Source of the DNA: Aurantiochytrium sp. KH105
Taxonomy: Eukaryota > Sar > Bigyra > Thraustochytrida > Thraustochytriidae
Reading direction: 5' to 3'
Assembly: GCA_003116975.1 (NCBI GenBank)
Contig: BGKB01000012.1
Span: 186,001 to 250,000, forward strand
Length of the DNA: 64,000 nt
Shown: positions 1 to 64,000 of the stretch, piece after piece
How positions within the stretch are numbered: the first letter of the stretch is position 1
How the letters are laid out: each line of letters begins with the position of its first letter
The notes under the pieces: model-generated
The model's input: the letters and a program-made list of their open reading frames with translations, nothing else
The model's database searches: none
What the model was told of the DNA's origin: nothing
Program-made: the position numbers and the translations under genes

Positions 1-1
1 C

Positions 2-982
2 GCGGCCGACGGCACCCTCCCCGACCCTGAGAGCACCGACAACGCCGAGTTCAAGTGCGTCCTCAACATCCTCAAGCGCGAGCTCGAGCGCGACCCCCGC
101 CGCTGGCACAAGATCATCGACCGCATCGTCGGTGTCTCCGAGGAGACCACCACCGGTGTCCACCGCCTGTACCAGATGGAGAAGGAGGGCAAGCTCCTCT
201 TCCCCGCCATCAACGTCAACGACTCGGTCACCAAGTCCAAGTTCGACAACCTCTACGGCTGCCAGCACTCGCTCCCGGACGGTATCATGCGTGCCACCGA
301 TGTCATGCTCTGCGGCAAGAAGGTCCTCATCTGCGGATACGGAGATGTCGGCAAGGGCTGCGCCAAGGCCATGAAGTCCAACTCCGCCATTGTCTACGTT
401 TCCGAGATCGACCCCATCTGCGCCCTTCAGGCCTGCATGGAGGGTCTCCAGGTCGTCGACCCCGCTGACGTCATTGGTGATATTGACATCCTCGTTACCG
501 CCACCGGCAACAAGGGCGTCTGCACCTACGAGATGATGTCCAAGATGAAGAACAACGCCATCGTGTGCAACATTGGCCACTTTGATAACGAGATCGAGTA
601 CGGCACCCTCCAGGCCAAGTGCAAGCGCGAGAACATCAAGCCCCAGGTCGACCGCTTCATCTTTGACGACGACCATGCTGTCATCATCCTCGCCGAGGGC
701 CGCCTCGTCAACCTTGGCTGCGCCACCGGCCACCCTTCCTTTGTGATGTCTAACTCCTTCTCCAACCAGACCCTCGCCCAGGTCGAGCTCTGGACCGAGC
801 GCAATTCGGGCAAGTACAAGAAGTCCGTCTACGTGCTTCCCAAGAAGCTCGACGAGGAGGTCGCCCGCCTGCACCTTGCCAAGCTCGGCGCCAAGCTCGT
901 CAAGCTCAGCCAGGAGCAGAAGGACTACCTCGGCATTGACCCGGACACCATGCCCTGCAAGCCCGAGACCTACCGCTACTAA
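2..982 (+). CDS. AHCY: S-adenosylhomocysteinase (3' part, 326 residues visible)
   Basis: This enzyme hydrolyses S-adenosylhomocysteine to adenosine and homocysteine, using bound NAD, and so removes the product inhibitor of methyltransferases. The frame is open from the left edge, so the N-terminal part of the substrate domain lies outside the window. Visible are the segment [11 protein letters not shown], which belongs to the roughly 40-residue insertion of plant and bacterial-type enzymes, then [10 protein letters not shown], the catalytic-lysine region [14 protein letters not shown], the NAD-binding loop CGYGDVGKG, and the C-terminal tail KPETYRY, which in this family reaches into the neighbouring subunit's cofactor site. 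Everything expected from the family downstream of the edge is present and uninterrupted. It converges on the EF-hand/ankyrin gene across 346 bases. Confidence 0.97.
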
Positions 983-1328
983 GCGGATGCCTGGGTCATC
1001 GCTCGCTTTGTGTCTCTTCATGTCATGCGATTTATCGCATTGCATGTTGTAGATGATTTCTCTACATTCAATTTTCCAATTCTATGCTGCTTTTGCTTTC
1101 TCTTCGTCTTCTTGTTTCCCTTCTTACCAATACATTCACAGCTATGAGCGCCGAAGATGAGCCTCTCGACACTTTTTTATAACATAGCAAAAGTATTCAC
1201 CGATCCGGACGAGCCTTTTTAGCGGCTAGCCTGCCTACTAACAGCCGTGTCATGGTACTACATGTATGCCGCAAACCAAAGAACGCAAGTACCAGTCTTT
1301 GCTTATCTTATTATTTCCTTTCGTGAGG
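983..1328. other. Intergenic spacer between convergent genes
   Basis: This spacer lies between two stop codons facing each other. It is T-rich and pyrimidine-rich near 1080-1130, as expected of 3' untranslated sequence. I see no gene, RNA or repeat in it. Confidence 0.6.
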
Positions 1329-2957
1329 CTAGCCAACGCGTACAGCGATGCTCGGAGGTCCTGGTTTCGACTTGCCCAAGAGATTGGCTGCCACAATGCG
1401 AAAAATATACGCGCCTGGTCTCATCTGCTCGATCACCTTGCGAGTCGTCTTGGCAGGAACCACGGCAACCACGTCCCACTCAACATTCTCGAGACTCAGC
1501 GCCATCGTCCCGGACCCGTCCCGGCCCGTTCGTGAGTTGAAAGTCGATGAAGAGTCTAGCGACGAGTGCGTTGAAGTCCGGCGCAACGCAGACGTTGGCA
1601 AGACGGCACCCTCCAGACGGTACGCCGTAATCTTGCAACCATTGGAGGTCGCTTTGGGCCAGGTGACCTGCACAGAACGCTTGCTTAGAGACTGAGCCTC
1701 TGGAGCTTGCGTCACGCTTGGCGCACTCGCGCAAAAGACAGGCTCGCTCCAGACGCTAAATGCCGATTGACCGCTCGCATTGCAAGTGGCAACACGCGCT
1801 TTGAGCGCGAATGGCAAGTCTTGCAAATCTGTAATCACAAGTTGCCCCGGGTTTGATCCTGGCGCTTGAATGCACCTCGAAAAGATTCCTGCATCGTTCG
1901 ACTTTGCCTCCCTTGATTCCTTTCCGACCTCTTTGCCCCCCTTCGGGTCGTAGGCTGCCGCCGCCGCCTCATCGCCCTCGCCATCATCATCATCGTCGTC
2001 TGCGCGCCGCAATTCGATAATGTGTTGCTGAAGCGGTAACGTCTTACCCAAGCTTACTCGCGGCGGTGTCCATGACACCTCAAGGGTTCCAAACTTGCTG
2101 CACTGGACTCGAGGCGGATCGGATACCACGGCTGGCGGCTCCCGTTCGCAGCCTTGTAAGAGAAGGTCACGGACCTTGTCCGTCCTCGCGACATCGAGCG
2201 CCGAATAACCATGGATGGGCTCTGTTTCGTTGACACGCGCGCCTCGCTGCAAGAGGTACTGGACAACGGCACAATGACCCTGTTGACTTGCCAGAAACAG
2301 CGCTGTGCATCCAGCCTCATTTCTCGTATCAAGCGGAGCACGATACTCGCTCAGGAGCGCCTCCACGACGGCTAAATGTCCAGCATACGCTGCATAGTGC
2401 AGCGCCGTGTACCCAGCGCCAAATTCGCTCGTGTCAGCGAGCCGAACAACGTCTGGGTCCTCAGCGATGCGTGCTCTAACGAGGTCGAGACGCCCCAACC
2501 AAGAGGCTTTGAAAACGTCGACTTGCAGTGCACGACGACCTGCCGCCGCAATTGAACAGAGCTTGTCGCCAACAAGCTCGTCGATGGAGCCGCTCCACCA
2601 GTTTATAAACTCGCCGAGCTCAATGGCTCCGGACGAGTCTCTGTCAAGTCGGCGCATGACAATCTCCAGCTCAACAGGGTCCTGCGCCATGCCCAAGTCA
2701 TCGCAAAGAGCGCCAAGCTCCTCGACCGAGATGCTGCCGGACCTGTCCACATCGTAACACCTGAAAGCCTCCGCTGCCGACTGGCGGTCTGTCTCCAGCA
2801 GCGTCTTCATCGCCGGTTCTGTTTCCATGGTTCGTGTCAAATAAAAGGCCTGCAAACGTCCTCGGCCCGACTCGGCTCGCAGGGCCACCTGCGAGCCCTC
2901 TTCGCTCCTAGCACGCGAGACTTGTGGCGCGAGCGCTTGTTTCGGCTGTTTGCCCAT
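1329..2957 (-). CDS. EF-hand / ankyrin / fibronectin type III protein
   Basis: A 542-residue protein with three kinds of domain. Two EF-hands lie at about residues 60-118, with calcium loops beginning DVDRSGSIS and DRDSSGAIE; both keep the acidic ligand positions. Ankyrin repeats follow at about 160-265 (GYTALHYAAYAGHLAVVEAL, then GCTALFLASQQGHCAVVQYL). Two fibronectin type III-like domains fill about 280-430 and 433-541, the first interrupted by a run of Asp residues and an Ala-rich stretch. There is no signal peptide or membrane segment, so it is probably a cytosolic calcium-responsive scaffold; this role is inferred. The second ATG at 2828, in the good context ACCATGG, would give a 499-residue protein starting METEPAM and losing only a low-complexity leader, and may be the true start. 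I know no named family with this exact order. Confidence 0.85.
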   Translation of the reverse strand: MGKQPKQALAPQVSRARSEEGSQVALRAESGRGRLQAFYLTRTMETEPAMKTLLETDRQSAAEAFRCYDVDRSGSISVEELGALCDDLGMAQDPVELEIVMRRLDRDSSGAIELGEFINWWSGSIDELVGDKLCSIAAAGRRALQVDVFKASWLGRLDLVRARIAEDPDVVRLADTSEFGAGYTALHYAAYAGHLAVVEALLSEYRAPLDTRNEAGCTALFLASQQGHCAVVQYLLQRGARVNETEPIHGYSALDVARTDKVRDLLLQGCEREPPAVVSDPPRVQCSKFGTLEVSWTPPRVSLGKTLPLQQHIIELRRADDDDDDGEGDEAAAAAYDPKGGKEVGKESREAKSNDAGIFSRCIQAPGSNPGQLVITDLQDLPFALKARVATCNASGQSAFSVWSEPVFCASAPSVTQAPEAQSLSKRSVQVTWPKATSNGCKITAYRLEGAVLPTSALRRTSTHSSLDSSSTFNSRTGRDGSGTMALSLENVEWDVVAVVPAKTTRKVIEQMRPGAYIFRIVAANLLGKSKPGPPSIAVRVG

Positions 2958-3433
2958 CCCATCCCGCGATCGCCTTAGTCTGTCTGTCTCCTTGTCTGTC
3001 CCAAATGCAAGTCAAAGCTCGTTCCCCCCAGCTCGTGCACTTGACTCGCATAACAAAGCAACCCCATGGTCAACGGACAAGTCTCGAGAATTTGGGAATG
3101 TCCTCACGCAGCTTCTCGGCTGTTCTCGACACACGTTGACCAAAAGGCCTCTCCCTTTTTATTCTAGAGAGTCCAGTTCTTGCATTCGTGTCTCCACTAC
3201 ATAGTCTGAGCTAGCAGCTACCCCTACCAATATCCCTATCTCAGAGAAACAAGGATATTAGTATCCTTATTAGGGTAAAACCTCCGATTAGCACATCACA
3301 CCGATTTGCTACAGAATCGGCGCCCGAGAAATCGTATAGGAGTTAACTACTACTCACTAAGACCATGTTGCAAATCAATGGTATTTTTAAATAGGCCATA
3401 AAATAAGCCAAATAAGCCGGCCAATACATTTGT
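2958..3433. other. Intergenic region, upstream of the EF-hand gene and edge of the AT-rich island
   Basis: The first 200 bases are ordinary GC-rich upstream sequence for the minus-strand gene. From about 3200 the composition turns AT-rich, with CCTTATTAGGG-like words and TA-rich runs. I see no conserved gene here. Confidence 0.5.
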
Positions 3434-4108
3434 ATGAGAAAACGTGTATCAATGGATTCCTGGCGGTCGAAGGACATGTACGATCTCGAGCGACTTAAAG
3501 GCATCGAGGCTCAAGACAAGTCCCGTGAGGCTGCAATCAAGGCGAAGAAACAGAAGACGGTCAAACAATTCGTTGAAGAAGCAGGTGTCCGCGCTTTCCT
3601 ACTCCAATAAGGATTTCTCGTTCGAGTTTGCGCGAGACGACAAGATTACAAAAACAAAACTCATTGAGGTCCTACAACTCGCAGGGAAACGTGTTTCGAT
3701 TCAGCGGTCTCGGCAAGAGCTGCTGGAGCTTGTACGTTCCCTCTCTGCAAGCTCAGAGGAACATGTCTCAGAAGAGGCGAGCTCATCACGCGAACCAAAC
3801 CCTCCTCAGAACGCTGATGAAGTTCCAGCTGGAACGTCGGAGAGCGTTCCGGATACAATGGAAGAGGAGGATCTCGTGAAAGCGGCACTTTTTGCAAACG
3901 CTGCTCTTTCTGGGTACACAGGCGGCAAGCTAAACGTTGCCATTTGGTGAGCTCCTTGACCAAGATCAAACAATGGGATAAAAACCTTCCTTGGCAAGCC
4001 AAACGTGCACAACTTTTTCGCATGACCGTAGAGTTCATTCGATCACTCCCTGAGATCGCTAATCCTGGCCTATGTCAGCTGGAATCGTCGCCACAAGCGA
4101 AATAGATA
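3434..4108 (+). pseudogene. Disrupted or spliced small gene of unknown function in an AT-rich island
   Basis: A protein-like stretch starts at the ATG at 3434 (MRKRVSMDSWRSKDMYDLER, continuing with a Lys-rich helix) and runs about 57 codons to a stop. Protein-like sequence continues in another frame from about 3610 to 3950 (DFSFEFARDDKITKTKLIEV, then a helical Leu-rich segment and an acidic Ser/Pro-rich tail), and again in the first frame from about 3947 to 4108 (LTKIKQWDKNLPWQAKRAQL). The middle part resembles a short helix-loop-helix such as a SAP motif, but weakly. Either two introns or decay separate the pieces; I found no convincing long intron in the first gap. Codon use is AT-richer than neighbouring genes. 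I do not recognise the product. Confidence 0.35.
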
Positions 4109-4871
4109 GTAACAATGTGTCTCGTAGAGAAAAGTAACACTAGACCAATTTCGGTAAAAGTAAACAAATATAAAACTAAGTATGTTACTAAAACCAGACT
4201 CAGAAGCATTGCGCAAAATCTGCGTGTGGAAATCATAGGTCGGTGGCTCCGTGGCGAGGAAAAATCTGAAAACTATAATTGATCTCAAGCAACACCAATC
4301 GACTGAGNATATGTTGGATGTTGAGAATCCATTTTTTTTTTCCTTCTTCCTCGTGGCCCCGAAGCGCGTCTTTTCTAAGGGTGAAAAGCATTGGACTGTG
4401 TGACCTTTTCCGTTTCTCTCCGTACGTACTACTGGTCTGAACAGAGAGAGTGTTTCTGCTGGCATGATGCGGATCCTATACTCTGTTTCGCTCCATTGAT
4501 TTCCCCATCGGCCCATCGACACAAGGCCCCGTTCTCCGCGGCGACCACCTTTCGCATGATTACACCTTGAGATTCCTCTCTCCTCCCCTTTGTCTCCCTC
4601 TGCTCGACCCCGTCGCCACTGGACATCATGTTAGAAACAAGAGAAGGGGAAGAAGAAGAAATGGAACGGGATTCTGGGTGCTGCTGGACAGACTGGACAC
4701 TGGTGATGGTCAGTCAGTCAGCCTTGCTAGCTTGGCCAGCTTGCATCAGGTGAGCTAGCTCAAAGTGGCAAGTTCGGAACAGCAGTCACCCAAAGGTTGC
4801 CGCGACCTCGCCACCTCTCCGAGCTTGAGACGCCAAGGCGGTCTTAAATTGTTCGTACGCTTGCGACCAAG
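4109..4871. other. AT-rich intergenic region with one ambiguous base
   Basis: This stretch contains AT-rich sequence to about 4350, a single undetermined base at 4308, and then GC-normal sequence forming the upstream region of the acyl-CoA synthetase. Short duplications such as CAGTCAGTCAG near 4710 are present. I see no gene. Confidence 0.5.
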
Positions 4872-7139
4872 ATGGGCGCAAGTGCATCTGTGCCGCAAAA
4901 ACCACTCGACTTGGGGCCCGAGTACCATGTTCCATACAGTAAGGAAAATGCACCTCATTCCGTCACGCTCATTACCGACGAGAGACCAATTAGGTATGCG
5001 CGCAAGGGCATCGCCTCCGAGGCTGAAAGTCCTGCTCGAACAGTCATCGAAATTATTCGCAAAGTCGAAAGCATGCAATCCTCCTATGCCTCTGCTCTCC
5101 GTGTAGAACGGCCCTGTCCTCCGCTGGACCCAGTTACGAAGAAAGCTCCGCCACCCATGGACCCAACCAAGCTCACCACCTGGACCTACGCCGAATACTT
5201 TGCAGAGGCGAGAAGTCTTGCGGCCGCTCTCGTGGGACTCGGTTTCCAGGAGCGAGACACGGTCTGCATCTTCGGATTTAACGCCCCAGAATGGCACATG
5301 TCTGCACTTGCAGCTGTCATGGCTCACGGAAGCTTCTCGGGCATCTACCCCAGCGACACGCCGCAACAAATTCAATGGAAAGCTTTGTTGACAAATGCCT
5401 CGGTGGCCTTTGTGGATTCCAATTCCGGGGCCGATCGCTTCATCAGGATTGTCGATCAACTGCCGTATCTCAAGGCTGTCGTGCATTGGGGCGACGATTT
5501 TGACAAGACCAAGGGCCCCATTTCCCGCGTTGATGGCTCGCAGGTCCAATATCTTCATTGGAAAGACGCTCTTGAATGTGGAGTAGGACACGACGCCGAA
5601 GTGGAGTCTCGAATGAATGCTGCCAAGCCTTCCGATTGCTGCAATCTCATCTTCACAAGCGGTACTACTGGCAAACCGAAAGCTGCTATGCTCAGTCATG
5701 ACAACATTATTCATTGTTGTCATATTGCCAGCGCATCCATCCGTAAATTCATCAACATCCAGGAGCAGCAGCGCACACTTTCGTACCTGCCTCTCTCGCA
5801 CATCGCAGGCACAGTCTTTGACATTTTCCTGCCAATTGTCTCCATGTTTGATTACGAGGCCGTCTCAGATAAAGGCTGGGAGGTTACGATGGCACGTCCT
5901 TACGACCTCAAGGCCGGCTCGCTCAAGGACCGTCTTGTGTTGACTCGCCCCACCATCTTCCTCGGCGTCCCACGTGTGTGGGAAAAAATCCATGAGCGCA
6001 TGCTGATCATTGGTTCAAAGGTCAAGGGCGCGAAACGAAAGATTGCCAATTGGGCCAAGTCGAAATCACTCCGCAACGCTGAAGACGCGCAAGTTGGCAG
6101 AAAGGGTACAACGCCATTTGGGTATGGGGTTGCGTCTGGGCTCTTGGCCAAAATTAAAAAGGCTCTCGGCCTCGACTGCTGCCGTTTGGGTTTCTCGGGA
6201 GCAGCTCCACTTAAGATGGCCACCCTGCGGTACTTTGCTTCCATCAACATTCAGATCAACGAGCTCTATGGCATGTCTGAGTGTACAGGCACAACGACCA
6301 TGAGCACACCGCTCACGCACACGTGGGGAAGCGTGGGCTTTCCTCTGCCCGGCGTAGAAATCAAAATCTTCAAGCCCTCCTCTGAAGCCGGCTCCGCTTC
6401 CGATGATGCAGATAAGGTTGAGTGTCCACGTGCGCAGGATCTTTTTCGCCCGCAGCCCGCTGAAGAGGGCGAAATTTGCTTTCGAGGCCGCCACATCATG
6501 TTGGGCTATTTGGCTAACCCAAGCCTTGGCGAGGACCACGTGCTCGAAATGCGGCGCAAGAATCGCGAGGCAATCGACAATGAGGGCTGGCTGCACTCCG
6601 GCGACAAAGGATGCATTGATACCTCTGGCATGCTGCGCGTGACCGGCCGCTACAAGGAGCTGATCATTGGAGCCGGCGGCGAGAACATTGCCCCAGTACC
6701 CATCGAAGACGCTATTCTCGAAGCCTGCCCGGCAATTTCCAACGTGATCATGATCGGTGACAAACGCAAATTCAACGTGGCCCTCGTCACACTTAAAACC
6801 GAGGGTGCAACAGGAGAGCTTCCTGGCAGTGACGACCTTGCTGGTCCGGCACTCGATCTTGTTGATGGTGTCACAAAGGTCAGCGAGGCCATTGCGTCCG
6901 AGACATTTGCTGAAAAGGTCACGGATGTTTTGGTGGCAGTCAATAAAAACGGCGAGGTTGTGCCCTCGAACGCGGCCAAAATCCAAAAATTTATGATCTT
7001 GCGTCAGGACTTTTCCATCACCACCGGCGAGCTTACGGCAACGTTGAAGCTTAAACGTAGCGTCGTAGAGGACATGTACAAGAACCTCATTGACAGCATG
7101 TATGAGTCCGGCGAAACGTACGTGCAATGCCCACCGTAA
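4872..7139 (+). CDS. ACSBG: Long-chain acyl-CoA synthetase, bubblegum (ACSBG) type
   Basis: This enzyme activates long- and very-long-chain fatty acids to acyl-CoA through an acyl-adenylate, feeding lipid synthesis and beta-oxidation. At 755 residues it has the usual size. Motifs in order are the P-loop FTSGTTGKPKAAML (about 260-275), SYLPLSHIAG (about 305), ELYGMSECTG (about 463), GWLHSGDKG (about 574), and the fatty-acyl signature region TGRYKELIIGAGGENIAP (about 591). The AMP-binding and C-terminal swivel domains are complete. The chosen ATG gives the N-terminus MGASAS, which fits the MGxxxS consensus for N-myristoylation, so the enzyme may be held on a membrane by its own N-terminal lipid; I see no transmembrane helix. 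The close match to vertebrate and plant bubblegum enzymes is from recall of family motifs. Confidence 0.95.
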   Translation: MGASASVPQKPLDLGPEYHVPYSKENAPHSVTLITDERPIRYARKGIASEAESPARTVIEIIRKVESMQSSYASALRVERPCPPLDPVTKKAPPPMDPTKLTTWTYAEYFAEARSLAAALVGLGFQERDTVCIFGFNAPEWHMSALAAVMAHGSFSGIYPSDTPQQIQWKALLTNASVAFVDSNSGADRFIRIVDQLPYLKAVVHWGDDFDKTKGPISRVDGSQVQYLHWKDALECGVGHDAEVESRMNAAKPSDCCNLIFTSGTTGKPKAAMLSHDNIIHCCHIASASIRKFINIQEQQRTLSYLPLSHIAGTVFDIFLPIVSMFDYEAVSDKGWEVTMARPYDLKAGSLKDRLVLTRPTIFLGVPRVWEKIHERMLIIGSKVKGAKRKIANWAKSKSLRNAEDAQVGRKGTTPFGYGVASGLLAKIKKALGLDCCRLGFSGAAPLKMATLRYFASINIQINELYGMSECTGTTTMSTPLTHTWGSVGFPLPGVEIKIFKPSSEAGSASDDADKVECPRAQDLFRPQPAEEGEICFRGRHIMLGYLANPSLGEDHVLEMRRKNREAIDNEGWLHSGDKGCIDTSGMLRVTGRYKELIIGAGGENIAPVPIEDAILEACPAISNVIMIGDKRKFNVALVTLKTEGATGELPGSDDLAGPALDLVDGVTKVSEAIASETFAEKVTDVLVAVNKNGEVVPSNAAKIQKFMILRQDFSITTGELTATLKLKRSVVEDMYKNLIDSMYESGETYVQCPP

Positions 7140-7436
7140 TAAGAAGCGCTCTCATGTATTTTATACTTTTTATATTTTCTAAAAAGAAGAATTGTTTAAG
7201 CCCACGCTAAACTCGTCCAGCAAGACATTGTCGTGTGCAACTTTCTGTTTGCAAGTTAGCGTGCATCTCCGCTTGCTTGCTATGCAGATTTGCATCGTCG
7301 CGCTCTGCTGCCCGCTGCTCAGCCCGGGAGTTTGTTTCCTCATGGGCCTGCATATCATTCATTACAAATCTCCAGAAACAGAAACGCGACTCGAGCAAGA
7401 GCGAGGGTGGCCCAAAGGAGAAAAGGATCTGCCGCG
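7140..7436. other. Short intergenic region before importin-11
   Basis: This holds the 3' end of the acyl-CoA synthetase transcript (TTTTATACTTTTTATATTTTC near 7160) and the upstream region of importin-11. I see no further feature. Confidence 0.5.
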
Positions 7437-7576
7437 ATGGTCGAGGTTGAGGTGCTCGTGCGCGTGCTTGAAGCGTCGCTCTCGCAAGACGGGGCAGTAA
7501 GTTTGCTCGTCGCTTGTGGCCTGCCGAGGAGTGCGGTTGAACGTGACCGCAAGATCCGGGCTGGCTGGTCTGGCGA

Positions 7577-7613
<37 letters not shown>

Positions 7614-10600
7614 TGCTCACCAGCGCTGCGAGCGCGGCGGCTCGAAGGGCGAAGGAGCTCGGCGGACGGCGGGGGTATCTTGGAGAAGTAAACTCGAGTG
7701 CACAAGCTTACTAACCATGCGGACAATTTAGACACGCAAAGCTGCCGAAGCAGAGCTGGAGAGACTCCAAAATTCTGGTGGCTGCCTCTTGGCTCTTTTA
7801 TTCGTGGCGCGGCAGACCCATCAGCTGCCAGGAACTCTGTGCGTCCTCGCATCAGTGGTCTTCAAAAACTCAGTCCTGAAAACATGGTCCAAACGAGATG
7901 TGATTCCTGAGGAGGAGCGAGGAGAGCTGCGACAACAGCTCCTTCGGAATCTCGATGAGCCGCAGAGACAAATTTCGGTGCAGCTGAACCTTGCTCTCGC
8001 GAACATGGCCCGCGTAGACTGGCCGCGATCATGGGAAGAGCTCTTTCCAGCTCTTCTTGGGTACATTGACGAGCAAGATTTGCTGAAAACCCGCCGTGGA
8101 TTGCAGGCCACCTTGGGCGTGCTCAAAGAGCTCAACACGAAGCGAATGCCGGCCGACAAGATGCGTTTTCGAGAGCTCTGCACGCAGCTCATTGATGGCG
8201 TTCACGCGCTTTGGGTCGCACAGCTCGGCAGACTCCTTGCGAGCGATGCTACACAGGACACGCTCGAGCAGCGGGGACGTGGCGAGGTCGTGCTCGCGGC
8301 AAGTAAAATTCTGCACATTTTAGTTGCCTATGGCTACTCTGAGGAAACCTTTGCGTCCGGAGCCCAGCCTCGCAAGCTCTTGCAAGAGCTCTGCGTCTCG
8401 CCCGTCGAAGCCAATCTTCTTCAGCAGTGCCAAAACGCAAGCGCTGCTCGGCGTGATGCAAGCCTCGACGCGCGAGCGCGCCCGCTCGTTGAGTCATTGA
8501 CAAAGACACTCCGCGCTCTTCTCAGACTTGTCAACGATGCACAGGAGAAGAAAACGCTCGGCTTTGCAGCCTACCTACAGCCCTTCTTGGAGAAAGGCTG
8601 TCGTAACAGCATCATGTTCATGCAAAGCGTTCCGAGCGTGGTCGCCCAGCAGAGCGGATTCTTTGACGAAAAGCTTGCAGTTCTGTGCGTGACTTTTCTT
8701 ACCAATGTCCTTAACTGCAACGAGTATAAACTTTCCAACAGCGCCGAGGAACCGCGTGGCGCCGGTAAGCTCATCACCGCTCAGGGCGATGTCGATGGCG
8801 TTGGTACCATGCAGAGCGCACAGGCCGCGCACGTGGTGCTCGAGCAATTCTGGACAAATGACCGAGTATGCGAAGTGGCCCGTAACATTGTGCTTCGTGC
8901 TTTGGTCCTGAGCACGGAAGACCTCGAGGAGTGGACGACGAACCCTGAAGAGTTTGCAATGCGTGAGGAGGAACAAAGCGCCTCGCGCGTTTTTCGCCCA
9001 GCCTGCGAGAATCTTTTGCTGGCGCTCGTCGATGCGCATCCAGAACCAACGTGCGCCACTTTGCTCGAATTGCTCAAGCAGAGCGAGTCGGAGACCATTG
9101 AGCCGGGCCCAAATCTCTCGAGTCAAGCGGCTGCTCGTGAGGCAGTCTATGCTTCCATTGGGATCTGCGCCTATTGGCTGCACGAAAAGCTGCCCTTTCG
9201 CGCCTGGGTAGAGCGCAGTTTGCTGCCGCTGCTCGGAGAAACTCGCGAGGGCCTCAGCGTCAATGTCTTGCGTAGCCGTGTACTTTGGCTTTTGGGCTGT
9301 CTGCCGCCTGAAGAGTACGACGACAAGCAGGGTGCTCTCTTTGAGTTTCTCCTCTCTCTTGTCGAGAACGACTCCACAGACCTTGTCGTTCGCATTCAAG
9401 CCATGAGAGCCGTGCAACGCCTTTTGGAGTCATGGTGCTTTGTTCCAAACCTCTTTGCCCCCTTTCAGACGCGGGCCATTCGCGCTGCGATGAAACTGAG
9501 CAGCCAATGCGAGCTTAGCTCGACACACATTGGCATTATTGCCACGGTCTCTGTGCTTGTGACGCGGGTCGAGGAGGCCATTCTACGGAGCCTTCCTGAC
9601 CTTTTCCAGCCCATTTCCTCGCTGTGGGCTTCTCATGAGGGCTCAGACTGGAGTCTGTGGAAGATTGCCGTGCTCCGACTCCTGGAAAATGTTGCCGAGA
9701 AGATTGGTGAGGCGGAGCAGCTCGACACAGATCGCAAGTTTGCCATTATTCTCGAGCTCCAAGGTCTTCTGCTCCCGCTTGTAGCGGTATGCACTGACAC
9801 GCAAAACCCAGACTTTGTCTACCTTGGCGAACCTGCGGTGGACCTCTGGGCGGCTATTGCCAAAGCGACGGCGCGGTATACGCCGGAGATGCACGCGCTC
9901 ACGCGTCGCCTCCCGTCTCTGCTTTCGTCGCTCGGGACAGACGTTACTTTTTTCACGCGAGTTCTTGACATTTTCGAGGCGCATTTGCTTTCCGCTGCGA
10001 CTGATATTGTCCGCGATTTTGGCGCCGACACCTTGCTTCCTTTATTTGACACGTATTTGGCGCGTGGTGTCCTCAAGGTGCAGCAAGAGATTCGATTACT
10101 GCGGTCGCTGGAGATTCTGCTTCGCTCCCAATGCTCTGAGCTCCCGCGTGTTCTCGCGCCGGTGCTTCAGCGTCTAGCTACGGTCGTACTGGACGCTGGC
10201 TCGGCGTCCAACGGTCTTGATCAGCAGCTTCATGTGACCTATTTGAGCATTTTGGCGCGTCTCGTGTTTGAGTTCGGCCCTCAAGGTGTCTCTGCAAGTG
10301 TGAACGGACTGCCCATGCTTCAGCTCATCGATGCTTGGCTCTCTCACTACAAAGACATTGGTGGCGCTGCCTATGGCGTGTGGCGCCGCAAGCTCTGGAC
10401 CCTGGTACTTTGCTCGCAGCTTAGTGAGACGCTGGCGCGCCGTCCCTGGTCATCGGGCGATCAAAGTGCTATCGGGGCTGACAGAGAACGCTTTACTGCC
10501 GTTCTTCATGTGTGGGCCGACATTCGGGCAGACCTCGCGTCAGAAAAGCAGAACGAGGTGGCCGCAAAGCGAGCGCTCGAGGCGATGGGTGCCAGTAAAC

Positions 10601-10788
10601 CACAGGATGGATCAGCCATGTCCTATTTTCACGAGCGCAAGGCTCAGTCCTTTTGGGCTGATCGTGTCGTTTCGCTCAATCTCGACAATGTCTTGCGAGG
10701 CGCTTTGCGCGAGTGCTCGAACCTCATGCCGCAGCAGATACTCGAGGTCTTTGTCAGCTCGGATCCCGTCGTCGCCGCGCTCTTTTGA
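7437..10788 (+). CDS. IPO11: Importin-11-like nuclear transport receptor (two exons)
   Basis: An importin-beta family receptor that, by homology, carries cargo such as ubiquitin-conjugating enzymes and ribosomal proteins into the nucleus under Ran control. Exon 1 is 7437-7496 (20 codons, MVEVEVLVRVLEASLSQDGA). The intron 7497-7731 starts GTAAGT, has TTACTAAC about 20 bases before its AG, and is phase 0. Exon 2 is 7732-10788. The joined protein is 1038 residues, the usual length. The N-terminal region reads LASVVFKN, then IPEEERGELRQQLLRN, NEP-like LDEPQRQIS, and MARVDWPRSWEELFPAL, a clear match to importin-11 (the HEAT region binding Ran). The rest is a run of amphipathic HEAT helices. It converges on the thioredoxin-fold gene with 127 bases between the stops. 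Confidence 0.9.
7577..7613 (+). repeat. (GGCT)n microsatellite inside importin-11 intron 1
   Basis: About nine near-perfect copies of GGCT lie within the only intron of the importin-11 gene. Their length makes open frames appear across the intron in several phases. Confidence 0.9.
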
Positions 10789-10915
10789 TCGTGTTTGTCT
10801 GTTCGTCTATTTGTTTGTTTGTTTGCCTTAGCAGAAATCAAACCACTCTCTTCTTTTTAATGTCCATAGATCGCAGGCGGCGGCTGCAAAGTGTGCGTCT
10901 GTAATTTACGCTCAG

Positions 10916-11701
10916 CTACGTGAGCGAACGTGGATTGGGTCCCAGATTCTGCTCGAGCAGTCTGATTGCATCCCCGAAACCATGGAGATCATCATCATCA
11001 CCACCACCACCCTCGTTGCCTGCAGTGGGTGCTCCCACAAATTGGTCGACCACAATCCCGTTGCGAAGGATCAGGAACGTTGGGACGGTGAGGATGCGAA
11101 AGTCGCGGGCTAGTGCCTCACATTCGTTAATGTCGACTCGCGCAAACTTAACTGCAGTATCGTCGTTCTCTGGCTTTCGACTGGCCAAGTCCTCCAACGT
11201 CTCGGCCACCCGTTCGCAGTCAATAGCCCACTCCGCGAAAAAGTGCACGATGAGACGCTCATGCACAGTTTTGACCGTGTCGAACTCGGCGGGCGAATTG
11301 ATGCGTCGAACGTGCTTTGTGAGCTTTTCCAAGGCCGAGCGCACGGCTCGCATATCTCCTTCACGGATATTGTCTACTCTGGCGTCATTCTTATAAAACA
11401 TAAAGCATGGCGCATGCTCCACCTCGTACTTTTCCCTTACATCCTCGTCGCACGTGACCACGTCGACGCGCACGAAGGAAACTTGTTTGTATTGTTTGTC
11501 GGTGGCCAACTTTTCTAGAGTTGGCGCAAGCTTGTGACATGCTCCAGAATCCTCGTAAAAGTAGATGCCGAGAAGCGCCTCGCTCTTGCGTAACTCTTGG
11601 AGCTCCTGAAGGCTCCCGGCCTTGGGGATGGCGCTTCGGACGTCCATCTTCGTCTCCTTTCTGACCCGGCCCTCTTGCGCTTTTGTCGGCTCGGATGCCA
11701 T
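10916..11701 (-). CDS. Double thioredoxin-fold protein with incomplete active sites
   Basis: A 261-residue protein containing two thioredoxin-like domains, at about residues 25-130 and 134-255. Each shows the central strand, the active-site helix and a cis-proline (HAPCF at about 97, TVPTF at about 207). The active-site motif, normally WCGPC, reads DSGAC at 51-55 and WAIDC at 158-162. Both domains therefore lack the N-terminal, nucleophilic cysteine and keep only the second one. It cannot work as an ordinary dithiol reductase; a chaperone, scaffold or single-thiol role is more likely, but this is inference. The ATG at 11701 was chosen because the longer frame begins with TTG. A 5-Gly/4-Asp linker lies near the C-terminus. 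No signal peptide, so probably cytosolic. Confidence 0.85.
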   Translation of the reverse strand: MASEPTKAQEGRVRKETKMDVRSAIPKAGSLQELQELRKSEALLGIYFYEDSGACHKLAPTLEKLATDKQYKQVSFVRVDVVTCDEDVREKYEVEHAPCFMFYKNDARVDNIREGDMRAVRSALEKLTKHVRRINSPAEFDTVKTVHERLIVHFFAEWAIDCERVAETLEDLASRKPENDDTAVKFARVDINECEALARDFRILTVPTFLILRNGIVVDQFVGAPTAGNEGGGGDDDDLHGFGDAIRLLEQNLGPNPRSLT

Positions 11702-11760
11702 GCATTGCCTCCTTGCCAACAGTCACGTGTCTAAAAAAGTGAACGGTAAATTTATATAAA

Positions 11761-11778
11761 AAAAAAGTATACTTTTTT
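11761..11778. promoter_or_regulatory. 18-base perfect palindrome AAAAAAGTATACTTTTTT
   Basis: This palindrome lies in the 101-base gap between the ASCC3 stop codon and the ATG of the thioredoxin-fold gene. It could help end the ASCC3 transcript or mark the downstream gene's promoter. Either role is inferred from position only. Confidence 0.35.
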
Positions 11779-11802
11779 GTTTGCCTTGTCCTGTTGTCCA
11801 CA

Positions 11803-14800
11803 TCACTTTTCGGGAGGTGATGATGCTGTGGGAAGCGTAAATTCCTGGTCGAGGCCGCCCATGGCGCCCGAGAGGATACGTACTGTAGTGGGAAGCGCAT
11901 CAGATCTACATACGAAGCGCATGCTAACGGGCCGCTGAGGGAAGCCGATGAGATGTTTGGAATGAACCACACGATCCTTTGCGTCGCAAACGAGAACCCA
12001 CCACGAGTGTTTCTGGATCTTGACCAGCGATGCCGCACGAGGCAAGTCCGCCTTGGCTTCGTCCTTATTGACAACCTCGAGCACGAGGTGCAACATGCTT
12101 CCCGAATCCTCAATCGTGCCCGAAGCTGCAAAAAGTGGGATCGATCTTAGAGCCGCCTTGGCTGTCTTAGGTATCCGGAGAGAGCGCAAGTCGCGCGCTG
12201 CGACGCGCAGCAGGTCGTCAATCACGCTGTCTGGTTCGCCTTCGAGCGTGGCGGCAAGTTCATCGGCGAGACTACGCTTGACACCTGGAAGGTGCGACAA
12301 GGCCGGGTCCGAAAACCAACGTGCCTGCGTGCAACTCTGCGACACGCGCATGGCCGCCCGAACAACTTCAAAGTCGCCGTGATCGGCAGCAATCTCAATG
12401 AGGGCAGCCACAACACGCGCAGACTGGTCAAAAACGGATCGTAGATCGCCGACATAATCCTTGATGGGCATTGGGACGCCCTTGCAGTGCGCTTGCAAAA
12501 GTAAAAAAGCCTTGCAATGCGGATCTTCTGCAGACCAAACGCCGAATGGGTCCCAGGGAAGAGCCTCGCTAAAGTCTCGATTCAGCAAGTCTTCATTGTG
12601 GCGAACGGGAACCTCGGCAAACTCGTGCGCACTGACGATCGTCTCGAAAACCTTGCGCACAAGCTTGGAGACAGAAGAAACAGGTCCTGCCGCCGGATTG
12701 TCTTCCGCACGTTTGTTGCGACGTTCTCGAACAAAGCTTGAAAACAGTGCCACCGTACGGTAATCGAGATAGTAGAATGCTGCGGTCTTACCCCCGCGCG
12801 TAGGCGCAATATTAACATTCGAAAGATTCTTGTCGAGGATCTCCTTGTCAGTCTTATTTGTCACCGAGGTCTCGGTGTTCCACGTCCCACGCTGTCCGCC
12901 CATGGCGAGCCCCTTGCGCTCCTCGAGACGAAGACAACCGGCGCGACCAAGATCCGCCAAAATTTGGCGCACAAGCCGAATCAGAAAGAGCGCGACCGCA
13001 TCCGTGTCCGCGCTGTCGAGTCCGTAGTAGGATGGATTTGCGGGCAAACGTCGGAAAAAATAGGTCCATGACAAATAGTCAAGCGCCTCGCGCTCGTTCG
13101 TGATGGAGCCTGCGGCAATTTCTGCGTTCAAGTGATTGTGCAGAAACTCCGGCAAGTGGCTTTCCACGGGAAACGGTTCGTACAGGAACTTCTTGTAAAA
13201 GTCCTTGAGCGACTCCTCGACAAAAATCATCGCAACACCTTCTTGATCAAACTGCGGTCGACCCGCACGCCCCATCATTTGCAATACGTCAGTGACAGGG
13301 AAGGGCTGGTAGCGTTTGGTCTTAGCGTCGTAGTACTCCGTTCCCTTGATCACCACAAGGTGCGCGGGAAAGTTGACGCCCCATGCCAAGGTGGACGTGC
13401 ACACCAGGATCTGAATTTTGCCATTGACAAAGAGCTCTTCAACAATGTCCCTGTTACGCGCCGACAGGCCGGCGTGGTGGATACCAATGCCAAATGCCAA
13501 TGTGTGACGCAGCGTCTCGTCGTCAATGCCGGACTGAATGATCGCATCCATGTCCTGGGCGTCCATGTGAAGGAAGCGACGCGGGTTGTCGGAAGATGCA
13601 CAAAGCGAGATGAGGTCCATTGATGTGATGCGGGTTTGGCGGCGCGAGGCCACAAAAATGAGCACTGGCTTGCTCGGTGAATGCGTAAGAATAGCTTGAT
13701 AGGCTGGCTTTGTCATTGTCGCCATGCGCGGGCAATAGTGCTTGCCCGGGAAGCCATGAATATGGGCTTCCAGCGGCACGGGCCGCACCGCGGGACGAAA
13801 ATTGTACAGGCCGACCTCGTTGCGAATCCCAAGCCAGCTCGCAAGGTCGTGGGCGTTGGCAAGAGCCGTACTGAGTCCGACAATACGGACTGGGTGGCCC
13901 GTGGTTTCCGCAATGTATCGCATGCGCGTCACAATAACTTCGAGCACGGCGCCGCGCTCCTCGCCAAGTAAGTGAATCTCATCGATAATGACCAGACGAA
14001 CCTGCTTGACATAGGAACGGTCTTGCCACATGCGCGAGGCTCCATCCCACTTTTCCGGGGTGGTAATGAGGACATCGGCGCGGCGCAGCACGCCAGGATC
14101 TGGCGTCACATCGCCAGTAAATTCCACCACGCGCTTGTTGAGCTGTTTGCCAAGTGTTTCTTGCCATTCCTTGGACCGTTCCGCGACGAGGGCCTTCAAT
14201 GGCGCAATGTACACGACCTTTTGTTTGGGATACTGCTTGAAGACGCGCAAGAGGGCGAGCTCAGAAGAAATGGTCTTGCCCGAGCCCGTCGGGGCGCCAA
14301 GCAGCACATTTTCGTCCGTGTGGTACATGACGTGGAAAATTTGAGTCTGGATTGGATTGAAGTGCGAGAACTTGCGTGCATACATGCGCTCAAATGCGTC
14401 ATCGTGCAGAGCGGACCGGGGCAAGGGTGAGAGCGCAAGCAGATCCGTGTGCTGCTTAACTTTGGCAGGCAGCACGAGCTTGTCGAGAGTGAGCGGGACC
14501 ACTGCTTCGCTCCCAAACCATGTGTCGCTAAAGATGCGCAGGTAGTATTGTGGTGGCAGAGGCTCGAAAATCGGAATCGTGAACTCGCGTCGCGTCGAGC
14601 TGCTGTTTTGTAGAGCGAGTGCAGCAAGAGCAGGATGCATTTTCGACTCTGTGGCACCACTGCCGTCCTCGTCGTCGTGATCTCCATCGGCCCCAGACAG
14701 ATGCTTTTCGCTATCAAGACGGCGCGCGGCTTTCCAGTCAGCCTTACGCAGCGTGAAGCGCTCGGCGTGGTAAATCCACTCGGAGTTCTGGTCATCGACC

Positions 14801-17800
14801 CAGAACCAAAACGACTGGGCGGCCCCATGCACGCGGTCGTTCCAGTCAAAGTCCGGAAAGATATCCAAGGAGACGCGCAGAATCGTGCGCGTGAGTGGCT
14901 GCAGGTGCGCCTCGACCTGCAAATAGGGCACGTGGCGACAGACGCGAAGCACCTTTTGACCGAGATGTTGATGGCGCAGCATGGAGTTGATCTCCCCGCC
15001 GTCCATCTCGACAAGGTTCTCGAGACTGCACGAGTCACCGCGATCCTCCAGCTTCTTGACCATTTCGGCGGCGAAGAACTGGGGAACAAATTGTCGAAGA
15101 GGGTGCGCGTAAGGAGGCCACCAACAACGCTTGTCCAGAGCCGTGCAGATGGCGAGCATCTTCTCGGACATGCCTGACCAGCGCTTCTTGAGCACAATCT
15201 CAAAGACCGCTCGCGCGATGCGGCCCATATTTTGCGAAATGTAGCTCATGTCCGAAGACAGCGTAAAGTTGCGCACAAACGACCGCGTAATGTAGGTTTG
15301 CAGGAGAATACAGGCCTTGCCTCGGGGCGAGTCTGCAGGGGAGAGAACGTCCACGGCGCAGGCCGACTTTCGCAACTTGCCGAGCTCCGAGATTTCCTCT
15401 TCGCGCACTTTGAGGTTGTCGAACTCCGAGGCGTGGCAAAGAAGATCGAGAACCTGCGCGTCAGTGAGCCCCGGGCGCAGCTTGGTGTTAAACTCCTCAA
15501 TTGTACCGTGGCCAATATAGTAATGCGAGGCTACACGTCCAAGATCCGTGACGCCAAAGGGCGCTTGCAAGTCTGGCAGAGCGGATCGTCCCATGGCGAC
15601 CGCCGTGCGAGGCCCAAGTGCAAAGCGAGACATCCTTGCGCGATCAAGCTCGCGAGCCGCCGATACAATGAGCTCCGCGCGCCTTCGCAGCAGTGTCGGA
15701 TCTTCTTGAAGCTCCTTGTGGGTGATGCCGTAGCGCACGGGGTTCCGCATCATGCGAATGTGCAAAAATGTATACGAGAGCCACTCGGCGGCCTCCTCGA
15801 GGTTGGTCACGGTGCCCGAGACGATTTCGGCGTTCAGAGCGTCAGGGAGATGCTTGTCGAGCTGCGACTCGAGCGGAAGAGCGTGGTTGAGCATGCTAAG
15901 ATACCGATTGAGCTGGTCTTTCTCGGTGATGAGTACCGCTTCACCACGAGTGTCGTACTGAGGCCTTCCCGCGCGTCCAAAGCACTGGAAGACGTCTTGC
16001 ATGTTGAGTTCGACAAGACCGCCCTTTTCCGCCACATAAATTTGTGTGCCCTTGATGATGACAGTGTGCACGGGGAGATTCACGCCCCAGGCCAGTGTCG
16101 CCGTACAACAGAGAACAGAAATGGCCTGCTTGGCAAACATCTTCTCCGTGAGTGAGCGATCCGCGCGTAGCATGCCGGCATGGTGCACCCCGATACCCGA
16201 CTGGAAAAGCTCACGCACTTCGCCACTTTTGGATTTGGCCACGTCTTTGGCGAAAAAGTCGCGACTCTTTTTGTTGATGACGCGCTCCGCGGTCTCGAAG
16301 ATTCCGACAGCTTTCTTTTGCGCAGCCTCGAGCAGCGCCCTCGCCGTCTTTCCCGTATCTTTGCGCGAGTGAACAAAGATCATCACTTGGTGGCCGCGAC
16401 GAATGGAGTCGACCGCTTTTTCGAAGGCAATGTCGTTGTACATGGCAAGCTTTTTTTGCACGTTCTTCTCGATGACTCCGATGAAGGTCTGGTCCAGGGG
16501 CACCGGACGATATGCATTGTCAAAGAAGAAGAGGCCGTTGAGCGGGTCTACGCGTAAGAACTCAGCAGCGTCGCGGTAGTTGGGCAAGGTGGCGCTTAGG
16601 CCGACAATGCGCACCATGCGCTGTTTTTGCTCGACGAGTCGCAGCGTGCGCGCCACAAGCGACTCGATGACGGGACCGCGATCTTCGCCAATGAGATGGA
16701 CCTCGTCAATAATGAGAAGACCCACAGCCTCTACCAGAGTGCCGTCGCCAGATTTGCGCGTGATCACATCCCACTTTTCCGGCGTGGTAACGATCACCTG
16801 CGTTTTTTCAATTTCTGTACGCGTAAGCTGCATATCACCCGTCAGCTCGCGCACCTTGATCCCCAAAGGCTTGAGCCGCTGGCCAAATTTGTCGACAACT
16901 TCTTGTGCGAGGGCCTTCATAGGAGCCACATAGATGATCTTGACGGCATGTATATCCTCGGCGTGTTGCTCGATCTCGCGAACTACCGCGGTCATGGCAA
17001 CGTTTGTCTTACCTGCGCCGGTTGGTGCACACACGAGAAGGTTATGGTTCGTGTGATAGGCCATGGTGAAGACTGCGGACTGCAATCGGTTCAGTGATGG
17101 AATTCCTTCAAAGGCGACTTGAGCCAGACTTCCGAACGCGGAAATGGGCACTCGCGCATCATCATCGGGACGGAACTTTTTCTTTGGGGCAGGAACTTCG
17201 ACCTGGACGTATCGTCCTTTGCCCTCGTCGCCCTCTGCGTCCGCACCGGGCCCAGTGATGCGGTCCATTGTAATGTGTTCTTCCCGCGTGCCAGCAGGAC
17301 GGGATCCACTCTGGAGCACCGGCAAGGCGAGCTTGCGCGCGTTTCTCTCGGCTGGGTCACTGGCATCCATGCGTACGGTAATGTTGTTACGTCCGCCGGT
17401 GGCAGAGCCCCTCGATGACGGAGCAAAGGCTGGCATTACAAAGCCCGAGGCGCTCGCACCCGTGTCCTGAACATTGGATGCCCTTGAAGCGGGCGCAGTC
17501 GCACTCTGCAAGGAGGGACTGCCGCTGTCTCCAATAGCCAGCGCTGAGCGCTTTGCAAGCAAGGATGCAATGAGCTCAAAAGTACCCTCGCTCATACCGA
17601 GAAGATCAAAGAGCTGGCCCTGGAGCTCGTCGCTCGAGGCGTCGCTGGAGAGGAGCGCGCGTATTGAAGCCGCCAAGTCTGCGCCATTCATAGCATTGCC
17701 CTGGTCAAGTTTGGACACGTGCAGCATGCATTGCTCCTCGAGCCAGCGCACAGGGTTTTCACCCTGTGGGAATGCTTGTTCCTCGTCATGGCGAGAAGCT

Positions 17801-18474
17801 CCTGCTGACGCCCCTGCTCCTTCCCTTCCTACATCGTCGTTTGCTCCATCGCTTTCTGTCCCGTCGCTATCAAAGTCAATTATTTGCGCCGATTCAGCGT
17901 GGCTGTCCGGTCCAGGAACCCTGTACATCTGCCCAAGGTCTGCGCCAGTGTCCTTCTTTGGCGCATCACCTTCATCGGTCCAGGCGTAAAGCTCTTGGGC
18001 AAGGCTGCGCGCCTCGACCACATCAGACTTCTTGATGGACGGATTGCCTAACTTAAGCTCAATGTCGAGCTTTTTTAGCCCTGCTTCGCCATTGAACCCT
18101 TCGAAAAGATCGCTTGCGATGGCTTCGAGCCGCTCGCCGACAGCCTGTTCTTCGTCCGCAGCAAAGCTGGCGCAGAGCTCCATAAATTTGGTAAACTTCT
18201 TGCGCATTGCGGGTTGCGGTTTCTTGCCTCGCTGGAGAGAGTCCCAGGTGAACGAGGCGTGGGCATTGTTGCCTCCAGGCGCGCCCGCGCCGCCGCTCTG
18301 AAGTCGCTTGACGGCCTCTTGAAGCTTCGCTCGCCGCTGCAGAATGAGCTCCGATTGCGAGAGCCTCGCGCCGCCATGGCCGCCGTCACCGTTTTCTCGC
18401 GCCAGCGCTGAGGCCCTCGACCGCAGGAAGCATGTCAGCCGAGGCGCTCGTTGGTCGTCAAGGCTTACGTCCAT
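11803..18474 (-). CDS. ASCC3: ASCC3-type double Ski2-like helicase
   Basis: A 2223-residue helicase with two cassettes, each made of two RecA folds, a winged helix and a Sec63 unit. Cassette 1 has the Walker A motif CAPTGAGKT (about 482), DEVH (about 586) and the Sec63 region at about 950-1270. Cassette 2 has GAPTGSGKT (about 1390), DEIH (about 1494) and Sec63 to about 2160. Brr2 of the spliceosome has the same layout. I favour ASCC3 because of the N-terminus (PRLTCFLRS, like the PRLTGALRS of ASCC3), GDMQLTRTEI, VTTPEKWDV and YGITHKELQEDPTL. ASCC3 unwinds DNA for alkylation repair and splits collided ribosomes in the ribosome quality-control trigger complex. Both ATPase sites look intact. The gene is a single 6.7 kb exon. 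Confidence 0.92.
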   Translation of the reverse strand: MDVSLDDQRAPRLTCFLRSRASALARENGDGGHGGARLSQSELILQRRAKLQEAVKRLQSGGAGAPGGNNAHASFTWDSLQRGKKPQPAMRKKFTKFMELCASFAADEEQAVGERLEAIASDLFEGFNGEAGLKKLDIELKLGNPSIKKSDVVEARSLAQELYAWTDEGDAPKKDTGADLGQMYRVPGPDSHAESAQIIDFDSDGTESDGANDDVGREGAGASAGASRHDEEQAFPQGENPVRWLEEQCMLHVSKLDQGNAMNGADLAASIRALLSSDASSDELQGQLFDLLGMSEGTFELIASLLAKRSALAIGDSGSPSLQSATAPASRASNVQDTGASASGFVMPAFAPSSRGSATGGRNNITVRMDASDPAERNARKLALPVLQSGSRPAGTREEHITMDRITGPGADAEGDEGKGRYVQVEVPAPKKKFRPDDDARVPISAFGSLAQVAFEGIPSLNRLQSAVFTMAYHTNHNLLVCAPTGAGKTNVAMTAVVREIEQHAEDIHAVKIIYVAPMKALAQEVVDKFGQRLKPLGIKVRELTGDMQLTRTEIEKTQVIVTTPEKWDVITRKSGDGTLVEAVGLLIIDEVHLIGEDRGPVIESLVARTLRLVEQKQRMVRIVGLSATLPNYRDAAEFLRVDPLNGLFFFDNAYRPVPLDQTFIGVIEKNVQKKLAMYNDIAFEKAVDSIRRGHQVMIFVHSRKDTGKTARALLEAAQKKAVGIFETAERVINKKSRDFFAKDVAKSKSGEVRELFQSGIGVHHAGMLRADRSLTEKMFAKQAISVLCCTATLAWGVNLPVHTVIIKGTQIYVAEKGGLVELNMQDVFQCFGRAGRPQYDTRGEAVLITEKDQLNRYLSMLNHALPLESQLDKHLPDALNAEIVSGTVTNLEEAAEWLSYTFLHIRMMRNPVRYGITHKELQEDPTLLRRRAELIVSAARELDRARMSRFALGPRTAVAMGRSALPDLQAPFGVTDLGRVASHYYIGHGTIEEFNTKLRPGLTDAQVLDLLCHASEFDNLKVREEEISELGKLRKSACAVDVLSPADSPRGKACILLQTYITRSFVRNFTLSSDMSYISQNMGRIARAVFEIVLKKRWSGMSEKMLAICTALDKRCWWPPYAHPLRQFVPQFFAAEMVKKLEDRGDSCSLENLVEMDGGEINSMLRHQHLGQKVLRVCRHVPYLQVEAHLQPLTRTILRVSLDIFPDFDWNDRVHGAAQSFWFWVDDQNSEWIYHAERFTLRKADWKAARRLDSEKHLSGADGDHDDEDGSGATESKMHPALAALALQNSSSTRREFTIPIFEPLPPQYYLRIFSDTWFGSEAVVPLTLDKLVLPAKVKQHTDLLALSPLPRSALHDDAFERMYARKFSHFNPIQTQIFHVMYHTDENVLLGAPTGSGKTISSELALLRVFKQYPKQKVVYIAPLKALVAERSKEWQETLGKQLNKRVVEFTGDVTPDPGVLRRADVLITTPEKWDGASRMWQDRSYVKQVRLVIIDEIHLLGEERGAVLEVIVTRMRYIAETTGHPVRIVGLSTALANAHDLASWLGIRNEVGLYNFRPAVRPVPLEAHIHGFPGKHYCPRMATMTKPAYQAILTHSPSKPVLIFVASRRQTRITSMDLISLCASSDNPRRFLHMDAQDMDAIIQSGIDDETLRHTLAFGIGIHHAGLSARNRDIVEELFVNGKIQILVCTSTLAWGVNFPAHLVVIKGTEYYDAKTKRYQPFPVTDVLQMMGRAGRPQFDQEGVAMIFVEESLKDFYKKFLYEPFPVESHLPEFLHNHLNAEIAAGSITNEREALDYLSWTYFFRRLPANPSYYGLDSADTDAVALFLIRLVRQILADLGRAGCLRLEERKGLAMGGQRGTWNTETSVTNKTDKEILDKNLSNVNIAPTRGGKTAAFYYLDYRTVALFSSFVRERRNKRAEDNPAAGPVSSVSKLVRKVFETIVSAHEFAEVPVRHNEDLLNRDFSEALPWDPFGVWSAEDPHCKAFLLLQAHCKGVPMPIKDYVGDLRSVFDQSARVVAALIEIAADHGDFEVVRAAMRVSQSCTQARWFSDPALSHLPGVKRSLADELAATLEGEPDSVIDDLLRVAARDLRSLRIPKTAKAALRSIPLFAASGTIEDSGSMLHLVLEVVNKDEAKADLPRAASLVKIQKHSWWVLVCDAKDRVVHSKHLIGFPQRPVSMRFVCRSDALPTTVRILSGAMGGLDQEFTLPTASSPPEK

Positions 18475-18763
18475 GGTCGCTTATTCGCGCCGTCCGCTTT
18501 TCTCCACGCAAGCAATCGTGGTCTGCTGAGTAGAGCTAGCTAGCTAGCTGGCTTGCCAGTGGTGTCGGTGTCACTGTTGCAAACAAGTGAGAGAAAAGGG
18601 TCGCGGAACGAGGACCGAACGGGCCACACGCTACGCCAAGGCTGTGGCGTGCTCCCGGGTCGACTCTTCCCAAAGAGCTTACCAGAACTTGGAGCCGTAA
18701 AGCACCAATCAAGAACGCGCCAGAATATCTTCGATGATAAGCTTGGTGATGTGAAGGTAGATT

Positions 18764-20896
18764 TTACAAGTCGAGATTTTCATCATGGTAGTAGGGCTCA
18801 AGCGCAACATCGTCCATTGCGAGCCAGAGCCGCTGCAGAATAAGCCCCGAGAGAACAGCTGCCAAACTTGCCGGCATATCCTTGTAAACTCTCTTGACTG
18901 CAGCTCGCGCAATGAAGACCGCAGCGACGGGAGCAGGTGTAATGGCAAGCGAGCTCAGAATGAGGGGAACGGCGACGCCAGCAACGGTGGTGATATTCAG
19001 CGTATTGTTTTCTTGCTTCATCTTGATGCGAACGATGTCCCGGAACTCCTGCTCAAAGAGATCAGCTTGGGAACCCCACTGCGCGTTCCACGAGACACCT
19101 GGGGTATCCATGTGGCGGGCTGTTTTGTTCTCTGCTTCTTCCGAAGATGCATTCGCGTTTTCTTGCGCAAAAGATGTCGCGTCGGTGCCGTGAAAGGCTA
19201 CAGGGAGTGCGGCACGCTTGTAGGCACTAAGAACGGCAATTGCAATGTGCGCTTCGTCAACAAAACCGTGTTTGCGAAGTCGAGTAGCTTTGGCAGACAA
19301 CTCGGACGAGCTAGCAACAATCTCGACAGCGAGTTTGCGGAACTCGTCTCGTGACAAGTCCTGTGCAGATCTAGATGCCCCATCTTCCGCATCTGTCGCA
19401 CTCTTGCTGCAATTTGTGATGTTCCCAGGACGCTCAGAAGAACCTTCGCCGCTGCGAGCGCCAATTTCTTCCTCCTCTATGTGATCGCTTTGGCAAGATT
19501 CGCTGCTGGTCGCTGGAATGTGAAACGTGCCACCTGGAAAAATGGTGTCAGATCGAGCAGCGAATACTTGCTGCGCAAAGAGATTCTCAAGGCTCGCTGG
19601 TCCCGCAGAGAGGGTCTGAGCTTGACTCCACTCTGCAGAGACTGTCTTTGACACTTTTGCATCTTTGAGTTCGCGCAAAAGTTCTTGATCCATTTGTTCC
19701 CTTTGCAATAAACGCAACGGGGATGCACGGCGCGTGGACATGATTCCGAAAAGAACGCGGTGCAAGAGCTGGTACCAGTCGAGACTTCGAGAGAGAGGGT
19801 TTACTTTCTCGCGAAACGTGTGTCTCGCGCGAGCCACGATACCATTGCGCTTGTGAGTGAGGATCGTGTACGCTTCCCAGTGCGGATCACCAAATCTCGA
19901 GCAGCGGACAATATTGATGTCGAGCGAAAGCGCCCAGGCTGCGCGTCGACCAGGATGCATGGAGACAAGCAAGAGGAAGGGCCGGATAAGCCCGAGTTTC
20001 AGTGCCTTGGTCTTGTAGTTGCTCGCGTGCTCCATGTTGCGGACGCCCATTGCATTGTCATAGGTCGCAGCGCAAGCGCCTTGAAGCGTCGGCCAGCCGT
20101 CGGCCTGCGCTTGAGCAACAATCTTGGCAAACTTGATTTTGTCATCGATGGCTAATTTGTTGAAACGCCGCTCAAGCCAGTCGAGCGAGTAACGCTCTGG
20201 CGGAAGACTCTCATCGACGGTTTTTCCATTATCGTCCATCGTCATGAGCGAGTCAGAAGACTCAGTCATTTGTGTAAGCTGATAGCTGAAGACGAGCGGG
20301 AACAAAACCGCACGGGTTTCGAAGCGCAGAACCAAATCAACCGTGCATGTTTCTTCTTCATCCACAAATTCCTCATCCTCTTGGTCATCATCGCCGTCCT
20401 TGCTGAGGTCGTCTTTCTCTGAACTGGCATCACCATCACGCACAGTTTTGGGTGGCACATCGACGATCACGGAAGCTCGGGCGCGGGTTGAGCGAAGAAG
20501 AAGATTTGCGTCAACAGAGCCATCGGAAGTCTTGGCGTTGACGCTAAGTTGGCGAATTGCGTTGCCCGTAAGTTTGCCCATGACGCGATGATCTTCGAGC
20601 GGGCCCTGCGCACCTTCTGGGATCCAGACGTCGAGTTTCCATTTTCCAGGGCTAATTTCGCAGACAACCTGCCGGGGCATTCCGAGTCGAGCTGACAGCT
20701 CTGACGAAGCAAATGTGCAGGAGCTCATGCTCGAGGCTACGCTCGAAGGATACGGAAGCAAGCTCGTCGTCTGCACAGGACTGTCGTGCGTGTTTGTGCG
20801 CTGCTCCTGTTGGGGCATCGGCGTGTTGCTCGCTGCGTTCGCTCCGTGCTCGTTGCTGACCGTCGTCATCGGTCCCTTGTCCTCGCTCGTACTCAT
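18764..20896 (-). CDS. Uncharacterised 710-residue protein with hydrophobic C-terminus
   Basis: I do not recognise a family. The ATG at 20896 (MSTSEDKG) is used because the longer frame starts with GTG. The N-terminal 80 residues are Ser/Thr/Gln-rich. Residues of about 75-240 look like a beta-rich globular domain broken by an acidic stretch (DGDDDQEDEEFVDEEE). A helical region follows (LERRFNKLAIDDKIKFAKI). At the C-terminus, about residues 630-690, two hydrophobic segments appear: VAGVAVPLILSSLAITPAPV and PASLAAVLSGLILQRLWLAM. These could anchor the protein to a membrane near its end. It shares a 607-base divergent upstream region with the next gene to the right. Confidence 0.75.
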   Translation of the reverse strand: MSTSEDKGPMTTVSNEHGANAASNTPMPQQEQRTNTHDSPVQTTSLLPYPSSVASSMSSCTFASSELSARLGMPRQVVCEISPGKWKLDVWIPEGAQGPLEDHRVMGKLTGNAIRQLSVNAKTSDGSVDANLLLRSTRARASVIVDVPPKTVRDGDASSEKDDLSKDGDDDQEDEEFVDEEETCTVDLVLRFETRAVLFPLVFSYQLTQMTESSDSLMTMDDNGKTVDESLPPERYSLDWLERRFNKLAIDDKIKFAKIVAQAQADGWPTLQGACAATYDNAMGVRNMEHASNYKTKALKLGLIRPFLLLVSMHPGRRAAWALSLDINIVRCSRFGDPHWEAYTILTHKRNGIVARARHTFREKVNPLSRSLDWYQLLHRVLFGIMSTRRASPLRLLQREQMDQELLRELKDAKVSKTVSAEWSQAQTLSAGPASLENLFAQQVFAARSDTIFPGGTFHIPATSSESCQSDHIEEEEIGARSGEGSSERPGNITNCSKSATDAEDGASRSAQDLSRDEFRKLAVEIVASSSELSAKATRLRKHGFVDEAHIAIAVLSAYKRAALPVAFHGTDATSFAQENANASSEEAENKTARHMDTPGVSWNAQWGSQADLFEQEFRDIVRIKMKQENNTLNITTVAGVAVPLILSSLAITPAPVAAVFIARAAVKRVYKDMPASLAAVLSGLILQRLWLAMDDVALEPYYHDENLDL

Positions 20897-21503
20897 AGCC
20901 AGCGCCTGCTGCAGGTCTGCTTGCCTGTCTGCGGTCACGCCCGGCCTCGCTCGCTCGCTCGCTCGAGTTCGTTCTTCGACCCGCCGAACTTGGGACACCG
21001 CGTGTCGAGGAAAAAGAGGGAAGCGAGACCTCTTTTATTGTGGACATGAGTCAAATCCTCTCAACGGATCGTTTTGGTTTTTTCCCTTTTATCCTCGCGG
21101 TGAGGATTTGCGCTCTCCAAGGCCGCGCCGCTCCTGGGCCCCGTCCGCGCCGGCTTCGATCATAAAGACGAAGATCGATAAGCGCGCTCTCTCTCTGTTC
21201 GCATCGCAAAAATCTTGGCGCGGACCTGGAGCAAGTAGGCCTATAAGTAAGTATGTAAATAAGCGGGTAAAGCGAGCAAGGTGAAGAGGACTCTCGACTT
21301 GGCGTAGCACGCAGCAAAACCGCAGAGATTGGTGAGTTTGTCGGAGGTCTGCTCGCGCGCGGTGGAGCGAGTCTTCGGGACGCGGCTCGAGGCATACGCA
21401 CGAAGAGTAGTCTGTCCGCAATCGAGGCCAGGCAGGGTCTGACGTAGCCAATCGTGTTTAAAGGAGAAACGAGCGCACAGGGCAAAGCGCTGTTCCTTGC
21501 ACC
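20897..21503. other. Divergent promoter region
   Basis: This is the upstream region of two genes transcribed away from each other. It contains a (GCTC)n-like tract near 20948-20964 and a TA-rich word (CCTATAAGTAAGTATG, 21239-21254) some 250 bases before the right-hand start. I see no coding sequence. Confidence 0.5.
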
Positions 21504-22417
21504 ATGTACACGTCCAAGTACACGGTGAACCCCAAGGCGGATCTGGGTCACCTGTCCATCAATGTGTCTCGAGACAAGCAAAAGAATGTCTATGTCAGCA
21601 TGCGCGATAAGAATAGCCGCTACGAAGGCAAGCAGATTTCCCTGCCGCACAAGAACGAGCTTTTTAGCAGCTTTCCTTTCTACAAGGACGGCAAGGGTGA
21701 TCCCTACCAGGGACGCAACAGTGAGTGTTTCCTCTATTGACGCGCCAAACGTATCGTGATGCTCAAGAAAGTAAAAGCTAGGTGCTAACGCGAGCTCTGC
21801 GAACTATCACAGGTTATCTTAAGGCTGCCCGGAAGCATGGGTTTGGCTCGAGCGATCCTCCGAAGCGAGATGAGTTTTCCAACACCATCGCCATTGAGCA
21901 GTACCGCGAGGCGATTCGTTCGGTAAACAATTCGCAGGCCAAGGCTGCAAAGGCTATTTTGGAAAAGAAGGCGCTTGAAGGCGGTGGAGATGAGGTGCTG
22001 CCAACTCCTGAGGCAAAGGAGGAGATTGAAGAGTTTTTCGAGTACGATCAGGCTTACTCGGTCAAGCCAGACGAGATTGGCAAGGTGCGCACATGGAAAC
22101 CAATGGTACGTCAACTTTTTCGAGGAGCCTCACTTGCCGAATGCCTTGCGCTTTCGAATCCACTCCTTGAAGCAAAGGTCCCACCACAACATAATACAAA
22201 CAAGGAAATGTACAGGGAGAGAGAGAGAGAGAGAGAGATTGCGATGACTAACAAGCTGCTGCACATTTCACAGAAGTATGGATCAATGCGCACGACAAAC
22301 ACCAACTATGGCATGGACTGCCATCAGCCGAACACGAAGAACACAAGTCGACGAACTACCTCCACGGCGCTCTTTTTCAACAACAATCATCTCACCGTTG
22401 GTGACCACGAGCACTAG
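21504..22417 (+). CDS. Three-exon gene of unknown function, possibly flagellar
   Basis: Exons are 21504-21720, 21813-22105 and 22274-22417, giving 217 residues. Intron 1 begins GTGAGT, has GCTAAC about 25 bases before its AG, and splits a Ser codon; intron 2 begins GTACGT, has GACTAAC about 25 bases before CAG, and is phase 0. Without splicing each piece ends at a stop soon after the donor, and with splicing the frame stays open to the TAG. The protein is hydrophilic, with many Lys, Arg, Asn and Tyr residues (KNELFSSFPFYKDGKGDPY; KHGFGSSDPPKRDEFSNTI; NTNYGMDCHQPNTKNTSRRT). The small, basic, aromatic-dotted style resembles microtubule inner proteins of axonemes, and the next gene is a flagellar one, but I cannot name a family. 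Confidence 0.8.
22215..22238 (+). repeat. (GA)n dinucleotide repeat in intron 2
   Basis: About twelve GA units inside the second intron of the gene at 21504-22417. Confidence 0.85.
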
Positions 22418-22663
22418 GCAGCTGTTCTACGAAGCAAATGATGGAAGCCGCTGGGCCTGACGTGCCGCCTGATATCTTTTTTCATTGACAGTGAATAATC
22501 GAAACTTTACACCAACACCACGAGTAATGATGTGACTTGACTCGCAACGGATCTATGGCAATGAGTCGAGAAAAAGCGGTCGGGGATCGCCCAATGGCAT
22601 CTGCAGCTCGCGCGACTTGGTTCTTGTAAAGCGCTCTCGTGCGCGCGGGGTGTGCGCGCCAAC

Positions 22664-23116
22664 ATGTTTGACGAGGCGCTGCTCAGCTCGCGAGACGTGA
22701 CGTGGTGCAGACAGCACCTCGAGGAAGCTGCCTTGGCAAGCGCGACCGGACCCGCCGCGCAAAGAGACGCACAACCGGCAGACCCAAGTCAACTGCCCAC
22801 CGAGCTGCTCTTTGAGGCTCTCTGCCTCGCACGACGTTGCGAATGGTCATGGGAATGCACGCGCGAAACCTTTATCATTCTTCTGGAAGTCCTCGCGTTC
22901 GAGCGTGACGAGCCGCTATGTACAATGATGCAAAGTTTTGAAAAGTTCAAGCAACTACTCGTTGTGAAAAGCTGCGAGCGTCCTCCTTGGACGATTGGGC
23001 TCTTCACGCCAGAACAAGCCAACGATCTTACCCGCTTTATCCTAGAACACCACTACAAGCACTTTGCAATGCACAAGCATTTGACAGCCACTCATCGACC
23101 AGTGCTGGACCTGTAA
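22664..23116 (+). CDS. CFAP119: Cilia- and flagella-associated protein 119 (CCDC189-like)
   Basis: A 150-residue protein. Its C-terminal half (FEKFKQLLVVKSCERPPWTI, GLFTPEQANDLTRFILEHHY, KHFAMHKH and the final VLDL) follows the conserved core of vertebrate CFAP119, also called CCDC189 or C16orf93, where the matching words are LLLCHAVQRPPFSIQLFSP, a helix ending FRHYKLYKY, and LDL. Vertebrate members act in sperm flagella and axonemes. This copy is short and lacks the long N- and C-terminal extensions of the human protein. The ATG at 22664 is used; the frame just upstream begins with GTG. It follows the three-exon gene in the same direction with 246 bases between them, and converges on the chromodomain gene with 170 bases between stops. 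Confidence 0.8.
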   Translation: MFDEALLSSRDVTWCRQHLEEAALASATGPAAQRDAQPADPSQLPTELLFEALCLARRCEWSWECTRETFIILLEVLAFERDEPLCTMMQSFEKFKQLLVVKSCERPPWTIGLFTPEQANDLTRFILEHHYKHFAMHKHLTATHRPVLDL

Positions 23117-23286
23117 CGAGTGACTAATTATCTTGCTTCCTCTTCTTTATCACTCTCGAAAATCCAAATTTTGCAGGATATAAAGCGAAGAATGGCGCGC
23201 GAATAGCTCATACCCTTACAAACCAGGATAAATTAAAGATGAAGGAAAGTGCCACCGTGAAATAACAGTGATACAAAATGCTTTCT

Positions 23287-24720
23287 TTAGGATTTTGACG
23301 TAGCTTGCCGAGAGACATGTGCCACCTCGTAAATCGAGGAGGCAGTGGAAGACAAAGGGACCAGAAGACCAAAAGCCGTATGAATCAACAAAAATGCAAG
23401 AGTGTCGTCTCCTGAGCTTGCGGGGGATCCTGAATGGAAAGAGTTTACTGGACGGATATCCTCCAAATGACGGAGTTTGGCCTTTGTACATACATAGCAG
23501 ACGCTCACCACAAGCTCTGACAAGATGTATAGGTTTAGCTCTTGTGTACGAGAGTTGGGTGTTGGAATGGCCTTGGATACAAGTGCAAAGCTGAGACAAA
23601 AGTGTGCTGCAGATAGGGCCTTCAGCAAGGGTTTCCCGTGATCATGTAAGCTCTGTACCACAAACAGACCCAACACAGAGTATGTGATGACAAGAAAGGC
23701 TATTGCAAGCACACACTCAAGCACGACCAAAGGAGATGCTTTTCGTGTGGGTGTCCTATCCATTACTATGTGGATTGCGGCCGGAACAAATACTGCCATA
23801 CTTCCGAATATCAGGTCCAAAGAATCAACATCAGAAGCATCTCGAAAGAGAAGATTGAATGCGAAACAGGCGGTTGCGATCCACCGAAAGAGGTTGGCAG
23901 GCGACTTTGGGATAGAACAACCAATTCGAAAGAGACAAGCCAAGACAAAGAGACCTGTCAAAATCTCTTGCGCCGAAGACATGCGTTTCTCATCGGTCAG
24001 AAACGAGCAACAAGCAGAAGCGGCTGCAAGTTCGTTTGGATACTCCACTGGTACTTGCAGACGTTTTGCATCCATTATGAGAGTGCAAAGCGCGTAGAAA
24101 TTAAGCTCTTTCATTCCCTCAAAGGTCATGTGCTGGAAAAGTCGTAGCCTCCCTATGACACCGTTGTATGTTCTCCCGCTTGCAGCCTGTTCCTTCAGCA
24201 TCGCAAGACAGACTTTAAGGATGACAATTGCAAGGAAACACAGGAATAGTAGGCCGAGCAGTGAATTGTCTCCTGACGTCAAGTTGTTCGACATGGACAG
24301 TCCCGATTGAACCTCTTGCGAGGTTTGTCCTGCCAAAGACTCTGAGGCATGGTCAGTTTCTTTGACTGGAACCTGTTCAGAAGAAGAAGAGGGGGGTGAC
24401 GAAGGCGACAAGGATGATAATATCTTCTTGGAGCGAGCCTGCGGGGTTTTGGAACGAGTCCGCCGCTGACGGCCAAGTTTGGATCGTGGCGCAGAAGCCT
24501 CTTTGAGGGCAGCGTCGAAACTCTCGACTTGCGTCTTGAATCCATCGTAAATGAGGTCTTTGCGCGTCTCCCACGTGTTGTGTTCGTCGCCGTATTCTTC
24601 CCACTTGACGAGGTACTCTTGTACGGTCGCGCCTTTCCGCTTGACCTTGCGTCGGCTCAGAATTTTTTCAATGCGAATATCCTCGCTGTCGTCGTCGTCG
24701 CTCGATGACTCGTGCCTCAT
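23287..24720 (-). CDS. Chromodomain fused to a polytopic membrane domain, copy A
   Basis: A 477-residue protein. Residues of about 14-70 form a chromodomain: IRIEKILSRR, EYLVKWEEYGDEHNTWE, then a C-terminal helix. Of the three aromatic residues that cage methyl-lysine in HP1, the Trp and second Tyr (VKWEEY) are kept, while the first Tyr is Ile. A basic linker follows (RQRRTRSKTPQARSKK, a likely nuclear signal), then a Ser/Pro-rich spacer, then about seven or eight hydrophobic helices from residue 150 to the end (for example SLLGLLFLCFLAIVILKVCL and PLVVLECVLAIAFLVITYSV). The design suggests an inner nuclear membrane protein that holds chromatin, like lamin B receptor but built from other domains; this is inference. 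A homologue lies 556 bases upstream on the same strand. Confidence 0.9.
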   Translation of the reverse strand: MRHESSSDDDDSEDIRIEKILSRRKVKRKGATVQEYLVKWEEYGDEHNTWETRKDLIYDGFKTQVESFDAALKEASAPRSKLGRQRRTRSKTPQARSKKILSSLSPSSPPSSSSEQVPVKETDHASESLAGQTSQEVQSGLSMSNNLTSGDNSLLGLLFLCFLAIVILKVCLAMLKEQAASGRTYNGVIGRLRLFQHMTFEGMKELNFYALCTLIMDAKRLQVPVEYPNELAAASACCSFLTDEKRMSSAQEILTGLFVLACLFRIGCSIPKSPANLFRWIATACFAFNLLFRDASDVDSLDLIFGSMAVFVPAAIHIVMDRTPTRKASPLVVLECVLAIAFLVITYSVLGLFVVQSLHDHGKPLLKALSAAHFCLSFALVSKAIPTPNSRTQELNLYILSELVVSVCYVCTKAKLRHLEDIRPVNSFHSGSPASSGDDTLAFLLIHTAFGLLVPLSSTASSIYEVAHVSRQATSKS

Positions 24721-25276
24721 GGTTTGAGGCGAGGTTTTCCTCCAAGCGAAGCGAAGAAGGAAAGCAGGACGAGCGCGCGCCGCGAACAGAGACCCGCGTG
24801 AGACGGTCTGTCTTTTCTTTCGCGAGCAACGCGCAGTATCGTTGTGTGGCCAGGGTTAGCTTTTGGATTCCAAGTTTCTTCAAATCTTTGTTTGACCTAT
24901 TGTTTTTTGTTTTCCAAGACGCAGTGCAATAAAGCGATCGACAGCGGCATGGCGTTTTCACGTGCTAGAAGCACTTGGAGCCTGCAGACTTCACGCCATT
25001 TGGCGAATAAGATCATGACTTTAGACAAGAATCTTCTTTTCCGATAATGCTTTGACTCCTCTGAGCGTTTATTCTGGTGTATAAAAAGAAAGCAATGCAA
25101 AGGGCGTGCGTGTTGGCCTTGCGCTTGACGCATATCTTCTTGTTGAGATGATCACCCAGTCTTCCCAAGCCTAGGCCTAGGCCTCACAAAGGCATCATCA
25201 TGCATGGGTTCGTTTTTCTACCTGCCTGCCTGTTTTGCTTTCCTTTTTAGTGCGCTGTCACAGCTGAAGTAGCACC
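24721..25276. other. Spacer between the two chromodomain-membrane genes
   Basis: Upstream region of copy A and downstream region of copy B. It holds a (CTAGGC)n stretch at 25167-25185 (GCCTAGGCCTAGGCCT), which is palindromic. I see no gene or RNA. Confidence 0.5.
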
Positions 25277-26731
25277 CTAGGGACGGTGGAACATGATGGC
25301 AGAGCACATAAAAAGAACTCCATTGGTAAGCCCGAGAATGTTGTGCAGAATATCGAAATGAGGCAAGGTAACGTCATGCATCTGGCCATCAAAGCCTGCA
25401 ACCTGAAAGGTCTCTGGGCCCGGGATCTTGCCCGCATGCTTAGGATGAAGCTTTGCCAACGCCACCATCACATAGAGTACGCCGCAGACGGTTCCAGCGA
25501 GCTCAAGCGAGAGATAAAAAGGAGCACCGCCTCGAGACCCAACGAGGCTTGCGAGGAAACGCGCCAGTCCCCGGCAAACGTTGAAGAGGGCGATGGTGCC
25601 AGTTCCGTACAGGTACCTGGTATCGAAATCGGCATTTTCCTGTTCGTACTGCTTGTATACGATGGCAAGAATGGCCACAAAGCCCAGGACGGAAAGAACA
25701 TTTGCAATAGCATCCGCCATTTTCTTCTTGCGGAGAGCGTGCTCCTTGGTAGGCGTTCTTTCATCGCCAGAAAAGAGAGTCAGGAGGACGAAGAGCTGCC
25801 AGAGGAGGAGCGTAAAGATGTGCTTGGAGAATTCGCCGGGCTCGGTCATGTTACTCTCCGGAAACACCTTGGCTGTGGCCTCTACAAAAAAGGTCATGGC
25901 AATCCAGATCATCACGACAGCCGAGAGAAAAGCAAAGTCGGTCGAATGCCCGTAGCGAAGGGTGTAAAGAGCAGAGATGACCATTGGCGCTGGGTCCGTG
26001 AGAACTGACGCCATGTGCAGACGCTGCAAGTCGGTCACCTCATTGTTAGTCTTGCCATCAGGGGCAGTGTATTTGAGGTCCATGCGCAGAATCTTCCAGG
26101 TGACGCTGAGAAGCCACGAGCCAAGGAAAAGAAGGAGGAAGTGAGCCGCAAAGTTGCCCGAGGTCGCGTTGGCAATGTCCTGCTGCGAGAGGTTTGCCGC
26201 GAGTGCCGCCTGATCCTGAAGGGCCGAGGCGTCATCCGTGACATCCTCCTCACCTCCATCATCTTCATCGTCGTCCTCATCTTCGACGTTATCGTCGGCC
26301 TCTTGGACCGCTTCCTCCTCCTCCTCGTCTTCCTCCTCGGCCACATCTTCGTCGCCGTTCTCCTCTTCCTCTTCCTCCTCTTCTTCTCCTTCTTCTTCTT
26401 CGTCATCGTCGTTGCTCTTTGGGGGAGTGCGCTTGCTCGGCGTCTTGGAGCGACGACGCTTTGAGGAGGTAGACTTGGAGCTCGCGGCAGTGCTCAGACT
26501 GGCATCGTGTTCGTCAACCTCGCGGGTGTAGCCATCGGCGATCAGGTCTGTGCGCGTCTGCCAGGTGTTGTCCTCGCTGTCGTAACCTTCCCATTTAATG
26601 AGGTATTCGAACTCAACGCGGCCGCCGTCAAGCTGGAGCTCACGACGCGACAAGATGACCTCAATCTTGTAGTCCTCTTCTTCCTCGTCGCCGATGATCG
26701 CCTCCTCGGGGGCGAGCTTCTCGGCGGCCAT
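25277..26731 (-). CDS. Chromodomain fused to a polytopic membrane domain, copy B
   Basis: A 484-residue homologue of the neighbouring copy A. The chromodomain, at about residues 19-75, reads YKIEVILSRR, FEYLIKWEGYDSEDNTWQT and keeps all three aromatic cage residues. The linker has the same basic RSKTP motif (SSKRRRSKTPSKRTPPK) and then a very long acidic tract, about 70 residues mostly Glu and Asp. Seven or eight hydrophobic helices fill about 200-484 (FAAHFLLLFLGSWLLSVTWK; FLSAVVMIWIAMTFFVEA; IANVLSVLGFVAILAIVYK; LELAGTVCGVLYVMVALAK). A loop word, ERTPTK, matches DRTPTR of copy A at the same place between helices. The ATG at 26731 is used because the longer frame begins with GTG. Its likely place is the nuclear envelope or endoplasmic reticulum. 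Confidence 0.9.
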   Translation of the reverse strand: MAAEKLAPEEAIIGDEEEEDYKIEVILSRRELQLDGGRVEFEYLIKWEGYDSEDNTWQTRTDLIADGYTREVDEHDASLSTAASSKSTSSKRRRSKTPSKRTPPKSNDDDEEEEGEEEEEEEEENGDEDVAEEEDEEEEEAVQEADDNVEDEDDDEDDGGEEDVTDDASALQDQAALAANLSQQDIANATSGNFAAHFLLLFLGSWLLSVTWKILRMDLKYTAPDGKTNNEVTDLQRLHMASVLTDPAPMVISALYTLRYGHSTDFAFLSAVVMIWIAMTFFVEATAKVFPESNMTEPGEFSKHIFTLLLWQLFVLLTLFSGDERTPTKEHALRKKKMADAIANVLSVLGFVAILAIVYKQYEQENADFDTRYLYGTGTIALFNVCRGLARFLASLVGSRGGAPFYLSLELAGTVCGVLYVMVALAKLHPKHAGKIPGPETFQVAGFDGQMHDVTLPHFDILHNILGLTNGVLFMCSAIMFHRP

Positions 26732-27433
26732 CCTCGCCTTGTGGTGCCTGCGCTTCGACCTTCGGTTGACCAAGGAAAGCGTCTCTCTCTCTCGCGCGCG
26801 ATTTCTGGAGGACAAGGCGCGCTTCTTCACGCAGCTCGGCAGCAGCTGTGCGGAGCGAAGTAAGAGCGCGCGTCGGGCGCGCGTCGAGCGTGCAAGCGGG
26901 CGAGCGAACGGACGCGCGTGCGTGCGTGTGCGATCGAAACGTGTCTGTCAGAGCGGTTTGCCAGCACGATCCTGTCTAGAAACCACTTAGCAGAAGCGGC
27001 GCGATTTTACCTTGTGAATAGAGTCATTGTTTCCTGGTCTGGTATATTGCGCGATTGCTGGTTAGCATGATCAGCAGTGACGAAAGGACCCAGATGTGGA
27101 CCAAGTTTTGGCCTTGCTTGGGGCCGTACCATTCGCAGCGGTCAAGGGGCTTCGAGACAGAAAGAGTGCACGATGGAGGCTAGCAGCGTCCGATCGTTTG
27201 CTGTCAGTTTCTTCTTGAATAAGAGAAATAAAGAAGAAGTAAGCAACAAAAAGGCTGGACCTAAATTTTCATCTTGGCTTTTACATGGATGGCCGGGCTT
27301 CTCAGCACGAGAAGGAAAGTGAGCATTGATCAGAGACGAAAAGGTATCATGCTGCCCTATTCAAGGAATTGGAATGAAGGACGCATTTTCTCTTTGGTCT
27401 GAACGGCACGAGAAAAAGGCGCAGTGGATTGAA
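26732..27433. other. Intergenic region
   Basis: Upstream region of chromodomain gene copy B (GC-rich, with GCGTGCGTGCGTGTGCG near 26918) and 3' region of the kinase gene. No conserved coding sequence is visible; the short open frames here show no protein-like pattern. Confidence 0.5.
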
Positions 27434-28994
27434 TTACATGAGCAGACACTTTGAGTTGGAGCGCATGAGCTCGGCGTCAGATGCGTCGAGCGGGAGCTTG
27501 CCGCGGCGGTATCTATTGAGGATGTCAGCCTGAAGCGCCTTTTCGTCGACATGAAAGCTGAGCACGCGGGAAATATCCGTCATGTGGTCAAAGATGGCGA
27601 CGAAATCGTCGAACTCGGGCATGTCGCTGGGCAGGACCTTGACTTTGTGGACATCGGGAAGCTTGCGCTCTTCGTTGGCAGCAATCTCAGACTCAGACTC
27701 GGCGTAAACGACGCCAGATTCTGGGGTCCACACGGGCTCGTGTGTGGCAGTCCGAATGGTATCGAGATCGAGCGGCTTCCAGATGCCGTGTTCTGGGTCC
27801 AGCACTTCATTGGCCCCGCCTCCAAGGCATCCGAGACGCTCCTGCACGTCGCGCTCGAGGAGCTGCGAGACAAAGAGGGCGACGCGCTTGGGGAACCCCG
27901 GCGGGTAGCGAACAGGGGCGTGCAGAGTGGCCTCATTACGTGAGCTGTAGCCTGTGAAGCGGCGCGAGAATGGATTGAAGCCCGCAAAGAGTTCGTAGAC
28001 ACAAACGCCATAGCTCCACCAGTCGGCATCTTGGCCGTAGCGCTCACCGCTGAGGACCTGCGGGGACCAATAGCCCACAGTGCCGGCACGTCCTCGGATA
28101 AGCTTGCCGTTGCCGACATTGACGGCGAGGCCAAAGTCAGAGATGCGGCAGCGACCCCAAGCGTCGAGCAGAATGTTGCGCGGTTTGAGATCACGCATGA
28201 CGTATCCGAGGGAGTGGATGTGACCGAGGCCATGCGCAATTTCTGCCGCATAGACGAGCGCACGTTTGTGCGGGAGGGGTCCCTTTGACAAATGGAAGCG
28301 AAGATCGCCGGCAATGGCAAGAGGGAGCACAAAGTGAAAGGACTCCTTTGTCTGGTATGCGTAGAGGAGGCGCATGCAATAGGGAGAAGGCTTCTTAGCA
28401 AGAGCTTCCAGAACCCGTCGTTCGGACTTGACTTGAGAAAAGGTGCGACGGAATTTGACAAGCTTTTTAGGCATGACCTTCATGGCCATGGGGCGGCCAG
28501 TGTGCATGTGCATGCAGGCATACACACGGCCCGTCGCGCCGCGACCAAGCACGCGCAGCTTGGTAAAGTGCGCATCCTGTACAGGGCGCATTGCAAATGA
28601 CTTGATGCGGCAGTAGTTGCGCATGGAGGCCTTGTGTGCACAGAAGCGAAGGAACAAGGGTTCGCACACGGTGCTAATGAGAACCTCGATGGCTTCGTTG
28701 AGGCCGATTGTGCGCTCCGAGTGCAACTTGCGCAGCGAGACAATCTGCCGTCGGCGCTCCTGCGCGCGAAGATGATTGATGGAATTTGCCCTTCGTAGCT
28801 TGGTGACGGCGCTTGTGAGGGGAAGGTCGGAAAACGTGCTGGAGAATCTCCGGCGGTCTGTCTCGCCAACTCGCGACGTGCGCCTGCCGTTGGAGTCGGC
28901 GTCGTCGTCGGCACCGTTTTTCAGAGCGCGGGTAGCCTCAGTCCCTTCGTCTGCTTCGTGTCCGTCAGGGAATTCAGAGATGGAATAGGCATCA

Positions 28995-29026
<32 letters not shown>

Positions 29027-29968
29027 AATCTCGTGGTCGACTTCGCCATCGAGTTCCTCATCATCTTGATTCCCGTGGTCATTTTCGTCCTGTTCCAGCG
29101 GGTCGAGATGGTCAGGAAGGCCGCCAAAAGCCTCCTCACGCGAAGCTGGAAAATCGATGGAGCCGACGCTGCCAGGCAAGCGGCGCACGCGCAAAAGCGA
29201 ATGAAACTCGTCGTCTGGATGATCGACGATGGTGCTCGCCTTTTTCAAGAGCTCGGGGACGGGAAATTCACTGCGTGATGCGTTTTCGTCGTTGGCATCG
29301 ATGAGTTCATCTTCATCATCTTTGGTGGCCCGATCTGGTCCAGACTCTGAATCCTTATCTTCGTCGCTGGTGCTCGCGGTTGCAGTGGCATCGCCCGTGT
29401 CGTGCGCCATGGCCTCGTCAAGTACAGAGGCGAGAGTTTTTTGCACGGCAGGGTCGAATCCATGGGCAGAAAGACCACGTAGAACGGGTTCGAGAATGTC
29501 GAGATCGTAGTGACGAATGAGGAGCACGACGATGCTGCGAGAGACGGAGTTAGAAGGATCTGCGCGTTTTCGCGCGTTGAACGCGTTGACAAACTTGAGA
29601 AAGGTGGCTTCGTGCTGATCGGGGAGTCCGTGGATGGAGGAATCGTCGGAGAAGCTCGATACCGAGGTGGTGTCATCCAGTGTATCATCGATGAGTCCAG
29701 CGGAGTCTGTGGCTCTAGAGAGGGGTGTACCGCGTTGTTCTTCGGCGGCATGTGCGAGCTTGTATTCGAGATCAGCGAATTTGCGGAGAAACCATACGCC
29801 AATGGGCTCCTTGATGAGGGTGTGCAGGTCCACGTCGGCCATGCCCGTGAGTTTGCGTGAGGACAAGGTCCGCGGGAGCTCGGGAATGCGGCGGATCGGG
29901 CGCCGCTTCAGGTCCAGCATGGCCTCCTTGTACTTGGCCTCATGGAGGATGGTGGAGAGGTCGTCCAT
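27434..29968 (-). CDS. GRK: G-protein-coupled receptor kinase-like protein with CaaX box
   Basis: An 844-residue kinase with GRK architecture. It starts MDDLSTILHEAKYKEAMLDL, like MADLEAVLADVSYLMAME of GRK2. RGS-homology helices occupy about 48-190, then an acidic, Ser-rich insertion of about 230 residues, then the final RGS helices at about 423-462 (EPLFLRFCAHKASMRNYCRI). The AGC kinase spans 468-735: GRGATGRVY, AMKVMPKK (ATP lysine), VMRDLKPRN, ISDFGLAV, GTVGYWSPQVL, ERLGCLGGGANEV. The catalytic Asp, Asn and DFG are intact; the APE motif is SPQ. The protein ends CLLM, a prenylation CaaX box like those of GRK1 and GRK7. It should phosphorylate activated receptors at the membrane. The ATG at 29968 was chosen by alignment; the frame continues 46 codons further up without family similarity. 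Confidence 0.9.
28986..29028. repeat. (CGT)n trinucleotide repeat encoding poly-Asp
   Basis: A coding microsatellite within the acidic insertion of the GRK-like gene, giving 12 Asp residues in a row on the minus strand. Confidence 0.9.
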
Positions 29969-32300
29969 CGTGCCTCTGAGGTTCGCGTGCAAGCGGCCGG
30001 CCGCGTACAGCCCGATCAATGGCTGGGGAGGGCTCACAAGTCCAGCACGTGCGCCTACGTCTGCGTTCTCGCGACGCGAGACGCGGGAGGAGAGAAGCGC
30101 ACGCACCGAGGGGAGGGGGGAAGGGGGGTTCGGGGAGCCGGGCGAGGAGGGCTAAGGTAGGGCGGCGCGCGAGGGCGGCGCGCGAGGACGGCCCTGTTAC
30201 GGTCTGCCTAGCTGGCGCGTGCCGCTCTACTATATACTTATTAACGCCTGCCGAGGGGAGTGTGCACTCCAGGACGAGTAGGAGGGCCTAACAAAGTACG
30301 CGTGCGCGCGCCTGCTGCATGCAGGTCGAAACGAATGAGTCGTCACGTGCTACAGTGAGTCGGCCTCTGGCGCTCGCGGGAGCTGGGGGGAAGCACCGCA
30401 CCGCCAGCGGTGATCAGCCAGCATCAATAGGCCGGACTAGGCGTGAAAGAAATCCTGTGACCGGGCATGGTTAGCCGGGGCTGCGTATCACTTTCCAGGA
30501 AGCATTTCGTCCAGCTGGCTAAATCGCGACGATCATGCCATCGGCATCATGATCGTGGAAAACAGACCAGCTCTCCTCAAATGTAAGGTCCTGCTTGACA
30601 GTGAGGTAGAGTAGAATAACATTGGATGCTCATCCTAGCACGTGATTTCTTTCTAGAGCAGAAAGGAGGTCTGCACCGCGGGCACTCACCTCAAATGTAT
30701 GAGTGAGTGGAGAATTTCGAAGGAACGACTAATGCCTCGTCTTTGTGTCGAAGTAGTCCATGCATGGTGTAGTTATAGAGCCAAAACGAATTCACAGAGA
30801 AGAAGCAGAAAAAGAAGAAGAAGGAAAAGAAGAAAAGAATAAGAACGAGAAGGAAGACCGTAGTTTTGCAGGCAGTGGAGAAGTGCAAGCATACGAGGAG
30901 AGCGAAATTGCGATTTGCACGCAGTGGCCGATTGATTGTCCAAATTAAAAATCCCATCCAGCATTCTTCACGCTGAGATTCGTCATGAAAATTCTTCGCG
31001 CAAAGGACATCTGACGTGTCTTGCACGGCGATGGGTAACACCGTAACGTATAAACAAATTGTGGAGAAGTTCGCATCACTTTCAACACGGTCTGAATCAG
31101 TGTTGGTGTGGCGTTCCGGTCATGCTGCCTTTCATGGCTGCAGAAGCAGTTTCATGGCAGCTCGGACTGCCAAGGTTCAAAGACGATATCCCTTGTTCCC
31201 CATGTTCTCTGTGTTCCCTTGACTCGAGAAGTCCCCTTGTTCCCGCACGGCACCTTCGAGGCGCCATTTTGCCCTGTAATCTATCCCTATCTTGTATGGA
31301 TAATTGGCAATTTGGAATCTCCCGCGCCCTTCTTCATACCTTTTCCCTTCGAGACGCTGAAGCATGCACGTTTGCCACCATGGTTATTGCCACCGCTGCT
31401 ACTCAGGCCCTGCTGCTGGCGAGCAGAGTGGCCATGGCCATGGTGGCTGACCGCTGCCACCATGGCCACTGTCGAATGCAGTGCGTGGTGGAGCAACATG
31501 TCCCGAATCTGCAGCTGCGCGCCCTGCAGCTGCACGCGCCGTGCTGAACGCCTCCCTTAAAATCGCCAGCTAGCCGTTGGCCGAACCCCCGCCACCGAAG
31601 GCTTCGTCGTTCGCGGGGCCGCCATTCGCGAATACCATAGACGCGCGCTAGCCGGTCTTAGCTTTCGGCAATTCCGACCGAAGACCCCGCCCGCGCGGCG
31701 GCGGCGACCATCTCCCCCGACCTGCCCCGACTGTGGTGACGGCTGTGGGGCCACCATCGAGGAGGTCGACCCGGGCTGAGGCTGGCTGGCTGTTATATCA
31801 GGCAGGTTCTCTTGAAAATTTAGTTTTTACATTGTTGCAGTTTGCTTGTTTGTTTGTTCCGGCCGTGCGTCACAGCATCTCGCACGAGAGCGCTCGCCTC
31901 GCTCCGGTTCTGGCCCTGCCACGATGGCGGTCATGCCGCAGCCGCTAGCTGCAGCTGCTGCTGCAGTCAGCGCAGTGCTTCGCACTGCAGCGGACAGTGA
32001 TGGGAGGGTGTGGCGGCAGCAGCGAACCGAACGGGGGTTGATCCGTCTCCTCGGCCATCAGCAGCGAGATTCTCGATGATCATCATGATTCGCGGTCACT
32101 CCGCCGTTCTAACAAGAACAAGAACAGCAACGACAGCCGCGCGCCACGACAATACTAGTAAACGACAAGCCAGCAAGAGCAAGCTGCAGCTGCCAGGTTT
32201 ACGCCAGACTATCTTCACTGGCAACTGCAGCACGCACGACAAACAACACGACTTCTGGCCTGCCGCCAGTGGCAAGGAACGAAGTCGGCACGAAAAGATG
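29969..32300. other. Long intergenic region, left half
   Basis: About 2.3 kb without a convincing gene. Next to the GRK-like start it is purine-rich on the plus strand (GAGGGGAGGGGGGAAGGGGGG near 30110), and a TATA-like word occurs at 30229-30239 (TACTATATACT), about 260 bases upstream of the start on the minus strand. A purine-rich AAGAAG tract lies at 30797-30855. A small frame of 55 codons starts at 31380 in the context GCCACCATGG, but its product has no family look. A 13-base inverted repeat with an 8-base loop centres at 31451. The rest shows no conserved protein or RNA. Confidence 0.45.
31435..31468. repeat. Short inverted repeat (hairpin)
   Basis: TGGCCATGGTGGC and its exact complement flank an 8-base loop. 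It sits in a stretch rich in CCATGG words, so chance or low complexity is possible. Confidence 0.5.
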
Positions 32301-32512
32301 TCAGTCCAAGCCGCCCCGAGAGTGTGTGCGCGCGGCCAGTGTGCGCTCGCCTGCCTGCCTGCCTGCTTGGGGTCAAGTCCGGAGCAGGCTCGCGCGTCGG
32401 GGCGCCTTCGTCGCGCCAAAGCGCGTCTCGCGGTGCGCACGCAGAGCCTGCTCCAACGTGCAGCCAGGCAACGGAGAAGTCGCAGATGCCGCCTACTCCA
32501 TCGTTTCTTTGC

Positions 32513-32513
32513 C

Positions 32514-32545
<32 letters not shown>
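32513..32545 (+). repeat. (CTGT)n microsatellite
   Basis: About eight uninterrupted copies of the tetranucleotide. Confidence 0.9.
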
Positions 32546-33189
32546 AGGCGCCTCACTCAACTCTGTCCGCCGTGCGCCGCAGCCGCTCTTTCTGGCACCG
32601 GTCCTGGCACGACGCTGCGCCTCGAGAGGAGAGGAGAGGCCGCGTGGTGCCGGCAACTTGGCACCGGCAGCGGACAGATCAGCGTCGGGTGACGGAGTGA
32701 GTGATTGTCGCACGCACGCACGCACGGACACGGCGCCTCGCCCACGCGGCAGGAGAGCGGCGAGCGACAGCGACTGGCGAGCGACGACCCGTGGATCGAT
32801 TGACAGGGAGGGCGCGGCCGCCTTGCGTCAGGTCACCGTGGCCGCCGCGCGCTGTAAAAATGAGATGAAAATAAAAAACGAAATAAAAGTAATTAGAATA
32901 AAAGCCAGGAATCCAGTGCGGGCGCCAGGCCCGCGACGGCGGACACAGGGTCTCTCGACCCCAATGGGGTGCGCAGCAATACTCCTGTTCTGCCCTCGTG
33001 TGTGCCACCAAGCTTATATATATCGATCAAATTTTGTGTGCGCGCCCGGGTGTAGAGCAATTCATTCCCCATCTGCCGACGGCGCGTCAGGACTGCGGTG
33101 GGCGCCGAAATGGACATTTTCGACCGAACGACCGCCAATCCCGGGCGACGATCATCATGAAAGAATGACCGACAGTGAACCTTCTGAAA

Positions 33190-33244
33190 AAGAAAAGTAA
33201 AAAGAAAAGAAAAGAAAAGAAAAGAAAAGAAAAGAAAAGAAAGA
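33190..33244 (+). repeat. (AAAAG)n microsatellite
   Basis: About ten copies of a purine pentanucleotide, nearly perfect, with all purines on one strand. Confidence 0.9.
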
Positions 33245-33272
33245 ACGAATAGCGACCGCAGTCGCTCTCGCC

Positions 33273-33273
<1 letters not shown>

Positions 33274-33313
<40 letters not shown>
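33274..33313 (+). repeat. (GCCA)n microsatellite
   Basis: Ten perfect copies only 30 bases after the AAAAG tract. The reverse strand reads TGGC, a circular permutation of the GGCT unit of the importin-11 intron repeat. Confidence 0.9.
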
Positions 33314-34009
33314 TAGCAGCCAGCTGCATGTAGCAGCGCCCTGCCGCCTCGCTTCTTCTTTTCTCTGCACTGCAGCCAGCAGCAGCTGCAGCTGCAGCAG
33401 CTACACCGCTGTCGTTGTTTTCTTTTCGCGGTAGACTGGCCTAGTATCAATCAATACACATCCCGCCGCCACCCCCTTGTGCCACCTTTCTTTCATTCAT
33501 TCATTCTTTCTTTCTTTCTCTTTTTCGTTCGCCCCAACCACCGACCCTCGCGCGCCCTTCGTCGTGCGCCCTGTCGTTGGCTTGTCGGCCGCGCCGGGGC
33601 TTCGACACCGGCGTCGCGCGAGCGTCGCAAAGCGCGCAAGCAGGACAGGCGCAGCCGGCACAGCAGGCAGGCAGGCAGGCACAGCAGGCGGCCGCGCCGG
33701 GTCGGTCGGGTTGGATAGACGGCGCATCATCGGCGGGGGACCAAGGGCGGAGGGAGGAGGGAGGGCTGCCTGGAGCTAGCCGCCTGCCCAACGGCGTCGG
33801 TCAAGACCGCGCGCGGGCCCGAGGGTCGCGCCAGGGAGGGAGAGGGAAGGAGGAGGGGGGAGGTAGGGAGGGAGGGAGGATGGAGGTCGAGCGGTACGGC
33901 CGGCTGCGACACGCGACGTCACTCCGAGGCTCCTTCCTTCCTTCCTTCCCTCCTCCCTTCCTCCCTCTCCGCGCCGGGATGGAGGCGAGCGAGGTCTTTG
34001 ATCATTCGT

Positions 34010-34105
34010 GCATTCATTCATTCATTCATTCATTCATTCATTCATTCATTCATTCATTCATTCATTCATTCGTTCATTCGTTCGTTCGTTCGTTCATTCA
34101 TTCTT
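34010..34105 (+). repeat. (CATT)n microsatellite
   Basis: More than twenty copies of CATT, with GTTC variants in the last third. This is the longest simple repeat in the window. Confidence 0.95.
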
Positions 34106-34200
34106 CCCTCGCCGCTGGAGCCTCGTTCCCAGTTCCTTCCACGCGGCTCTCTCTCTCGGCTTCCTTCTTCCCTCGGACCGAAAAGTCCTTTTCTGTTTTG

Positions 34201-34240
34201 TTTCTTTTTTCTTTCTTTCTTTCTTTCTTCCTTTCTTTTC
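34201..34240 (+). repeat. (CTTT)n tract
   Basis: A pyrimidine-only tract, mostly TTTC repeats with small interruptions. Confidence 0.85.
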
Positions 34241-34329
34241 GGTCTGCGTGTTATTGCGCAAAAAGAAACCGCATCGGCGGCAGGCGCCGCAGACCCGGCA
34301 GAACAGAAACCAGGCTCAGGAGCCCCGGC

Positions 34330-34402
34330 GCGAGCGAGCGAGCGAGCGAGCGAGCGCGACGGCAGAGAGTCAGACAGCCAGGCAGGCAGGCAGGCAGACG
34401 AG
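34330..34402 (+). repeat. (GAGC)n and (GGCA)n tracts just before the kinase start
   Basis: About six copies of GAGC, then after 20 bases about five copies of GGCA, ending some 50 bases before the kinase ATG. They probably lie in the 5' leader of the transcript. Confidence 0.8.
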
Positions 34403-34450
34403 CGAGCAGGCGGAAGGCGTCGCGAGCGAACACAGCCAGCATAGCGCAGG

Positions 34451-36412
34451 ATGAGGTCGCTGATCGAGCGGCTGCCGAGCAGCGTCGAGGGGCGCCTCGT
34501 GGAGAGGAGACACAAGCATCTCGTGCTGCTCCCTTGGCAGCGTTCCCACGTCGTCGATGTGCGGGTCCGCGGGTCGTACCTGCTCATCGATAGCGCCGCG
34601 GCCTCGGAGCACGCGCCGCGCGGCGCCCTCGCCGCTGCAGCGGCAGGCAAGAAGGCCGTGAACGCCGACCTGCCGCAGGAGTCGAGCTCGCACGGCGTCA
34701 AGCCGAAGCAGGAAGCACAAGAGCACACAACCACAAAGGCCAAAGCCACCGATGACGGCGAGGCTTTGCGCGCAAACGCCGTCGACCTGACGGCGCGCGC
34801 CCGCGTCGTCAACCTCGAGGGCGCCGTCGTGGCTGATGTGAGCACTAGCAAGGGGAAGAAGAAGCGCCATGCCTTCCGCGTGGCCTTCATGAATGAGAAA
34901 CGCAAGGTCCATCATATTGAGCTCGAGTGCGAGTCGCAGGAACAGGTGCAAACGTGGGTCCGCGCTATCGAGCGCGCCTCGCACCGCGCCGCGCCGCGCA
35001 AGGACGACTTTGAGCCGCTCCTTCTCCTCGGCTCGGGCCATTTCGGCAAGGTCACCCTTGTCGCGCACAAACCCACAGGCACTGTCCTCGCGCTCAAGGA
35101 GATGCGGGAGGAACAGGTCGCCGCAGCGCGCATGGAGGCCGCGCGCATCCGCGAACAAAAGAAACGCAGCTCCAAAAAGAAGAAGTTCAACTGGAACGCC
35201 AAGGGCATCGGACAGCTCAAACTCGAGAAACAAATCACCGAGCGACTCCTGCTCGGCGAGCTTGTTGACGATCGCTGGGTTGCCCGCCTGGCCTTCGCCT
35301 TTCGCGAGCGTGGCAAGCTCTTGCTCGCACAAGAGTTCGCCGCCCGCGGCGATCTCTGGAGCCTTATTCGCTCGCAAAAACGTCTCAGCATTGGAGCCGC
35401 GACGCAAATCTCCAGCGAGCTCGTCTCGGCTGTGGGGAGCCTGCACGCCCGCGGCATCCTTCACCGGGACATCAAGCTAGAAAACATTATGCTCGACACT
35501 GATGGCCACATCAAGCTTATTGACCTCGGTCTCAGCAAACAACTCTCGATCCGCCCCGTCATTCGCGATGACCGCAAACGCTATGGCTTCACTTTTAGTC
35601 TCTGCGGTACGCGCTACTACATGAGCCCCGAGCAGATCAAGGGCACGGGACACAACCTTTCCACCGATTGGTGGCAAGTTGGCTGCCTTATTTACGAGTT
35701 AGTCGTTGGCAAGCCCGCTTTTTTTGACAAGAACACCGCCAAGATCGACGAGCGCATCCTCTCTGGCGAGGGCCCGAACATGTTGGCCTTTCGCAAGTTC
35801 GCCGGCGAGTCCCACCAAACCGAGCTCGCCTGCAAGCTTATCCAGAGCCTCCTCGTCCACGATACCTCGGACCGTCTCGGGGCCGCTGGCGCCGACGAGG
35901 TTCGCAAGCATCCCTTCTTTCAGGAGCTTTCCTGGTCCAAGGTCGACGCGCGCCAGGGCGCTGTTGACAAGGACATTGCCTCGTACGTCGACTCGGGCAA
36001 ACCCGGCCACATTGTCGACTCCGAGGTTGTAGCTAAATACTTTCGTGACGCCAAGACACTCGACGGCGAGAAGCTCAACGACAATCTCGCCATCTCTCTT
36101 AAATTGTCTTCCTCGGCCTCTTCTGGGTCTCTCGCTTCTGCGGATACCCCAGAGGCCGACCGGAACCGCTTCATGGTCGGTGGCACCCGAAATGGGTCCA
36201 CCGCCTCGGCGGCTACTGCCCAGTCGGATAAGCGCCACTCCAGTGACTCGGTGTCTACTTTGGCAACGTCCTCCAACAACACTTACTCGGGTCGCCATGC
36301 CAAGCCTACGCTGCCCCGCCGGACTGAATCCCGCGGCCCGCTGCTCGGCTTTTCCTTTGCTGCGCCAATCGACACACTCATGGACATGAGCCAAGGCCTC
36401 GTGTCCTCCTAG
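34451..36412 (+). CDS. PH-domain AGC protein kinase (PKB/Akt-like layout)
   Basis: A 653-residue Ser/Thr kinase. The N-terminus looks like a PH domain (RLVERRHKHLVLLPWQRSHV at 16-35; final strand and helix HHIELECESQEQVQTWVRAI at 154-173), with a low-complexity insertion of about 60 residues in the middle. The kinase spans 187-510: GSGHFGKV, ATP lysine in LALKEM, HRDIKLEN (338-345), DLG in place of DFG (358-360), CGTRYYMSPEQ (385-395), STDWWQVGCLIYEL. A basic insertion (KKRSSKKKKF) sits in the N-lobe. The Ser-rich tail ends with LLGFSF, a possible AGC hydrophobic motif. The catalytic residues are complete, so it should be active, probably answering to phosphoinositides; the substrate is unknown. 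Confidence 0.85.
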   Translation: MRSLIERLPSSVEGRLVERRHKHLVLLPWQRSHVVDVRVRGSYLLIDSAAASEHAPRGALAAAAAGKKAVNADLPQESSSHGVKPKQEAQEHTTTKAKATDDGEALRANAVDLTARARVVNLEGAVVADVSTSKGKKKRHAFRVAFMNEKRKVHHIELECESQEQVQTWVRAIERASHRAAPRKDDFEPLLLLGSGHFGKVTLVAHKPTGTVLALKEMREEQVAAARMEAARIREQKKRSSKKKKFNWNAKGIGQLKLEKQITERLLLGELVDDRWVARLAFAFRERGKLLLAQEFAARGDLWSLIRSQKRLSIGAATQISSELVSAVGSLHARGILHRDIKLENIMLDTDGHIKLIDLGLSKQLSIRPVIRDDRKRYGFTFSLCGTRYYMSPEQIKGTGHNLSTDWWQVGCLIYELVVGKPAFFDKNTAKIDERILSGEGPNMLAFRKFAGESHQTELACKLIQSLLVHDTSDRLGAAGADEVRKHPFFQELSWSKVDARQGAVDKDIASYVDSGKPGHIVDSEVVAKYFRDAKTLDGEKLNDNLAISLKLSSSASSGSLASADTPEADRNRFMVGGTRNGSTASAATAQSDKRHSSDSVSTLATSSNNTYSGRHAKPTLPRRTESRGPLLGFSFAAPIDTLMDMSQGLVSS

Positions 36413-36977
36413 ATTCGACCTCTTTTCTCTTTTCTTTTTCCAAAGAGAAAAGTCGGCCCTGTTTACTTTTGACTTGTAAATCCGTACACTAGAATTTCAA
36501 TGAATACATACATACGTAGCATGCTCCTTTCTTTCTTTTGTTTTTGCAACGCTGACGGCTATGAAATCCGCGGGAAACCATTAATGTGGGCTTCGTCGTC
36601 AAAAGATCTACAAACGTATTATCTGACGTTGGATCTGGGATCACACCAACCTGCTCTTCAGCAAGTAAATTGCCGCATCTACTGTCTAATGTTATTTTAT
36701 TTTTAACATCCAGCCGCATTCCGGGCTTCGAGATTGACCGTGAGTCCAAGTCACCGCCTCCGAGTTTCCCGAATTAGGCCTATTTTGGACCACTTTCTTG
36801 AGCCGTTAGCTTCCGTTACGGATGATCTATTGCGGCGACTAGCAGTAAGAGTAAAGAAATGGGATGCGTGCGCTGCATTTGGCTGCATGCATACATGCAT
36901 AGAATCGATTATCGACGAAAGACGACGGCAAGACCAGACGTGAACGGGCTGAGGTTCTCCATCTCCCCACTTTTGCA
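36413..36977. other. Intergenic region between kinase and CFAP300
   Basis: AT-rich in its first half (3' region of the kinase gene), then the upstream region of CFAP300. No gene is visible. Confidence 0.5.
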
Positions 36978-37862
36978 ATGGAAATCGTCGCAGAAAGCGG
37001 TGCCGCGGCGGCGGGCGGTGCCAGCAAGGCATCGCGCAAGCTCGTCTCGGAGTTAAATGCTCCCGGTGAGCGACACCAGTGGACCTTCGCGCCCGCTCCT
37101 GCGCAAGATGCTGGCCTACTCAACGACAGGGAAAAGCAAGAGACGCTCATGCGGTGGGGGCTCGACAAAACACTCATCCTCGAGCGATTCAGGGTCACCT
37201 CCGGCGGCAACGACCTCGAGGCCAACCCCGAAGCAGCACTGCTCGACTTCTTCAACAGCCCCATCGTGCAAGCCCAGCTCGCAAAGGCACGCTCCGCCAG
37301 CCAGGACACCAGGATTCGCGTTCCAGCCGGCCAGTACCAGAGTGTGCAAAATGAGCCTTTGCGCACAAATGTTGTTGATCTCTCGTTCTTGCGCCGTCTC
37401 AAGGATCCAGAGCATCGGCTAGTTAGCGACAACGGCCACCTCCGCAAGTGCATGGATGAAATCCACGACGGCGCTACAAGTAGCACACTTCTCACGGAGA
37501 TGCTTATTAACGAAGAATCTGAACATGCCGACCTGTATACGGCAGAAGAGCAGTCTGAGCTCATTTTTCGGCTTTTTCGCTGGATTGCAGTCGGTGGTGC
37601 ACTCTGCCAAGCCGACGACAACCTCGAACCTTACTCAGACATGCTACGCGCGCTGTACAAGGAGCTTGTCCACGTCGTCAAGGACCCGAACACACAACAA
37701 ATTAAAGTCACCTCACAGCCCTTTCTCGTCACGGGTCTCGACAACGATGCCAAAGATCTGTTTGCTCGACCAGACAATATGCACAACGTTGCCATTGTCA
37801 TTTTTCACCCGCGCCAATTTGCAGTTACCTACTTATCATCATCCTTTATCCCTTTCTTTTGA
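36978..37862 (+). CDS. CFAP300: Cilia- and flagella-associated protein 300 (C11orf70-like)
   Basis: A 294-residue protein close in length to the human one (267). Matching blocks are MRWGLDKTLILERFRV (human LRQWSMLGRIKAQAFGF), DNGHLRKCMDEIHD (human DSGHIVKCLDSFCD), LFRWIAVGGALCQADDNLEP (human [20 protein letters not shown]), and YKELVHVVKDPNTQQIKVTS (human [20 protein letters not shown]). CFAP300 is a cytoplasmic factor required, in humans and Paramecium, for assembly of outer and inner dynein arms; its loss causes primary ciliary dyskinesia. Its presence implies motile flagella with dynein arms. The 3' end is only 44 bases from the stop codon of the SR protein gene on the other strand. Confidence 0.93.
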   Translation: MEIVAESGAAAAGGASKASRKLVSELNAPGERHQWTFAPAPAQDAGLLNDREKQETLMRWGLDKTLILERFRVTSGGNDLEANPEAALLDFFNSPIVQAQLAKARSASQDTRIRVPAGQYQSVQNEPLRTNVVDLSFLRRLKDPEHRLVSDNGHLRKCMDEIHDGATSSTLLTEMLINEESEHADLYTAEEQSELIFRLFRWIAVGGALCQADDNLEPYSDMLRALYKELVHVVKDPNTQQIKVTSQPFLVTGLDNDAKDLFARPDNMHNVAIVIFHPRQFAVTYLSSSFIPFF

Positions 37863-37906
37863 CCTGCAAAGAGAGAGAAATCAATCAAAGGATGGAAAAC
37901 AAAAAT

Positions 37907-39247
37907 CTATCTTTCACTTCCACTTCCGCTTTTGCCCCCACCGCTGGCTTCGCTCGCTTCGTCTTGACGCTGATCATCCCTATCCTTCGTCTTCTTGTCT
38001 TTTTTATCCTTCTTGTCCTTGCTCTTTTTCTTCTTATCCCTTTTGTCTTTCTTGTCCTTGTGTTTTTTGCTCTTCTTGCTCTTCTTGTTTTTCTTGCTCT
38101 TCTTATCTTTCTTGTCCTTTTTGTGTTTTTTCAGCTTCTTCAAGGCCTTTTTCTCGGCCTTCTTCTCCTTTTTGCTTTTCTTCTTGGCATTTGTGCGGCT
38201 ATCATCGCTTCCGGACGACCCGCTGCTGCTCCGCGAGGACACAGACGAGGACCGCGACGAGTACGAAGATCGCGACGACACGCTCGACCGTGAGCTCGAG
38301 CTCGACGCCGAAACGCTGCGATGCCGCCGTCGCTTTCGTCGCGCCGTTTCCTCCTCATCGTCCAATTCCACATTGTCGCTTCGCTTGTGAAATTGTTGGC
38401 GGTATGCAACCACATCGGCTACGCCACGGCGTCGCAAGTCGCTCGCATTTGAATCGGCGGGCGCGCTACGGTCTTGCGCGCGTTCGCGAAGATCCTGCCG
38501 GTCATCTTTCCGCATCGAGCGCGAACGGCCTCTTCGAGGGCTACGACTTCGACTTCTTGTTCTATGCGCATACCGGTCCATCCGACGAGACGGAGATCGT
38601 GACCTTTCTCCATCACGACGCCGGTCCCGATCGTCTTCCAGACGACTTGCAGACCTGCGAGGAGAAGGCGACCTTTTCGCATGACGTGGAGGGCTACGCC
38701 CACGGGACCTGGATCTTGCGCGGGATCCTCCTCGCGACGATTCTCGCCCAGGCGATAAGGCATCCCGCATTGTGCCATGTACAAGGTGGGCGCGAATGGG
38801 CATTCCCGCGAGCTCGCCGCCTTTTTCCCAGCACCAAAGAGCCTCGGCTGCCGCCTCCCCGGCGGCAAACTCCACCAAGACCCAGTGCCTACGAAAGACA
38901 ATCTCCTCGATTTTGCCGTGAACGCCGAAAATCTCGAGCACATGCGATCGCTGCAGTACGTCCACGCCCTCTGGGGCCGCCCTTTGTCGACGTCGTTTCC
39001 CTCGCCCCGCTTGCTCCGACGCAGCAGTTGCTGCCGACGACGGCGGCGGTGTCGGCGCTGTAGGTCCTGACGGCCGCGGCCAGGGCTCTCGGCCCGCCGG
39101 CGAGTGCGTCACGCACAGCACCGCCGGGCCCGACGGCCCGCGCGACACGCCGCCCTGCATGGCGCGCGGTTCTTTCCGCCACGGACGCAACGAGCTCGCT
39201 CCTCGCGATCTCGAGCGAGAGTTTTGGCGATGGCGATCGTGTGCCAT
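37907..39247 (-). CDS. SR protein with a divergent RNA-binding domain
   Basis: A 446-residue protein. Residues of about 93-157 resemble an RNA recognition motif (VLEIFGVHGKIEEIV, HWVLVEFAAGEAAAEALW, GGELAGMPIRAHL), but the first strand with the RNP2 motif is not recognisable. A long Arg/Ser/Asp region follows (RSRSRGRSPPRHAKRSPSPR), then Ser runs, then a C-terminal tail made almost only of Lys, Asp and Ser (KKDKKDKKSKKNKKSKKSKK). Such RS and Lys-rich tails locate proteins to nuclear speckles and couple them to splicing; RNPS1 is the closest known layout. The ATG at 39247 is used, as the longer frame starts with TTG. An unseen intron could hide the missing RNP2 strand. It shares a 462-base divergent promoter with the first TPMT-like gene. 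Confidence 0.75.
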   Translation of the reverse strand: MAHDRHRQNSRSRSRGASSLRPWRKEPRAMQGGVSRGPSGPAVLCVTHSPAGREPWPRPSGPTAPTPPPSSAATAASEQAGRGKRRRQRAAPEGVDVLQRSHVLEIFGVHGKIEEIVFRRHWVLVEFAAGEAAAEALWCWEKGGELAGMPIRAHLVHGTMRDALSPGRESSRGGSRARSRSRGRSPPRHAKRSPSPRRSASRLEDDRDRRRDGERSRSPSRRMDRYAHRTRSRSRSPRRGRSRSMRKDDRQDLRERAQDRSAPADSNASDLRRRGVADVVAYRQQFHKRSDNVELDDEEETARRKRRRHRSVSASSSSSRSSVSSRSSYSSRSSSVSSRSSSGSSGSDDSRTNAKKKSKKEKKAEKKALKKLKKHKKDKKDKKSKKNKKSKKSKKHKDKKDKRDKKKKSKDKKDKKDKKTKDRDDQRQDEASEASGGGKSGSGSER

Positions 39248-39709
39248 CGCCCGCGCCGCACAGTATAACGCAACAAGTGTGCCCTTCCACAAACGTCACA
39301 TTTGTTTGATTCGCAGAAATGGTCTCGTCTTCGCAGACCCTGTGGTAGGAACGCAGGGAAAGCGCCAGGCCGGTGAAGACTAACGATTAGACCGACGAGA
39401 TACCCATCGAAGTCACGGTCGCTGTTTCGATTGCCATTGATTGATTGTTTGATTGTTTGATTCACGTGAGAAACTCCGACGAATGAATGTCCGCTCCTGG
39501 GAAAATGCAGCGCAAAAACCAAAAGCAAGATCAGATCGACGACACCTTGAAAAACTCGCACTGCTGTCAGAAGCGGCGGCGGCGGCGACGGCGGCGACGA
39601 GGACGACAAGAAGAAGATCAGTGTGGCTTGATCGCGAGGTAGGAGCCCAGCTGCATCTAGGTTCGCGCGCTCGAGGTACGTACGAGCTTCGGAGACAACA
39701 CGGGCCAAG
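39248..39709. other. Divergent promoter between SR protein and TPMT-like genes
   Basis: It contains (TTGATTGTTTGATTGTTTGATT) -like GATTGTTT repeats near 39437-39462 and a GGCGGCGGCGACGGCGGCGACGA tract near 39575. No gene is visible. Confidence 0.5.
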
Positions 39710-40501
39710 ATGACGCTCATGGCTGTTTCGGCAGCAGCCAGGGCTTGCGCAAAACGAGGCGCCTCCCTTCAAGGCGTACGCGCGTTTCATGGTGCGGCTG
39801 GTCTGCAAAATACGCACACGGAAAAGTGGACCAACATGTGGACCGAGAAGTTTCAAGAGACGCAGCCCTTTTGGCACATCGACGCGGTCAACAAGCGTCT
39901 CCTGCAATTCAAAGACGAGTTCATCCAACACGGCGCTAGACACAGCTTCCTCGTGCCTCTCTGTGGCAAATCGCTCGACCTGATCTGGCTCTCTCAGTTT
40001 GGCTTTGTTGCCGGCGTTGAAATCTCCCAGGATGCCATCGATCAGTTTCGTGCAGAGAATCGCCTTGAGTGGGATGCCACCGCGCTTGAGCAAAGCGACA
40101 AAACACTCTTCCGCGCGACCGTACCAAGCACGGCAAATGAGGTCGCAATTGCCAAGATGGACTTTTTCAATCTCCCGCCCGGCTGGAGCGATATCGGAGC
40201 CTCCTCAAGACGGCGCAAATTTGACCGCGCATGGGATCGCGCGGCCCTTGTGGCCATTGATCCACCCATGCGATCCGAGTACGTCGACGCTTTTGTTCAA
40301 CAGCTTTCCAACGATGCTGTTGTGCTGCTCAGCTCCTTCGTGTACCCCGAAGGTGCACATGCGGGGCCGCCGTTTTGCGTTCCAGAGACCGAGGTCCGCG
40401 CTCTCTATGAGCCATACTTTCACGTCGACCTTCTCATGCAGCGCCCAATTCCCATGGATCAGACAGAAGAACTCGTTTTTCTCATGAAGCGTAAACGTTG
40501 A
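39710..40501 (+). CDS. TPMT-family S-methyltransferase, copy 1 (mitochondrial-type N-terminus)
   Basis: A 263-residue SAM-dependent methyltransferase of the thiopurine methyltransferase family, which methylates sulfur or halide compounds. Family signs are KWTNMWTEKFQETQPFWHID, the SAM loop VPLCGKSLDLIWL, GVEISQDAIDQF, the strand MDFFNLPPGW, and WDRAALVAIDPPMRSEYVD. The first 35 residues contain several Arg or Lys and no acidic residue (MAVSAAARACAKRGASLQGV), typical of a mitochondrial presequence. The physiological substrate cannot be read from sequence; candidates are thiols, hydrogen sulfide or halides. A paralogue lies 899 bases downstream in the same direction, sharing VEISQDAIDQF and the C-terminal TEELVFLMKRK word for word, so the pair arose by tandem duplication. 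Confidence 0.92.
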   Translation: MTLMAVSAAARACAKRGASLQGVRAFHGAAGLQNTHTEKWTNMWTEKFQETQPFWHIDAVNKRLLQFKDEFIQHGARHSFLVPLCGKSLDLIWLSQFGFVAGVEISQDAIDQFRAENRLEWDATALEQSDKTLFRATVPSTANEVAIAKMDFFNLPPGWSDIGASSRRRKFDRAWDRAALVAIDPPMRSEYVDAFVQQLSNDAVVLLSSFVYPEGAHAGPPFCVPETEVRALYEPYFHVDLLMQRPIPMDQTEELVFLMKRKR

Positions 40502-41400
40502 TCCAAGAAGAACTCGTAAATTTCGTATACCGCCTCACGAGAACGCGAAACAGAAAAAAATCGTTATCTCGGCGGCCAGTGAGTTGAGAGTCCTCCGTAA
40601 TCTCAGAGATGTCGACGTGAGCGTCTGCTTCTTTGACAACAATTTTTTATAAATAGTACCGTGAACTTTCAATCGTATTGTTATCAGTTGGAGCAAGCAA
40701 GACTTTTGAGCTGGTCACAGGAAGACGTGATAAACAAGCTGCGATCACAACAAAACGACTACTTCGTCTGGGTGGAAGTCCAGCAATTGTATGACAGACT
40801 TTACCTTTCGAGCAAATGTTGCTTTGCGCTGATTGCTCAGTTTGGGCTTTGGAAAAGAAAGTGTACTTTTTTCGTCGAAGCGATCTACTGACAGCCATTT
40901 TATGGTACTCATCTCCTTGTCGGGCAGCTGAGCTTTCATGGGGTCTTCATTCTCTCGTCGCGCAGAAAAGGATGTCTCAGAGTGCACGCTAATCTAAGAA
41001 ACGCAATCAGATCCTGGCGATCTAAATTTTCTTGTACTGCTCTTGCACGCAAATGTGCGGTGAGCGTCATTTGTGCAAAGGGAGTTCGACTTCGACCGGT
41101 CGATCGGTCGGTCGGTCCGAGTTGGTCCGGTCACTCAATGCAATGTTTTTCTCTGTGTGTGTTTTTTTTTTTTTTTAGTGCCTCGATCCATCGGGGAATC
41201 CATGCGGCAAAACCCGAGGTGAAAGTAGCCGAGACGAAAGTCGCCGAGATCGCGATTTGGCGCAAGCAAAACTGCTTTCGCTTTTGAAAAAGCGCAGCAC
41301 ATCGAGCTGATCTCACGCGCTCTTTGCTTGCCCACGCGCAGAAGCAAGAGCTCGCCAGCTTGCTATTCGAAACAAACCCTCGAGGCGTTCGGCATCCACC
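40502..41400. other. Intergenic region between the TPMT-like paralogues
   Basis: Mostly AT-richer sequence with no convincing gene. A (GGTC)n stretch lies at 41099-41117, and a run of about 16 T followed by AG at 41163-41180 looks like a splice acceptor, so an intron in the 5' leader of the downstream gene is possible; the matching donor is not clear. Confidence 0.45.
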
Positions 41401-42237
41401 ATGCTTCAAGGCTTGATCTCAGCTCCGCTTCGCCGCGTCTTTGGACTCGGCGCGGCCGCGACTCTTCTCTCGCTCGGCGCGACTGCTGCGGGAGCGTCTG
41501 CCGGCAATGCCATGTGCCAAGGCGAAGATGGCGAGGCCACCGAGCCAGAGCATCTGGAGATGTGGCTCAAGCGTTGGACGACACAATACAAGACAGAAAA
41601 ACCCGGATTCCACATGGAGGCTGTCAATCCCAATCTGATCAAATACCGGGAACAGTTTATCACGGGCGAAGGCCCGCGCAACTTTTTCGTTCCACTTTGT
41701 GGCAAGACCCTGGACCTCTTGTGGCTGGCTCAGTTTGGTTTTGTGGGCGGAGTCGAGATTTCGCAAGATGCCATCGACCAGTTTGCCGAGGCAAATGGGC
41801 TGTCCTGGGATAAGGAGGCCATCGAAAAATCAAACAAGGCCCTTTTTCGCGCCACTGCTCCGGGCTCTGGGAACCAGCTCGCCATCGGCAAGATGGACTT
41901 TTTTAATCTGCCCGACGGCTGGAGCGATCTCGGCGAGTCCCAAAAGCACAAGTTCAACTTTGTCTGGGATCGTGCCTCTCTTGTCGCCATCAACCCGCCC
42001 ATGCGTCAGGATTACGTCAAGGCCATTGTCGAGCAGTGCACTCCGGACGCCAAGGTTTTGCTTTGTACCTTTGACTACGCTCCTGGCGTCCGCGAAGGAC
42101 CTCCGCATGCCGTATCGGAGGCTACCGTGCGCGAGCTTTTCGAGCCCTTCTTCGTCGTCGATCTTCTCGACCGTCACACGACACCCATGCCGGAAACCGA
42201 AGAGCTCGTTTTCCTCATGAAGCGCAAATCCGAATAA
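41401..42237 (+). CDS. TPMT-family S-methyltransferase, copy 2 (hydrophobic N-terminus)
   Basis: A 278-residue paralogue of the preceding gene, with the same SAM-binding and family motifs (FFVPLCGKTLDLLWLAQFGF, GGVEISQDAIDQF, KMDFFNLPDGWSDLGE, WDRASLVAINPPMRQDYV). The N-terminus differs: a short basic start (MLQGLISAPLRRVF) is followed by a hydrophobic Ala/Gly/Leu segment (GLGAAATLLSLGATAAGASA). That fits a bipartite signal to the mitochondrial intermembrane space or a signal anchor, so the two copies probably serve different compartments. The methylated substrate is unknown. Conservation between the copies is high through the catalytic core and lost in the N-terminal 45 residues, which supports duplication followed by change of targeting. 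Confidence 0.92.
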   Translation: MLQGLISAPLRRVFGLGAAATLLSLGATAAGASAGNAMCQGEDGEATEPEHLEMWLKRWTTQYKTEKPGFHMEAVNPNLIKYREQFITGEGPRNFFVPLCGKTLDLLWLAQFGFVGGVEISQDAIDQFAEANGLSWDKEAIEKSNKALFRATAPGSGNQLAIGKMDFFNLPDGWSDLGESQKHKFNFVWDRASLVAINPPMRQDYVKAIVEQCTPDAKVLLCTFDYAPGVREGPPHAVSEATVRELFEPFFVVDLLDRHTTPMPETEELVFLMKRKSE

Positions 42238-42816
42238 GTAAGCTTATTGGCACCACCCCAAGTTTCACCTTGATATCTTCTCCCTCTTCTCCTCTTATCG
42301 TTCCAGCTTGTGAGACCGACCCAAAATACCTTTGCGCTTTGACCAAAGCACATGCCGCAGCCGAGCACATGCGTGAAGTAGCACAGTTTGCGACGGCCAC
42401 ATTCAAACTGAACCGCTGCGCGCGAACTCCTTCGTTGGACGCAAAGTTCGACTCGACTTCGTGCGCCCCTCGTCCGTCAACCTTCGGTTGTCTCTTGAGC
42501 CATCTCGCGAGCAACCCTTGTCTTTACAGTTATCATTATTCACCCCAAAGGGGGACCCTTGACCACTGTCCCGTGAAGGCGTGCAACCGCCACGAAGAAC
42601 CGCGCAAGGGACGCGGGCCTCGAACCCAGCCGGCGAGACAGACCTGCAACCGCCGCCTGCCAGCAGCAGGCGCGCGACGGCGAGGCCAGAGAGCGAGACG
42701 CAGGAAAGCGAGAAACGACCGCGCGCGCGAGGCCGCGAGCAGAGCAGCGCCGAGCACAGCAGAGCAGAACAGCGCAGCGCAGCGCAAGCCGCACGAGCGG
42801 GAGCAAAGCCTGCAAA
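42238..42816. other. Upstream region of DNA topoisomerase II
   Basis: GC-rich, with repeated AGAGCAG/GCGCAGC words near 42730-42785 just before the start codon. No gene is visible. Confidence 0.5.
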
Positions 42817-45800
42817 ATGAGCAGCGACGAAGACTTTTGCATGGAGCTGAGCGACGGCGACGACGACTTCCGCCCCGCGCTCGACAAGGAAAACGTCCGA
42901 AGCCAGCCGGCGGCGAAGAAGACAGGCAAAGCCAAGCCAAAGGACAAGGCCAAGACAAAGGCCAAGACAAAGGCCAAGAAGAACCTCGTGCTTGACTCGG
43001 ACTCAGACGAGGAGGACGAGGCGTACGATGCCTTCGACATCGACGATGCCCCTGCAGCCAAGGGAAAGAAGAAAACGGGTGCCGCTGCATCCCGACGCAC
43101 ATCGATGGAGCGCGACCAGCTCTCGAGCAAGTACCAAAAGAAAACCCAGCTTGAGCACATCATGCTGCGGCCCGACACCTACATTGGTTCCACGGAACAG
43201 ATCACCACGCAAATGTGGGTCTTTGACGAGGGCAAGGGCATGCAATTCCGCAATGTAACGTATGTCCCCGGCCTGTACAAAATCTTTGACGAGATCCTCG
43301 TCAACGCTTCCGACAACAAGCAGCGCGATCCCAACATGCGCAACATCAAGGTGACAATCGATGAGGACACGGGTAGCATTTCCGTGTGGAACGACGGGCG
43401 CGGTATCCCCGTCGAGATGCATCGCGAACACAATGTCTACATTCCTGAACTCGTCTTTGGCCACCTCCTGACGGGTGAAAACTTCGAGGACACCCAAAAG
43501 CGTGTTGTCGGTGGACGCAACGGCTACGGTGCCAAGCTTGCCAACATCTTCAGCAAGGAGTTCTCCGTGGAGACCAATGATGCCAAGAGCGGGTTCAGGT
43601 ACAAGCAGACCTGGACCAAGAACATGAGCGTCAAGGGCGAGCCCGTGCTCAAGTCAGCTACTGCCAAGGAGTTCACGTGCGTGACTTTCACACCCGACTA
43701 TGCCCGCTTCGGCATGCCCGATGGTCTCGACAACGACACAATCTCGCTCCTCAAGAAGCGTGTGTACGACGTTGCGGGTGTCACAGACAAGTCCGTCAAA
43801 GTCAGTCTCAACGGCACACCTCTCAAGGTCACTACTTTTGAGCAGTACATCGACCTCTACCTGCCCAAGGACGTCAAGGACGAACCCGAGGATGTCGACA
43901 ACGATGACGACGACGACGACGAGTACAGCGACGACGACTGGACTGGCAAGAGCAAATCGAAAAAGAAGGCAGCCAGCAAAGGTAAGGGCAAGGGCAAAGG
44001 TGGCCCTGTGCGCAAAATCTACGAGCGCGCCAATGAGCGATGGGAGATTTGCATCGCGCCCAGTCCAGATGGACAAATGCAGCAGGTCAGCTTCGTGAAC
44101 GGTATCTGCACCATGAAGGGCGGCCAGCACGTCAACTACGTGGCTGATCAGGTGGCCACGCTGTTGCAGCCCTTGCTCAAGAAAAAGAGCAAGGGTTCCG
44201 ATCTCAAACCGCATCAGGTCAAGAGCCATCTCTGGATCTTCGTTAACTGTCTCATCGAGAATCCGGCCTTCGACTCGCAGACCAAGGAGACGCTGACGAC
44301 GCGGCACCCCAAGTTTGGACCCAAGAAGATGCTTCCGCAGCTGAGTGAAAAGGCGGTCAAGCAAATCGAAAAGACGCCCATCATTGACAACATTCTCTTC
44401 TGGGCAAAGGCCAAGGAGATGCGCGAGCTTTCGCGCAAGGCCGGAGGCACGAAAAAGTCCAAAATTAAGGACGTCGAAAAGCTCGACGACGCCAACAATG
44501 CCGGCGGTCGCAACTCGGAAAAATGCACCCTCATTCTCACCGAAGGTGACTCCGCCAAGACCTTGGCCATTAGCGGACTCAGTGTCGTCGGTCGTGACAA
44601 CTACGGCGTCTTTCCGCTACGAGGAAAACTCCTCAACGTCCGCGAGGCCTCGCACAGTCAGATCATGAAGAACGAAGAAATTCAAAACATCATGAAGATC
44701 ATGGGACTGCAGCCTGGCAAGAACTATACTGACACCAAGGGTCTTCGGTACGGCCATCTCATGATCATGACGGATCAGGATCATGATGGTTCGCACATCA
44801 AGGGACTACTCATGAACTTTATCCACCATTTTTGGCCCTCGCTTCTCAAGGTACCCGGCTTTCTGCAGGTCTTCATCACGCCCATTGTCAAGGCGACTCC
44901 AATGGGCGGCCGTGCAGAGGGTAGACCTTTTTACACCATGCCCGAGTATCAAAACTGGCTCGAAGCTCTGGCGCCTACGCAGCGCAAACGCTGGAAGATC
45001 AAGTACTACAAAGGTCTCGGTACTTCGACGGCCAAGGAGGCCAAAGAATACTTTGCGGAAATCAATCACCATCGCATCGACATGAAATGGGAAGGTGACG
45101 AGGGCGGAGACGCTCTTGATATGGCGTTCTCGAAGCGCCGTGTTGCCGACCGCAAGCAGTGGCTGGCCAAGTTCGTTCCAGGCACCTTTATGGACTTTGC
45201 CGTCGACAATATTGCCTACAAGCAGTTTGTCAATGAGGAGCTCATTCTGTTTTCCATGGCTGACAACGTGCGCAGCATTCCCAGCATGGTCGATGGCCTC
45301 AAGCCCTCGCAACGCAAGGTACTTTACTCGTGCTTTAAGCGCAAGCTGCGCTCTGACATCAAGGTCGCGCAGCTTGTTGGCTACGTGTCGGAACACTCGG
45401 CGTACCACCACGGTGAAGTCTCGCTTTCGTCGACGGTCGTCAGCATGGCGCAAACCTTTGTTGGCTCCAACAACATCAACCTGCTCTTCCCCAGCGGCCA
45501 ATTTGGCTCGCGCATTCTCGGCGGAAAGGATGCTGCGTCTGCCCGTTACATTTTCACGCGCCTCGCGCCTCTCACGCGCAAGCTCTTCCATGAGCACGAC
45601 GATGCGCTCCTCGACTACCTCGAGGATGATGGCCAGTCTATCGAGCCCAAGTACTATGCGCCGGTTGTGCCCATGGTCCTCATCAATGGTTCGCAAGGTA
45701 TTGGCACGGGCTGGTCCACGGACATTCCCTGCTACAACCCGCGGGACCTCATTGCGTATCTGCGCCGCAAGATGAACTGCCTCGAAATGGACGCCAAACT

Positions 45801-47769
45801 TCAGCCCTGGTACAAGGGCTTCAACGGCGAGATCACTCCGGAAATTCATGCCAAAAAGGGTTTCACGGGTCGCTACAAGGTGTGCGGCGTCTTTGAGCGC
45901 GATGAGGATCAGGACGCTATCATCATCACGGAGCTTCCCGTCGGGACGTGGACGCAGACGTACAAGCAGTATCTCATGGACGACAAGGTCTTTCCGGACA
46001 ACTTCATCAAGGACATTCGTGAGAACCACACAGACTCGACCGTGCACTTTACCATTCTCTTGTCCCCGGAGGCCTATCACGAGATGCGTTCCGACGCCGC
46101 GCTCATCAAGCGCTTTCGCCTCGAGTCTCATGTCAACACGACGAACATGCACGCCTATGGTGTCGATGGTGTCATCCGCAAGTATGACACGCCCGAGGCC
46201 ATTCTCGACGAGTTTTTCGGATACCGTCTCGACATGTATGCGAAGCGCAAGGCGCACATTGAAAAGACGCTCCAATCCGAATGGCTCAAGCTCGACAACA
46301 AGGCGCGCTTTGTGAAGATGGTGATTGACGGCAAGATTGTCATTGCCAAGCGCAAGAAGAAGGATCTCGTGGCCGAACTGCACGACAAGGGCTTTGACCA
46401 GTTCCAACCCGCGCAAAAACGCACGGCGCGCAATGCTGCGGACCCAGAGGACGACATTGAGGAGGACGAGGAAGCCGAGGGCGCCGTCGATGTCGATGTT
46501 CCTGCTTCGTCGTCGTCCTCGAGCGTTGATGTCCTGGCCAAGGGGTACGATTACTTGCTCTCCATGCCGCTGTGGAACCTCACTCTTGAAAAGGTCCAAC
46601 AGCTGTACGAGCAGCGCGATGGCAAGCGCGAGGAGCTCGAGACGCTTCAGTCGAAGAAGCCGCACAACTTGTGGGAGGAAGACCTCGACGCCCTCGAGGA
46701 AGCTCTTACGGAACAAGACGAGCGGGACGCTGAAGAGGCTGCACTCGAACAGGTGCAACGCCGGGGTGCTGGCAAGGGCCGTGGTCGCAAACCCAAAAAG
46801 AAGGCTGCTCCCAAGCCCAAGGCAAAGAAGATCACCATGGACCTTGATTCCGACGATGATCTTCAGGACTTTATCGTCGACTCTGACGATGAAGATGAAG
46901 ACTTTGAGGTGGCCCTCAAGGCCAAACCAGCGCCAAAGTCGCGCGCCTCTCGAAAGGGGCCGCGCAAGCTTGCACCCAAGGTCGAGTCCAGCGTTGCCCC
47001 TGAGCCCCCGGCCGTGATCAAGATCAAGGAGGAAGAAGAGGACCAGGAGATCCTTTCCTTGTCTGAGCGTCTCAAGGCGCGAATGATGGTCTCACCTGCG
47101 CCCCCGCCCAAGCCCCCCAAGGCCGGAACAAAGCGACGCAAGGAGGCCACGCCGGTCCAACCATCGAAGCCTCGCTCCTCGAAGGTTCTTGCAGATTCTG
47201 ATGATGAGGAAAGCGAGTATTCCGATGCTTCGGGTGAGCGCGTCTCTTCCTTTGCAATCACCACACCAACGATGGCCAAACCCGATGCCAAGAAGTCTCG
47301 ACTGAAGACTGCAGAAAAGGAGCCTGCGCCCAAGCCTCGCGCTGCGGCCAAGGCCGCCAAGAAGTCTGCATATGTGGAGCTTTCGGACGAAGAGGATGAG
47401 GACGAAGACGAGCTGGCGGAGACTCCCCTCAAGCCCAAGGCCAAGCCTCGTGCCAAAGCAAAGGCCAAGACCAAAGCCAAGGCCGTGACGAAGAAGGAGC
47501 CCCTTCTGGCCGAGAGTGACCAGGACGAAGACGATGATGAGGTCGAGACGGCGCCGAAGAAGAGCGTTCCGAAGATTGATCTCGATCTCGATGACGACGA
47601 GGAAGAAGATGACGACGACGAGGAAGAAGACGGTGAGCCATCTCCAGCTCGCGCTCGCCGTGCTCGTGCGACCAAGACCAAGGCCCAAGTCTCTTTTGTC
47701 GAGGAAGACTCGGATGACGATGAGTTCGAGTTTGAAGAGGATGAGGATGACGAGGACTTTTCAGACTGA
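42817..47769 (+). CDS. TOP2: DNA topoisomerase II
   Basis: A 1650-residue enzyme that passes one DNA duplex through a transient break in another, with ATP, to untangle chromosomes in the nucleus. The GHKL ATPase domain shows RPDTYIGSTE, DEILVNASDNKQRDP and VVGGRNGYGAKLAN. The TOPRIM domain follows with LILTEGDSAKTLA (Glu at about 576) and MTDQDHDGSHIKG (about 652). The DNA-cleaving tyrosine is Tyr911 in SARYIFTRL. The breakage-reunion core is complete to about residue 1250. The last 300 residues alternate Lys-rich and Asp/Glu-rich stretches, the usual divergent regulatory tail of eukaryotic type II enzymes. An acidic Asp run (DDDDDDEYSDDDW) interrupts the transducer domain at about residue 362. 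The gene is one exon, and the ATG precedes a short acidic N-terminus. Confidence 0.97.
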   Translation: MSSDEDFCMELSDGDDDFRPALDKENVRSQPAAKKTGKAKPKDKAKTKAKTKAKKNLVLDSDSDEEDEAYDAFDIDDAPAAKGKKKTGAAASRRTSMERDQLSSKYQKKTQLEHIMLRPDTYIGSTEQITTQMWVFDEGKGMQFRNVTYVPGLYKIFDEILVNASDNKQRDPNMRNIKVTIDEDTGSISVWNDGRGIPVEMHREHNVYIPELVFGHLLTGENFEDTQKRVVGGRNGYGAKLANIFSKEFSVETNDAKSGFRYKQTWTKNMSVKGEPVLKSATAKEFTCVTFTPDYARFGMPDGLDNDTISLLKKRVYDVAGVTDKSVKVSLNGTPLKVTTFEQYIDLYLPKDVKDEPEDVDNDDDDDDEYSDDDWTGKSKSKKKAASKGKGKGKGGPVRKIYERANERWEICIAPSPDGQMQQVSFVNGICTMKGGQHVNYVADQVATLLQPLLKKKSKGSDLKPHQVKSHLWIFVNCLIENPAFDSQTKETLTTRHPKFGPKKMLPQLSEKAVKQIEKTPIIDNILFWAKAKEMRELSRKAGGTKKSKIKDVEKLDDANNAGGRNSEKCTLILTEGDSAKTLAISGLSVVGRDNYGVFPLRGKLLNVREASHSQIMKNEEIQNIMKIMGLQPGKNYTDTKGLRYGHLMIMTDQDHDGSHIKGLLMNFIHHFWPSLLKVPGFLQVFITPIVKATPMGGRAEGRPFYTMPEYQNWLEALAPTQRKRWKIKYYKGLGTSTAKEAKEYFAEINHHRIDMKWEGDEGGDALDMAFSKRRVADRKQWLAKFVPGTFMDFAVDNIAYKQFVNEELILFSMADNVRSIPSMVDGLKPSQRKVLYSCFKRKLRSDIKVAQLVGYVSEHSAYHHGEVSLSSTVVSMAQTFVGSNNINLLFPSGQFGSRILGGKDAASARYIFTRLAPLTRKLFHEHDDALLDYLEDDGQSIEPKYYAPVVPMVLINGSQGIGTGWSTDIPCYNPRDLIAYLRRKMNCLEMDAKLQPWYKGFNGEITPEIHAKKGFTGRYKVCGVFERDEDQDAIIITELPVGTWTQTYKQYLMDDKVFPDNFIKDIRENHTDSTVHFTILLSPEAYHEMRSDAALIKRFRLESHVNTTNMHAYGVDGVIRKYDTPEAILDEFFGYRLDMYAKRKAHIEKTLQSEWLKLDNKARFVKMVIDGKIVIAKRKKKDLVAELHDKGFDQFQPAQKRTARNAADPEDDIEEDEEAEGAVDVDVPASSSSSSVDVLAKGYDYLLSMPLWNLTLEKVQQLYEQRDGKREELETLQSKKPHNLWEEDLDALEEALTEQDERDAEEAALEQVQRRGAGKGRGRKPKKKAAPKPKAKKITMDLDSDDDLQDFIVDSDDEDEDFEVALKAKPAPKSRASRKGPRKLAPKVESSVAPEPPAVIKIKEEEEDQEILSLSERLKARMMVSPAPPPKPPKAGTKRRKEATPVQPSKPRSSKVLADSDDEESEYSDASGERVSSFAITTPTMAKPDAKKSRLKTAEKEPAPKPRAAAKAAKKSAYVELSDEEDEDEDELAETPLKPKAKPRAKAKAKTKAKAVTKKEPLLAESDQDEDDDEVETAPKKSVPKIDLDLDDDEEEDDDDEEEDGEPSPARARRARATKTKAQVSFVEEDSDDDEFEFEEDEDDEDFSD

Positions 47770-48137
47770 AGAGCGAGCGATCTTGCCGCTTCTCCACCAA
47801 CTTCCCAAAATTTGCTAAGATTTCCAATCAATGAGATGCATTTGCACATGATACTTTTGATTCATGTTTCTCTCTGCACAACGCTGTCGCTTGAGATTGT
47901 AGCGAATGCCGGGTATACAGGTCTTAACTTAAAGCCCTAACCGGTCCTAAAAATAACTCTTAAGCCATGTTTTGAGCGATGGTGTAATCGAATGTAATGC
48001 GAGGGAAAGCACAAACGATCGAAAGATCAAACCAAACAAGGATAGGCAAAAGGAGCACAGACACACGCGAGCAAGTAGACGAGCAAACAGAAAGGGGAGG
48101 AGAAACAGAGCACTGCACCAAGCGTGCACGAGAAATC
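47770..48137. other. Intergenic region
   Basis: 3' region of topoisomerase II and upstream region of the enoyl-CoA isomerase. No feature beyond a few AT-rich words. Confidence 0.5.
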
Positions 48138-49010
48138 ATGCTTGCTCGTCTTGGCTGCGCAGCGCGAACTGCGCAAGTACCGGCCCTGATGACCAGCTCA
48201 AAGCGCGGACTGACGACGGCCCTCTCCGGCGACGGCGAGCTCGTGAGCGTAACGCGCGAGGCCCTCGGTGGGTCCGAGATTGCCGTGGTGCGCATGCAGC
48301 GCGCTCCTGTCAACAGCCTGAACCTGGCCCTGATCGAGGAACTGACTGGGGTTATTCGCGAGCTGGACAGAGACCCGTCTCTACAGGGCATGGTCCTAGC
48401 ATCGAATCAACGCGCCTTTTCCGCAGGTCTCGACCTGACCGAGGTGTACAAGGCGTCCGAGTCTCACTTCCGCAAGTTCTGGGGCAGCTTTGAAGAGCTC
48501 TGGTACACGCTGTACATGTCTCGTCTCGCGACTGCGGCGGCAGTTGAGACAAACTCGCCAGCTGCCGGAAGCGTTCTTGCGCTTTCGTGCGACTATCGTG
48601 TTGTCGCGGACGACCCCAAGCTTCGCATGGGACTAAACGAGACCCAGGTTGGTATGGTGTGTCCGCGTTGGCTGCAACAGCTCTGTGCGCGCACCGTCGG
48701 AGAGCGCACGAGCGAGCTTCTCCTTCAGCGTGGCTACATGATGTCTGCTGAGGAGGCGCTCAAGTTTGGCTTTGTGGACGAGATGGTGCCTCGCGACGAA
48801 GTGATGGGCCGAGCGCTTCATTTCCTTGAGCCCATGGTCAAGCTTCCTCCTAATGCGCGCGCCACGACCAAGAAGCAGCAGCGCGAAGCAATCGCCGCAA
48901 TGTGCGGCCCACACTCGGGAACTGAGCTTTGGGACGTGATTAATACGGAGGAGTGCCAGACCACGATTGAGAACATTATGACTGCGCTCAGGAACAAGAA
49001 GAAGAAGTAA
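48138..49010 (+). CDS. ECI1: Mitochondrial delta3,delta2-enoyl-CoA isomerase
   Basis: A 290-residue crotonase-fold enzyme that shifts 3-enoyl-CoA double bonds to the 2 position, needed to degrade unsaturated fatty acids by beta-oxidation. The ATG at 48138 gives a presequence without acidic residues (MLARLGCAARTAQV); the frame is open 47 codons further up but with GTG/other low-likelihood content. Motifs: APVNSLNL (human PPVNSLSL), AFSAGLDLTE (oxyanion hole, 93-102), PAAG at 141-144 where human has PAGG, CDYRVVADDP, and GLNETQVG with the catalytic Glu at 168. The C-terminus ends RNKKKK. It is the human ECI1 type rather than the peroxisomal ECI2 type. Confidence 0.93.
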   Translation: MLARLGCAARTAQVPALMTSSKRGLTTALSGDGELVSVTREALGGSEIAVVRMQRAPVNSLNLALIEELTGVIRELDRDPSLQGMVLASNQRAFSAGLDLTEVYKASESHFRKFWGSFEELWYTLYMSRLATAAAVETNSPAAGSVLALSCDYRVVADDPKLRMGLNETQVGMVCPRWLQQLCARTVGERTSELLLQRGYMMSAEEALKFGFVDEMVPRDEVMGRALHFLEPMVKLPPNARATTKKQQREAIAAMCGPHSGTELWDVINTEECQTTIENIMTALRNKKKK

Positions 49011-49311
49011 TTCCGAATCTCCACCCCTTTCTTTTATCTCTCCCCAAACTAGAAAAACTCAACATGACCAGAAAATGTTTTCCTCTTTATAAAGCAGCTC
49101 GAAGCGAACGCGAAGGTAACCTCGGCAGCGGCGCACTACGTTTGTGCGTCGCTTCGCTGAGTTGCGGACACTTGACGTGGGAGAGAGCCCCAGAAGAAAA
49201 AAAAGAGAGCCCCAGAAGAAAAATTGCTCGACTGCGGCACCTGCGTGCACTCACCCGTTCTCTCTTTTTGCAATTCAAGGTGATTGCACCTTGCAACAGA
49301 ATGAAGTAAAT
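49011..49311. other. Short spacer between convergent genes
   Basis: It holds the 3' regions of two convergent genes, with a direct repeat GAGAGCCCCAGAAGAAAAA at 49181-49199 and again at 49206-49223. No gene is visible. Confidence 0.5.
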
Positions 49312-49974
49312 TTAGAGTGCCCGTGCAAGAAAGACTCCAGCTGCGACAACAGCCGCGGTAGCCGCTGCCGCGAAAATGTAGGCGTCAGCCTCGCTAGGCG
49401 CGTCCGGTTCGGGAAGCGGTGTGGACTTGGGCTTCTTTGCCTTGGGTGCGACGAGACGCTTGACCTGGGCAGCGCCCTGGAGCTTGCCAACAACGAAGCC
49501 ATTGGCCGTTGCGCGAGCCTCCTCGGAGTGCCCGATCTCGGCAAACTGACGAGTGGCATCCCGTCCTGAGACATCGACAATAACCTCGACTCCACCGGGG
49601 TGATCGAGGAGGAATTTCGTGACGTCGTAGACGAGGCCGTGCACAGCGACCCAGCAGTCCTCTGCGGTCGTGTGTTTGGCGAGTTCTTCGGGGGAGATTT
49701 CTTTCAGGGTCGCGTCGGCACTCTTGGGAGCACGTTTGACTCCCTCGAGCGTGCCAATCAGGAAATCCTCGCGCCGCGTGAGGGCTTCATCGGAGTGACC
49801 AATCTCTGCAAACTGTCGCGTGGCATCCGTCCCCGCGACATCCGTGATCGGGTCGCCGCCGCCAGGATGTTCGCTCAGGAACGAGGTGACGTCGTACACT
49901 TTACCGCCAATCGCCACCCAGCAATCCTTCTCGCTCGCGTGCTTCGCGAGCTCCTCCTTGCTGACCTCGCGCAT
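49312..49974 (-). CDS. Tail-anchored protein with two cytochrome b5 domains
   Basis: A 220-residue protein with two complete cytochrome b5 folds, at residues 1-78 and 92-168. Each has the HPGG heme loop and the second His: His36 and His60 in domain 1, His125 and His149 in domain 2 (both in the word QFAEIGHS). A Lys/Pro linker leads to one hydrophobic helix at 199-218 (YIFAAAATAAVVAAGVFLAR), so it should be tail-anchored with both hemes in the cytosol, on endoplasmic reticulum or mitochondrial outer membrane. Ordinary microsomal cytochrome b5 has one such domain and supplies electrons to desaturases and other lipid enzymes. The two domains are much alike, which points to internal duplication. 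An array of CCAAT boxes lies just upstream of the start. Confidence 0.92.
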   Translation of the reverse strand: MREVSKEELAKHASEKDCWVAIGGKVYDVTSFLSEHPGGGDPITDVAGTDATRQFAEIGHSDEALTRREDFLIGTLEGVKRAPKSADATLKEISPEELAKHTTAEDCWVAVHGLVYDVTKFLLDHPGGVEVIVDVSGRDATRQFAEIGHSEEARATANGFVVGKLQGAAQVKRLVAPKAKKPKSTPLPEPDAPSEADAYIFAAAATAAVVAAGVFLARAL

Positions 49975-50024
49975 CTTGCTTCGCTCGCCCGCCGTCGCCC
50001 TGACCTAATTCAATCTAATCTAAT

Positions 50025-50054
50025 CCAATCCAATCCAATCCAATCCAATCCAAT
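50025..50054. repeat. Six tandem CCAAT boxes (CCAAT)n upstream of the b5 gene
   Basis: Six perfect CCAAT pentamers in tandem (ATTGG on the b5 gene's strand), flanked by decayed CTAAT/TCAAT copies at 50008-50024. They lie 51-80 bases upstream of the cytochrome b5 gene's ATG. Confidence 0.9.
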
Positions 50055-50375
50055 CACTTCCCCGTGCGCCCAGCCTCGCTCCTGCTGCCCTTCCTGCTGC
50101 CGCTCCTGCTGCTGCTGCTCGCCGCGGCGGACCCCTCTGCTTGGCGATCTGTCGCGCGTGCTGCTCCTCCGCCTGGTCCCCGTCCCCGTCCTTGTCGTCG
50201 TCGTCACCGCCTGCCTGCCTGCTGGCCGCGCTGACTCCGAGTCAGGCGGGCTCTCCTTTGTCAGAGTCTGTCTCCGACTGACAGTGTGTGAGCCAGCGAC
50301 GCGACCAACTTTACTGACATTGTGGGTCGCTGAGCAAACAGGAGAAGGCTGCGCGGAGCCGAGAAGGATCGCAGG

Positions 50376-50440
50376 TGAAGATGTTGATGAAGATGAAGAT
50401 GAAGATGTTGATGAAGATGAAGATGAAGATGAAGATGCTG
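50376..50440 (+). repeat. (GATGAA)n hexanucleotide tract
   Basis: About ten units of GATGAA/GATGTT. It has a coding look in one frame (acidic) but no gene around it. Confidence 0.85.
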
Positions 50441-50748
50441 ACGAAGCCGAAGAAGGTGGTGGGTTGGAGAAGAAGATGGAGATGGAGATGGAAACGGAGG
50501 GGAGATCAAGTCTGGTCATGGAGATGGGAGCGAAGAAGACGATGACGAAGGAGAAGCTGCCATCAGGAGGAGAAGAAGGAGAAGAAGATGGAGCCTGCCA
50601 CGCCACTGCTCGAGTCGCGAAGAAAAACGGAGGGGCCAGAGCGGCCGCGCAAGGAGACAGACGTCTGTCTGCCTGTCTGCCACGGCGCGCCAAGCGCACT
50701 TTTCGCGCGCGGCAGCGGCTTACTGCCAGTAGCCAACTGCTGCTGCGG

Positions 50749-50912
50749 CAAGTGGGTTATGCGGTGCCTCAAGTGCATAAAGGAGCGGCCGCAAGTGGAC
50801 TTTCCGCTTGGCAAGCTGCCACGCTCAGGCGGCCAGCCCGCCCGCCAGGATAGCGGCAGCTGCAAGTCGGGTATCGGAGGTCCGCAAGTGCGACATCCGC
50901 GCCGCGCAAGTG
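50749..50912 (+). promoter_or_regulatory. Phased array of CAAGTG motifs
   Basis: Exact CAAGTG occurs at 50749, 50770, 50792, 50885 and 50907, with near copies CAAGCT at 50812 and CAAGTC at 50863. Neighbouring copies are 20-22 bases apart, about two helical turns, except for one 51-base step. CAAGTG is an E-box of the CANNTG class. It lies about 600 bases upstream of the DDX6 start. Confidence 0.5.
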
Positions 50913-51518
50913 GAGTATCCAAGGAAGAGCGGTTGATGGGAAGAGTAGGGTAGGGAGCAGCCAGATCGCGATCGAGGCGAGCGGGGAAGGCGGCTTCGCG
51001 AGCGGCGGCGGCGGACGCGACGTTGCGCGGCTTGCGCGGAGCGAGCGGGCGCGGCAGGCGCACGCGGGAAGACTCTCCGCACCGCCTCGTGCCGCCCCGC
51101 CTCGAGGCGCGGCGGCGCGGTCGCGGCAGGGCGAGGCAAAGCAGAGAGCAAAGCAAACACCGGACCAAGGCGAGGCGGGTGAAATTAAACGCCCGGCGGA
51201 GCGAGCTCGTGCCACGGCGAGGAGGAGAAGAAGAAGGGGAGAGGCGCGCGCGCGAGAGCAAGCGACGAGCGCGCAGACACGTACGCTAGCGTGGCGACAG
51301 TAGACTTGCACTTTTCGGAGGTCGAACACGTGCGCGTGGGAAGGCTTCGAGCAAGAGCAAGTTGGGACGCAACGCCAACCTTTACGCGCGAAGGGCTATT
51401 TCTGTCCTCGCGTTGTTTGTGAGGTGCCTGTGCAAAAACCCACAAGCAAGTACACGGACGCACGTAAGCTAAGCTACGTTGAGCTAAGCTGATCAAGCGA
51501 GCAAGCGTCTTTTGAACA

Positions 51519-53135
51519 ATGCAGCAGCAACAGCAGCAACAGCAGCGCCAGGGCTATGGGAATGGGTACTACCAGCAGCAACAAGGTCAGCAGCAGCAGT
51601 CGGGTCAGCCAATGGGCTACCAGCAAGCGCAGTACGGATACCCGATGATGACGCCGCAGCAGCCTCCCATGATGGGTGGTGGTGGATATGGGATGCAAAT
51701 GATGACACCCCAATCCATTCCCGGCATGGGCGCAGCCCCTTCGCAGCAGCCGCCGCAGCAGCAGCAGCAACAGCAACAACAACCGCAACCGCAGCAGCAA
51801 CAGCAGCAGGCGCCGGAGCCAAGCGCCGCGGCAGACAAGACAGGAGCAAGTGGAAAGGAAAGCGCGCCCGCTCCAACGAGTAGCGCAGGGGCAGCACCCC
51901 CGGGCGGAGCAGGTCTCGTTGGAGGAGGTGACGATTGGCGATCAGGTCTCAAGGCGCCCCCAAAGGACACACGGTTCAAAACCGAAGATGTGACCAAGAC
52001 CAAGGGCAACGACTTCGAGGACTACTTTTTGAAGCGGGAACTGCTGATGGGCATCTTCGAAAAGGGCTTTGAGAAGCCATCACCGATCCAAGAAGAGGCG
52101 ATTCCCATCGCCCTGGCAGGAAGGAACCTCTTGGCCCGCGCTAAAAACGGTACTGGCAAGACGGCGGCCTTTATCATCCCTTGCCTCGAAAAGGTGGATA
52201 CAAGCAAAGACCACATCCAGGCGCTCGTGCTTCTCCCGACACGCGAGCTGGCCTTGCAGACTTCAGCCATCTTCAAGGAGCTGGGCAAGCACATGGACGT
52301 CCAAGTGATGGTGACCACGGGCGGCACCATGCTCCGCGATGACATCATGCGTTTGTACAATCCGGTGCACGTGATTGTGGGCACGCCAGGACGACTGCTG
52401 GACCTCGCGCGCAAGCGGGTGGCCAAGCTTGAGCAGTGCTCCACCGTGGTCATGGATGAGGCCGACAAGCTTCTGGCACCCGAGTTTGAGGTGCTCTGTG
52501 AGGAGATTTTGAATTTTTGCGCCAAGGACCGGCAGATCATGCTCTTCTCCGCGACCTTTCCCATGTCGGTCAAGCGGTTCAAGGATCGCAACGTTCCCAA
52601 GCCGTATGAAATCAATCTCATGGACGAGCTCACGCTCAAGGGCGTGACGCAGTACTATGCATTCGTGGATGAGCGCCAAAAGCTGCACTGTCTCAACACG
52701 CTCTTTAGCAAGCTGGAAATCAACCAGTGCATGATCTTTTGCAACTCGGTCAACCGCGTCGAGCTCTTGGCCCGCAAGATTACCGAGTTTGGCTCTTCGT
52801 GCTTTTACATTCATGCCAAAATGTCGCAGATGGCGCGCAACAAGGTTTTTCACGAGTTCCGTGCGGGCGGCGCTCGAGTCCTGGTGACCACGGACCTTTT
52901 CGGCCGCGGCATTGACGTAATTGCCGTAAACTGTGTCATTCACTTTGACTTTCCTCGCAATTCGGAGAGCTATTTGCACCGCACGGGTCGCTCGGGCCGA
53001 TTTGGTCACCGTGGTCTATCCATCAGCTTTATCACATACGAGGACCGCCACGATCTCTTTCGAATCGAAAAGGAGCTGGCCACCGAGATCCAGCCCATCC
53101 CGGCCGAAATTCCGCGCGAGCAGTATGTCGACTAG
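51519..53135 (+). CDS. DDX6: DDX6/Dhh1-type DEAD-box RNA helicase
   Basis: A 538-residue RNA helicase of the DDX6/Dhh1/Me31B branch, which drives mRNA decapping, translational repression and P-body formation in the cytoplasm. The first 100 residues are Gln-rich with Tyr, Met and Pro, and probably aid condensation; they include runs of 8 to 9 Gln. The core begins at about 163 ([20 protein letters not shown], close to the DDX6 signature). Motifs: Q191, KNGTGKT (209-215), PTREL (240-244), TPGR (289-292), DEAD (313-316), SAT (344-346), and [11 protein letters not shown] near 490. The end, [14 protein letters not shown], is family-typical. All catalytic motifs are intact. The ATG is the first in frame. 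Confidence 0.96.
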
Positions 53136-53974
53136 GCGCAGTTATGTGCGCGCGCTTCTCGCTTATGCCGCTTTGCCTTGTTTTCTGGTGTGGCGGAATT
53201 GTCCGTCCCCCTTTACAATGAGAATCTTGGCAGGGTTATTTCGGACGCGAGAGCGTGCAGTATTTCGTCGGCTCTAGGTGGGAGAGAACCTCCTGCGACT
53301 GGATCGAGGAGAGCAATTCTTCCTGGGGCTTGCGCGCTGGCCCAATGAACACAAACTTGAGAGCAAATGCACAGACAGACAAGAACCGAGATCTTCCTTT
53401 CGCGTCATGACCCAAGAGTGAAACACACATTTCGCAGGCAACTTTCTTTTTTTTCACAAACCAAGAAGGAGTCGGCAAACAAGGGCCAAACACAAAAGGG
53501 GCTAGACCTTCATTTCCAAAAACCACACAAACTATACCAACGACAGACACCCTCATTCCATTGCGGGGTCTCGACGTTGTTCAAGCAACAATGCCGGGCT
53601 CCCTTTTTTTTCTTTTTTCTTTTTTATTTCCATTTTATCGTCTTTTGGGGAGGATTTGTGTCAAGTTTGCTCATGTCTTGATTGGACCCGTCTGCGGATA
53701 ATTTTTCGTTTTGCGCTCGAGAGAGATGAGGAGTTGCATAAAATGAATGAATGAATGAATGAATGACTGTGAATCGGATCGAATCGAATCGAAATTCCAT
53801 TCAGCGACAGCAAAACTAAGCTAGGGCCTAGAAAGTCATTATGCCTCCTTGGCTACGGTCCTCTTTGAGAAGATACGCAGGTCAAGAAGCACTGCAGGCG
53901 GTCAAGAACATAGTGGTACGTAATTTGATGAGAGAGAGAAAGAGATTGGGGATGAGAGCGGCGGGTGACATTGT
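53136..53974. other. Spacer between convergent DDX6 and FolD genes
   Basis: AT-rich 3' regions with T-runs near 53610. A (GAAT)n tract lies at 53741-53765, followed by TCGGATCGAATCGAATCG. No gene is visible. Confidence 0.55.
53741..53765 (+). repeat. (GAAT)n microsatellite
   Basis: Six copies of the tetranucleotide. Confidence 0.9.
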
Positions 53975-55135
53975 TCATGGCTCGTGGGCGCTGGAGCCGT
54001 ACTTCCAGCGAACCGGGACAGACTGCTGGCGAGCAGGATTGGCGGACTCATCGCTGTGGCGGAGCTGGTAAGCAGGCATGTAAGTCTCGCCGGTGAGCTT
54101 GCGCTCGAGGCGGGCCTTGGCGTTGTTGACAGTGTTGACCATGAGCATGGCCACGGTCATGGGGCCAACACCGCCGGGAACAGGGGTGATGGCGCCAGCG
54201 ACCTGGCGGGCGGCCTCGTAGTCGACATCGCCGCACATGCGGACACCGCTCTTACGCGAAGGGTCCTCCTTGAAGTTGATGCCAACGTCAATGACGGTGG
54301 CGCCAGGCTTGATCCAGTCGCCCTTGACGAACTCGGGCTTGCCGATGGCGGCGATGATGATATCGGCTTCGCGGCAGATCTCGGGAATGTTGGGCGTGCG
54401 CGAGTGGCACATGCTCACGGTGGCGTTCCTGTGGAGAAGCATGAGCGCCGCCGGGAGACCGACGATGTTGCTGCGGCCCAGCACAACAGCGTGCTTGCCG
54501 GCAATCTCGCAGCCGGAGCGCTCGAGGAGCACAATGGACCCGAGGGGGGTGCACGAGGCGTTGCGGCTCTCGAGGGGAATAAAGTCGCGACGAGCGTGGC
54601 GTAGATCCTCGCCGGCGCGCGCAAGACGGCCCATGTTGAAGGGGTGGAAGCCGTCGACATCCTTGTCGACGTCGATGGCCTCGAGAATCTCGGTCTGGTT
54701 GCACTGCGCGGGCAGAGGCAGCTGGACGAGGATGCCGTCAATGTCGCTGCGCTGGTTGAGCTGGCGGACGACCTCGAGGACCTCTTCGTGGCTGCAGTTC
54801 TCGGGAAGGGTGGTTTCGATGGAGCGAATGCCGACGTTCTTGGCGGCCTTCTTCTTCATTTGCACGTACTTGTGCGAGTCGGGGCGGTCACCCACGAGCA
54901 CGACTGCAAGGCCGGGCGTGGCATCTTCGCCGTGGTTGTCGCGCAGGATCTCCACGTCCTGCTTGACCTCGCGCAGGACATCGTCGGCGATGGCCTTGCC
55001 GTCAATCTTGGTGGCGATTCCGGCCACCTGCGAGGCGAAGGGTCTCGCAAGCGCGTTTGCGGAGCGGAGCTGCGCGAAACGTCCGTTGTGAGCCAGGGCC
55101 TGACGTGCCCGCACGAGAGGAAGAGCCCTGCGCAT
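53975..55135 (-). CDS. MTHFD: Mitochondrial methylenetetrahydrofolate dehydrogenase/cyclohydrolase (FolD type)
   Basis: A 386-residue bifunctional enzyme of one-carbon metabolism. It oxidises 5,10-methylene-THF to methenyl-THF and hydrolyses that to 10-formyl-THF. The first 40 residues are rich in Arg and Ala and free of acids (MRRALPLVRARQALAHNGRF), a mitochondrial presequence. The catalytic pair YVQMK is Tyr90 and Lys94. Other signatures are GILVQLPLP (134-142), DKDVDGFHPFN (158-168), the NAD(P) loop VLGRSNIVG (218-226), DVGIN (283-287) and PVPGGVGPMT (318-327). A basic and hydrophilic extension of about 35 residues follows the usual end. The formyl-THF synthetase domain of the large trifunctional enzyme is absent. 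Which cofactor, NAD or NADP, is used is not clear from the sequence. Confidence 0.95.
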   Translation of the reverse strand: MRRALPLVRARQALAHNGRFAQLRSANALARPFASQVAGIATKIDGKAIADDVLREVKQDVEILRDNHGEDATPGLAVVLVGDRPDSHKYVQMKKKAAKNVGIRSIETTLPENCSHEEVLEVVRQLNQRSDIDGILVQLPLPAQCNQTEILEAIDVDKDVDGFHPFNMGRLARAGEDLRHARRDFIPLESRNASCTPLGSIVLLERSGCEIAGKHAVVLGRSNIVGLPAALMLLHRNATVSMCHSRTPNIPEICREADIIIAAIGKPEFVKGDWIKPGATVIDVGINFKEDPSRKSGVRMCGDVDYEAARQVAGAITPVPGGVGPMTVAMLMVNTVNNAKARLERKLTGETYMPAYQLRHSDESANPARQQSVPVRWKYGSSAHEP

Positions 55136-55426
55136 GGTCTTGCTTGTGCGCTTGTGTTCTCTACGAGAGACCGCTGGGACTCGAGACCCTCGAGCGAGCG
55201 CTCGACCGGTCGACCAATCGGGTTCTGCTTGCTCCCGCGCTGTTCTCGATCAGGGTTTGCCAGTTTGCTCGCCGCCTTTTCGCCTCGCGCCGCCCGCGCC
55301 GACTTTTCGCTTCTCCCCGCTTCTCGCGTTTCTGCTTTTTCCTCTGCGTTTTCTTCTTCTCGCTGCTGCTGGTCCACTTTGCAGTAGCGGAAAACGCGGT
55401 CCCGCCTCGCCTCGAGAGCAGCGCCT

Positions 55427-55460
55427 CCCTCCCTCCCTCCCTCCCTCCCTCCCTCCCTGC
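55427..55460 (+). repeat. (CCCT)n microsatellite
   Basis: About eight copies of CCCT, pyrimidines on the plus strand. Confidence 0.9.
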
Positions 55461-55845
55461 GTGCGCGTCTGCGTGCTTGTCTGCCGCCAGCGCAGAAGTC
55501 GCGCCGGGCACCGCCGCGCCCAGGCTCAACTTCACAGGCAGGCGGGACTCGCTCGGAAAGTGGCCCAGCCGGAGAGGAAAGCCACGAAGAAGCAAGGAAA
55601 GCGGCGGGTAGGGAGGGCTGCCTGCCGGCGACGTTGACGTGCTTTGCGTAGGAGGCGAGGCGAGGCGGGGCCAGTCGAGACGAGGCGAGACTTTGCGCAC
55701 AGGCACGGACAGAGCTGTGGCGAGGGTGGCAGAGCGCGCGAGAACCGTGCAGTAGACTGCGTGCCTGCGGCATGGACCATTCGTTCGGTCATGCACGGCG
55801 GGTGGCGTGCGTGTGTCGAAGGACGGAGAGATCGGTGCGTGGATC

Positions 55846-55870
55846 GATCGATCGATCGATCGATCGATCG
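55846..55870 (+). repeat. (CGAT)n self-complementary microsatellite
   Basis: Six copies of CGAT. The unit is palindromic, so the tract can fold back on itself. Confidence 0.9.
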
Positions 55871-56411
55871 CCGGGTTGTTGAAGGTGGCGCGGGACTGAA
55901 TGACTTGGCGAAGGAATGGAGACGGCGGCGAGGCGGCGCCGGGCGGCATTCGGGGCGAGCTCGCTCGGGGTCGCGCGGGGCGAGCCGAGCCGAGCCGAAC
56001 CAACCCGAACCAAGCAAGCAACCCGTGATCCTCTTGGCGGAACTCGCGATCGGCAGGGCGCGCGCGACAGCGATAGTGGCAGCGACAGCGACAGCGACTT
56101 CTCTCTGGTCTGCAGCGTGGAACGAGATCCACGGCCACCAGCAGTGGCATCTGCACAGGCTGCGCTGTGTTTTTCCCTTCCTTATTATTTGTTATTACCG
56201 TCATCTTGTCTTTCCTCACCAGATTCTTCCTGCTCGCACCTGCACGGTGTGCGCTCGCCCGACTTTCTTTTTCGCAGCCGGCAACTTCAAGTGGGCAGGG
56301 AGGGCAGCGCAAAGCGTACTTTTTTACCCTTTCGGGATGCGCGGACCTCGTAGTGGGCCGTGTACACGTCGTGTGGCAACGCGGAGGACGCCGTACACGA
56401 GGCAGGGTGAC

Positions 56412-56475
56412 GCGATGGATGAGAGCAAGAGCAAGAGCAGGAGCAAGAGCAAAGAGCAAGAGCTCGAGCAAGGAT
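56412..56475 (+). repeat. (GAGCAA)n imperfect hexanucleotide tract
   Basis: About ten imperfect units of GAGCAA/GAGCAG. Confidence 0.75.
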
Positions 56476-57168
56476 TAGCGAGAGTAGTACGTACCAGCAA
56501 GAGTAGCAAGAGTGGCAAGAACAAGAATAGGAGCAAGACCAACAAGAGAAATAAGAGTGCATGTATACACAATCAAGAGCAGTGGCGAGAACGAGAGCAC
56601 CCGATTCGCAGCTATCTTATCATTGCGCAATCCGTTTGGGACTCGATGCGCGCTTCGATTCACACGCTTCCACTCGCGGGGCGCTTCAGCGGCCAGGGTC
56701 AAGATGCCCGAGGAGGAGAAGGAGGGCCACCCGTCCGAGTTAGCTGGTCACGCGCCCCAAAGAGGCACGTAAGAAGGAAAGAAGAGAAGAGATGACGACG
56801 CTAGCGATGGCGGCAACAAAGGTTGACGCAGGTGACGGCGCAGTTGCTTGGCAAGGCGCGCAAGGCATCGAGGAGCGAAACGCGGGTTGTCCTGATCTCG
56901 GCGCGCCACGAGCGTCGCCAACATCGAAGAGCGAACGACCGACGTGCGCGTTGCTTCGCGTCGGTTCGTGTCGTGTCGGTTCGTGTCGAGTCGAGTCGAG
57001 TCGAGTCGCCTCGCTTCGCAAGCTGTCTAGGCAAGCAGGCAGCAGTCGAGCAACGTCGAGCTCGCCACCCATCCTGAGACCGCCGACTTTGTTGGGTCTG
57101 CACTGCAAAGGATACTAAACACTCCCTCCTTCGTCCGTTCGTTCGTGCTGTCGACCGTGCGTACAACC

Positions 57169-58554
57169 ATGCTGGCCAGGCTCGGAGGCTCGCGCGCGGC
57201 GGTGCAGAGGACGGTCACCGCGCAGCCCCGATGGCGCTACGCGGCCTTGTCGTCGAGCAAGGACGGGCGCCGCGGCGACGACGGGGCGGGACAGCACAAG
57301 ACCCCGATCGTGAACCTGCTCTGGGAGCTGCGCGACGCGGTGCGACGCGAGCGCGAGGTCGGCGCGGTGCGCAAGAGCGAGTCCAAGACCCTCGCAGAGG
57401 ATGACTCGCTCGAACCGCAGACACCCATCTCAACCGAGGTGCTCTACGAATTCTCAAAGGATGCCTCGCTCAAGGACAAGTACTTGAACCCATGGCACAG
57501 GATTCGCGTGGGAAACGTCATCGAGGATCTCGACGCGCTAGCCGGCAACGTTGCCTTTCAGCACTGCTCGGCAAATCACCAGGACATGAGCTCGACCATG
57601 CTGGTTACGGCGTCCGTCGATCGCATTACCATGCTTCACCGCGCCAGTCTCGAAGACGACGTCAAGCTCTCCGGATGCGTCTCCTGGGTCGGAACCTCGT
57701 CAATGGAGATCAAGATGCAAGCGCTCTCGAGCTGGTCTCAAGAGCCATTCTTGGAGGCCCTCTTTACCTTTGTGGCACGCGACAGGGTCACAGGTCGCGC
57801 GCGACGCATCAACCCACTCAAGCCGGAGACGGCCGCCGAAAAGGCTGCCTTTGAGGCTGGGCGCAAGCGCGCCGATCATCGCAAGCAAATGCGGAAACAG
57901 CACAAGGACGCCAAGTTCTATCGCTCGTATCTTGAGGATGTACTGGCAAATGAACTCAAAGACTCGGACGAGGTCATCACGATTGAACAGGCTGCGAACG
58001 CTCTCTACAACAACGCCAAACCCCGACTCTTCATGCCTGCAATCGCTCTCAAAAACGCGGTGCGCCTTTCCGAGACACGGCTCTCCAACACCTTTATCAT
58101 GCAGCCGCAGGAGCGCAACACGGCAGGCCGCATTTTTGGCGGCTTCCTCGTGCGTCGCGCGTACGAGCTGGCCTTTGCCACCGCCTATGTCTTTGGCGGC
58201 GCTGTGCCCCGCTTTAGCGAGGTCGACGAGGTCGTCTTTCGGACGCCTGTCGATGTTGGCGATCTTGTGCACTTTGAATCTTGCGTTCTCTTCACGTCCA
58301 AGACGCTGCACGCAAACCCTTCCATCCACGTTGAGATCCTCGCTTCCGTCGTGAACCCAGAGGCCACGAATACGCACGTTTCGAACTCTTTCAACTTTAC
58401 CTTTGAGGTGCCGCCGGGATCGCAACCTCTGAGCACTGTACTGCCTGAAACGCGCGACGAGGCGCTCAACATCGCCACCCGTTTCTACGGCGACGTGGCG
58501 CAAAAGATTGAAGATGAGACTCTTCTCTCGGAAGCAACTCGCGACGGCGCCTAG
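57169..58554 (+). CDS. ACOT9: Mitochondrial acyl-CoA thioesterase, ACOT9 type
   Basis: A 461-residue enzyme with two hotdog folds that hydrolyses acyl-CoA to free fatty acid and CoA in the mitochondrial matrix. The ATG at 57169, in the context ACCATG, gives a basic presequence (MLARLGGSRAAVQRTVTAQP). Hotdog 1 spans about 95-235: RVGNVIEDLDALAG, then KLSGCVSWVGTSSMEIKMQA (human ACOT9: KFSGHVSWVGKTSMEVKMQ) and TFVARDRVTG. Hotdog 2 spans about 285-430: QPQERNTAGRIFGGFLVRRA, YELAFATAYVFGG (human RNIFNRIFGGFLMRKAYELAWATACSFGG), and VDVGDLVHFES. Both folds keep the family motifs. Together with the acyl-CoA synthetase and isomerase it adds to the lipid theme of the window, though the genes are far apart. 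Confidence 0.95.
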   Translation: MLARLGGSRAAVQRTVTAQPRWRYAALSSSKDGRRGDDGAGQHKTPIVNLLWELRDAVRREREVGAVRKSESKTLAEDDSLEPQTPISTEVLYEFSKDASLKDKYLNPWHRIRVGNVIEDLDALAGNVAFQHCSANHQDMSSTMLVTASVDRITMLHRASLEDDVKLSGCVSWVGTSSMEIKMQALSSWSQEPFLEALFTFVARDRVTGRARRINPLKPETAAEKAAFEAGRKRADHRKQMRKQHKDAKFYRSYLEDVLANELKDSDEVITIEQAANALYNNAKPRLFMPAIALKNAVRLSETRLSNTFIMQPQERNTAGRIFGGFLVRRAYELAFATAYVFGGAVPRFSEVDEVVFRTPVDVGDLVHFESCVLFTSKTLHANPSIHVEILASVVNPEATNTHVSNSFNFTFEVPPGSQPLSTVLPETRDEALNIATRFYGDVAQKIEDETLLSEATRDGA

Positions 58555-59452
58555 ATTCTCGTGATCCTCGTCTGCGCCCATGGTCTGCCTCTCTCCTCCT
58601 CGTGGAAATGTATAGAAAATGCACGTCTGGGCATCGAGAATGAACGCCTTCGACCGAACGAGGGCTTTTCCTTGTCCCTTGCCGGATCCTTGTAGGTACC
58701 GTGACGATGTGTAGTAGACCTGCTTGATAGAATTTTACTGATCGATTTCTTGTTGATCCTTGGGCCAGCCAATGTATGAATAAAATTCACCCAGGATGCT
58801 TTGGTGAGCGACCATGATCATGCGTCCCAAAGGAGGACCTCGCAATGCGCTGATCGGCGACATAAGAATAGTTCATGGCCTCCGCCTTCTTCGGCCTGTG
58901 CCCTGTGACCTCCTCGCGGGGTAGGCCTACTATACTCATTTCCAGTTTTTTTGCTTTCGCTTTTTTGTTTTCCATGTGTTTGTTTTTTCCAGTTCGCGTT
59001 TTTTCATCTCGTCCCGCTCCCCGGCGGCTGGGCGGCAAGGTCGGCTTGCCGCTGGCGGCGCCGCGCCGGCCTGAGGACAGCGGCAGGCGGCGGGGCGCGG
59101 CGCGGCGCGCAGGCCACGCGACGCCGCTCCCCGGCGAGGCCTCTCGCCGAGCACAAGCAACCGAGCGAGCGAGCGAGCGAGCGAGGCGAGAGAAAGAAGA
59201 GGCACGTGTGCACTTTTTCCTTTCTCGCTTTCTTTCTTTTCTCGATACTACATTCTTCCCTTGTCGGCCCTTGTTTCTTGCACTTCCCCACCACATTTTG
59301 CCCGTGTTTCTGACAGGGGTGGAAATGCGCGCGCGTGCCGCAAGGCAAACAAACCCTCTTCGCCACGTTCGCTCTGCTTCGCGGCGGCGCGAGTCGAGGA
59401 CGGAGACGCCGGCGCAAGGGCGGCGGGAGGCTCGCGCGGGGCGCGCAGCGCG
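58555..59452. other. Intergenic region
   Basis: 3' region of ACOT9, then GC-rich upstream sequence of the ankyrin gene with a (GCGA)n stretch near 59161-59184 and a pyrimidine tract near 59218-59245. A long open frame on the minus strand crosses here and into the ankyrin gene but looks like antisense shadow. Confidence 0.5.
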
Positions 59453-61720
59453 ATGAGCAGCAAAGAGGCAGCGGCGGCGGCGCCGACGTCGAAAGGCGCG
59501 GCCCGGAGGAGGCGGCAGAAACAAAATGCGCTCGACAAGTGCCCTGGCTACGAGCCCAACCCGGCCTTCCAGTACCTCGAGCGCTGCAAACACTGCGGCT
59601 TCTCCAAGGCCGAGCACAAGGTGATCAAGTCTTCGGGAGAAGGCGTGCTGTACTCGTACCTGGACAGCGAAGGCGAGAAGAAGGCAGACGCCCCGAAAAG
59701 GGACCAGGCAGAAGCCCCTCTGTTTTCGTACCTCGATGTGCAGGTGCGCACACAGGCTAGCAAGCCCAAAACCAATCAGCCTGGTGTGGCAAGTTTCGTT
59801 CCTCAGGGACCCTCCCAAGATGTTTCTGCTGCCTTTCCAAAACGGCATGTCAGTGCACACAAACAAGGGAGCGCCGTCGACCACCACGACGAGCATGAAG
59901 AAACCCTTGATGCGCATGAACCTACACAGGCGGCAGCAGCGGCGGCGGTGGCAAGGACCAGTCTGCGTGACGCCAAGCAGCCTGCAAAGCAAGTTTCCCA
60001 CAGAGGAAATGCGGACGAGGACGACGACCACCACCACCAGCACGACCAAGAGGAAGACGAGGAGGATGACCAAGGAGTTGTTCCCACGATTCATGAAAAC
60101 GGTCCCGTGGCCGGCGCCCCAAGTGCCACGCTCGCAAGTGACGCAGCGGAAACCGGATCCTTGATGGACTCAATGTCTCACATGTCACAATCCTTTGACC
60201 CTGCCGCAACACTGCGGACCGTCTCGGGGCTCTTTTCGCGAATTCTGCCCCAATCAGAACCCGACGTCACGAAGCGCGTCGAAGAGGACGCAGAGGAAGA
60301 GGATGAGGATGTGGATGAAGACGCAGACTTTAAGACTCCATCCGTTGCCCCTGCTCGCAAACCCTTGTTCTCTTTGCGATCAGAATCCTCGAAGCGTCCC
60401 TCTCAGCCTGCCGTGAAGAAGTCATCGATTACGTCGCTGGCATCGTCGTCGGCCAAGGCCGATCCCTCTACGCGCAGATCGACGCGTGTCTCGGGTATGC
60501 AGCGTGTCTCTCGTTTCTTTGCTCTCGGCAAGCAACGTCCCGTGTCGCGTCTGGCCGCGTCGTCACCGGCGCGCGCGCCCCTCGATGTCACATCTGCCCG
60601 CGATGCCCACCTCGAGCAGATCCAGCGCCTTCTCAAAGTGACGAATGCCGGTGCCAAGCGAACGCGCGCCAAGTTCCGCGTGTATGAGGAGCCTTCTAAA
60701 GAAACTCTTGATTTGTATCGAAGCGATACTGGCAAGCTCGTGTGGAACAAAGCTATGAACATTGGATGGACGAAGCTGCACGTGGCGGCGTGGAACCGTG
60801 ATGACAAGCGGGTCGCGCGCGAAGCGCGGGCTTCGTTCGATGCCATCGACACACCAACGACGAACACAGGCGAAACGGCACTCTCATTGGCGGTTAAGCG
60901 TGGAAGCCAGCATTCGGTCTTTGCCCTGGTCGAGGCCGGCGCGGCAGTGGACCAAGCAGACCACTTTGGGTTTTCTCCCATGCACTATGCCGTGCGTAAC
61001 AATGACCACGAAGTGGTTAACATGCTAGCTGCGGGCAAGGCCAATCTCAATGCGGTCAGCGACGAGCTCCGTGTGTCCGTGCTGCATATGGCCTGCAGAT
61101 ATGCAGACACAGATTTGGTGTCCGAATTGCTCGACCGGCAATTAAACGTGAATGCACGAGATGCGCGAGGCTGGACGCCCTTGTTTTATGCAGTCATGCG
61201 ACCTGGGCGCTCCGATCTTGTGGACTTGCTGATTGCAAACAAGGCTGATGTTCGTGCTAAATCCGGAGAGGGCCTCACAGCGCTACACTGCGCGACACTT
61301 TCAGATGACCCAGAGCACGTGACTGCTCTGGTCGAGCGGGGCGTGCGTATGGACCTTGCGGACGAGAGTGGATTCACCGCTATGCACTACTGCGCGCGTT
61401 TTGATGCCGGTGCCTCGCTTCGTCGCCTGCTGGAGTACGGCGCGCGTCTGAAGCCCAAGAGTGAGGCGCCATTCACGCCGTACGAGATTGCACTTCATTA
61501 CGACAACGACAGCGTCGTCGAAACGATCGAGAGCTGGCGTGAATTTCGTACGCCCGAAACCATTCTTGATTCCCCAGAGATTGAGCGCGAGACGCCTCTC
61601 GGCGTGCACATGCACGTGGACGAGGAGCTTGATTTGGCGGAGCTTGCCATCCTCGAGGGCATCTTTTCCAATAGTAGCGGCAATGGGGCTGCTGGCGGCG
61701 AGTGTTGCTCTATTTCGTGA
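59453..61720 (+). CDS. Ankyrin-repeat protein with N-terminal zinc-like motif
   Basis: A 755-residue protein. Near the N-terminus is a small possible zinc site, KCPGYEPNPAFQYLERCKHC, with Cys30, Cys45, Cys48 and His55 (GFSKAEH). Residues of about 60-430 are low in order: acidic, Ser-rich, with runs of His, Asp and Glu. About seven ankyrin repeats fill 435-690 (WTKLHVAAWNRDDKRVAREA; FSPMHYAVRNNDHEVVNMLA; WTPLFYAVMRPGRSDLVDLL; LTALHCATLSDDPEHVTALV). The tail LAILEGIFSNSSGNG ends in ECCSIS, where two Cys near the end could be lipid-modified. Ankyrin repeats bind partner proteins; the partner is unknown. The ATG at 59453 is used, as the longer frame begins with TTG and has no protein-like pattern. 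Its 3' end is repeated just downstream. Confidence 0.87.
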   Translation: MSSKEAAAAAPTSKGAARRRRQKQNALDKCPGYEPNPAFQYLERCKHCGFSKAEHKVIKSSGEGVLYSYLDSEGEKKADAPKRDQAEAPLFSYLDVQVRTQASKPKTNQPGVASFVPQGPSQDVSAAFPKRHVSAHKQGSAVDHHDEHEETLDAHEPTQAAAAAAVARTSLRDAKQPAKQVSHRGNADEDDDHHHQHDQEEDEEDDQGVVPTIHENGPVAGAPSATLASDAAETGSLMDSMSHMSQSFDPAATLRTVSGLFSRILPQSEPDVTKRVEEDAEEEDEDVDEDADFKTPSVAPARKPLFSLRSESSKRPSQPAVKKSSITSLASSSAKADPSTRRSTRVSGMQRVSRFFALGKQRPVSRLAASSPARAPLDVTSARDAHLEQIQRLLKVTNAGAKRTRAKFRVYEEPSKETLDLYRSDTGKLVWNKAMNIGWTKLHVAAWNRDDKRVAREARASFDAIDTPTTNTGETALSLAVKRGSQHSVFALVEAGAAVDQADHFGFSPMHYAVRNNDHEVVNMLAAGKANLNAVSDELRVSVLHMACRYADTDLVSELLDRQLNVNARDARGWTPLFYAVMRPGRSDLVDLLIANKADVRAKSGEGLTALHCATLSDDPEHVTALVERGVRMDLADESGFTAMHYCARFDAGASLRRLLEYGARLKPKSEAPFTPYEIALHYDNDSVVETIESWREFRTPETILDSPEIERETPLGVHMHVDEELDLAELAILEGIFSNSSGNGAAGGECCSIS

Positions 61721-61814
61721 GCCTGATCCTGAATGACCCGCGATGGATCATTTCCTTTGTTCATCCCACTTTGGATGGATCTTTTTCCGTCGACCATTTC
61801 CTTTTTGAAGAACC

Positions 61815-62035
61815 TCGGCGCGCACATGCATGCACACGTGGTTGATCAATTCAACATGGTGGAGCTTGTCATTCTTGAGGGCGTCTTTTCCTACCGTTGC
61901 GACAGTAGAGGCAATGGCATGAGCCTTATCCGACTCCACGAGCTCAGCAATGCGCGGTGTTTCATCTTCTTCATCTCCTTCATTCCTCTGGAGTCTTTTT
62001 CCGTGGACCCTTTTTTTTTTTTCCGTGTTCATCCT
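61815..62035 (+). pseudogene. Degenerate tandem copy of the ankyrin gene's 3' end and 3' UTR
   Basis: About 220 bases that repeat the segment 61597-61815. The coding part reads LGAHMHAHVVDQFNMVELVI, LEGVFS, RGNG where the gene has LGVHMHVDEELDLAELAI, LEGIFS, SGNG. The following untranslated words also recur: TCTTTTTCCGT near 61780 and again near 61995. It has lost resemblance in places and carries no upstream coding sequence, so it is a remnant of a tandem duplication rather than a gene. Confidence 0.7.
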
Positions 62036-63211
62036 GTTTTCAGATTTCTCTCTCTCCCCCCCTAATGACAAATACCAGGGGCGATTCCGTAACTTGAAGT
62101 AGTAGAGGCTGGCGAGTGGGTTTCGTTTGCGCTTGCCAGTGCAGACTCATGGCCAGCAAGCAAGCACAGGCGACCAAGCATCTTACCATAATGTAAATCG
62201 AATTTTGCCTTCTTTTTTTTAGTGAGAAAAGTCACGTGTCAGTGTCGTAGCGGTTCAAACTTGTACACATTGCATCGTTGAGCCAGGCTAATTGAGGCTT
62301 ATTGGATGGATATATTTACTATTTGCGACCTTTTCTTTTCCACGGCGATAGAGATCGACCAAGAAGGTCAAAGTAGCATGCAACACATTCATGAGATCAT
62401 TAAGTACTCGACCAATGACGGCTTTGATGTGCTTGGCTGACAAACTTGAAAGAAGGAAGACGACAGAAGAAAGCGGCGTACTACGGTGTTCACTCAGCAA
62501 GCGAAGTCAGCTGGCCAAAACGAAATGGTGCTCGCAGAGCAATCCGGCAAAAAGAAAAAAGGTGTTCGGCAGAAAAGTTAGCGCTCGACAAGCAATTTAG
62601 AAAAAAAGAAAATTGGTGCTCGTAAAACAATCTGGCAGCAAAGCAACCACAGGCAGAGCATAGACAGCAAGTCGAGACAGTCATGAAATATGCGAATGCG
62701 AACGCAAACGACTCTCGAGCGCTCCCGAAAGGTCCTGCCCAGGGCGCTGACGGTGGAAGATCATAGGAAGATCAATTGCGGCCAAAATTGGTATACAGTC
62801 ACAGACGCGTGCTCCTGCCAATCTGATCCCATGAGGAACTCTTCATGCTCGATTCGCAAAAGATCTTGCGCGCGTGCCATTGATGCGCGTGGACGAGCGC
62901 AGGCCTCTCGCCCGCCTTCCCCGTGACCCCTGCTGCGAAGAGCTCGCCTCTACAAATCTCGGGAGACCTTGCGAGGCCCACCTGAAGCGTGGCTCCGCGC
63001 CGGATAAGTTGGCATTCTCGGGGTCAATTTTTCACGCACGGGGAGAGAGAAAACCGCGCGCTCGCCAAGCAAATACGGCCTGCGAGCGCGAGCCCTTGGG
63101 CCGGCGGCGGCGGCGGCGGCAGCGCGAGGCAAGGGCCCTCCACGCGCTCGCGCGCAAGACCTGCACGTGCCGGCGCCCGCTGCGGCGCAGCTCGTTCGGC
63201 GGAGCAACGCC
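62036..63211. other. Intergenic region with short degenerate repeats
   Basis: No gene is visible. At 62530, 62583 and 62618 three related words occur (GCTCGCAGAGCAATCCGG, GCTCGACAAGCAATTTAG, GCTCGTAAAACAATCTGG), each near an A-rich run. The last 200 bases are GC-rich promoter or leader of the gene starting at 63212, with a (GGC)n tract at 63100-63120. Confidence 0.5.
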
Positions 63212-64000
63212 ATGAGCGAGCAAGGAGAAGCTGTCGCGGACATGGGCGGCGGGTGCGGCGCGGAGCCCGAGCAGCAGAACGAGGAGCAACTGCAGAACGA
63301 AGAGCAACAGCAAGCGGAGGATGGGGACGAGGACGAGAATGAGAAGGGAGCAAACAGACTGGCGGGGAAAGACGAGATGAGCGCGTCGGGTTCGCCCCCG
63401 CGCGAACCTGGACTTGCGGAATGGCGTGCACAAGCTCCGCCAGCCCTGCAAACAGCGTGCGAGCTTGAAGGTGGCGAAAGGACGCCTCTGAAGAAGAGCT
63501 TGCAGGGAACCAAGGACGACGACGATGTAAACACTGGTGAAACCGAAACGCCTTCGCCATTGCCACGCGTGATCCGTCTTGGCTCGGATGCTTCCGAAGA
63601 AGTCACCTCGTGGTACGCAGAAACCTTTTCCAACGAACTGACCGAGCTGAAGCGGTCGATCAAGAAAGCATCTAAATCTGCCAAACGAATGAGCCGTAGC
63701 CCTGATACAGGTAGTTCTCGACGAACAATTGGCAGTCTACCCACGTTGACGGGTACACCGAGAAGTCGTTCAAGCACCCAGGATTCTGGAGCCGCAGGAA
63801 GCTCTGGCGACCACGCATTAACCGCCCACTTTCGGGACGATGGCGCCGTGGATGACTTTGGGAGTAGTGCGAGTAGTGCGATGGCTACCAAGCTGGAGGT
63901 GGCGCTCATGGAAGCGCAAGAACATGCCGAAACGCAAGCTCGCGAAAAGGATTTGCTCGAGCAAAGACTCTTGTGCTTGGAAGAGATTGAGGAACTTCGA
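63212..64000 (+). CDS. Coiled-coil protein, 5' part (runs off the window)
   Basis: A frame open from the ATG at 63212 (context GCCATGAG) to the right edge, 263 codons, with no stop. The first 60 residues are rich in Glu, Gln and Gly (EQQNEEQLQNEEQQQAEDGD). A middle region has Ser, Arg and Pro (KSAKRMSRSPDTGSSRRTIG). From about residue 222 to the edge the sequence becomes a heptad-like coiled coil (ATKLEVALMEAQEHAETQAR, EKDLLEQRLLCLEEIEEL). This is probably the start of a long coiled-coil protein. I cannot name it. The GC-rich antisense strand is also open for over 300 codons, but that frame has no protein-like pattern. Confidence 0.75.
   Translation, partial: MSEQGEAVADMGGGCGAEPEQQNEEQLQNEEQQQAEDGDEDENEKGANRLAGKDEMSASGSPPREPGLAEWRAQAPPALQTACELEGGERTPLKKSLQGTKDDDDVNTGETETPSPLPRVIRLGSDASEEVTSWYAETFSNELTELKRSIKKASKSAKRMSRSPDTGSSRRTIGSLPTLTGTPRSRSSTQDSGAAGSSGDHALTAHFRDDGAVDDFGSSASSAMATKLEVALMEAQEHAETQAREKDLLEQRLLCLEEIEELR

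What the first reader, a model, noticed from the sequence alone, without database searches (positions are those of the whole stretch)
23287..26731. Tandem pair of chromodomain proteins fused to polytopic membrane domains
Seen in the sequence: two neighbouring minus-strand genes each encode a chromodomain, a basic RSKTP-containing linker and seven or eight hydrophobic helices. They are homologous along the whole length (the same ERTPT/DRTPT loop word between helices). Known: chromodomains read methylated histone tails, and lamin B receptor joins a Tudor domain to a multispan membrane region at the inner nuclear membrane. I know of no described family that joins a chromodomain to a polytopic membrane domain. 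Inference: a convergent nuclear-envelope chromatin tether, peculiar to this lineage.
Basis: partly seen in the sequence, partly recalled or inferred. Interest (0 to 1): 0.88.

Follow-up and report, generated by a model that had tools for sequence, protein, structure and literature searches.

The report
Chromodomain joined to eight-span membrane protein
A marine thraustochytrid protist carries two neighbouring genes whose proteins each join a histone-reading type of domain (a chromodomain) to a membrane-embedded helix bundle; one of the two keeps the residues needed to hold marked chromatin against a membrane, perhaps the nuclear envelope, although this has not been tested in cells.

Summary
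Gene A (25280-26731, minus, 484 aa) and gene B (23290-24720, minus, 477 aa) each encode, in one uninterrupted frame, an HP1-class chromodomain, a basic RSKTP linker and a hydrophobic half of about eight helices. The same fused protein is a deposited Hondaea fermentalgiana protein (P0001), and both genes recur on the apparent second haplotype. A/B homology is strong in the chromodomain and linker, weak in the membrane halves. A keeps the full methyl-lysine cage (Y21, W47, Y50), and its membrane half has 19 silent and no replacement changes between haplotypes. B lacks the first cage aromatic on both alleles and the third on one, and evolves faster. The genome's other chromodomain matches lie in frames with an SNF2 domain (CHD type) or in eEF3-like frames; no chromoshadow or Pre-SET match was found, though controls for these were silent. 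Best reading: A tethers methylated chromatin to the inner nuclear membrane, laid out like lamin B receptor but from unrelated modules; B is a diverged paralogue that probably no longer reads methyl-lysine. Localisation, ligand, membrane orientation, transcript and wider distribution are untested. No known family was found for the membrane half.

The parts
25280..26731 (-). Gene A coding frame, 484 aa (stop at 25277-25279)
   Evidence: 99% identical to the 485-aa H. fermentalgiana protein P0001 and to the copy on C22
26540..26671 (-). Gene A chromodomain (Pfam match, residues 21-64), cage Y21, W47, Y50 all present
   Evidence: Pfam PF00385 1.8e-8; best solved relatives Swi6, CBX1, CDYL; AF2 pLDDT block means 72-84 for residues 21-80
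26417..26464 (-). Gene A basic linker with RSKTP and two [ST]-P-x-[KR] sites (TPSK, TPPK), residues 90-105
   Evidence: sequence
26234..26413 (-). Gene A acidic linker (about residues 107-166)
   Evidence: sequence
25280..26161 (-). Gene A membrane half, residues 191-484, eight hydrophobic segments
   Evidence: 19 silent and 0 replacement codon changes between haplotypes; no Pfam match at E<=10
25748..25762 (-). Gene A ERTPT loop word between segments 4 and 5, in the loop with the most K/R (6, with 4 D/E)
23290..24720 (-). Gene B coding frame, 477 aa (stop at 23287-23289)
   Evidence: copy on C22 91% identical
24514..24678 (-). Gene B chromodomain (residues 15-69); first cage position is I15 (V on the other haplotype), third is Y43 (H on the other haplotype)
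   Evidence: Pfam PF00385 3e-13
24424..24471 (-). Gene B basic linker with RSKTP (residues 84-99)
   Evidence: sequence
23290..24270 (-). Gene B membrane half, residues 151-477, eight hydrophobic windows (a weaker ninth was assumed in the loop table)
   Evidence: 13 silent and 26 replacement codon changes between haplotypes
23746..23760 (-). Gene B DRTPT loop word

Best explanation
Gene A encodes a chromatin tether of the inner nuclear membrane. The eight-span half inserts through the ER and diffuses to the inner nuclear membrane. The N-terminal chromodomain faces the nucleoplasm and grips a methylated ARKS site of histone H3 (K9 or K27) with its three-aromatic cage. The basic linker adds DNA/nucleosome contact and nuclear retention, and its TP sites could let a cell-cycle kinase release it at division. 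Gene B is an old tandem copy with the same build whose cage is lost; it probably keeps a membrane or partner role without reading methyl-lysine. Shown by computation: one-frame fusion, chromodomain class, cage residues, hydrophobic segments, selection pattern, H3 tail. Inferred: membrane identity, orientation, ligand, regulation.
For: Open single frame on two haplotypes and in a deposited Hondaea protein of 485 aa; none of six common donor hexamers in either junction. HP1-class chromodomain with the residues matching Y24, W45, Y48 of fly HP1, named as critical in PMC3532415 (passages). Of nine histone loci read, five printed H3-like frames; three of these are canonical and keep ARKS at K9 and K27. 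A's membrane half has 19 silent: 0 replacement changes, P about 1e-12 under neutrality, so it is a maintained protein domain. The genome has SUN-domain matches. No chromoshadow match (silent controls); apart from A and B, the other 16 of 20 Chromo matches lie in 7 frames that also carry SNF2 (13 matches) and in 3 eEF3-like frames (3 matches).
Against: No localisation, binding or transcript data. No Pre-SET match and no preSET_CXC match, so no standard H3K9 or H3K27 writer was identified; controls for those searches were silent, so absence is not shown. Membrane orientation is not settled: the loop with most K/R (6) would lie on the N-terminal side, but summed over loops that side has 9 K/R in 38 residues against 12 in 101 on the other, and gene B's loops show no clear bias (counts; positive-inside rule recalled). 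The membrane half has no recognisable family and no confident model (pLDDT about 38 and 47). A's chromodomain has 3 replacement and 1 silent change (dN 0.021, dS 0.027), so this small sample shows no strong constraint on it; with the linker 7 and 4. Two of five H3-like frames lack the ARKS contexts. The layout also fits an ER-wide protein.
Confidence: 0.45

Rival explanations
1. The membrane half is the working part (an enzyme, channel or transporter of the ER/nuclear envelope) and the chromodomain places or regulates it, as lamin B receptor combines a sterol reductase with a chromatin-binding end.
For: The membrane half of A is far more constrained than its chromodomain and linker (19:0 against 4:7 silent:replacement, Fisher 1.6e-4). 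LBR shows that such bifunctional proteins exist (PMC5617974, passages).
Against: No enzyme or transporter family passes a cut-off; the sterol-reductase matches in the genome lie at other places. The best hint, cation diffusion facilitator at E 0.041 and 13 bits against a cut-off of 82, is far below threshold. B's membrane half, of the same build, is only weakly constrained (dN 0.039, dS 0.060).
Confidence: 0.25
2. The chromodomain is a plain protein-protein module at the cytosolic ER face and reads no histone, as the cpSRP43 chromodomains bind non-histone basic tails.
For: B lacks the first cage aromatic, whose loss abolishes histone binding in SUV39H1 and, as cited there, CDYL (PMC3532415, passages). 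cpSRP43 chromodomains bind positively charged tails of cpSRP54 and Alb3 (PMC4660199, passages). No Pre-SET or preSET_CXC match (silent controls) and none in 9 SET frames scanned.
Against: A keeps all three aromatics on both haplotypes and in Hondaea, in an HP1-like acidic context with a basic linker.
Confidence: 0.2
3. The fusion is an annotation illusion: a short intron or alternative start makes two products.
For: No RNA evidence was available. Weak GT...AG pairs 40-400 bases apart exist in the junctions (224 in A, 52 in B), as any such stretch would have.
Against: Frame open throughout in 4 of 4 allele copies, with length differences between alleles in whole codons; none of six donor hexamers tested at the junctions; the deposited Hondaea protein is the same fusion, 485 aa, though that too may be a gene prediction.
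Confidence: 0.05

Closest known systems
Lamin B receptor (LBR)
   Same: N-terminal Tudor histone reader, basic linker with phosphorylation sites, then eight membrane spans; tether at the inner nuclear membrane (PMC5617974, start of abstract and passages).
   Different: Tudor rather than chromodomain, RS rather than RSKTP linker, and a sterol-reductase membrane half; A and B do not match that family.
C. elegans CEC-4
   Different: Its C-terminal part is said there to lack homology to characterised chromatin-binding proteins, and the word 'transmembrane' does not occur in that paper's text; A and B carry their own predicted spans.
HP1/Swi6 family
   Same: Chromodomain class, acidic stretch before it, complete cage in A.
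   Different: No chromoshadow domain in A or B; a membrane half instead.
cpSRP43/Alb3
   Same: Chromodomains working at a membrane (PMC4660199, passages).
   Different: A soluble chloroplast protein with a cage modified for arginine; not a fusion to membrane spans.

Membership tests
Chromodomain (PF00385) | profile match above the curated score | tested here: met
   34.6 and 49.9 bits against 25.1
Methyl-lysine-reading chromodomain | three cage aromatics, gene A | tested here: met
   Y21, W47, Y50 on both haplotypes and in P0001
Methyl-lysine-reading chromodomain | three cage aromatics, gene B | tested here: not met
   I or V in place of the first; Y or H at the third
Methyl-lysine-reading chromodomain | binds methylated H3 | not testable with these tools
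   needs a peptide-binding assay
HP1 | chromoshadow domain (PF01393) | tested here: not met
   no match in A or B at E<=1; no match in the genome (silent controls)
LBR / sterol reductase | ERG4_ERG24 membrane half (PF01222) | tested here: not met
   no match at E<=10, while the family is found at other places in the genome
LBR | Tudor domain | tested here: not met
   chromodomain instead; no Tudor match at E<=1
Inner-nuclear-membrane protein | localisation to the inner nuclear membrane | not testable with these tools
   needs tagging
Inner-nuclear-membrane protein | reader domain on the nucleo/cytoplasmic side | tested here: inconclusive
   loop charges are mixed in A and show no clear bias in B
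Polytopic membrane protein | several membrane-length hydrophobic helices | tested here: met
   gene A five windows >=1.6, 0 of 500 shuffles; gene B five, 30 of 500; helices in low-confidence models of A only; B was not modelled

The most novel reading that the evidence does not exclude
In a lineage without HP1, a membrane-embedded chromodomain protein is the main non-remodeller reader of methylated H3, so heterochromatin is read directly at the nuclear membrane. Its tandem copy has lost the reading cage and tunes the anchor. This would be an independent evolution of the LBR/CEC-4 principle from different parts.
Probability: 0.3. Interest if true: 0.8.

Novelty: new variant of a known kind. Interest (0 to 1): 0.6.

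Why it matters
Direct chromatin-to-membrane tethers are known mainly from animals and fungi (recalled). A chromodomain built into a polytopic membrane protein of a stramenopile would show that the principle evolved more than once from different modules. It also gives a natural pair, one copy with an intact reader cage and one without, to test what the cage contributes. Some thraustochytrids can be transformed (recalled), so the test may be practical.

Tried and rejected
Family of the membrane half: Pfam at E<=10 (none for A or B), NCBIfam (three matches, all far below cut-off), PDB profile (none), Foldseek on two low-confidence models (no match with E<=0.001; for the full model the first eleven rows are chromodomain structures), viral contigs with gene A (43 pattern stretches, none confirmed), prokaryote genomes with the membrane half of A (9 stretches, none confirmed), own genome with the membrane half of A (the two alleles and one match at E 4.5).

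Relatives elsewhere: three protein searches returned only P0001. All used gene A; one search scored only the 8000 candidates sharing most words (probably the acidic linker), one search had 4657 candidates and only 43. Gene B was never searched against the large protein set, so its presence in Hondaea is untested.

Writer of the mark: Pre-SET and preSET_CXC found nothing, but no control rang. Of 48 SET matches, I picked frames for 11 loci and scanned 9 (E<=0.001): SET in 8, Pre-SET in 0. Four were compared with the PDB: best matches KMT2A, KMT2C, ASH1L and, weakly (2.3e-6), EZH2; the second also matches H3K9 enzyme EHMT2 less well (3.8e-8).

Papers: searches (37 papers, 25 listed; 3; 4; 24, 10 listed; 32, 10 listed; 7, 6 listed; 1; 0; 3), 81 (3); I saw the listings and abstract starts. 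No listed title or abstract start describes a chromodomain fused to a polytopic membrane domain. Passages were read in PMC4859327, PMC5617974, PMC5788517, PMC3532415 and PMC4660199. Open-access papers only, so this is not proof that none exists.

Rejected: plastid role (thraustochytrids lack plastids, recalled); split genes.

My note misnumbers two residues of gene B (I15 and Y43 are right).

Full report
What is there. The window is part of a 76 Mb assembly that appears to hold two haplotypes (C12 and C22 align at 95.5% over 6.5 kb here). Gene A is 99% identical to Hondaea fermentalgiana protein FCC1311_004852 (P0001, 485 aa), so the organism is that thraustochytrid or a near relative (taxonomy). 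Gene A (484 aa) and gene B (477 aa) lie head to tail on the minus strand, about 560 bases apart. Each is one open frame from ATG to stop in both haplotypes.

Chromodomains. Both pass the Pfam cut-off, and the best solved relatives are HP1-class (Swi6 and CBX1 for A, CBX5 and CBX1 for B). An AlphaFold2 model of A gives a fairly confident chromodomain (pLDDT block means 72-84), for which Foldseek returns H3K9me3-bound Chp1 first (probability 1.00, but E 0.05). Fly HP1 uses Y24, W45 and Y48, and loss of the first aromatic abolishes binding in SUV39H1 and, as cited there, CDYL (PMC3532415, passages). A has all three (Y21, W47, Y50) in both haplotypes and in P0001. B has isoleucine or valine at the first position, and one allele has histidine at the third. 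A should therefore be able to read methyl-lysine; B should not.

Membrane halves. Each has eight 19-residue windows above 1.1 on the Kyte-Doolittle scale, five of them at 1.6 or more. For A, 1 and 0 of 500 shuffles reach these counts; for B 82 and 30 of 500 do, because its composition is hydrophobic throughout. Models of A show membrane-length helices, but at very low confidence (pLDDT about 38 and 47); B was not modelled. Orientation is open. In A the loop with most K/R (6, with 4 D/E, containing ERTPT) follows segment 4 and so lies on the chromodomain's side, and that side is denser in K/R (9 in 38 loop residues against 12 in 101), but the other side has more in total, and gene B shows no clear bias (counts). 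No family was found.

Homology of the pair. The first ~130 residues align at E 4e-21. The membrane halves are much weaker: ordinary alignment is not significant, hhalign gives E 0.035 and probability 1.4% over 34 columns, gap-tolerant alignment is reached by 3-4 of 1000 shuffles with two scorings and by 16 and 41 of 1000 with a third, and one ungapped 52-residue block by 1 of 300. With the shared layout and tandem position, a whole-gene duplication is the simplest reading, but an old one.

Selection. Between haplotypes A's membrane half has 19 silent and 0 replacement codon changes in 294 codons; B's has 13 and 26 in 327 (dN 0.039, dS 0.060; Fisher 4e-7). A's chromodomain has 1 silent and 3 replacement changes, its linker 3 and 4; none touches the cage. 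A's membrane half is thus strictly maintained, B's only weakly, and the sample is too small to show constraint on A's chromodomain. The pattern also argues that A's membrane half is a real translated domain in this frame. None of six donor hexamers tested lies in either junction, though weak GT...AG pairs do.

Genome context. Of 20 Chromo matches (17 above cut-off), 4 are A and B, 13 lie in seven frames that also carry an SNF2 domain (CHD type by inference), and 3 lie in frames that read as elongation factor 3 (ABC cassettes; identification recalled). No chromoshadow match and no Pre-SET or preSET_CXC match appeared; the controls for these three searches were silent, so absence is not shown. 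Of 28 histone matches nine loci were read and five printed H3-like frames: three canonical ones keep ARKS at K9 and K27, two diverged ones do not. SUN-domain matches and sterol-reductase matches at other places are present.

Mechanism. LBR is the nearest layout: Tudor reader, basic RS linker, eight spans, a CDK1 site just upstream of the RS region (PMC5617974, passages). CEC-4 is the nearest reader: an HP1-beta-like chromodomain without chromoshadow that anchors H3K9-methylated chromatin at the nuclear envelope, with tethering compromised when two conserved aromatics are ablated (PMC5788517, passages). Gene A combines the two principles in one chain. Its linker has two [ST]-P-x-[KR] sites and the ERTPT loop a third, a possible release switch (inference; CDK consensus recalled). 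I put the inner-nuclear-membrane tether at 0.45 (0.5 before the loop charges were recounted), an active membrane half with a chromatin-targeting end at 0.25, and a non-histone adaptor at 0.2.

Limits. No expression, localisation or binding evidence. Relatives beyond Hondaea were sought only with a word-based search using gene A, so lineage restriction is not shown.

Noticed in passing
L070 and L075 (own genome, C67 and C145): H3-like frames with a diverged tail (starts MARKKQTVYKAVGAKAPRM) and a diverged core, lacking the ARKS contexts; a possible unusual H3 variant.
   Followed up: no
window 39710-40498 and 41401-42234, plus strand: Two neighbouring thiopurine S-methyltransferase-family genes, another tandem pair in this window.
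   Followed up: no
window 23290-24720 against L017:1558-2982: Gene B differs by about 9% in protein between haplotypes while neighbouring gene A differs by about 1%, with similar silent divergence.
   Followed up: partly
window 27437-29968, minus strand: Protein kinase gene directly upstream of gene A on the same strand, with acidic stretches before the kinase domain.
   Followed up: no
own genome, SET matches: 48 SET-domain matches but no Pre-SET match (silent controls); if confirmed, H3K9 methylation would need a non-standard writer in this organism.
   Followed up: partly
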